DNA of 64,000 nucleotides. Origin: Cheilinus undulatus. Lineage: Eukaryota; Chordata; Actinopteri; Labriformes; Labridae. Within the stretch, counting starts at the first letter, position 1. Every line of letters begins with the position of its first letter. The position numbers were made by a program, and so were the translations under genes. Below are positions 1-64,000 of the stretch, in pieces. Where the stretch lies: assembly GCF_018320785.1 (NCBI RefSeq), contig NC_054869.1:37537789-37601788 (forward strand), read 5' to 3'. The notes under the pieces are model-generated. The model was not told the DNA's origin and did not search any database. It worked only from the letters and a program-made list of their open reading frames with translations.

Positions 1-420
1 CCACTGTTGAAGAAAGCTCATCAAATCTGGACTAGAGTTCTCCAAAAGTCACGTGGGAGTCTCCATTGTCAAGTGGTAGAAAGTTCTTTGGTCTGATGAG
101 ACCAAAATGTTGATTTTGGCCATCGGACAATACGCTATGTTTGGTGAATGCTAAACACTGAGCTTGTCCTCAAACACACCATCCCCACTGTGAAGCACGG
201 TGGTGGCAGCATCATGCTGTGGGGATCATTCTCGGCAGCCCTGGAAGGCTTGTAAAGTTAGAGGGCAGAATGAATGAGGCAATAAATAGGAAAATCCTGG
301 AGCACATAAGATTTTCGGCAAGATACTAGTCCTAAGCACACAGTGAAAGCTACAAAGAAATGGCTGCAAGAAAACAAGGTGAATCTGTTTTCACTTTGAC
401 ATTAAAGTTATTCTTTTTTC
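1..420 (+). mobile_element. Decayed Tc1/mariner transposase fragment, cut by the window edge
   Basis: Reading-frame remnants include LWSDETK (a DDE-region Asp) and [11 protein letters not shown], hallmarks of Tc1 transposases. Stops such as TAG just before KVLWSDETK, and a frame change, mark it as dead. It is homologous, in the opposite orientation, to the copy at about 5130-5530. The 5' part lies outside the window. Confidence 0.8.
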
Positions 421-1654
421 AAAAAAAGCCAAATCGTACTGACTATGATTAGTTTATAAGATCAACAAAAGGTAAGAAAGTTTCATCTACTCACAGTTTT
501 ACTTTTAACACATGCTTAAAAATTGATGGTTAACCACAAGATTTAAGGTGTACCTAGCTCACAACAGTTATGGCGCAGAAAGCTTAACTACTTACTTAAA
601 ATACTCAGTACAGCTAATGCTGATAGTAAAACAAGACTAAAACAGTGCTGAGGCACTGAAGGATTAAGCTATGATGGCTTTCCGTACAGCAGCTAACAGC
701 TACAGTAGGGTAATGTATGGTTGCAGCAGCTAAATGTAAGAAAAATTTAGTTTACTTCTTAATTCCTGATAGTAAATTTACAAGAATTAAGGTAAACTAA
801 CATGTCTGCAAAGGCTTACTGCTACTGTTACCTTTAATACATGCTCATAAGTAAATCTTATACTGAAGTTAAACAACAAGACTTGAGCCTAACTGAGGTA
901 ATGACAGTTATAAACCTTTCCTGAAATTCTGTGGTTCTTTCCACTCTCTGTAGGATTTTTATGTTTTCTGTTGTAGAGCTAGCCACACAACAAGCCGAGA
1001 GAAGACATGTGGAGACACTCCTATATATTTAAAGGCTAACCAGACGATTACAGCCAGTGATAGTCATTTGTCTTCCCTCACACACAGACTTTTTCCCCTT
1101 CCAACCTCTCCTGTCGTTCTCAGGAGCACTCTTGGCCCTGGCTCTTGCATTAATTTTGCTGAGTGAGGTTGTGTTCTTGGCCGCAGAGGTGGTAATCGTC
1201 AGTAAAAGTGTAGAGGCTTGGTCCATCTGGCTTCTATATACAAGCTACGGTTACAGCTGCTTCAAAGACCAGCAAGCAGTGGGTGTGTTTGCTCTCAGCG
1301 GTGAATGTTGGGGCCTTCTGTGGGATATGCTGTTTGAAGCTAAACACAAAGTTGCAAAATGTATGCTGCAGAATGTGGGAGGGAGAATACATGCTTTTCT
1401 TATAATGCAAGAACAGCTGCGGAGAAACAGATGAAAAGGGCAACACTCTGCAGGGTGTTAATGCGTGTTATTAAAAAGGCCAAGTTTAAAGGACAAGATG
1501 TATGAGAAGCAATGCAGCTGAAAAAAATAAAGAGGAAATGTTGTAGAGATTAACATCTATGATCAACTGTGCTATGAAATTATTTCAATAATACTGTGTA
1601 TAATTTTACAACTTTACATGTTGACTTTTTATGATCATACAATGGTGCTGATAC
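421..1654. other. Upstream intergenic DNA, no gene seen
   Basis: AT-rich, with many short gctaa/agctaa words at about 560-900. The open frame at 1057-1434 has a leucine-rich stretch but no splice or homology support. I see nothing else that can be named. Confidence 0.4.
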
Positions 1655-2617
1655 TAGGGCTGAACGATCTGCAAAAATAATCTAATTGCATTTTTTTTTC
1701 CTGCAATATTGCAATTTAAAACAATTAATTATTTAGGTTCCTCATTTTTTTCTGTTGTTCAAAAAACATGAACAGGAAATCACTCTATATTATAACAATA
1801 TTAGATAAGTTAAACTAGGGCTAAATTTAGAAAAAAATATCTTACTGCAATTTTGGCTCGTATAGCAAATTTGATATCAATTGCTTTATTGAAGGGGATG
1901 ATCATTTCTTATATTATTCACATTTTGATGAATAAAAATAAATGCATTAGTACAAAAAGTACGATTTTTGTAAAAAAAATATAAAAGGTTACTTGAAGGT
2001 TTGAAGGCTTTTTTGCCTGTTTTGCCACTTTTATCCCATTTTTGCCCTTTTTTTACCATGTTTTTCTCCCCACTTTCACCCATTTAAGCTACCTTATGCC
2101 ATTAAATACCAATTCTTTCCATTTTTTTGTCAATTTTTGTCACTCTTGACTGCTTTTTGCCCATTTTAGTAACTCTTCACTCATTTATTTGCCACAGTTC
2201 TGCCACTTTTGGACCATTTTATGCCAACTGTAACTCATTTTTTTGTCACTTCTCACCCAGTTTTTGCTACTTTCTGACCCTTCTCCTCCCCATTTTTGCT
2301 CATTTTCACCCATTTTTGTTGCTTTTTGAGCATTTTGCCACGTTTAACTTATTGTTATTGCTACTTCTAGCTGTTTTTGCCACTTTTCACCACTTAGATT
2401 GTGGCTCTTGCAAAGGTATATTTTCAACATTTTGGCTCTTTGGTTGAGCAGGGTTGAGTAACACGTGTATAAAGCATAAAAAAAAAGAATGTATCAAACT
2501 GATATTTTTAAAGCTTTTCTGGTTAAAGAAATATTGCACTGTCTGTGATTTGAAAATTGCAGCATGCCATATTGCGATTTAATCTAATACTAATTTGCGA
2601 TTAATTGCCCAGCCCTA
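1655..2617. mobile_element. Non-autonomous hAT-type element with perfect 8-bp target duplication
   Basis: Ends are TAGGGCTGAACG and GCCCAGCCCTA. The flanks are GCTGATAC on both sides (1647-1654 and 2618-2625), the 8-bp duplication expected of hAT. The interior is a degenerate pyrimidine-rich minisatellite. There is no transposase. A second 5' end of the same family starts at 7927. Confidence 0.85.
2000..2430. repeat. Degenerate pyrimidine-rich minisatellite inside the hAT element
   Basis: Irregular repeats of about 20 nt of the form tttttgccacttttcaccc. The reverse complement of the same pattern occurs at about 57710-58080. It produces a spurious Phe/Cys/His-rich open frame at 2127-2447. Confidence 0.7.
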
Positions 2618-4359
2618 GCTGATACCACAGTAAATCTGAACTAATACATTTCAGACCCATACATACAATACATGCTGATACGATATGCTGTTACAAAAGC
2701 CAAAAGACGACAACAGTCCATCTTAATTTATTCCAATTTACCACACTTCTGCTTAAATAAGCAGAATTAAAGTCAATTAGTGGACTTAATGATCTGTTCA
2801 AGGTCAGCACAGTAATGTGACTGGTTGGCCACTAAATAAAATGTCAATAAGTGTTTGAATGTATTATTTAGGAGAAGGAAATGTTCTTGACAAGAAACTT
2901 GAATAAATTACAGTTGTGAGGATGAGTTGTTTTTTTTTCAGTAATATAAAATAGCTGAATCAGATGGAATTACAATTTTTTGACTCAAACTCTACTCAGT
3001 TTATGCCCCTTCAGTTAAAAATATGTTGTTGTATCTTTCCACCGAACAATGACAGCTGATACTCGCTTCAGTCCATGGCTTCTTGTTGAATTTGACACAT
3101 GGGCTCACACGTGTATTCAGTGACCAGCTGAGCCGAGCATGTTGACACATTTAATACCCTGCAGGAGACCTAAAACAACCTGCCAGAATATAAATAAATA
3201 AATAGTGCAGGTGTCTGCCATCAGCCATAAACCTGCTCATTTTTATCTTCTCTACTTTGGACACAACATGGCATTACAAAGAGCCGCACTGTGGTCTGTA
3301 ATGGCATTAACAGGAGATTAACATCATTAGTTCAGGCTGATAAATCTGCAGGACTAGAACAGGCTGTTTAAGGTCGCCTCATGGTTGAGTGTGTGTTAAA
3401 CTTCAAAGCTGTGAACGATGATGGGAGTCATGTGGATCATATGCTGTCAACCTGCAGTTTTTAACTTTAACCCAGAGAAAAAGCCATAGGTTATTGTTAA
3501 ATGGAAGGAAAGGCTTCATGTATTCAAGGAATTGGACAATGGCGCTTTGATATTCTTTGTCGGTTTTTGTTTTGAAGGTGTAAATTCAATGCGTGTGTTC
3601 GTACAGGCTGTGTGGTGTCCTGAGGTTATTTATACCACCTGTTTACATCCCCTTGTTTGTATCTTGTTGCAGTCTCTCACCTTTCTGCCTCTCTCTTCTG
3701 GCCTACTTCGCAAACTTTCTGGCTCTCTTGAATCCTGCACAGTGTCCTCCTCAGCTTTGACCTTTAATATTAAGCCCACTCTATCATGTCCAAATATTTA
3801 AAAAACACAATTTGGAAAATTTTTGGTTAAAACAACAAAATTCTTCTAAATTTTCCAGACAAGTCTTAATCCTCTTTTCTGGCATTTTCTCTTTGAATCT
3901 TCCAGTCATATCTTCACCTCAGCATCCAAGAGACGGTCTCTTTAAATGAGAAATGATGCCGTCTGCTAAACACATATCTATTGCATGTGCTTGCTCTTGC
4001 ATTCGTGTGTGTGTTTCTATGGGCTGTGGAGCTGGGACACTCAGAAGCTTGGCCTGTGCAGACTGATGGGCAGTTTTATTCTTCTTTTAAAGTATCAGCA
4101 CCAGCTGCCAAATTCTTCATCTGCTGAACAGAAACACACATGCAGAGAGGGTGATGTTTCAGCAGAAAGTAATGTGGATCATCCTGCATGGATGCTGCTA
4201 TGGCAAGACTTGGTTCACTTCAACGCATCTATAAATTGAAAATCTTCATGTTGAAAGAGCTCCTACTGCACCCTACAGAATGCTAAACGTGCAATATTGT
4301 TCTACTTCTGTCTCGGTTAAATTTAGACCTGCACCTGCAATTCAGCTTTGAGTGCCTTG
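2618..4359. other. Intergenic DNA, no gene seen
   Basis: Unremarkable AT-rich sequence. Short open frames at 3532 and 3985 have no recognisable domain or splice support. Confidence 0.4.
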
Positions 4360-6059
4360 TAAAGGGCCTATAAAAAGTATTCATCCCCTCAGATGTTTGA
4401 ATAATAACTTTATTTATATAGCACTTTTAAAAACAGTTGTTTACAAAGTGCTTTACTCACAGCCAGATCAAAACTCAGGAAAAAATGAAAATTAACAATC
4501 AGAGCAGAATAGGAGCTCTGTAAAATCAAACAAGACGGGAAGAACATAATGTGGACGCTGGGGAAAAATAACAAAAACGAAAATGACACAAGTAGATCTT
4601 GAATGGCAGTTACAGTAGAAGATTATAAAATCTAAAATATAATGGAGTCAGTGAAAAAGAATATGATTCCTATGATAATATTCCAAAAGATATCGTAGGA
4701 TGTGGGAGAAGGAGAGAGTTAAATACATATATTCAAACAATAAAACAAACAAATACATGAAGAAGGTGACATCACATCAGTGGGGATAAAACAAAGATAA
4801 GATTCAAGACAGAAAACGCAATAGAAACGAGTACAGGTAAGTAAAATTTAGGTAGGTGAAGACGAGATGATAAATCAACATGAGATAAGAAAGAAGGGTA
4901 TAAAATTATAAAAAAGATAAAGAGTGGCAGTGTAAATAAAAGAGAAGTATTAAAATAGATAAATAGTTAGAAGGGACGTCACATAAAAGCAAGTCTGTAA
5001 AAGTCTGTTTTAAAGAGTGATTTAAAAGATAACACCAAATCTGCCAGTCTTATCTCCTCGGGCAGCTTTACCCTTATATTGATTTTTTAATCAGTCATGG
5101 GAAATAAAATTTGACTTTTTGACAAAAAAAACAACTATTTAATGTCAAAGTGAAAACAGATTTCTACAAAGAAATGTCAATTAAATAAAAATATGCAAAA
5201 ATAAGTGACTGCATAAATATTCACCTCTTTCAACTGAGAATTTAGTAGATGCACTTTTGGCTGCAATCACAGCACTTGGCTGCCAAGAAGCATCCCAGCA
5301 GCATGATGCTGCCACCACCGTGCTTCATAGTGGGGATGGTGTGTTTGTAGTGATGTGCAGTGTTTGGTGTCCTGTCTGATGGCTAAAAGGCACTATTTTT
5401 GTCTCATCAGACCAAAGAACTTTCTACCACTTGACAATGGAGTCTCCCACGTCTTTTGGTAAGCTTTAGTCGAGATTTATCGAGTTTTCTTCAACAGTGT
5501 CTGTCTTTTCCACTCCCCATCAAGCTTTGACTGGTGAAGAACACAGGCAACAGTTGTTGCATGTAGGGTCTCTCCCATCTCAGCTGCTGAAGCTTGTAAC
5601 TCCTTCAGAGTAATCATAGGGGTCTTAGTGGCCTCTCTCACTAGTTTCCTTCTTGCACGGCCACTCAGTTTGTGAGGACAGCCTGATCTAGGCAGATTTA
5701 GACAATGTACTATATTTATTCCATGTCTTGATGATGGATTAAACTAAACTCCAGGGGGTGTTCAGTGCTGTTGAATTTTTTTTATCCATCCCCTGACTTC
5801 TACTTTTTAATAACCTTTTCTCTGAGTTGCTTTGAGTGTTCTTTTGTCTGCATGGTGTAATGGTAGCCAGGAAAACTGGACCTTTCACACACATGTGTCT
5901 TTATACTAAAGTCACTTGTGACACATTCACTGCACTCAGGGTTTTTTTTTAAAAAGCAAAGTGTGCAAATATAATAAATTGTATTGACCATGATTGATTT
6001 TTGAAATTAATAACAGGGTAAAACATCCATGGGGGTGAGTAGTTTTTATAGGCACTGTA
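4360..6059 (-). mobile_element. Tc1/mariner-like element, internally decayed, with a nested insertion
   Basis: Imperfect inverted ends, starting taaagggcctataaaaagta on the left and (minus) tacagtgcctataaaaacta on the right, each at a TA. The minus strand carries transposase remnants, including the HGGGSIML region near 5290-5330. Bases of about 4398-5070 are foreign to the element: a dispersed repeat that begins aataactttatttatatagc and shares its end with 50530-50620. Confidence 0.75.
4398..5070 (+). repeat. Dispersed repeat nested in the Tc1-like element
   Basis: Starts ataataactttatttatatag and ends ttatctcctcgggcagcttt. The end matches 50560-50625 (ctgatctcctcaggcagatt) in the same orientation. 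A common fish dispersed-repeat signature; the class was not determined. Confidence 0.55.
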
Positions 6060-6688
6060 ATTACGTTTGTCTATGTCAACAGAGAGCAGGGTATGAGTAA
6101 CATGAGTGACGCGATCTCAAGGACAGGCAGTTGTACTGTATAGCAGCAGCTTTTGTGTTCTCTTCAAGCACAAGGCAATCTAATCAATGACATGCTTTTG
6201 CCAAGATGAGGAGATACTAAAGAGCCTAAAGTGTTTGTGGTTTTGATGGCATGGTAGGGAGGCTTTTGTCAGACAGAAAATAAATACCTCCTACAAAAAG
6301 AATCCCAGAAGTGGACTGGGATAGTAATTCAGGCTGGGAGTTTGACTCCACCCCAGTTCACCCCGTCCACATGAACCATCGACTGCGTCGAGTAATTTTG
6401 TTCTACTGATGTCAAAAACATTACTGTTTGGTTAACACATCAATAAATGTCACAACATCATGATTTTACTTATTAGAGAAGAAAGAATGAAAATTTAATC
6501 ATCTCTCTCATTGTGAATTCTAATCACATATCTGTCAAAATATCTGCAGTAAAAGTTTTTGAACATATTGAGCATCCCTAACAAAAACTCTGCACAACAA
6601 TAAAAATCTGGATTTCTTAAAAACATATTTTACCTCTGAGGGTAAAACATCATTTTACAGGTCAGTGTATACAGTCACATGACAAATA

Positions 6689-6920
6689 CAGGTGCATCTA
6701 AAAAATTAGAATATCACGTAGAAGTTTTTTTTTTTTCTTTTTTGTAATGTATTTCAGAAAGTTACATTTTCATATTTCCAATATTCATCTCTTATAAAGT
6801 GAAACATTTCAAGACTTTTTTGTTTAAACTTTGATGATTATGGCTTACAGCTCATGAAAATCAAAAATATGTCTAAAAATATTGGAATATTGTGGAAAAG
6901 TCAGATTTCAAACATCACTT
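6689..6920 (+). mobile_element. Tc1/mariner terminal fragment
   Basis: Begins caggtgcatctaaaaaatta, then gaatatcacg, and later contains tgatgattatggcttacagc and tcatgaaaat. This is a familiar fish Tc1-like end. Only the terminal part is present. Confidence 0.6.
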
Positions 6921-7159
6921 TTTCAGGCTTTTCTAACAAAAATATATGCCCCTGGCGTGTCCACAGTCCCCTCAAATCCATTCCCTTCCCCCCTCTCTTT
7001 CTCCACCTTTCAGAAAATGTGTGCTGAAACAAGCTGTCCTCAGATTTTACCCTCATGACCTCATGTGGAGAGTTAGCACCACCCCCAGGTTTGGTTGGCC
7101 CTCCCTGCTTGGAAGAAAGTTCCACGCTCTTCTGCTGATCTTTCTCTCAGCTGCCAGCT

Positions 7160-7245
7160 GAGATGCTGGATAGCTCAGTGGGTTGATGGTTCAAATCCCA
7201 GTCAGGTCCTGAACTCTGGATAAAAGTGTCTGTAACACCAGAAGT
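7160..7245 (+). repeat. tRNA-derived SINE fragment
   Basis: Contains a box A-like tggatagctcagtgggttg, a box B-like ggttcaaatccc, and then ggataaaagtgtctgtaac, which resembles the tail of fish tRNA SINEs. It lacks a full tRNA cloverleaf, so it is not called a tRNA gene. Confidence 0.6.
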
Positions 7246-7926
7246 GCCACATCCATTTCCTGAGAGGGGTGTGGTTAGGGGCGGAGAAATGGCTCGTTCT
7301 GAACAAGGCTGAAACAGAGGGGTTGTTAGACATGCAAAAATACAATACTGGAGAGTTTTTTTCAGCAACAAACTTCACAGGCATATTCTGGGGGCCTCTG
7401 AAAACAATATAAACTTGTCTTAAAAGGGTAAAATATGTCCCCTTTAAAAGAAAACAGGCAGACGTTTGCGTTTGTGCATCAGAAAAAGTGCTATGGGTAT
7501 CATTTCTGCAGACAGCTTCTGGGACACAGTGGCAACTTAATAAGCACAATAGACCAGTGGTTCACAGCAACCCAACAGTGGGTCCAAAGCTAGTTCATGA
7601 ATGTGTGCCAGGAAAAAAAAATGACAAAAGTCTGTCAAAAAGCTCAAAGTGGACTGTACATTACACTTTTTTTCCTGTGATGACTAGCAAATATCAGTCT
7701 TTTTCAATATTTCAACCTATTTATCTCCTTTTCCTGGATAAAGAAAGAAAATGAAGCATGATGCATGCATGTCCTTCTCTACTGATGTGTTTTTAAACAT
7801 GTTTCTTCTGTCCTGCCTTGTTGTTCATTCATGTTTTTCCATTAAGGGTCCAAACTGTAACCTTATAGTCCGAAATACATTTGAGATTTTGTTGAGGAAT
7901 GTGGACGTTGTGGTGGGCCCTGATTA

Positions 7927-8010
7927 GGGCTGAACGATTTTGGAAAATAATCTAATTGTTATATTGGAAAATAATCTAATTGTGAGACCCAAAATTGCCA
8001 CTCTTTAGTG
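7927..8010 (+). mobile_element. 5' end of the TAGGGCTGAACG hAT family
   Basis: tagggctgaacgattttgga and a duplicated aaaataatctaattg segment match the left end of the 1655-2617 element. No right end was found, so it is truncated. Confidence 0.6.
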
Positions 8011-8331
8011 AATGAAAAAACTTTATATTTTTCAGTTAATTTAACACTGATCATAGCATCTTTTTGAAATTTGTATCGCTTTACAGTTTGTTAAAACCCA
8101 CTGACAGATGTAAAAGGTGACCAAAAGCACTGATTTATAAAAGAAGTTAAAAATGGGGATACAAGGTTTTGGCCCAACACCAGTGATAGTGCATGCATGC
8201 AGAGAGCTCCATTCACTCATTGTTGCTGTCTGCACTGACGGCTCACAGCAGGCCAGCTAAAGCCTCAGGTTACTGTGAAATGTTCTAGTGCTCCTGACAT
8301 TAAAATCAGGGCTTCAGCACAAGTGATGAAT

Positions 8332-8360
8332 GTTTTTTTTTTTTTTTTTTTTTTTTTTTG
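8332..8360. repeat. Poly(T) tract
   Basis: An uninterrupted T run of over 25 nt, possibly the relic of a reverse-oriented retroelement tail or simple slippage. Confidence 0.7.
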
Positions 8361-9452
8361 TACAATGTGTGCAAGCATAAAACACCACATGTAAAATCTT
8401 TACTTTCATCCAGACAGCACCACAGAGCAGCGTTCTGGACTAAATTAAGACAAAAATGTCAGTCTGTGAAATAACACAATGTAATGAGTCTCTGTAGTCA
8501 AGTGTGGGAAAATGTAAAGGCCTTTTCTATAGAGGAAAAGTGAAGGCAGAGCACAGTAATGGAGCCAAAGTTGAGCCCTGAGGGATGCGACGAAGAATTA
8601 GAGGTGTGACAGAAAATGAATCACCTTCAGACTCTCAAAGGTTTGTTGTTGAACAGTCGTAGATGAGCTACAACACCAGATCACAAAACAGCCATCAAAC
8701 ATGTCATTACTTGAGCTGTGAGACAACATCTTTGCTTTACTGTCTGGTTTTCATTTTTGAAGCCTAAATAACATCAGTATTGTCTATTATGTAACGACTC
8801 AAGTCGTCTTCACTGTGGTATTTCTGGTTTGCAGCCAGGCAGTTCTGATTTACGACTTATTAATCTACACGTTCACTTTTTCTCTGCCATTCTTTTCTCC
8901 TATATCCTTACCTTGAATCCTTTTCTTCCCTTTAACAGCTCTCTGAAATTTTATTAACCTTAAACGCTGACTTAAATCTACAAATGAGCTGGAAAAGGTG
9001 GCATTTTATAGCATCATAGCCTCATTTCCCCTCGAGCATTTTACATTTCTGATAAGGCCTGCTTGCACTTTTCTCTGCACCTTTTTAATGTTGTTTACCA
9101 GCTGTTGCAAGGACCTGGATAAGAGTGCTTTATTCAGGCTTTTTACTGGATTTTAAACCCTAATGGCTAGAGCTTTGGTAAGTGGTTTTCCTCTGAGTGG
9201 ACTCCTGTGCTCACACAGCAAGACATTCAGTATCTAAAGCAAGGAAGAGCATGAACAATTAAGTTTCTTCTTCCATGGGAATCGTTTAATATCAGCTGGC
9301 AGGTACTGGCAGGATTTAGCCCCTCATCAGTCACACAGTTATTTATTAGGAAGAAATGTACAAGTCTGCATAAGGCAGACAATCCACACATAGCTGTGGA
9401 GATGTCCCCTCTGGCTTGTTAGCCGGTTACAACTTGAAGGTTTTCCATTTTA
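8361..9452. other. Intergenic DNA, no gene seen
   Basis: Non-repetitive to the eye. A tiny ATGGCTAGAGCTTTG|gtaagt at 9170 has a start and a donor but is too short to assign. Confidence 0.35.
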
Positions 9453-10152
9453 GGGCGCACTCACACTAGGCCATCTGTACAGTGCCTGGGCCCGTTTCAG
9501 CCTTAAGTCCGGTGCGTTTGGCCAGTTTGAGTGCAATCGTACCGTTCTTCGGTGTGGCACGCTTTGCGGCCTTGGCACGAAAGGATGAGGTGGGCCTAAG
9601 CACGGCACGGATGCAAATGAAGGAGCACAAGCGCGGTAATGTGACATAACATGAAGTAACAACAAAAGAACCCGCTTCATAGCGCAGAGAGCACACCAGG
9701 CAGCAGCTGCATGTTAGAGACAGCAGGATTTTTTCTAGAAAGATAGCGAGAACTATGTAGTTTGTCTCATTGTAGTTCAACAAGTTACAAATATTTTATC
9801 AGAGCTGAAGAATTTAACTTCACACAGCTCCACTACGACCTTATTCTAATGGATCTCAGTCCAGTCCACATTTCTGGCCAGTTTCTAGCAAAGTCAGGCT
9901 TTAATGACTGTGAGAAGTTTTTTAGTTTGTGAAATAAAGCTTCTTCCCTTGACTTAGTCACAAACTGCAGTTCACAGGATAACAAACACCTTTCATACTC
10001 TGCGCATAAAGGAGAGTCTGCCAAATATGCGGACAAGTGTGTTAATCTCACGACTGATATAACCTCTTTTATCATAAAATTAAAATGCCATACTATCATC
10101 CACTGAAGGTTAGAATACGGCACGTTACGGATGGCCTCATGTGAGTGCGCCC
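9453..10152. mobile_element. PIF/Harbinger-type MITE with TTA target duplication
   Basis: The ends GGGCGCACTCACACTAGGCC and, inverted, GGCCTCATGTGAGTGCGCCC form an inverted repeat of about 24 bp. TTA flanks both sides (9450-9452 and 10153-10155), the 3-bp duplication of PIF/Harbinger. Length 700 bp, with no transposase. GC-richer than its surroundings. Minus-strand open frames at 9450-10312 are artefacts of it. Confidence 0.82.
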
Positions 10153-11391
10153 TTATACTGTGAAAAACAATCACAGTTAAGAGAGAGGATTTCCAACTGT
10201 AAATTACACAGCCACACCATAAGACACCACAGAGGGAGAGCAAGAGACGGCATACTGCGAGACACTGAGAATAAGGTGAGAATTTTGCAGGTGTTGCTGC
10301 ACTTCTTTTCACCTCTGAATCACTTCACATCAGCCAAAGTTGTCGACTCACAAACTTTTAAAAACATGGCTGACTCTTCTGACCTTTAGCAGCAGAGCCT
10401 CATTATTTATGATGAAGAGCATCCAAACAAACTCCTGTGTGTGTTTCAAAACTTGTGCTACAGAGGAGAACATGTGAGATGACACTACAAGATCCCTCAT
10501 TAAGTGAAATATCAGTTTTGAATGTAATATAATAATTTAAAGAGCAAAAAATTAGAAAAAGAGTTGTCTAATGGACTGAGTGATGGTAGAAAAATTGGCA
10601 TTACAGTATTTTTCTTTGTTATTTTTATTGCAAAAATTATAGACTGTGGAAAATGTTGGACAGTATGCGTTATCAGCGGTTCCTGAACAGGGTAAGGCAC
10701 AAGCGATGACCCTGGAGGGATATCATCAGCATATTTTACTTCAACAGAGCAGTTAGGAAATAAGCAAACATCCCCTGTTTGTGTTGGTGTAATTAACTTG
10801 AAGCACAACAAGGATCACTACTCTCCAAGTATAATGTGTGCAATTAAAGCAACATACAGCAAGCGTGCTCCCTCTGCAGACTCTCTGTCGGCTTGTGTGG
10901 ATCTTTAACACAAGCTGGGAGCTCCAGCGGTCACCTCAGTTTGACATGAACACAAAGTGGCGGTGATTCTAAATGTATTTTTATTTTATTTATTGATTGA
11001 TTGTAGGTGACAGTGAACATTAATGAACATGGACATGTAAATGTGCCAGATTGTAGCCATAGGCTAATTTCCATCCGAACCCCCCAGCAGGTTGATGGTA
11101 TACATATAAAAGTGTACATCAAGCATGTACAGAATTAAAATAAAAAATATACATAAAATCAGACAACAGAAGGTGGCTATATGACTTTGCTTAAAACTGA
11201 CCAGAAAAATAGATAGACCATTGCAGTGAAAGTGCATAGGGAAGATGGAAAAGTGCCATAGTGCTAATTTGCTGTTGCTAATGTTTAAAGATGTGAAGTG
11301 TTTTTTTTTTCATCCTCATCCCCAGCACTTAAAAGTCTGTTTAAAGTACCGAACTTTGTTAATTTGTTTATCCTCAAACTTTAAACTAGAT

Positions 11392-11935
11392 CAGTGGTTT
11401 TCAACCTATTTTTTGCCGAAGACATACCTAAGATCAAGCCGAAATTTCAAGGCACACCAAATCCATATCTATACAAAATTGCCCATTTAAAACATGTTAC
11501 AGTTAAACAGGAATATAGCATTAGTGAAGGCAGGCATGGAGTCAAGCATTGCTATTTAATTGAGAGCAGCTGATCTCACGCAAGCCCTCATTAGCAGAGG
11601 GCCAGGTGATTTGATCTTTTGGTTAATTGCACTCATGCTGCCATATTAAAACTGCTCTAACATGGCTTACTGCGCCCTCTCCAAGCCACGTTTTACAACC
11701 TTCCTCCACCCCAGCTCCTCCTTCCCAGAACAGCCACATATGAATAACAGCAATAAGTGCAAATTTACAACTACTAATAAAGAAAAACTACTTACGACTG
11801 CAAAACATGTGTGTTTGTTGACAAAGTGATCCTGACTGGGCTTAAGTTAATGTATAGCTGCAGTCATTATGGATGGTTGTACAGATTGCTTAAACACCAA
11901 GACTTGGCTCTTGCCACACCACTTGAGAACCACTG
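11392..11935. mobile_element. Non-autonomous hAT element (CAGTGGTTTTCAA ends)
   Basis: Inverted ends CAGTGGTTTTCAA and TTGAGAACCACTG. The flanks AACTAGAT (11384-11391) and AACTAGAC (11936-11943) are a 7/8 match for an 8-bp duplication. The interior has no transposase frame. A partial relative begins near 47027. Confidence 0.85.
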
Positions 11936-12179
11936 AACTAGACAGATACTTTTTTGATCTCAAGGGAAAAGTCAGAATGAATTTAACTGTTCTTTCATTT
12001 TGCACACTAAGGCCTTGTTTACAGGACAATGTTCTGCTTTGCTTTCTGTTTTCGTTTTTAAATAGTTCCACATTTAGACAGCAACATTTTGAAAACAATC
12101 TCCATCTACACTCTGTAGAAAAGTGTTTACTCCCCAATAAATCTGTCTCTACAACAAGGACAGAACTGCACATTCACAG

Positions 12180-12476
12180 TCTTTTATGGCCAGGACCTTT
12201 CTGTGTGGAGTTTGCATGTTCTCCCCATGCATGCCTGGGTTTTCTCCAGCTACTCCAGCTTCCTCCCACCACCAAAAACATGCTCGATAGGATAATTGAT
12301 GACTCTAAATCGGCTGTAGGTGTGAATTTGAGCGTGCCTGGTTGTCTGTCTCTATATATCAGCCCTGTGATTGACTGGTGACCAGTCCAGGGTGTACCTT
12401 GCCTCTTGCCCAATGACAGCTGAGATAGGCTCCAGCCCCCCCATGAGATATGCGGTATAGAAAATGGATGGATAGA
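12180..12476 (+). mobile_element. LINE-2 type retrotransposon 3' end
   Basis: Contains gtgtggagtttgcatgttct, tgggttttctcc, gactggtgaccagtccaggg, tgccc-aatgacagctgagata and ggctccagcccccc. It ends with aaaatggatggatag. This is the recognisable fish L2/Maui 3' region. The 5' part is absent (5'-truncated copy). Confidence 0.85.
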
Positions 12477-15136
12477 GTTTGTCATGCTGGTTCCGGCTTG
12501 GACAATGTAATGTCAAGGTCACCCCATTATGGAGGTCTGCAACAGATGAGCCCAAAACATCCCACAATTGAGGTTTGCAGCCAGATCCTCTTGGAGATAG
12601 GAATTTATTTTTTCGCCTAACACCTTTAGTACATAGTGAGTAAAAGTGTTTCTTGAACTCTTGTATTTATTGGGATTAAACTGTGCAATTTGTTTTTGCA
12701 AATGCTCATATTATGATAACAAAATTGTGATAACAGGGTGCAGTAATAGTTCTGCAGATTCCAATGACTTTATTTAAAAATCAAACTATATCCTAACCCA
12801 TTTCAATACAGCAGAAATTACAACTGAGAGATCCAATATTTGGTCATTTCTTGTTATAAATGGCCAAAAATGTCAGGCAAACTTCTTCCTCACTGTCTAA
12901 ATTGCAAAAATAATTCTTTGTGTTTCTGTAGAGTTTACACAGTGCTTTTAATCTGTCTTGTGTGGGAGCTTTGAATTAACGGTAATGTAATTGTTATGAT
13001 ACACATACTGTGAATAAGTACCAAAAAAAGTGAAAAGTATTCGAAAACTTTCTACAGATGAGTCACTAAGCTGACAGGAAAAAGATACATTTCAACCCTG
13101 CAGCATTTGGTAACAGATTGCTGTTGATGTCAATTTTCTTGTTTTAGTTCTTAGTTCCCTTTTTTGCCCAGGGTCTGCAGAAGCTCTCTGATAATCGCAA
13201 CTGGGTTTTGCTGAGTGGGGGAGGGAGGCCTGGTTGAAATATTGGATGAAGGAGAGGAAAGGGGATGGTAGGGTTTGAGAGCTGGAGGCACTATGGTATA
13301 GGAATGCAATGAGTGATGAGGTTACACCAGAAACTAATCAAAGTAATGGTGTGAATAAATTCTGAGTATTTTCAGTCCTGCTTGTCTCAAGTTGGCCTTT
13401 TTGAAGTTGTTTTGCTTTAGTTTCATTTGTAGAAGGGATGCATGCTGGATGTGTGCTCAGTTCGTGTAGGCATGCACATTGTGCGCATGCTTCATTTCAT
13501 CATTTTGAGGTGATATTATGAAGCATCAGTGAGTCTATGTAGAGACGATTGTTTCTCAAAGCGATCTTATGCCCTGATGCATGTGCACAGTGTTTCTTCT
13601 GTCTGCCTCTTATTCCCAGTCTGGTGTTGTGACTCATGTTTATGCTCTTGCTGTGTTTGTGATTTATCCTGCTGCCAGCTCTGGAGGAGGACGGCCCCAG
13701 CAGAAATCGATGATACCTTCAGACGCTTATTTATGGTTGCACCAAACCCAGACTGGAGGCTGGATGAGAAACAAGTCCCTCGCAGGAGAGGAAGATGGCA
13801 GGGGGTTGGGTTTATGGGTAACGAGAAGAGGGGGGTTGCTGAGGAAGGGGTGATAAGGATTGGGTAAGGGCCTCAGGGTGGGGCAGAGGACAAATGGTAC
13901 CAAACGCGTGGACAGATTTAAAGGTTCCAGAGACATGGTGATGGGTTTTTGATTCGATGCAACACCTTCTATCACAAGCTGTGAACCCACATGTGCATCA
14001 GTGGTTTACAGGTTGTTTAAAGCTATTTTTAGATTATGGTGAGCTGCAGACTGCAAACTAGCTTTATCTTCAGCCTGCAGAAGGTGCTCAAGTGTTACAA
14101 GGCTTTTATCCAGGCACTCTCTTGTTTTCATGCTGCCATAGGTCAGTCAGTCCATCTTTATTTGTATTTAGCCAATTCATAACACACAAAGAGCTGGTTT
14201 AGACTATACTCTTTATAATATTATTTACAGAGACCCAGCATTAGTCCACCATGAGCACAACACTAAACAATCAGGAAAGTTAATGTTGCGCCTATACCTG
14301 ACTACAAGCTACATCACTAAATGACATATTTGGATTGCTAATGCATGCTGCATGTGCTCATTTGTTAGAAAAATGGATTGAAGTACATTTACAATCATAG
14401 ATACTTGAAATCTCATGCTTTGACTTTGAAGCTGGGTTGTGTGAGGCACATATGCAGACAACCCTGAAATTTACTAGAAATTTTCAGGTTAGCCCACCTG
14501 GAAATTTTCCTGACTTTCTTGTTCACACTTGTCCCTCGCAGCGGGAAGTTTTCCTGCAGAGTTCCTGTCAGTCAGTGAAAGGATGGGATGGGGAAATACA
14601 AGAGTGCTAGAGTGCATGGAAATTTTAGGGTGAAAAACTCTGCTGTTAGCATCCACCCAGATGAAGTACATTTTCCAAGATCGTCTGTCTGCAGACCGGA
14701 GCTTTCAGACGCCACTCCTTGCAGACCACTACTGAGAGACAACAATCTGTCAGAACAAAAATATGCGCTACAACTTTCAAAATGATATCAGATTAAACCT
14801 CTGGTTTGGGTTAAAGTAAGGATTAGGATACCAAAAATTTAAAGTAACAAACCTAGCCCACAACACTTAATTACAAGATGTTTATCAAAGCAGAGTAAAC
14901 AGTCTGCCTACGGGACAAAAGCATGTCCTCCATGAAAACACTCTAATGCAGCTAAAGTAGCTAAGGCTAAAGCCAATGAAGCAGCTACACTAGCTACACA
15001 GATAAATAAGCTATGTATCTACTGAGCTAATTCTAACAAAGCTACATTAGCTACGTTGGCTATTTAAGCTACATAGGTAATGTAGCTAAATCTAAGACTA
15101 CCAAAGATACATTAGATATGTGGGTAACATAGCTGC
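12477..15136. other. Intergenic DNA, no confirmed exon
   Basis: Overlapping open frames at 13529-13867 show a hydrophobic Cys-rich start, then WRRTAPAEIDDTFRRLF. The segment could hold an upstream ghr exon, but I see no consistent signal peptide with splice sites. From about 14930 the DNA becomes rich in agcta words. Confidence 0.35.
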
Positions 15137-15856
15137 TAGGGCGGGAGAAAAAATCAATACAGCATAGTATCATGATATTTTGTCTGGTGATATAGTGTAT
15201 TGTCTTGTCCATCAAGTATCGTTCTTTTTTTTTTTTTTTTTTCAAATTAATCACTGATATAAACTGAAGTGAATGATAATAGAAAAATAAAATTGTTTGT
15301 CCAGTGAGGCTGGCAGAGGTGACAGTCATAGAGCAGGAGGAAGTTAGTACAACAAACATGGCAAGAACTAGGGGAAGGACATTAGGAATGCAAGTAGGGC
15401 ACAGTTAAGGTGGACATGACACATGAGGTTTGCAAGAAGTGCTACATGAAAATACTAGAAAAGCACTCGGAGAGTGCAGACCTCCGCCATTAGCCCTATC
15501 TCCCAATAGTACAGAATCTTTTTTAAAAAATTCCTGGATCCAGACACTGATCCGGATCACTCCGAAAATCTAAGTTCTTCCTTGTGCCATTTCTGCCATT
15601 TCCTGAAAATTTCGTCAAAATCCATCCATAACTTTAGGGTACCAGGGAGGTAAAAATACTGCGGAAATCACACAAACATGAGGGCAAGACTAATGCTAAA
15701 TCAGCCAAACAGTTCAAAAAAATGGTATAGATCGCAATATATTGTATCACAATACTCACTGTATTGCAAAATGCTTAAAATCACTGTAGTATCAAACAGT
15801 GACCAAAGGATCGTGATAATATTGTTTCGTGGGGATACTAGTGATTCCCACCCCTA
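15137..15856. mobile_element. Non-autonomous hAT element with nested repeat
   Basis: Ends TAGGGCGGGAG and, inverted, CCCACCCCTA. The flanks ATAGCTGC (15129-15136) and ATAGCTAC (15857-15864) match 7/8. The interior holds atcatgatattttgtctggt and the complementary-type gatcgtgataatattg, typical of fish hAT MITEs, plus a foreign segment at about 15455-15690. Confidence 0.82.
15455..15690 (+). repeat. Dispersed repeat (gagagtgcagacctccgcca family), copy 1
   Basis: Carries cggagagtgcagacctccgc, ctatctcccaatagtacaga and cctggatccagacactgatc. Copies 2 and 3 are at 60270-60425 and 61200-61325 on the opposite strand. Class not determined; probably a DNA-transposon end. Confidence 0.7.
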
Positions 15857-16784
15857 ATAGCTACCAACATAGCTATAGATAAAGCTAAAACAAATGAAGC
15901 TACATTAGCTACACATGCGATCATGCCATATTTACTAAAGCATTTTGGAAGTAGTTATGTTAACAGTGGCTCGCTTAGCTTTAGCTAAAGCTGACGTAGC
16001 TTCATTGCCTTATGATGTTATTGTATTCATATCTACGCATGGTAACGTTAATTACATAGCTAGTTAGCTATGTTAGCTTTAGCTAAAGATAAGGAAGCTA
16101 GAGAAAGCCTGGTACTGGTACGTTCCTTCTATTCTGACAGATGCAGTGTCCCACAGTAGTGGTCTGCAGTCTGAGATATGGGATCTAAAGCCAGACCCCT
16201 CTTAAATTTTCAGGAGTTTTGTACAAGTGTGAATAGCACTACAGTGTTTTCAAGCAAACACAATACAGCTGAAAATTACCAGATGTGCTTCATGTGTGAA
16301 AGCCAACTAACTACTTTTCCTGACAGCCCATGAAAAATTCCTGTACCAGGTTGGTGTGAGCCCACGAGTGGGACTGCATGAAATAATCAGGAGCTTGATG
16401 CTGAGACATAATGGAAATTGTCATTAAAAGACTAAAAGAATATGATCACAGCAAGCTTGCTAAAGAGCTGATTTATTTTTCCTAACAGTGTCAAATATAG
16501 TAGACTGCTTTTTAATAGTCATTAGTCAAAAGTTGGTGCCCTGTGGGCAGAGTAGACCAAAATGATCAATCAGTCAGATCAATCAGAAAGTCAATGGGGT
16601 TTGTCATGGCCCTTGTCTCTCTTTTACTCTTTGGGAATGAATGGAAGCTGTTGCTTCAGTTTTAAGCTGTTCAAAAATCTCCCCAATTGGAGCTATTACA
16701 TTTTTTCTTGTAACTATCAGCTTTGGTTTCTACTCTATGCTTCAGCAATATGATTCTAATTCTAAAGAGCAATATTTCTGAGGT

Positions 16785-16955
16785 GCAGATGCCTTGTGGT
16801 TACGTTGCGCCCCATGTGCCTGGGTGGCCAGGGTTGATGTCCGTCCTGTGAACTCTCACTGCTGCCATTCTCCGTCCGACATTCTCTCTTTTTGGTTCTA
16901 TCCACTGTCCTATCTTTTTCAAAAAAAGGCAAAAAGCCCCAAAAATAAGTCTTAA
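16785..16955 (+). repeat. tRNA-derived SINE copy
   Basis: A degraded tRNA-like head (ttgtggttacgttgcgcccc), then ctgccattctccgtccgaca and a tail with aaaggcaaaaagccccaaaa. That tail is characteristic of an abundant fish SINE. A reverse-orientation fragment of what looks like the same family lies at about 17020-17150. Confidence 0.6.
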
Positions 16956-17019
16956 AAGAATAATTTTCTTGATGCTAGTTTAGAACAATTAATATTCTAA
17001 AGTTTCATTTTGGACATTT

Positions 17020-17150
17020 TATTTCTTTATTGGGATTGGGCAGTGAATGGAGTTGGGAACTGGGAAGAGAGAGTGGGGAATGACATGTTAGAAAAGAAAC
17101 AAAGGCTAGACTTGAACAGTCCTTACATGGGGACTTCCTATTTTTAACAA
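17020..17150 (-). repeat. SINE fragment in reverse orientation, just upstream of the first recognised ghr exon
   Basis: Contains gggaatgacatg, ggctagacttgaacagtcct and acatggggac, which resemble the reverse complement of a fish tRNA-derived SINE. Diverged. Confidence 0.45.
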
Positions 17151-17596
17151 TGAAAGAGTGAAGATAATGTGAACAGTGGCGTAAATTGGCCAATGACAAA
17201 TTTGACAGCAGAATAAAAGAGGAGGAGGACAGCGGAATAATGTGACAGGTGAAAAGAACTTAAGAGACGAAGCGTGGTAAGAAGTGAAACTGGCTCTGAA
17301 ATGTGGTGAATTGATACACTAATCTTGTACTTGACCTTTGGGACTATTTTTTGGACTTTTTTCTTCATGGATAATATTTTAATTTTCTCTCTAGAGTATG
17401 TGCAATCAGATCTGAATTTCTAGCAATGCTCTAAAAAAACAAAATAGCTTTTTTTTAGCATAAAGACAAGTTGTCCAAAGCTTTTATTTTAGCAGTCATT
17501 ATCAAATGTGTAAGTAATTGATCAGTCCAGTGTAATCTTTGGTTTGTTCAGTTTCTTATCCTCACATTTCCTTGTCTTCCTCTTGCTTTCTTTCAG

Positions 17597-31374
<13,778 letters not shown>

Positions 31375-31800
31375 AATGACAATGCCGCTGACGGCCTTTA
31401 AGGTGTAAGTCTGTTTGACCGCAAGGTTCCCTGCATTCACAAACGCTTGTCTCTACCTGATTCTGCTGGAAACCAAAAAAAAACTTGCTGCACAGAATGT
31501 GGATGGAGAGTACAGGTGTTTTATTTCAGAGGGTGCTGAAAGGGAGATGTGACAAGCTGTATGAATGACTTTTTTTACTTCTGCTACATCAGTTAATTTG
31601 ACGCAGGGGTGGGACAGTAAACACCGCAAACCAAACGCACAGCTGGCTTTTTTGACAAATATAAGGCTTAGTCTGGGACAGTGATGAGTCAAAAACATTA
31701 GCCCAGAGCTTAACTGCCTTGGTTTGCAATTCTACTTTGGCTAATCATGTAACGCTTGTGTGAAGGCCCTAAGCAGACATGCATCCATACTTTTAATAAA
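31375..31800 (+). terminator. ghr 3' UTR start with nearest poly(A) signal
   Basis: The first AATAAA after the ghr stop is at 31795-31800, within ttttaataaactcc. It is a plausible early polyadenylation signal. Many further AATAAA hexamers occur downstream (for example near 40005), so the true 3' end may be several kilobases further on. Confidence 0.4.
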
Positions 31801-32407
31801 CTCCATTTTCTCATGATAACAAGTGAAGATTGATCTTAGGGCTGTTATGCCTTCATTAGAGATACAGGTCAGCAAACAGAGCTGGAAACTTGGCAGAAAT
31901 AGAGGGAGGCAACAGTCCTCATACATGGGACACACTGATGTAACCACTAGACTACCAGTGCCTCTCTTTTACATTATTAAAGGACTGATTTTTCTCATTA
32001 TCTTGACTTGAAAAAGCTAATTTTTTATTCTGATGGTTGGATACAATACTGGTGCAACACTGTTAAAAAAAGTGTCAAAGAGGAAAAAGTCACTCTAGTA
32101 AGTGTGCAGGTGTTACCTTTTCTTGTTCACCATACAGAACCTTTTGTCAGACTGCTCCCTACCCCCCTCCCCCTCTCGTCACCTCTACTCTGTTTTCACG
32201 CTCTCATGGAGAATCCGCCACATTGAGTGCCATCCAAAACCTTAGAGTGTGGAGTGAGATTGGGCTATAGAGATGCTGACTTAGGCTGGCCACACAATGG
32301 ACGATTTTCAAATCTTCAATGGTTTTAAAATCGTGGGGGACTGCAGACATGAGGACAGTGTCAAATGACTTTTCATCTTATAATAAGATGACTCAGCCAG
32401 ACTCTAA

Positions 32408-33051
32408 GGGCGCATTCACACTGGTGCTGTTTGGACCGCTTTAAACGAACTTTGGTCAAGTTTCCCAGATAGTCCGGTTTGTTTGTAGTGGTGTGAAAAT
32501 TCACACCAACTCTGGTATGGAATAGACAAGCAGACTCTGGTCCACATAAAACAGGGATCTCAGTTCACTCACAAATGAACCCTGGTGTGGTTCGTTTGAG
32601 GTGCGAACGCACAGTGGACCAACTTATGGACCAAAGGCATGAAGTGGCATAAGGCATAATGGTGTACGGATTCAGATATGTGATTTGATACACTCAAATA
32701 CACTTCACTTGGCGTCCGTATAGCCATAGCAACATGTCGTAGTCTCTCACTCACATGTTGGTTGCCTTTTTCTTTGGTGTAGATTTATTCATTTCATGTA
32801 AAAATGTGTTTTTTTCATTGTTTATGAGGAATAAAAGACCAGGAGAAGGAGATGGATTTCCGGTTTCTTCTTCTTCTACGTCTCCTTTTCTTCTTCACCA
32901 CTCTTTGTGAGCATCACCAAAAACGTATGGTTTGATTTGTTTGATCAAGGGCTATGTGAATGTGAACCAAACCATAGGAAAGTGAAATAATGTTGCAATT
33001 TGAGTTCTGAACTGAACAGAGTCTCCCAGACTATCAGGTGTGAAAACGACC
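32408..33051. mobile_element. PIF/Harbinger-type MITE with TAA target duplication
   Basis: Ends GGGCGCATTCACACTGGTG and, inverted, CAGGTGTGAAAACGACC. TAA on both sides (32405-32407 and 33052-33054). Non-coding, 644 bp. Its interior, rich in ttggaccg, gaacca and tggttcgtttgag, is typical of fish Harbinger MITEs. Its end (GGGCGC..TCACACT) is shared with the 9453-10152 element. Confidence 0.82.
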
Positions 33052-33054
33052 TAA

Positions 33055-35027
33055 GACCACTGACACCACACACCTGATGAACTCCCAGCGGCCTTGTGTG
33101 TTCATGTGACTTCAGAAGAATGACAAACATGTTTGTCCATCCATACCCTCATCTTGCTGTTCCTCCACCACAGGCTGTCTTGGCATGTGCTACAGGTGCA
33201 GCAAAAATCATAAAACATGAAAAGAATCAGGATGAAATCCTTTCTCGGTAAAGGTATAGTTGTATTAATGCTTGTCAGCTGCAAGAGTATGTATGATCCA
33301 GTTTGTCGCTGCTACCTGGTCTGTTAGCTCTCACTGGTTGTTTTTGGCATTAAATCGGAGGCACTACGACCTAGAATCGTAAATATTAAACATGTTTGAT
33401 ATTTGAAATTCAGGGTCTGGGAGGCTACGACGCTATTTGAAGCAGTAAACCAATCATGTTGACACAAGAGAATTATACAGACAAATAGTGGTTTGTGACT
33501 AGGCTTTACATGAGATAAGCCTCCACAACCGTCAGGGGAGGCAAGATTTCTTGCCTCAAATTGAGCTTAAAATCCAGCATGTGTGGCCAGCCTTACTGAA
33601 CAGGTATAACAGGTTTCCGTGTTCATCGTAGAGACAATCTCTATGTTAAAGTTCCACATTATCCATTCATCCATTAACAAAGTTTGAAAAAGTATTATAC
33701 AGAAATTATGCACAAATGCAGCTCCCCATTACATTTCAGGAAGTTTTAGGGGCTTTGTGAAAATGTGAATAGGGTTTATGTTTTTTTTGGAGGGGCTTTT
33801 TCAACTCTGGGAGTATGAGATTAATTGGTCTATATCTCAAGAAAACAACCAGGGATTAGTCATTACATGGAAAAAGTAAATAAAATGTAAGGATGCATGT
33901 TTGCTTTGGGCTTCTGTAGCGCGGAGCAATGATGTGTTGAAGTCTTAATCTGGCTGAGAGAAGACAAGCACATTGTAGTCATGTTTTTCGCATCCAGACA
34001 AGACAAAAGCATAGCTGTCCATTGCTAATATTTTATAAAAACAGTTTTTAATTTTTTTTTCCTCGATTCATTGTGCCATTTTATTAGTCATTCATTAGAG
34101 ATGTATATTTTTATACAAAAATGCATTAGCTTACAGGAAAATCAATCTTTAAGTTTAAAATGGGAACTATGCAGTTTAACAATGCATTCCTGGCCTCTTT
34201 TTGTTTAATGGTTATGCTTTTCATGTTATAATTATTGAAAATTGGCCAAACTTGAATTAAATATGTCAAGATATTTTCACTACAGCCACAGAATATGTAA
34301 TTAGAAAAAACTTGATATGATTGATTAGAATTATAAAAGATGTTGGAAAATAAACTAATACACCAACATGACAAACAAAAGGGAGACAAACATTCCTGCA
34401 GTGAAATATCAATCAGTATGTTAAAGCATGAATCTTTATTTCAACAGGGCTTTATTTATTTTGACATGAGAACTGAGAACTTGTCACTCACTCACAGAAA
34501 CAGGAATGAGTTCCTCACATTAACTCAGAGCTGGGAGTACAAACTGTTCAATAGAACGCTCAGTGCCTTGCTCAAGGGCACAATTATGCCGTTTTTCGGC
34601 TAGCAGGATCATAGGGACACACCCAGCCAGCAGGTATCACATTTCATCCTTTGACAGCAGCCAAGGCTCACCTTTGAAACCAGCAGTCGGTCATTATCTG
34701 TCATTGGAACAGGAAACTTCAGACTCTAGCGTTCAGCGTTTGGAGATGCATTCTTCTCATGTTTCACTGTTTTTGCAGCAGCAACTAGAACAAGTTAAGA
34801 ACCTGTGAAAGTATTTAGATAGCTTTTATTTTATCTGCCAAGTACAACATGTTAACAACCTGTGCCTATGATTCTGTGAAAGGATCATAAATTATTTGCT
34901 TCACTATGCTCACATATCAAGGATAAAGTGCATTTATGTATCCTTTAGGTAGACTGGTGTTAAGTGCGTTGATTTACTGATTGAACACCAAAACATGTGC
35001 ATGTATACACTCTCAGTACATGATTAT
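33055..35027. other. Intergenic DNA, no gene seen
   Basis: Mostly unrecognised AT-rich DNA. Around 34555-34720, cagtgccttgctcaagggca and nearby sequence suggest a diverged dispersed repeat. Confidence 0.35.
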
Positions 35028-35930
35028 ACACCCAATGACCACTATATTAGGTATATCTGGTCAACTGCTCATTGATGCAAATACCTACTCAGCCAATCAC
35101 ATGGCAGTAACCGATTCATTTACGCATATGGTCAAGGCAAGCAGCTGGAACCAAGCATCAGAATGGGGTCAGAAGGGACTTTGGATGTGGCATGCTTGTG
35201 GTGCCAGACAGGCACCATCAGACCTGCCTAGGTAGAGTTGATAAGTAGGAAATGAGTGCTGCAGTGATGATGTATTTTTTTAGGTGCGGCCGTTAGCATC
35301 GGCTACGTTATTTTTCAGTGGGTTTATGGGCTATTGCTGAAAATAAGCTCTATGATGAAACAAGTTTTGAACAGCTTTTTTTTCTGCGGAATACAGGCCT
35401 TAGAAAGTCATTACTGCTGCTGTAATGATGATTTAAGATGCTGTGGGAGGAAAAAATGCCCCAAAGTTGAGGATTCTGCTTGTAGTTCTGTGGTCCATCC
35501 GATCGGTCAGGAGCAGCTGGTCGGGCTGTGGCTGGGTCATAAACCTACAATCAAATAGGCTCCAACTGCATATCGGATGCCACTGCTGTGAGCTAAGAAC
35601 AGCAAACTGAGGCTCACCAAAATTGGACAATATAAAATCAGAAAAATGTCCCCTGGTTGGATTTCTGCTGCAACATTGGAATGGAAAGGTAAGAATTTGG
35701 TGTAAACAACATGGAAACCTGCCAGGCCACCAACAATGATGACACATTCAAAGTCACTTAAATGACCTTTCTTCCCCAACCTTTTGCTCGGTTTGAACTT
35801 CAGCTGATCATTTTGATGATGTCTACATGCCTAAATGTTTGGGTTGCTGCCAAGTGATGGCTGATGAGGCACTTGCATTCATGAGCAGTTTAACGAGTGT
35901 ACCTAATGAAGTGGTCAGTGAGAGTATTCA
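35028..35930. mobile_element. Long-inverted-repeat Tc1-like derivative
   Basis: The left arm has accactatattaggtatatc, gccaatcacatggcagtaac and gaatggggtcagaagggact. The right arm repeats them inverted (gtacctaatgaagtggtcag, and minus MGKKGHLSDFE). Both arms therefore carry the start of the same transposase-derived region. The centre does not match a full transposase, so it is a fold-back derivative. Confidence 0.7.
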
Positions 35931-38900
35931 TTCAAACTGAATCAAGCCTTCCCAACAGTCATAAAAAAATTTGGCGCTTGTCTGAGAAAAAGGCTTGGGT
36001 GAAAATTTACTGAGACCAACAAAATGTAGTTCACACATTTCTGATCATGCTCATAAAACTGATCATGAATCTCAAACGAAATTTGATGATCAGAGAATTT
36101 TTCTGAAAGTTTTGAGTTATTCCCCTATTATTTCTTTTAATAAGTAAAATAAGAACACTACTGAGGCATAATATGTTGCTCTATCGCTCATTTAGACACA
36201 TTACCTAGAAATATATTCTCCACTGTGGTTCATTGATGGCTACAATGGCCTGTGTGGGTGAGGAAAAATTCTTTTTTAGTGTGTGCTTTCTTCTACATTC
36301 TCTGAAACCTATAGAAATAATTTGACAATATGCCTGTGGCAAACACAGCAGCATGGCATACTACAAACAATAAGCTATCTAAACATAGGTCAATAGAGGT
36401 TTTGTTGTATAACACTCATTGCATTTTCAATTTCAGCATGTCTATGGGTGAGTTGGACGCACTATTGTTGTACAGCATGTAATCTCTAAGAGGGCCTGTC
36501 TCAGTGTAAACAAAACATCCCCCACGGTGAAAAGGAAACATCCTGCCTTTAAATTGTGATCTTTTTATGAACCATCCTTGAGAAAAGCATGTTTGGAAAG
36601 AGAAGGGGTTTTATGTTAGACAATCTCACAATGTAGAGAGACAAACAAGAGCCATAAGGTGAGAATTCTTTAAAATGTGAATATGATAAATATGTGCCAT
36701 TTCTCTCTTGTCTTTCTCCTGAAACAAGCTCAGTGTTCTGTCTTTGCTGCCTTGTGCTGATGATACCAGCAAGTTGATGCTGTTGCAAAATGTCTTAATA
36801 TATAACTAGTGCTGTAAGATCACAGGTATATATATATATATTTTTATGTCATTAATGTTACTAATCACACTATATTGCTGCTCGGTACTTGTAATTTTTC
36901 CTGCATTCAGCTGTACTGTGATGGGAAGGGATTTTAAGAGAAAGTGTTTGATTTTCTGATATTTCAAAAGTGGAGGGATGAGATGGTTTGATTTGGTTCA
37001 GCTATCAGTAGCAATTCAAGCTGCAACAATGTCACTATTCTCAAACTGTACAGTGTTTACACCCATCCAAAGATGCCAAGAAGTGCTTACTGTAAATATG
37101 AAGGAAAATCAGATATTGGTTAAAGCACTGTCAAGGTTCTGTTTTTAGTTGTACGGAGTGCCTAAAAGGACGTGGGTGGAAAAAGTTGAGTTTCAGGTCT
37201 GTAAAAAAAACAATTTTGTGCACACAAGCAGTTGTTCCATGAGCATGGGAAAGTTCACCATGCTCACTTATGTTGTTTTGTTTGGGTAAAAAATGGTTCA
37301 TGGTGCTCACATGAAAGTTCACTCTAACACTTTAACGTTTTTTTTTCAGCTGTACACTGAGGTGTTAGAGTGAACTTTGATAAAACACATCAATGCTGGT
37401 GTTATTTCTGACATTTACACCAAACTGATAAAAATCTGCATTTTACGGCTTTTAATTAGCTCGAATGGGCATCTGCTTTGAAAAATCTTTTATGAAAAGG
37501 CTTGGTTTATGTGACGCAAAAACCTAAGGCACAAACTCTGTATAACAGGAAGAATGTTACCGCTTCTATCCATCTTTGCCAATCAGATACCACTCCCATC
37601 CTCTCCTGCCTGCACTGCATTGCTTCAGCTCCGAGAGCTCTGGCTGTAGTAACGGCAGTGCTGGAGCAGACGGCCCAAACAGGACCACCATGGTCCGCCA
37701 CCACTCCACAGCCTGCTTCAGGGGACTCTGGAGGGTAAAATTCCTTCGCCCTAAAGATCACCATGAGGCAGCAGTGCTGCAGGACTCTGTCACTTTCTAG
37801 CAAAGAGAGTCCCTGTCAAATACTCCTTATCTAGAAAATTCCATCCTTAAGTAAAAAGAAACAAAAACACGTCTCTATCCCATCCCTCCTTCAAGTACCA
37901 AACTGCTCACTTTCTGTGCATTTTTTTAAATCCTGAAGTGGGCGGAGTTAGCTCTGAGCTGGGGGTTCACTTAAACTTTAGACTTGGGGTAACTTAGTAT
38001 TGGACCAAAACCTTGTATCTTCATTTTCCATTGTTTCATTTTATTTTTTTTTACATAAATCAGTGCTACTGGCCACCCTACATCTGCCAGTGGGTTTTAA
38101 ACAGTGCACACCCATGAAACGTGTAAGATAAAAAGCTAACTTTCACCATTCAGTGTTAAATTAATTGAAGTATACAGTATTTTTTTCATTCCCTGAAAAG
38201 TGCTGGTTTTGGAGATACAAGGGTTATGCCCAACACAAGCGATATTTATGATGTAAACTCTTCTGGGCACAGACAGACAACTATAACAAAACAGCTAAGC
38301 TAAGGATGGACAAGGCAGCAACGAAGGAAATGTAGAGGTCTGTTTGAGACAGTGACCTCTAGTGGATTAATTTTTTAACAATCATCTCAACGTCACTAAT
38401 GCACACGAGTATGCAGGCAGCAACAGCTATACTGCATAAAATCTGTTTTCGTATGTAAAAGACGCACAGATAAGCCTTAAGACTGTATTTCCATTATAAC
38501 AACTGCTGTCTGCAAGCTTTGACAGTCAAACTGGAACCTTCAATAACCAGTGGATGATATAACAAAGATATGGTCTATGTGCATTTACGGCCTATGGTGA
38601 AAATGCAATACTGTGTTAAGAGCATGTAACACTTTCTTGTGAGCATGGTTAGCACCAGAGAAGCATTTTTTCACTCCACGTCCCTTTAAAGGCTCCATAC
38701 TGGTTGTACTGTTGTGATTGTGAGTATGTGCAAACTGGAATATGCAATTTAATTATGAAATAAGTTGGATAAAGTTAAACCAACATGTTTTTCTAGGGTT
38801 GCAGTGAGGGAAATAAATTAGGTGGTGCTTTATTTTTTATTTTTTGTTCCTGCTTACTGTATATCTGTTTACTGCATTGTGTTTTCAAATGTTCTGTCTG

Positions 38901-40787
38901 TACACATTGAGTAAATGTTTGCAGCTGTAATTTCATGCTTTTAAATGTTATGGACACTTTAGAGAAAGCACTTTGTACACATATCTGATGTTTCAAATAG
39001 TGTTCAGATTTTGTATTTTGGACTTAATCAAGTCAAACTGTTGTCATAAAAATAGCATTATGTTCTTTATTCAGCACAATAATCACAAAATGAGGAACCT
39101 TCAATATCAATAAGCTTTTGTTCTACAGAGTTTATGTTTATAGGATATATTTTACACTACCAGATTGATAGAATGATGTACTGTAATGGAGTGTTTAATG
39201 TTTGCTATAAGATAAAAGGATATAGATAGTCTTTTATGAAGTAATATCAAAATAAAGGCAGAGTGAAATAGTTATACTGTAACTTTACACTCTTAACAAT
39301 GTCCCCTCTATGTGATGTAAGCATTTTATTATGAAAAATGCCTTTGAAGGGGCAACATATTTTTATAAAGATGCGTTTTGCCCTCCTGTTTCATGATGAT
39401 GTGTCAATCCAGGTTGGAATCTGTCCCTTTTTAATGCCTGGAAGTAATTGAAGTGCTGGAATGTGAGCTGGTTGCTCCTTTTTTTAATCAAAGAGAGAGA
39501 CATTTCTTAGCTTGTTTTTTGGGGGTAAAGTTAAATTTTTATCCTTAGTACAGCCTGGTTAACTTTAAATGACCATGTTCAGTGGCTCCACTCCACAGAT
39601 CTACCCACTTGTGAATTATTTGTCTGCTCCCAACCGACCACCATCTCTGACAGCAGGGGAAGAGGCAGAATGAGCAATGTGCATGCTGTTATTCTCCAAA
39701 ATGTCATCCAAGCTCATAAAACTGGAATATTTTGCATGTCAAAGCTGAATACAGCTGCAATGCAGCCACAAGTGTTAAAAAGGTTGACTGTAATTCATCA
39801 GATCACATTGGCTTCATTAAATCAAGTGGCCTTGCTCCATTATAGTCATATTTTAGTCATCTCTTGACCCTGTAGCCACCGTCTTTGTATTAGATTTGGG
39901 CCAAGAACTGTTTATGAATTTTTGTAATGACTTAATATTGTCCTCTTAACCAGTGGAGCCTTTCTGATGTTGTATGTGTGATCAAAAAGCTTTCAGAAAG
40001 TTACACAATAAATGTATATACAGCATCTCAGTCCTCTTGTCCATGTTTTTTGTCATCACTTCTTAGAAGTAAAGAAAAACTTTAATGTTTCTATTAATAT
40101 TTACAAGGAAATTTCATGTATTATAAAGGTATCAGAGTAGATGGCTGGTAGATGTTGCACTTCAGCACCAGTCTCTCTTTCCTACCTCCCCACCCCTCTC
40201 CTAGTGTTCAGACTAGGATCTGTTTGTGGGGTTGATCTCTGTCAGATTCACGGATGATTTTGTTCGTACCTTTTCACAAGAATTTCAAAGAAATCTTGTC
40301 TTTGATTTGGTAAACCAGTTTGTTCTTCTTCTGCTCTTGCAACAAAACTCAGCCATTGTGCCTTTACATACAGCATCCCCAAGTAGTTCAGCCTGTCTAT
40401 CCTCCCCCATGTGGTGGTAGAGCTTGGATAAGGAGGAGCTCATGCAGACAAAAAAGAGGATTAAAAATATGAAAAATGGTTGAACCAACCCCTGAGTGGC
40501 ACATAATGAAGCTGAAAGAAGTGTCATCCTGTCAGTGTTAAGACAGAGCTGGAACAACAAACCCAAGAGAGTCTTATCATTACCCAACAATATATTTAGT
40601 TAGGATGTAGTGTATTAAATGTCTGCTATTGTATAAATGTCAGGGTGGCAGGGCTAATAATTGTACAAGGAGGGCTTATGTGAGAAAAAAGTATGAAACA
40701 TGTTTGAACCTCTGTGTGAAACATGCACAAGCTAAAGGAAGCCTGTCACAGTGTGAACACAGAGCTGAGAACAATAAACTCTGAAGA
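35931..40787. other. Intergenic DNA between ghr and the tandem repeat
   Basis: A (TA)n run lies at 36829-36842. Around 38205-38400, gagatacaagggttatgccc resembles 8155-8180 (gatacaaggttttggcccaa), suggesting a shared old repeat. No exon or RNA gene recognised. Confidence 0.35.
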
Positions 40788-40991
40788 GGTCTACTATAAT
40801 AAGGTATGGTCTTTATTATAATATAAATGACTAACACTGGTCTATTATAATAAGGTATGGTCTTTATTATAATATAAATGACTAACACTGGTCTATTATA
40901 ATAAGGTATGGTCTTTATTATAATATAAATGACTAACACTGGTCTATTATAATAAGGTATGGTCTTTATTATATTATAATGATTAAGGCTG
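40788..40991. repeat. 51-bp tandem repeat, four copies
   Basis: Units start with ggtcta at 40788, 40839, 40890 and 40941. The first three are nearly identical; the fourth diverges at its end. Because 51 is a multiple of 3, the minus strand shows a repeating 17-residue pseudo-peptide, which is not a gene. Confidence 0.95.
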
Positions 40992-40997
40992 GTCTTT

Positions 40998-42561
<1,564 letters not shown>

Positions 42562-43438
42562 TATCGTTAAAAGGTGTGCTTGGGGTGTCTGGATGAGCGA
42601 ATCAAGATAGCCATAACATAAACTGGGAGAATTTTTTGTCCTGTTTCCAAAACTTGAGGTTAATTATGGAAAATGCTTTATTTTTATTTGAGGCTGTACA
42701 AGACCACCCTGGCAATTCAATACATAGACAGTAAAACAGAGAGCCTACATTTACATATCCTCAAAGGTAAGAGAAATATTTTAAACGCCGACTATGTATG
42801 ATGCTCTGATTATGTTAAATAACAAGGTTACTCAGCAAACTTACTAATGATTTATTGCTGGTAATGTTAGCAGCATGTTATTGCTAGTAAAGGTAGCATA
42901 ATGTAATGACATTGCTACTCTCTAACATTAGCTAACTGACATTAACATCAGCTTGAAAATAAAACGTTAACGCTGGTTCTGTTAGTCCAGTAAGGCGGAT
43001 GAGAACATATGCTGTAATAAATATTTGATCTTTTTTTTGTTTTTGCCAAATAAGCACTTTGTTGATGTGCCTTGAAAGGACAGCTAACATTAGCTGGCAT
43101 CTCCAGCATTCAGCTTTGATATTTTGACAAGCTTTTAGAAGTTTCAATTGTCCTTGTGCACCTTACTGTCTTTGTTTTACTCTTTCATTGAAATCAAGTT
43201 TATAAGAGAATTAAATTGATGAGACATAAATGAAAGTTAGTAATCATGGGGTATTTTAAAATGCTTCAAATAAAAAGGAGCCCAGAAAGAGTAACAGTAA
43301 CCAAGGAGAAGAGGGTTTGTCAAAGAGTCATTTACTTTCACTGTGAAAGCAAAATGATGTATAATTTTCATTAATATTCATAACATATCTTAATCTACAG
43401 CCTGAATATTTACAGTACCTCCAGCTGTGCGATTGAAT
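42562..43438. other. Intergenic DNA, no gene seen
   Basis: AT-rich, with gctaacatta-type words; nothing assignable. Confidence 0.4.
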
Positions 43439-43966
43439 CATAGACTGCAGAGAGAATTGGACAAACCCTGTGTGACGTCAGTCTTCTGCTTACAATAGGC
43501 GGACTCAAATGGCTCTCGAAGCCAATCCGTGGAGGCTTCCATATTGAAATCGCAGTTTCAACCGAACTTTGGATCAACCGAACAGCCCGCCAGCTAGGCG
43601 CGACTTCCTGTCAGCCTGCCAGCTAGCATTCTGGTTGACAGAAACGGAGCCTCTGCCTGCCGAGCTATCTGTCAATCAAATGAGACGCGCCAATCAGCTT
43701 TCATCCTAAATATAATCCAAACGATCGTGGTAAAAAAAAAAAAAAATCACCCCCATACAGTGGGAGCAAAATAAGACACTAGCTAATGAGACACGTTTGG
43801 TGTTTTGAACCCGGCTGTAAACCGGTTTATTTCTAGTGTCAAAACCGGCTGTTTAACAGGTGTCCAGACTTCCGGTGTTCCTGCAGCCAGCCTCAAGTGG
43901 ACAGTCATGGTATTGCAATTTTTTGCACTTGCGCACTGGCTTCATTTTTCAGGACCAGAGGTTGCC
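43439..43966 (+). repeat. Dispersed repeat of about 530 bp, arm 1 of an inverted pair
   Basis: Matches 60558-61085 in reverse over its length. Shared words are agctttcatccta/ggatgaaagct, aacgatcgtgg/ccacgatcgtt, cgagctatctgtc-type sequence and ttccggtgttcctgcagcca. GC-richer than its surroundings; class unknown. Confidence 0.85.
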
Positions 43967-46900
43967 CCTTGGATTGAATACATTCAAGCAGCACCTGTTA
44001 GTACAGGTGAGGTTATAATTCTGGAATGTTAAAGAAGAAACTATACATTCTGCAATGTTCTGAGAGTACTAATACAAACGGATTTGTGTTTCAACAAGAG
44101 AGCAAATGTACTTGTGTGCCTGGGGCGAAAGAGTGCGCACTTGTTTGTGAGGAACACAGTGTGAACGAGTTCACAGGTGTGTATTTCTGTCTCTTCCATG
44201 CTCGCTGGCTGCTGGAGAAAGTGGGAGAGGAAACAGCTGTAGAGACAGTCGTACATCTAGGGGAAAGCATATCGGACAATTAAGACAGAGGCTGTGTGTT
44301 GCTCTGCTCCGTGTGGGACTGATTGAATCACAGAGACAGCCACTCACAGCTCTCTGTCTCTGGACATCGAAGGTAATTACCCATAAGTCACTGTTCCCCT
44401 GTATTGGATCTTCAGCCCAATTACGCCCACACAAGCAGTCCACCTCTGCCTCATTTATTACCTCCGGTTGCTTGTTGACCTTTGCAGACACACAGTCAGA
44501 CTGGCAATTCAGATACTTTACACCGAGCTGTGGTGTTCTTTGGGTCTTCATGACAGTTTCACAGCTTTGGAGCTTTACTTTGGCATTATTATTATTGTTA
44601 TATAAGAGTGAAAGCATAAAACTAAGCACATTTTTTCAAATAAGCATAAACGGGTGATCTTTACACGAGTGCAAACAGGTACAAAGAATTTCACTACAAC
44701 AGAAGAAAATATAAGCTTTTTTATGTCTGTCTTCTAATCTTTAACTACTTCAAATCAAAAGAGTCAAAAAGAAGTTTATCACCATGGAATCCCTAAGAGC
44801 ATATGCATCCATACATTAGATGTACCCAGTTTAGCTTTGTATCTTGGGATAATGTTTGTTTTCCTGTGATAATGAGCAAATTACCCTTTAAACAAGGTCA
44901 GGTAAGACAAGGCATCTTCAGAGCACCATTCATATATACAGCAATTCTAAGTGCTTTACACAGCCACAAGGCATTCATAACATTTGGAGCATCAAAATAC
45001 ATAACATGGATCAAAACAACACATTAAAATCTAAGGCATACCAAATTTCAAGAAAAAAACGTGAATGTATTTATTGAAATTTGGATTCGAATCATTCAAA
45101 TTCATTAAGATTTAAATATTGTATCAATTAAGTAAAGTAAAAGAATTGAGTAGAAGAGGACAAGAAGGGATTGGAGTTATGGGAATGTGGTAGTAAATGC
45201 ACATATTTTATGACCTGTTTAAAAGAGTAAAAAATGTTCTGTCATGAAATAAGATAAACTAGGGATGCAAGAAGCAATGAAGTGCACTTGAACAGGCGCA
45301 TCTTAGGGTGTCCAGCAACTGAGAGTATGAAGCCACCCCTAGGTACTGGAAACCAATGCACTGTGCCACAGCACAGCAGAGAGGCCATGTAAATCCCCCA
45401 GGACTGTCATTAAAATAAAACAATAATGAGCATGTTGCACTTTGTTTGAGGTAGTACTGCCTGTTAACACTAGGTGACAGTATGACAAAGCAAGGTGCTA
45501 ATATGTAGATGTGATCTGGGCAAGACTGATATTTATAATCATAGAAAATTCAATGAAGAAGAGAGATTTTAATTAGGCTGTTTAAATGGCTTCTCGCAGT
45601 AGGTGGTACTAAGGAAAAATCAAGAAATCAACCTTTATGTAGAGAGAAGACCTTGATCACACATGTAAGATTTGAAACAGATCACATGTTTGATGAGTTA
45701 TGCCAGCTTCCTGTGAAATCAGCAAGATATGGAAAATGGTCAGCACTGCAAATGATATGTCCCTTGATTACACATGTCAATGTTACAGAGAAATACTGAG
45801 CCCTTTCCATCAAAATCTGAGCTTGATAGTTTCAGCTCAGTAATAAGAATAAAAGTATGGCTCTAGTGTGTCACTTCCTGTTGCCAGCAGGGGGCACTAC
45901 AGCAAAACAATGCATTAACCTTTGAATGTGTAGACCACGATCATGCTTGTGAATCTGAAGCAAATCAGATATTTCATTTGAGAGTTATGCCACCTTCCTG
46001 TGAAACTGGTGAGAAATGGAAATTTGAGATATGTAAATTTTAAAGGATGGTTCCAAGATACTATTTTTCCCCCATCTTCTCATGATACACATGTGTACCA
46101 ATTTTCATGCATGTAACTCTTACCCAGTCCCCTATCTCACATTTATTCCACTAAAATACGAAGATTTTTCCACTTGGGGACAATTTCCTGGAAGATTTTT
46201 GGGACTTACAATACATGTTAAGGCCCTCAAATTAGCAGTTATTTTGCCAAAATGATAATAGTAATTATTTCTTGCACTTCCATTGGGTCCTCGCATCAAG
46301 GTTGGTGCTCGGCCCTATCAGGTTAGGATTACAAATAATAATAATTTTGCTTGTTATCACTGGAAATGTATGCATGTATGCCATCTTAGGGCATCATCAA
46401 GCTACAAAACTTTGCACATCACAAACTACCTTTAGAACTAAATGAGCAAAACGCCTGAAAATCCAGAATGACAAAACAGGATGGGTTTCTTCTTAATTAT
46501 AAAGCTTTAAAATGAACTTTCACCCATTACTGACATCTCTTACAAATATTTCAGGCTGGCATTGGACATGTGATGCATGTGTGACAATAAAGCCACGATA
46601 GCTTAAACTATTCTAAAGTAGAGAGAGCAGAAGTTTGCACATGCCTGATCAATTAAAAAGAAGGGGAGAAGGCCAAGAATGGTGTATGTGCATGGTTACT
46701 GAAAATTTAAACAACAGAGTTCTTTTGTTAATGATTTAAAGTGAGGAGACTCTGTTTTAAGCTCCTGCGGGTGGAGTCCAAGAATGTGGTAAGCCTGTTT
46801 GAGGTCAATGAAGTGGTCAAGCTCTATCAGTTAGCTGGGAGAATGGTGGTGGGTTATAATCTGGAGCTTTATCGTCATCTGCTGGTAAACACAGGGAAAA

Positions 46901-47099
46901 ACAGTTAAGCTGCATGCTCAACCCACTGTACGTGTTAAAGCAGTTGTGTCTGCTTGGCAGAATAAAGGACACTAAGATCTGCTTAATCTGGACTTCATAG
47001 CTATGCTGTAGCTTATTTCTTTAATCAGTGGTTTTCAACTGATGGGTTGTGACATAAAAGAGGATATTTTGCAAGCCCCACTCACATGCATCGGACGGT
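43967..47099. other. Repeat-rich intergenic DNA, no gene seen
   Basis: Diverged direct copies lie at about 45650-45740 and 45940-46025 (gttatgccagcttcctgtga / gttatgccaccttcctgtga). Around 46275-46345, ttgggtcctcgcatcaaggt and gctcggccctatcagg suggest another dispersed repeat. Open frames at 43805-44657 have no recognisable domain. Confidence 0.4.
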
Positions 47100-47245
47100 C
47101 AAAATATTAGGAACACCTCTTTCAACAAAGGGCACCTCTCTGACGGTGTCAACATTTACAAAGTCATACATATTCATTCTAGAGATGGTATTGGTGTGCA
47201 TTGCATGGTGTAGATGTGTTTAATGAAGTGGTCAGTGAGTAAATC
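47027..47245. repeat. Fragments of hAT-like and Tc1-like ends
   Basis: cagtggttttcaactgatgg at 47027 matches the hAT end at 11392. aaaatattaggaacacctct (47101) and taatgaagtggtcagtgagt (47220) resemble the ends of the 35-kb element. Confidence 0.45.
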
Positions 47246-50200
47246 TACTAAGTAGCCTGTCATTCATCATTATCTGTTGGTAATAGATAAGCAGTTATAA
47301 AAATCACTGGTAGACTGGAAATGCGCCACTCTAAACGTGCATTCTCATTTTCTCTCCTCTGTCTCTCTGAAACATGAAGTCATATCAAGTCAAACTGACC
47401 AGAAACGCCCCAGCATGCAGCTGCCTGATAGAATATTATTGTGAGATACTGCCACTTTACAAAATGCTAAAGTTTATAGCTAGCTAATGTTAAGTTAGGT
47501 TATCATAACTTTAGATTGCCAACATAAACAGATAGTGTGACCGACACAACAAGGCACACCGTGACTCAGACAAGTGGGTTGAATTCAAACAGGAAACTCG
47601 AGGACCATTGAGTGAAAACTGTTCCAGACAAATCTGATGCTCAGCCAAGCTATCTGTTGCACCAGCTATGAGTAAGTTCTGCCTTAAGTTGTGGTGTAAA
47701 GTCTACACTTAACCCTATGTTGACACTAGTTCAGTTCTAACTCAAGTTGTGCCATTGTTCAGTTGCACCACAGAGATGTAAGGGCTATCTTAACTAGTAG
47801 AGAGTTACGTCCAAACTAACCAAAATATTGTGGCAGAAATGACGTTTTCTCTTGCTTTGACCGATCACTGAAAAGCATTTCTTAACCCAGTGTTTGCTAC
47901 AAATGCTAACGGCTAAAAATAACATATGCTAACTGCAATTTATCCTCAAACAGCGTCCAGTGTGGATGAAAAATATGACAAAGCATTTTGCCTAGTTGAG
48001 TATTGAAGCCTACAGCATAAACCTACAGCCAGTATAAAGTAACAACACTGACACTGAGTGCTGAAACAACTAATTTCACAAGATAATATAACAGTAGATG
48101 GTGGAAATGATCTCCGCTCATGGAAAACACATTGTAACTGATCATTGAGAATGCAGCGCCGACACCAAATTGCCAGTAAAATCCTCCAGCGGCCCATCTC
48201 TCAGCACTATCACTATGACAGCCATGTTCTACAGAGGACTTTACACCTAGTAGGAGGTCAGTGTAAGATTTAGGTTATAACTTAAGCCTACGTTGAAACT
48301 ATCACAGCTGGTGCAACACCTTAAATGTTAGGTAAACTCCAGCAAAAGTAAGAACTTGCGTTCAAACTAGGCAACATAAAAACTTAGGCACAGCTGGGGC
48401 AGCCCATAGCTGGGCTCTAGTTCACTCTGCTGTAAGGAGGTAAATATTGAGCATGAGATGGAAGGAGTCAGAGCACCCTCTAGTGGATAATTAATAAAAC
48501 ACTGACAGACCTTAATGGATTATCAAAATATTAGTTGAAGCTCACGTTCAATCTGTAGGTTATATTTCGCTGTTGCTGCTCCTGAAGTAACTATCTGCAT
48601 CTTTGTAGCAGCAGAACAGCCTTGCGGTTTGATTTTCCCATTTTTCAAAGAGAAAATAATACACTATGATCTTTCTAGGAGTGCAATATCTCAATTTTGT
48701 GCAGTTGGGCATGGGCCAAGACTTGTTTTTAATTAGCTTTGCCAAAAAATTAACTTTAGGAGGGATATAAGTAGCTGTATAGCTGTAGATATTGCAGCTC
48801 TTTGCCAGATTTAGAAAAGAACATGCTTATATTGGGCATAATTTACATTCAGTTTTAGACGGAGTGGGGGCACATCAAGGATTACACTCATTTATGAAGC
48901 AGACGTCACAGCTTAGTGCACAAAACAGAGTCAGTCCCAGCACTTACATCATTCGTTTTGTCATCCAGTGCCTGTATGTGGGCGAGGAGGGGAATGTTTT
49001 GCAGACCCCAGCTTGGACGAAGGCCTGCCTGCCATCCTTAGTGTCTCTTCCTCCTCCTCTGAGTTGAAGAACCCATTTGTATGGGAAGTTCAGGGCTCCA
49101 GTTTTGTGCTGCTCTGGCAGTGGAACTCCAGAAAAGCATTTAGGGATCATTCCCAGCATGTGTCACTGTGGTGAGAAGGAATGCAGCACTGCAGGAAACT
49201 CTGGACAGCATGAATACATGTCAAGGTTGTCTTAGAAGTCACTTCTTATCAAGGTTGTTGCTGTTGCTCATTCATGTGTTCACAGGTTTAAAAGGGCAGT
49301 CTCCCTCTCTAGACAAAGTAAAGGATATCTGATGCACATGAAACCTTTACCTTTTTCCTTCAAGTATAAAGAAAAGAAAATGTAGATTTCTCCAATTTAG
49401 TTGGTCAGTTTTATAAATCAGTCCCAACAGCATAAAAAAATGATAACTGAAAAAAACATCTCTAGGACTTTGTAAGGAGAAAAATGCTATCTATCCTGTT
49501 CTTACCTTGGATTGCAGATAGGTCATCACTTCTCTGCAACATGACAAAAGTGCGTCACTATGTCCTTGTCTACCATGGTGATGTCCATCCTGCAGAAGCA
49601 ACAAGAGGGTACAGTGCTGTTAACCAGAAAATTAGCAGCCTTCCATTTGTACAAGTGTTTGTACCAAAGTTGTATTTATAATAATATACAATCTGAAATC
49701 CAATGTAGCATCTTTTTAAGCATGGCTATGCTCATGATTTTTTATTAATCGAATTATGTTATGAATTTTGCATGTTGCACTGAATTTTATTTGTATTTAT
49801 GTGTCAAAAAGCATCCTTTATTGGAAAATTAAAAAGCAGTTTTGTTACTGTATTATAATTTTCAAATTAGACATTTTCTCTTGGAATTGTGATCACTATA
49901 AACTTCCATACTGTGCTGCATCTGTGTGGCCTAAACAGTTTTTATGTAGTATACACACTTATATTTTTGTTACCATAGAGTATACCCACTTTAAAATGAA
50001 AAATATGCCCACCTCTAAAGAGAATATAAATTAGGAGTATACCCACTACTACTGCCCCTAGTATCAACTTAACTGTAATATGTAAAATATAGGGCTGTCT
50101 GGAATAATGCACTTATCATGATATCATTAATGTAATGTGTGCATTAATTTATTTAAAATTGCATTTATCACACATATTCATGTTCCCTTTCAGTAAACTT

Positions 50201-51089
50201 TGGTCAAGTCATTGCACTTCCTGGCCCACTGACCTAAGGGAAGATGATCTGATGGTGATGCTGCTCATTGGTGTTGTGATGTGTTGTGGTTGTTGATTAG
50301 CTATCATGGCGGAATTATGGTAGCTATTAAAATGTATAGTGTCTGCTGTCATGGTGGGTGAAAAATGATCTGGGGCATATTGATAATAACAGTGTATGAA
50401 ATAATTCAACATTTCTCCCATATTTGAAATTAAAACAGGATGTAGATTAGGTGTAGACAGTTAGACTCAGTTCAAGCTGTTAAACTTAGGAGTTAAAAAT
50501 AGATAAAATAAACTGGGTTAAAACTGGGTGAAAGTGCACTTATAAAAGTGTGTTTTAGAGAGAGATTCTAAAGAGGATAGGGAACTTGCCGGTCTGATCT
50601 CCTCAGGCAGATTGTTCCAGAGATTTGGGGTTCTGTGGAAGATTAAGCAGGCCTTTGGCTGAGGACCTCAGGGTTTGACTGGGCTCAAAAGGAGATCAGT
50701 GATGCACTTGGGGGTAAGACTAGAAAGTGCTTTAAAAGTTTTTTTTTTTTTTTTTAATCAATTCTAAGAATAACTTACAGATTATACATGTGCTTTATAA
50801 AGATGAAAACCAGATGGGGTAAATGTTGACCAACAAGGAAAAACAAGTGTCAGTCTTTTCAAATTAAATGGTTTCATTGGGATCATCTATGCTCCTCTTT
50901 TCTTAACAACAGTCAAAATAACTGAAAAAATGTTTTCTAAATTGGAAAATAAGGACTCATCTCATTTAAATAAGACCATACATGTGTTGAACATACATTT
51001 GAAAACTATCAAATTTGTTTGAAAAAGTGCATAAGTGAAGCTGGCAGAAATTAGAGGCACTTTATTATGCTTTAAAAACTGTGAAATCA
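47246..51089. other. Intergenic DNA, no confirmed gene
   Basis: 48.79-49.17 kb is GC-richer, with overlapping open frames but no domain. 50530-50720 is a copy of the dispersed repeat seen at 4960-5070. Nothing else could be named. Confidence 0.4.
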
Positions 51090-51886
51090 GCAGAGGTGGA
51101 AAAAAGTGCATGTATTATACTCAAGTAAAAGTACAGTTACTCTGTTTGAAATTTACTTAAGTAAAATGAAAAGTGCTGGTCTGCGAATCTACTCATGCAA
51201 AAGTGAAAAGTATTTAAGTTAAAGTTTACTTTAGGTACTGAATAGCTACTGACGAGTTTTGCAAAATAAGATCTTTCCTTATTGGCAAGAGCAAAAAGAG
51301 AATAGATTTCCAGCCAGGCTGTTTAGGATAAAGTAGAATACACAGTAAAATTGACAGTGTTAATTAAACTCCTCCAGAGTTAAATTTAACATTTAACTGT
51401 GTCTGTATTGGTCCACACTACATAAAGTTAAACTACACAACAACATGAGAGAACTATCACAATAACTCTTGAAAATCTGTGGTGAAGTGGGGTTTGGCGC
51501 ATCAAAGAAACGCATATGGATGAAGCATATGCACTGTGTCCTTTAGGAACACAGGATCTCTAACTCAGTGGATAAGTACTGGTGCAAATGTGTCTCACAG
51601 GGATCACTGTATAACAGGAAACATCCAAACACATCTAAACACTCTGCCCGAGGGCATGATGGAGAACAACAGCTGTTCTGGGATGTGATGTGAATCATTC
51701 TCGTTTTGCTCTACTGTGTAGTCAACAGAGGTGGAAAAAGTACAAGATTATAGTACTCAAGTAGAAGTACAGTTACTCTGGTTACAGCTAAATAGAAGTA
51801 AAAGTACTGATTTCAAAATAAAAGTACCCCAACAACTACTCAACTACAGTGATTTGAGTAAAGTAATTAGTTACTTTCCACCCCTG
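51090..51886. repeat. Two copies of an hAT-type CAGAGGTGGAAAA repeat
   Basis: Copy 1 starts at about 51091 (cagaggtggaaaaaagtgca). Copy 2 runs from about 51726 to 51886, with ends CAGAGGTGGAAA and, inverted, TTTCCACCCCTG. Both contain ctcaagta-aaagtacagtta. No clear target duplication. Confidence 0.6.
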
Positions 51887-52174
51887 GAAACCAGATTATG
51901 TCAAATGTGATGCATGAGGAAAATTAAACACAAACTAAATAAAGAACACACAAGGGTTAGAGTAAGGTTATAGGATCCATGTGTTGTTTATGTGTTTAAC
52001 TCCTCAGACACGTGTAGGATAACTGCCTAATACATCCGAGTGACACTCTCATCAGACACCCAATACACCAAAGACCCCTAAGGTTTGTTCTTCTGAAGAT
52101 ATTTGACAGTCATTTAAGAAATATGAAGTCACTGTCTGTTTTATGTTGTATTTTCAATAAAAACACAAACTCTC

Positions 52175-55100
52175 TGAGTGTAACTCAACAATCTTTATTC
52201 AACTCTCATTCCATGTTCATCAACCTTAACACAATACACTTCTCTGTGCAGGCATCAGGTATTCAGGGTGACTTTAGTCTTCCCACTGAAACCATCATAA
52301 AGTACAGAGTGTATTCCATCTCTTTTTAATCCATCTACTTCCATTTCCCCTTTAACCTTTTCTAAACAACTGAGCCTTTTTTATTTTAAAGTACTTTTTT
52401 CTTAGAAATGTGTGCAGTTTGTAAACTACAGAGAATATCAGAACAATGCAAAGTAAAAATAGCAGGAATGTGCAGAACTTTACATCCAAAATGTGCATGT
52501 TTGTTAGAAGAAATGTCTTCTTGTTAGTTGTGTTTTAGAACAAAGAGTAAACCATATTACTGGTACATGTTTATGCTTGCATTTACATGGATTTCATGAC
52601 TTTTGCTTTAGAAAAGGGACAGTGCTTTTATATTTCTTGAAACCAAATTTGGTAAATCCAACAGGAATTTATTACTTTATTTTTTGCAACTACCTTTGTC
52701 ATATAGATGGATTGTCTGTAAAAGTTTCCCCACTTCTTACTTTTTATTGCTTTTGTTGTTCCATTTCAGTATCTTATATGTCCAATCCCTCAAATATCCT
52801 TCACTATCTAAAGTGTTTATTATGTTCCTGATCTACCTGCTCCGCCCTCTCCTGCCTGACTTCATACAGACGCCACTAGAGCGTAGTTTCTGCGCCTGGA
52901 TTCATTACGGATGGAGAGAGCATAATGGAAGAGGAAGTTGATGAACATAACAACCACGTACACACCTGAGAAAGGAAGAGAGTGACCCAGACAGACATGC
53001 TGACAGGCAAACAGGTGAAAAACAACATCACTTCTTCCTGTTTCATGATCTTAGGTTAACATGCTGCTCGTCATCGCTTTGGATGGTGCTGATTTAGTCT
53101 AGCTCAGAGTGATGTTGGACTCCACCTGTTCATCTCTCCCATGCTGTCATGGATCACCCTCCTCCTCTCTCAGGGCAATACTAGTTGGTAAAAAGAGCGC
53201 TGGGCCCCTGGTGTTTCTGATGTCAGAGCCAGCTTACAGCTGCTCTCACGCTCAGCTACCACCGAGGGGTCAGGCTCACAGGGCTGACTGAGGCTGCTGT
53301 CAGTCAGCAGGAGGCGAGCGTCACTGTCAGTTCTCTCTAACAGTATTGGCAAAATCGCCTGCCAGTCCGTGTCACTGTCAGGAGGCGGGCAACGCCCTGT
53401 CACAGTGTCAGAGACCGACCGGCTGCTCGCTCCCTGCGTCACCAAACAGCATGCGTCAGTGTCAGCATCAGCTGGACTTAGGAGAGGCTTCGTTGTCAGA
53501 GCCTGCTGTCCCCTGTCAGCTGTACTTTGACTTTCACCTCACCTTCTCTACTACTCAGGGAGCCACAGGGGCGTCCTGTTGCATTTGCTGCATCTGCGGC
53601 ATCAGTGCTACCAGCTGCTCTAAGTCTGACTGATGTTGACTGTGAGATACATCTCGCTCCTGCCCTTGCTGTCTAGCACCGTGATGGTCACCGCCATGAC
53701 CAGCACCACCATGATCTCCATGGTGATTGCCATGGTGGTCATCACGGCCATGACCTAAGCCACGGGGGTGAAAGCCGTGACCATGGCTGTTGTCGCGTCC
53801 ATGACCTCTACCATCATGACCATTATTGTGATCATGACCATGGCCAAAACCATCATGGCCTCCATGGTGCTGACCGTGGTTGTTACCACCACCATGGCCT
53901 CCATGGTGGTGACCGTGGTTGTCATTATGGCCATGACCAGAGCCATGGGGGTGAGAGCCGTGGTTGCCCCCTTGGTGGCCATGGTCATGACCCTGCTGGT
54001 GAGCGCCATGACCTTGATGGTGACCAGTGTCTGGTGGGTTGTCATCATCAGGCTGCACATCTGGGATCCTTGTGCACTCTTCAGGTGGCTCAGCGCTCTG
54101 CAGGAGAATAGAAAGATTTTTTTCAAGTGAACTCATCTTGAAATAAAAGTCAAACAAGACTATTATTTAAAAAGTTTTGTTGATTGGATTAATGGGCATT
54201 CTTTGATTTATGTCCGTACATTGTAGGTGCAGTTTTCACAGACGGGTATGCAGTAGGTATCTCTTATGGCGCTCTCCACATGGCCAAGTCCAATGATGGA
54301 ATTTGGAAGTGAAATTTGGTGTGTGAGACGGCCACACCTGATTGAACAGAAATGAAAGAAAATGAATGGTAAGACAAATAAAAAACTAAAGAGTTATGGT
54401 CTTGATTTCCCTTGAAAATTTGAGTGACTCTTCACTTACCGGTCATAAATGAGAAAGTCATCCTTCACTCCATTGAGTGTCTGCCAGACATTAGGCTGTT
54501 GTTCATCCTGTTGGTACAGTGCAATGTTCTCTGACAGTTTCTCAGCCAGCAGTGGGTGCAGGCGCTGTGCTTGCTCCCCCTGGTCGTTGATGACGATGTA
54601 GACAATATCCCTCAGGCCCCGACGTTCAAGCTTTTGGCGCAGTTGTTCCAATCTGATAGGTTGAAGAATATTAAAGAACAAAAACCAGTTTACAGGACAG
54701 AAAATGTATGAAATACTGTTCAGAAATCAAGAATAAAGAGGAACAGAAGCAGATATGTGAAGGTGAACTTTCTGAGTTACATAAGAAGTCAGACGCGTCA
54801 TGCCAACTTGGCAGCCATGAAGAGGGGCCATAAAATTTATCAGACACTTAAAATTAAAATTGCTCCTATAATGAAATGTGATGATCCATTCTACTTTAGG
54901 CTTTTCCTCAAATAGACTAAAGTGCATAACAAGAGATCGATTTTTTTAACACAAGGGAGTCAAATACCTGGAAGCCTGCACCAAACAGAACAATCAGCTG
55001 GCCTGGAAGAGGGCCACCACCGTCACCTTGCCCATGGCCCCCTTCATCGGCTCCACCTCCCCTATCCGCCAAGATGGTGGCAGCTGACACCGTCGCCCAC

Positions 55101-55838
55101 CCCCTCCGTCACTCTCTGCCCCGCCCCCATGGAGCAGGCAGAGAGTGAGGAGCAGGCTGAGGCACGCCCACATGCCTGCGGTGCCTCTTCACTCCCCCGA
55201 TCTACTGAAAACAGAGAGGAGGGGGAGAAAGGGGAGGGAAGGTTGGAAAAGGAGGCAGGCAGTAAGAGGAGAAAGAAGGAGGAGAGATAATCAGAGACTG
55301 ATAAAACTTGGCAGACAAAACTAGGCTGGATGGACAAAAGGTCAGAGAGGGGTTATCATTCTGAAATTCTGCTAAATGCCATTGTTGTCCTCTTCAATGT
55401 AACTGCTCTTTAAACAACTGCATCTGAGGGTAAACAAAGCAGTTTAATGAAAGTTTCAAATCTGTGCTGGTGTTACTTTAGCACAGATTTAAGTTTGGTT
55501 ACAAATCATGCATAGAATTTATTACAAAGAAGTCCAGCAAAATGCATGAATACAAAAAGGCAGAAAAGTCAAGAAACAAAAAAAGGGTTCAGTAGCAGCA
55601 CCATTAACTATACTTCAGTCCCACCAGAAACAAGGTTTAAATGCATTTTAAAGGAAACCCCCTCCTGATTCTCAGCATTCTTCATCAACTTTTCACAGTT
55701 GTTAAATGTGACACTAACACAAACATCTTGCTTTCCATCAAACAGGTCAAATTAATGAATTTTCCACTTACCCCTCCGTTAAAAGCGTCTTCTTCTCTGT
55801 GCTCAGCTCTGCGTTGCTTCTACTCCTCGAACAAAAAC
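52175..55838 (-). CDS. selenop: Selenoprotein P with 17 in-frame selenocysteine (UGA) codons; gene span including UTRs
   Basis: Secreted selenium-transport glycoprotein made mainly by liver. Non-coding exon about 55838-55772; coding segments 55173-54968, 54652-54440, 54337-54220 and 54097-53234 (TAA at 53236-53234). All introns are GT-AG with matching phases 2, 2 and 0. The product is 466 residues: signal peptide about 1-19, a thioredoxin-like domain with [13 protein letters not shown]60-LFC, the conserved [12 protein letters not shown] segment, a His-rich linker about 205-335, and a C-terminal domain with Sec at 360, 367, 373, 389, 391, 393, 409, 419, 421, 436, 438, 445, 453, 455, 461 and 463. 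From 53557 to 53236 the frame has sixteen TGA codons but no TAA or TAG before the final TAA, which fits a Sec-rich tail and not a decayed UTR. Seventeen Sec is the number I recall for zebrafish selenop (SelPa); the paralogue selenop2 has one. Two SECIS-like hairpins lie in the 3' UTR. Confidence 0.95.
52194..52199 (-). terminator. selenop poly(A) signal
   Basis: AATAAA on the minus strand, about 34 nt beyond the base of SECIS 2, so both SECIS elements stay in the mature 3' UTR. The predicted cleavage site is near 52175. Confidence 0.7.
52233..52315 (-). promoter_or_regulatory. SECIS element 2 of selenop 3' UTR
   Basis: About 940 nt past the TAA. The basal stem AATACACT/AGTGTATT is a perfect 8-bp match. 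Quartet strands are ATGAT (ATGA at 52298-52295) and TGAT (52257-52254). The upper stem GGTTTCAGTGG pairs with CCCTGAATACC with two small bulges. An apical AA precedes the mini-hairpin GACT/AGTC, giving a canonical form-2 layout. SELENOP mRNAs characteristically carry two SECIS elements, so the pair supports the gene call. Confidence 0.88.
52847..52918 (-). promoter_or_regulatory. SECIS element 1 of selenop 3' UTR
   Basis: About 330 nt past the TAA. Minus-strand order: CTCTCC (basal stem 5' arm), ATGA at 52905-52902, CAGGCGC, an AAA apical bulge at 52889-52887, mini-hairpin ACTA/TAGT, GCGTCTG (seven pairs with CAGGCGC, one of them G-T), TGA at 52864-52862, then GGAGAG pairing with CTCTCC. The 12-nt spacing from ATGA to AAA is typical. 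The mini-stem above AAA makes it form-2-like. It would recruit SBP2 for UGA recoding. Folding was done by eye. Confidence 0.82.
53234..54097 (-). CDS. selenop: selenop last coding exon: His-rich linker and Sec-rich C-terminus
   Basis: The acceptor is ttctcctgcag. The exon opens [19 protein letters not shown]. About 130 residues follow that are dominated by HG, HH, HD and GGH units (about 40 His), expected to bind metals and heparin. After [11 protein letters not shown] the first TGA (53557-53555) is Sec360, and the frame continues through 15 more TGA codons to TAA at 53236-53234. The core U-C-U-H-U-R-M-L with later [12 protein letters not shown] lines up with the human SELENOP Sec/Cys cluster (UCCHCRHL), with fish Sec in place of several Cys. 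Stopping at the first TGA would lose 107 residues and 16 of the 17 Sec. Confidence 0.93.
54220..54337 (-). CDS. selenop: selenop third coding exon
   Basis: A 118-nt exon with no usable ORF of its own. It encodes [20 protein letters not shown], then [19 protein letters not shown]. It continues YDR into CGRL and supplies the cysteines of the YC...C.NC motif that ends the conserved SELENOP domain. The acceptor is gttcaatcag and the donor gtacgg, in phase 0. NCT is a sequon. Confidence 0.9.
54440..54652 (-). CDS. selenop: selenop second coding exon, thioredoxin-like domain
   Basis: It encodes [20 protein letters not shown], a NDQGEQ turn, [17 protein letters not shown] and KDDFLIYDR. These correspond to the SELENOP N-terminal domain (conserved VYQQ...[16 protein letters not shown]). 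The acceptor is acctatcag and the donor GTAAGT; the exon is entered and left in phase 2. Confidence 0.95.
54968..55204 (-). CDS. selenop: selenop first coding exon: signal peptide and redox Sec60
   Basis: The acceptor follows a long pyrimidine tract (ctctgttttcag) and the donor is gtattt, in phase 2. ATG is at 55173-55171, with G at -3. The start encodes [19 protein letters not shown], a clear signal peptide. [21 protein letters not shown] follows, up to the TGA at 54996-54994, then LFC. This places Sec in a U-x-x-C redox motif as in mammalian SELENOP. A stop-based reading would truncate the protein at residue 59. Confidence 0.95.
55772..55838 (-). other. selenop 5' non-coding exon (predicted)
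   Basis: Starts about 25-30 nt after a TATA box and ends at a consensus donor (aacggaggg|gtaagt, GT at 55771-55770). It holds no ATG. The next acceptor is at 55205, giving an intron of about 570 bp. The exact start is inferred from the TATA spacing. Confidence 0.65.
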
Positions 55839-55863
55839 AAGTCCCGTCCTCCGCCTCTCCCCC

Positions 55864-55913
55864 CTTTTATACCCTGCCTGTTGTTTTTCTCTCTGCTGTG
55901 AGGACAAAGTTCA
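55864..55913 (-). promoter_or_regulatory. selenop core promoter: TATA box, FOX-type and HNF4-type sites
   Basis: On the minus strand, TATAAAAG lies at 55871-55864. An AAAAACAA forkhead-like site is at 55888-55881. TGAACTTTGTCC at 55913-55902 (reverse complement GGACAAAGTTCA) is a close match to the HNF4 DR1 consensus. The mammalian SELENOP promoter is known to respond to HNF4A and FOXO1 in liver. The sites here are recognised by motif only. Confidence 0.65.
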
Positions 55914-55999
55914 GTCCCAGCTCTGTGCTGATGCCTACACTTTTCTCCAGTTGAAAAAGTTACAGAGCAGAAGTTCCCCCTGCTGACCGATTAAAAAAG

Positions 56000-57700
56000 C
56001 CTGTTTTTGCTGGAAGATGTTTTGTAGCTACTGGCAATTTGACAAAAATTCCTTCAAGAGAGAAGTTTGAGAGAAGCTGCCTCTTTATTATGGCTTCAAG
56101 AGATATGTCAGCACTAATATTGTGCATGCATTTACCTTGTAAATTAACATAACTGCTTACATTGTGCAATTAATATTATAAGGGTTTATTTCATGAACAT
56201 TGTGCAATATGTTTTTGACTTGTTGTACAAAGAGAGGGAAGGGGAAAGAGGACAAAGGGAGGGTCTTTGGTTGGTGTCCAGTATGCTTTTGCAGGATCCA
56301 CACAGACAGTGTGTGACTTTCAGCATGCATTTCTGAGACACCAGTGTGCTGTTGGAGAGCAAAAGTATAACAAATGTACAAACAATGCAAACACATTGGA
56401 GTTCCTTGGTGAGCAAATGGTTAGAGGTGTCAAATTAGAATGAAACACAAATTAGAAGACGAGTTTTCTAACCCACTTTCCAGAAGCACATGAAATAATG
56501 GACTTTATACCGCAGGGATCACGTTGCATCAAGTTCCATTTGAGGACTTGATCTTACATCACACTTAGTTAAAGGTATATGGCTGTGTGGTAAAAGGTTT
56601 TATAGTATATAAAACAGTTAAAACTTGCCTTAAAGTCTAATCAGGCAGGTGCTGGTGTCTGTGTCTGTCAGCAGATATAGGCAATTCAGTTCAGGGCAAT
56701 CAGTACGCAGTTAAGAGATAAGAGTCAACGATACGTTTATCTAGGGCAGCAAAGTCTATGACCAAGTAGTCTAAAAAGAACAAAATTAATATAAACGGGT
56801 GCCGCATGCAAGTTTAGACACTCACACCCTCTTTTCGGTTAAAGTTTTCAGCATGATTAAACACACAGCTTTACCTCCAAACATGCATAAATTAGTGTAA
56901 ACAATAAATTAAGAGGAAATAAGGTTATGCCTGTAGCACTAAAAGAATGGGCAACAACATGTAGATTTTAGTGTAACACATGCAGCAGAAAACATGCCTA
57001 AGTGTACAGAGTAAATTAAAGTATCAGCGTCTGTCAACACCAGCTTGGATGTGACTTTAGTAGCACTTGGCTGATTCAGCAGAATATGACATGTGACCTG
57101 GAGTGTCCTGCCAGGACAAGTTTTCTCAGTGACCCGAGGTTACCCATTCACACTATCAGACACTGTGTTATATGTTGTTTATCAGGACACACTGACCTGC
57201 AATATAAGACAGTACATCAATAAGAATCACGAGATCTGAATAGATAACATTCATCCAAATATACCTCATATATAATAGACGTCATTTTACTCTTCTCAGA
57301 AAAATGCAACCAAAGAGTTGCATGCAAGGCCGCCCATAATCGGGGTATAAGGAGGAAGTCTTTCTGGGGCCCAGCCAAACTGGGGGCCAACAGAGGTCAG
57401 CAAAATCATGGTCAATTGTAAAGTTAAGCTTTGATAACCATATTTTAACCTGAATAATAACCACTCTGATAAAAGCAACAAAAATGGATTTCATTGATTC
57501 ATTTATGCTGTTGAACAATATAGCCTTTTTCAAAATGCAAAGCCCCTTTATTAAAACAACTTATTACCTTGTAATTGGTAATGTTAACAATGTGGATGGA
57601 CGCACTGAACTTTTAGGAAAGTAAAGTTAGAATTTATAGGAAGACCATGGTGTGCAGAAATGTCAGGATGCCAGAAAATAAAACAAAGGAATCTAAGACA
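56000..57700. other. DNA upstream of the selenop promoter, no gene seen
   Basis: Contains no exon I can recognise on either strand. The expected neighbour ccdc152 was looked for here and not found. Confidence 0.4.
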
Positions 57701-57709
57701 CTTTTGTTT

Positions 57710-58080
57710 TTAAATGTAGCAAATAATTCAATAATTGTGAAAAGAAACTAAAATGGGTGAAAAGTGGCAAAACAGGCCAAAAGTTGCAAAAATTGTCAAA
57801 AAGTGGAGTAAATGGGCAAAAAGCAGCAAAAACTGGCAAAGGTGGCAAAAAGCAGCTAAAGTAGGCAAAAAGACTTTGCAGAAATGGGCAAAAAGTGGTT
57901 AAAAAATGTTAACAAAAAAAATGTTCAACAAAAGTAGAAGAAATTGGTGAAAAGGGGCAAAAAATTGGTTAAAATTAGCAAAAAAGTGGTAAGAATGGGC
58001 AAAAAGCAGCAAAAAAGAAAAAAAAATGGTTAAAAGCAGTAATGGATGCAAAAAAAGCAATGAAAGTGCTTAAAAAGTAC
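57710..58080. repeat. Degenerate purine-rich minisatellite
   Basis: Irregular units such as gggcaaaaagtggcaaaa. Its reverse complement is the tract inside the 1655-2617 hAT element, so it may be a relic of that family. The hAT ends were not found here. Confidence 0.7.
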
Positions 58081-59854
58081 AACCAATAAATAATTTCAAC
58101 ATCAGGTCCCAATAGTGGCTTGACACAATTTTCAGCTCCAAAATGAGGTAACTGTTAGCTAGGATGTTCACACTAATGCTGCTAATCCAACATACATTCA
58201 TTGATAGCATCAATAAATCAAAACTGTGAGGGGCCCATTCTCTGTGTTTTTCAGGGGTCCATCCAATTCTGTGGGTGGGCCTGGCTACAAGTGTGTAAAT
58301 GGAGGGCTACTTCTTCATGGTCAAGAGTTGGTCAAAATTTCCAGTTTCAGATATTCTTTATAGTCTCTTTCACCAGCATAAATCTCAGACATTTGTCACC
58401 ATATAAGATTTTTCCCCTGAACGATTAAACACTTTGATGTGGTCTCAGACTTTGAGCCCACATGGCTAAGCTATTTGCTTTACATTATCACAGCTGTATA
58501 TATATCTACTTTTTAAATTTAACCTTTATTTAACCAGGTTACATACATATCTACATACATGTTGTTAATCATGAATGTAGAGGTAAGATCATATTATATG
58601 TATATTTTATACTAAAGATGTCCTTGGCATTAATTTAATTCATTTCAGATATGTATGTTCCAGGACAGCATCAGGGACAGTGTTCACATATCTTTGAAGT
58701 CCAACATGAAACGTATAAGCAGCTGAAAACATTAAAATAAACAAAAACAACAACAACAAAAAAAAAAAACCTGCATCAATACAATTATTTAAAAAATAAT
58801 TTCAGGTAGTTCAGCTGACTTCAGCCTTACCCATAGGTAATACAGCATGCTACCCACCTTTTTTTTTTTAGATATTACACTTACATGTCACTTAAAGCAA
58901 ATTTGCACAATCTTCAATACGATATCTGATCTGGGCTTTAGTCAGATTCCCAACCCCAGTTTTTTAACAAGGCGCCATAAAAACTTTATAATGTTTTATA
59001 ATATTTTCTCAGTTTTGGGGAACAGGAAGAACCAGGGTTGGTTGGCACACAGCTATTCAGTCACAAACTCACAAACTTTTTTGATGATGGTAACTTTTAA
59101 AATTCAGAGTATCAAAAGTTTAAAAATTAACTTATGGATGGAACATGCGGTACAAATGTGCAACAGAAATTTGAAATGATGACTTCCAAACTGGATCACA
59201 ATTGAGTGGGGTTGGCTGGCATTGTCACGATGTGGTTCATGTTCATCAAATTTTATATGACAAAATATTAAGGAAATGATTGAAAAAAATACTAAAATAA
59301 AAGGCAAACCAACATAAGAAATAACTAAATGAACAGGCAGTGTGTCAAGCAGTGATTGCACTTTGGAGGGGAGCAGAGAGAGTGTGGAGCTAAAGTGCCA
59401 GGACTTACACACCTGAGGGACTGGCCAGGTCCTGCCCAGGTGTGGCAATCACCAACTGCCAACCGGCAGGGCAATTTGGAAGACAAACATAGACACAAGG
59501 GAAAACACACAGCAGGCCTTGGTGGCCAGAGCCAATGACAGCCATATCATACCTATGACTCAGACTGCAGCTGAATTGAGTCACACACTGATCCACAATA
59601 AGGGTTAGTATAAACACAAGCACACAGAGACACTGCAAAGAACTAAATGCAGTTTGTCACATTACAATAAAGTTTTTGTTGCACAAACTACACTTATCTG
59701 TTTTTTATTAGTTTAATTAATATTACACTTGAATGTTTTTACCCAAATACTTCATTGTTTTCAGTTTTCCTGAGCTTTTAGGAGTTAGTTCATATTTTGT
59801 TGGGGTTTTCTAAAAATGGTAAATGAACTTGAACTTTTATAGTCAACTGACTAC

Positions 59855-60075
59855 TCAAGGTGCTTTTATACCACAGGCCTTTCAACACCTACCCTTTTGC
59901 ACCCACTCACTCCACATTATTCACCTGCTATTAATGCAGTAGTAGGAGTATATTGGGGTTAAGCACCTTGCCCAAAGACATATCAACACATATACATGTG
60001 AAGGTAGGCGTTTGAGATCGAATCCATGACCTTCCGATTGTGAGACAACCAACTTTCTACTGAGCCACAGTTAGT
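59855..60075 (-). repeat. tRNA-derived SINE
   Basis: On the minus strand, tggctcagtagaaagttgg (box A-like) and ggattcgatctc (box B-like) stand at the head, followed by ggcaaggtgcttaacc. It is a SINE copy, not a functional tRNA. Confidence 0.6.
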
Positions 60076-60269
60076 AAGCAATTTCAGTCTTTGAACGACT
60101 GAAAACCAATGTTTTATCATATCGTTATTTTCTTTTGCTTGGCAAAATGATTCAGACATTCTAATGAATGAACTGCTAACTGGTTTTAAAATAGGGAAAT
60201 ATTCTAGTTAATGTTTATGTTCTCAAGTTTTTTTGAAATTATATATTAACATTGTTTCTATGATTCATG

Positions 60270-60425
60270 TTTTCAGGTTTTCATGAATTTTTCAGGAAAT
60301 GACAGAAATGGCAAAAGGAAGAACTGACTGGATTTTGGGACTGATCCGGATCATTGTCTGGATCCAGGAATTTTTTAAAGGATTCTGTACTATTGGGAGA
60401 TAGGACAAATGGCAGAGGTCTGCGC
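60270..60425 (-). repeat. Dispersed repeat (gagagtgcagacctccgcca family), copy 2
   Basis: The reverse complement reads cagacctctgccatttgtcc, then ctatctcccaatagtacaga and cctggatccagacaatgatc, matching 15475-15640. Directly followed by the 530-bp repeat arm 2. Confidence 0.7.
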
Positions 60426-60557
60426 TGTTACCACTTTACACCAGGAGATGGCGGACATGAGTAACTTATTCAAATTTTTGGACTTTATAGAGTTTGAAAG
60501 ACACTCGCCCGGTTGAGGAAACGAGTCGGAGCGTAACAGAGAGAAAGCAAGCGGCAA

Positions 60558-61085
60558 CATCTGGTCCTGAAAAATGAAGCCAATGCAGAAGTGCAAAAAA
60601 TTGCTATACCGTGAGTGTCCACTTGAGGCTTGCTGCAGGAACACCGGAAGTCCCATATGGACACATGTTAAACAGCCAGTTTTGACACTAGAAATAAACT
60701 GGTTTGCCGCCTGGTTCAAAACACCAACCGTGTCTCATTAGCTAGAGTCTTATTGTGCTCCCACTGTACGGGGGGTAAATGTTTTTGTACCACGATCGTT
60801 TGGATTATATTTCGGATGAAAGCTGATTGGTGCGTCTCATTTGATCGACAGATAGCTTGGCAGGCAGAGGCTCCATTTCTGTCTACCAGAATGCTAGCTA
60901 GCTGGCTGACAGGAAGTTGCGCTTAGTGGGCGGGCTGTCAGGTTGATCCAAAGTTCAGTTGAGACTGCCATTTCAATATGGAAGCCTCAAGCCTCCATTG
61001 GCTTCAAAAGCCGATTGAGTCTGCCTATTGTAAGCAGACGACCGACGTCACATGGGGTTTGTCCAATTCTTTCTACAATCTATGA
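60558..61085 (-). repeat. Dispersed repeat of about 530 bp, arm 2 of an inverted pair
   Basis: Reverse-complement copy of 43439-43966, about 17 kb away. It sits between copies 2 and 3 of another dispersed repeat family, which suggests a composite or nested insertion. Confidence 0.85.
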
Positions 61086-61199
61086 GAGAAAGACAGCGAA
61101 TTGTAGCGAGAATACTCACCATGCTGGGAGGAATAGAGGAATATTCACCCTCTGCCATGACTCCCACATGTAGCGAAGCCAATGCTTTGCCTCACCTAA

Positions 61200-61325
61200 T
61201 CGGCGAATTACATTTTGGGAGTGATCCAGATCACTGTCTGGATCCAGGAATGTTTTTAAAGGATTCTTCACTATTGGGAGATAGGGCTGGCGGGTCTGCA
61301 CTCTCTGAGTGCTTTTGTTCATGAA
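61200..61325 (-). repeat. Dispersed repeat (gagagtgcagacctccgcca family), copy 3
   Basis: The reverse complement shows agagtgcagacccgccagcc, ctatctcccaatagtgaaga and cctggatccagacagtgatc. Shorter than copy 1. Confidence 0.7.
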
Positions 61326-63539
61326 AACATATTTATAGCTAAGATTTTAACCTTTAATTTGCTTTTGATAAGAATATTACATCATGAACATACCACAGAA
61401 ATACAGCAGAATAAACCAAACCCAGTCTCACCCATGCCAATCCACTGCTGGTTAGCTTTAGCTTTGTAAGCTATTAACTAAAATGTAGGTGATGGTGTTG
61501 AGCCTTTAACTTGGATAAATATCCATATTTATTTGCTTGACGAACAAATATGTCGTCATTCAGATATCCTGAAGAAGATACTAATAAAAGCTCTGCATTA
61601 ATGGGGAGGTTGGAGCGGCATAACCACCAGTCTAAGGACAGGACATGTTAACGTTTGCCGCTGTCTCTAAGCAACGCTCTATGGCGTCCCTGGCTTTGCA
61701 AGGGTTTCTGGGAATCTGAGGCTGGAGGCTTGAACGACCGCCCTTTTTGGAGCTTCGAGAGTAGAACAGCGGTACATGCGTCGAGGGAAATATAATCTCA
61801 AAACAACATTCTGAAGCATCGTAATCAGACTTCAGGTATGTATACCGATGGTTTTTTACGTGCATTTTGCCCTATGGTAGCTGTAATTAGGAAATCTGTC
61901 TGGGAAAAGTGTATTTTAATGCGCGGTTTGATGACGTAATGTTGATTGTCAAACGCGAAATGGCGAGCGTGCTAAGAGGCCCGTTACCTACAGCTCTCTG
62001 CGGTTTTATAATGTTTATTTATTTCATCTTTCGTTACCGAAAGGATTATATTCATGTGTCATATCTTGGTGAGTTGCACTCTTGCTACACATATTACCGT
62101 GGTGTTTAAAGTACCTGTTGTTTTCCTCTCACTGGGTAGGTCTGTAATTGGCTAGATATGCTAACATGGATTAGCAAAGCCGTTCACGATGGCCAAATAA
62201 GCGACTGCAAGTCGGATCGTCTGTTTAAACATATTGCAATCTCACTTAGCATGTCAGTGCATGCCCTTGATTTCCAGCGCGGTATTGGTTCTTCTGAGGC
62301 TTGCAATTTCGGCATTTCTGGCATATATAGGTTTAACAGTGATGTTCTCTAGCGCCATCATGTTGACTTCCTCGTTCTGTGTGTCATCACTGTCCTGAAA
62401 AGCCCTTTCCACCCTTTGAACCTCCAATAACTGAACTTTATTTCCGCCCAGTACAATTATTAAGGCTCGTTGGGATGCAGGTCTGCCATAGGCACATTAA
62501 GTTATTGCATTAGATTAAGTAGCTTAATATTTAACACTGTCAGCCTAGGAAAGCAGATTATTTTTGACGCAGTTCTCTTCCAATTTAGAGCAAATTTGAG
62601 CTCATAAGTTCATAGTATCCTTAAAAGTTACACCATGTGATGAAAATCATAGTCTGCGTTGGCTCATTTAATGTAGATACACGAGGAGGTATAAAATCCA
62701 AGATACCCGAGTCACTTGTAAAGGGAAAGAACTGAAAGAGCTGGACAAACCGCATTATTAACATTTGCTGACATGATTTTAGCTGCACCAAAATCGTTTT
62801 AAGCTGCCCTTTCACAAAGAGGTGTACTAGAGTCAGCTGAGAGCATGTCCAGAAATATTTGTATTGTTGTATTGTTGTAAGTTTTGGCTTGTTTAGCAAG
62901 GTATTTTTTATAAGAGATCTTCAAATCGGATACATTATTAGTCTTAAAATTCCTGTGCCAGCTTGTTCCAACACTATAATGTATAAATTGTGATACTACA
63001 AATCATCAAATAAAGTCTTTGCAGTGAATAAACTGTATCTGTCACATTTGGAACTTAAATCAAAATCATGCAATATGTGCAATATTATTGATGTTATTGC
63101 TGTCATTACCACTGGTTATTATTCTTTCAGGAGATCCACAATATACTTAATGTGCACACTCAATATACCTTAAATGTGGCATATTGTAGCATGTTGCCCT
63201 TTTAACTCATACTTTTTCCTATTATTCATGAGTAATATTAATATGTATACTACAATCCAAAATGGTCCTGTTTATCTGTATATATCTTTATTTTATATAA
63301 ATATTGTATTTGTCTGTAATGCACGTGTAACATCTTGTTCTTATTGGACCATTTTTGCACAAGCCCATGTTCATGTCATACCAAAACTCTGTACATAACT
63401 GGCTGCTAGAAGGTGTTCCATGTCACTTTGCACTAACTTTGCACATTCTGTGCAGTCGGTCTCAATTGTATGTAGCTCCTGTCCTTTTTAGTTTAACGTT
63501 ATTTAGTCTATTGTTGTTGCTTTCTCTTATGTGAATTCC
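61326..63539. other. Right-hand intergenic DNA with a CpG-richer block
   Basis: 61610-62350 is richer in CpG than its surroundings. It has atggcgtccctggctttgca followed soon by a stop, and ttcag|gtatgtata as a possible donor near 61836. It could be a promoter or first exon of a neighbouring gene, or a repeat. No domain is recognisable. Confidence 0.3.
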
Positions 63540-63640
63540 ATTGTATTTTTTTACTGCCTCCTTTCTCTTTGTTGTGTTGCTGCATTGCCAGAATTTCCTC
63601 TCTGGAGATCAGTAAAGTAATATCTTATCTTACATGAGCA
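63540..63640 (+). repeat. Retroelement 3' tail
   Basis: cagaatttcctctctggaga, then tcagtaaagtaatatcttatcttac, resembles the common fish retroelement tail ending in (TATCT)n. Only the 3' end is evident. Confidence 0.45.
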
Positions 63641-64000
63641 AAATACAAAAATGGACAGTATATTACAAGATATTTTGTAGTTAAATTTAAAGAAATTTTG
63701 TGTAAAGGATCAATTAAGGTCTAAGATGTTCAGTTATAGAGTACAATTAGTACGACAGTAATGCCATTATTGACAGTACAAAGACCCAGACTTTAAAGAA
63801 GGTCCAGATAGTTACAATGTGGATAATACTACATAGTGGTAAAGAAAAGTGATATTGCTTATGCTAGTTGTAGTGAAAGGAAGAAACATAGCACATGGTA
63901 GTGAATGTCAGGAAACCTGATATGGGAAAGGGAATACTGAACATGGTGCAAAACATCTAAAACAAAGTTTATTCTGTTTGAAAAAAAAGTAACATTGCAC

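Follow-up and report, generated by a model that had tools for sequence, protein, structure and literature searches.

Gene model and identity

The minus strand of the window, by which we mean the whole 64,000-nt stretch of Cheilinus undulatus DNA analyzed here, carries a His-rich reading frame that ends early under the standard code, and the question raised by this locus is whether the protein really ends there or continues through in-frame TGA codons read as selenocysteine (Sec). Our answer is that the locus is almost certainly an intact ray-finned-fish SELENOPa gene that would be transcribed, spliced, and translated with 17 UGA codons read as Sec to make a secreted selenium carrier.

Recomputing the recoded gene gave the same result as the initial annotation, which had joined four minus-strand exons into 466 residues with 17 TGA codons. 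From the start ATG at 55173, four coding exons with GT-AG at all borders keep one frame over a coding length of 1401 nt, including the TAA stop. Coding exon 1 (54968..55173) holds a signal-peptide-like start, the beginning of the SelP_N domain and the motif QAS-U-LFC, whose TGA (54996-54994) does lie within VALFQAS-U-LFC as first described and is residue 60. Coding exons 2 (54440..54652) and 3 (54220..54337) were placed by the recoded join and by SelP_N matches in the genome search, and coding exon 4 (53234..54097) contains a His/Gly-rich linker (residues 195-331), a Sec-rich tail with 16 UGA codons (53557-53246, residues 360-463) and the stop TAA.

The earlier claims that these 16 codons are uninterrupted by TAA or TAG, and that a standard reading would end at DAPVAP, also held up, the last residue of the standard reading being residue 359. 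The tail consists of 107 codons with 16 TGA and no TAA or TAG ahead of the final stop; its three frames hold 16, 1 and 4 TGA (over 107, 106 and 106 codons), with 2 and 3 non-TGA stops in the two other frames. Among 100,000 first-order Markov resamples, the tail was free of TAA and TAG in 21.8%, and was both free of them and furnished with at least 16 TGA in none. The copy is thus ordinary and intact-looking on sequence grounds, with 17 UGA codons predicted to be read as Sec.

Domain searches against Pfam revealed SelP_N (PF04592, 3e-71) and SelP_C (PF04593, 2.2e-11) in the correct order in the recoded protein, with the U-x-x-C near the N terminus being QAS-U-LFC. When every Sec was replaced by X, the tail still matched SelP_C on its own at 2.6e-4 (21.4 bits, below the curated cut-off of 28.8), and none of four shuffled tails did so at E up to 1. 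The search of the recoded protein against homologs that had been suggested returned at least 51 from a list limited to 8000 scored candidates, the best at 4e-119, fish selenoprotein P among them; those with a source name were selenoprotein P (a, b), SelP-N-domain, hypothetical, unnamed or uncharacterized proteins, their named sources being fish, frogs and pig. The best two listed were selenoprotein Pa of Xyrichtys novacula and Labrus mixtus, both Labridae, and no solved structure matched the recoded protein at E up to 1. The identity first proposed, selenoprotein P in its Sec-rich form, is therefore supported by SelP_N, SelP_C, the U-x-x-C, the His-rich linker and the Sec tail, and it is also backed by the 3' UTR with its two SECIS candidates, by a second locus whose single UGA is what SELENOPb would show, and by a neighboring growth hormone receptor gene.

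The linker is long, with 39 His in 137 residues (counted by a window rule), relative to a median of 42 residues in the 51 listed homologs, some of which are partial; the next-longest linkers among these were 127 in each of two wrasses, followed by 99. A 39-nt unit is repeated 1.9 times inside it, and the long His/Gly linker looks like a wrasse expansion. An Rfam mir-4504 match on the strand opposite the His-rich repeats fell far below its gathering score and was rejected.

Conservation of the Sec-rich tail

Conservation beyond residue 359, on which the initial annotation had staked its reading, was found when we compared the tail with those of P0050 and seven further homologs (P0018, P0019, P0021, P0023, P0026, P0036 and P0008). 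The fish-like P0050 has Trp at all 16 Sec positions (score 364, z 33), having evidently been translated with TGA as Trp to judge from the Trp at those places, and with all Sec and Trp masked its tail alignment still scored 214, whereas 300 shuffles reached 42 at most. This similarity settles the question of whether the 17-Sec protein has a real tail. Masked scores for P0018, P0019, P0021, P0023, P0026 and P0036, which look mammalian and of which only P0023 (pig) is named, were 53-84, each above the maximum of its own 300 shuffles (40-48). The snailfish tail (P0008) gave no support outside its Cys positions, its masked score of 21 lying below the mean of its shuffles, 26, and no literature on snailfish SELENOP was found among the matches listed.

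When the tail alone was searched, none of 37 candidates reached E <= 0.001. We read that as an annotation gap and not as absence of the tail, probably because fish SELENOP entries in databases are cut short ahead of it; precomputed SelP_C is carried by only 8 of the 51 listed homologs.

These comparisons also bear on the reading in which the functional product stops at the first tail UGA, after residue 359, as a short His-rich form, the tail being a remnant that has decayed or goes untranslated. In its favor, the fish SELENOP entries P0001, P0002, P0003 and P0004 do terminate at or near that site, and mice are described as having short SELENOP forms whose likely end is UGA 2 or 3 (PMC5133445). 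Against P0050, however, the tail retains its frame, all 16 UGA positions and many of the residues between them, which a remnant would not, and neither TAA nor TAG stands ahead of the final stop. We consider this reading very improbable. A SELENOP pseudogene or misjoined duplicate, for which we found no favoring point, is just as hard to credit given that all splice sites are GT-AG in an unbroken frame, that TATA and poly(A) signals are in place, and that the only other SelP_N locus in the genome search is a one-UGA paralogue. Conservation and the integrity of the gene thus led us to reject both in favor of an intact 17-Sec SELENOPa.

Probable promoter, 5' end and start codon

Upstream of the coding sequence, a TATA box (TATAAAAG, 55864..55871, minus strand) likely marks the promoter. 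The 5' UTR likely contains an intron, with its donor side at 55757..55771 (GTAAGTGG...) and a possible acceptor, TTTTCAG|TAGATCGG, at 55211-55197, both on the minus strand. This fits the annotated protein P0017 (Oryzias javanicus), in which translated 5' sequence precedes MWAGLS.

Folding revealed stable stem-loops across the start codon and the signal-peptide codons (55100..55190, minus strand) at -60.8 kcal/mol, a stability reached by none of 200 dinucleotide shuffles and none of 300 synonymous-codon shuffles. A structure at the start codon of SELENOP mRNA has reportedly been published, and the wrasse stem is probably that same element.

SECIS candidates and the 3' end

The initial annotation listed no SECIS elements. 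We scanned both strands of the 64 kb for ATGA or GTGA, apical AA or CC, TGA, and both helices, this stricter scan being used in place of a looser pattern that gave 287 candidates, and it returned six hits at five sites, two on the SELENOPa strand and three on the opposite strand. The two hits of lowest energy, 52905-52862 and 52298-52255, both lie on the minus strand. SECIS 1 (candidate core ATGA ... AA ... TGA, 52862..52905) has the outer helix GCTCTCTCC/GGAGAGGGC, and SECIS 2 (52243..52308) has the core ATGAT ... AA ... TGAT (52298-52255) and is followed on its 3' side by an AATAAA (52194..52199, minus strand) that is likely the poly(A) signal of the full mRNA. Five further AATAAA lie between 52380 and 52821.

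Six trials on random sequence of matching composition yielded 0-3 sites per strand, so the number of sites by itself proves nothing and it is position that carries the support. The Rfam model SECIS_1 gave SECIS 2 (52308-52243) 25.4 bits, short of the gathering score of 35 (E of 0.21 over 10 kb and 0.022 over 1 kb), and no Rfam SECIS match was seen at SECIS 1 with E up to 10. Fold z scores were -1.6 for SECIS 1 and -1.9 for SECIS 2, with 10 and 6 of 200 shuffles equally stable, respectively. Support for the two candidates is therefore positional and structural more than statistical, the statistical weight being modest. Both fold with a small apical helix, which fits the statement that the two SECIS elements of fish SELENOP are type 2 (PMC5133445).

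The sequence establishes the gene, its frame, its exon borders and its conservation, and from the rest of the family we infer that the wrasse promoter is used, that the transcript is spliced, that Sec is inserted, and that the protein is secreted and transports selenium. Transcription would start from the TATA promoter near 55870, splicing would follow, and the SECIS elements would direct the reading of 17 UGA codons as Sec, in keeping with the SECIS roles and two-SECIS rule described for SELENOP (PMC5133445, PMC3316567). In the published model, SECIS elements cause UGA to be read as Sec, the distal one serving mainly UGA 1 and the proximal one later UGAs (PMC5133445, PMC2397514), and the same division might hold here. 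The secreted protein would carry the U-x-x-C in a thioredoxin-like N-terminal domain, and its 16-Sec tail would carry selenium from liver to other tissues, a transport described as requiring the Sec-rich tail (PMC5133445, PMC2397514). If translation ended at UGA 2, the product would be a short form rich in His.

Paralogue and neighboring genes

Searching the 1.17 Gb genome (46 contigs) with the SelP_N profile gave at least 6 matches from 9 candidates, falling three each at SELENOPa and at C13:39231452-39237063. The second locus reads AS-U-HFC with one UGA, its His-rich exon ends in TAG with no Sec tail seen, and a further TGA stands just after DDFLVYDR at the expected exon end. This pattern points to a one-Sec, SELENOPb-like paralogue.

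A growth hormone receptor (GHR) gene lies upstream on the opposite strand, where 30505-31371 matched PF12772 at 1.8e-50, a match drawn from 10 open frames picked by eye; GHR is also what we take to be the neighbor of human SELENOP. A probe of possibly inexact sequence for CCDC152, a gene that in human overlaps SELENOP on the antisense strand (PMC8266573), reached a best E of 0.7.

Relation to known selenoprotein P genes

The wrasse SELENOPa adds a new ortholog to a gene already known. In the fish SEPP1a sequences annotated by 2015 the count was 15-17 Sec, with 17 in zebrafish, carp and two pufferfish (PMC4699779), and trout has SelPa1 with 17 Sec and two SECIS and SelPa2 with 16 Sec and one SECIS (PMC6301783). 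The zebrafish 17-Sec and one-Sec forms cited in the initial annotation agree with SelPa and SelPb as given in PMC6301783. Because fish SELENOPa with 15-17 Sec is already in print, the 17-Sec reading of the wrasse gene is correct and ordinary. Like fish SELENOPa/SEPP1a of zebrafish, trout and pufferfish, it has the U-x-x-C in the first coding exon, all tail Sec in one exon and 17 Sec in total; unlike them, it has the longer His/Gly linker and a SECIS spacing of 563 nt, compared with a published average of 334. A long hairpin before SECIS 1, known here from one fish, may be a further difference.

With one-Sec SELENOPb it shares the N-terminal domain and His-rich segment, but SELENOPb does not have the Sec-rich tail. 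With mammalian SELENOP (10 Sec in human) it shares SelP_N, SelP_C and two SECIS, which here are candidates, whereas the mammalian proteins are described as having Cys at many tail Sec positions (PMC2397514). UGA 1 lies 26 nt from the end of coding exon 1, and in the published mammalian model the exon junction complex is drawn 20-26 nt after UGA 1.

A complete SELENOPa model is of practical use in that several relatives' annotated sequences stop at the tail and two appear frame-shifted around it. Across vertebrates, the share of selenoprotein genes that are well annotated is given as 11% in Ensembl, 5% in GenBank and 77% in RefSeq (PMC12822975).

A predicted long hairpin ahead of candidate SECIS 1

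An unexpected extra, and the one lead worth a second look, is a single long hairpin on the minus strand between the stop codon and SECIS 1 (52965..53175). Its main stem has 63 pairs (28 GC, 27 AU and 8 GU), while 6 and 8 bases of the two arms stay unpaired, and its minimum free energy is -101.4 kcal/mol (z -9.1, and -9.6 in a second shuffle), none of 200 shuffles in either case being as stable.

The distance from the stop codon to the SECIS 1 core is 329 nt, compared with 254 nt for the human preSECIS region, which sits within a 3' UTR of 71% AU (PMC9337670) and to which the long hairpin of the wrasse is a further point of difference. Deleting the human preSECIS in cells gave, in a selenium experiment, an inferred protein-to-RNA ratio almost three times higher (PMC9337670), so structure at the position of the hairpin could matter. 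It is conceivable, though we think it unlikely, that the stretch from stop to SECIS 1 turned, in the lineage of this fish, into a 63-bp RNA rod that draws SECIS 1 toward the end of the coding sequence and modulates how processively the 16 tail UGAs are read, in the role of the human preSECIS. Were the hairpin shared by other fish, it would offer a concrete handle on how many UGA codons per mRNA are read processively.

Nothing comparable was seen downstream of the SELENOPb-like stop, where the best 211-nt fold was -57.2. We rejected the idea that the hairpin is a mobile palindrome, as its sole match in the 1.17 Gb genome, searched with simple repeats and very common words skipped, was itself; an Rfam MIR6457 match that covers it fell far below the gathering score and was set aside too. 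At the DNA level the two main repeat segments of the hairpin show 84% and 83% complementarity, which speaks against a perfect inverted duplication of recent origin.

A point against the hairpin is its rank when 211-nt stretches were scanned at step 10 with adjustment for G+C: it came only fourth in the window (z -4.3), behind 29791-30001 on the plus strand, the region of the start codon and the strand antisense to the His repeats. At step 50 it fell outside the top 25 of 2552 stretches, presumably because that register cuts one of its arms.

Apparent variation at the Sec positions of SELENOP homologs

Evaluating the homologs retrieved with the SELENOP protein of the window, we found that the N-terminal Sec position is occupied by Cys in P0003, and likewise in P0004 (Coregonus suidteri), such that one reads motifs of the QASCLFC and QASCMFC type in these two proteins. 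Judged from the protein sequences, this Cys may represent either a genuine Sec-to-Cys change or a Sec that the database spells in this way.

Four further homologs (P0008, P0009, P0011 and P0012) are SELENOP sequences of the snailfish Liparis tanakae and Pseudoliparis swirei. At the N-terminal position these lack Sec and do not carry Cys in its stead (e.g., HAGVAFC), and 3 separate Liparis entries have Cys at Sec positions of the tail. The snailfish sequences could be either a duplicated and Sec-to-Cys converted copy or the product of a database that writes Sec as C.

In P0029 (Mugilogobius chulae) and P0048 (Conger conger), the Sec tail appears to have been translated in a different frame, which suggests a wrong-frame misannotation; the out-of-frame text in P0029 includes ADADTD... 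and PPDSDTD.... The matching frame in the window (53173-53538, minus strand) stays open for 122 codons because every TGA turns into GAN in that frame.

The SELENOP 3' UTR and neighboring features

The SELENOP 3' UTR holds a 63-bp hairpin (52965-53175, minus strand; z about -9), for which a genome search revealed no second match.

On the plus strand, the intracellular exon of the growth hormone receptor gene (GHR) was placed at 30505-31371 by a PF12772 match. Open frames at 17828-18070, 20498-20764 and 21330-21599 (plus strand) had no Pfam matches at E up to 0.001 and, judged by eye, look like GHR extracellular exons. Between GHR open frames lies an AT-rich, self-pairing stretch (29791-30001, plus strand; 14% G+C) that ranked highest in stability for its G+C content among the 211-nt stretches of the window. 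Two Tc1/mariner-type transposase fragments are present on the minus strand, one at 5480-5743 (HTH_Tnp_Tc3_2) and the other at 19492-19974 (HTH_Tnp_Tc3_2 and HTH_SB).
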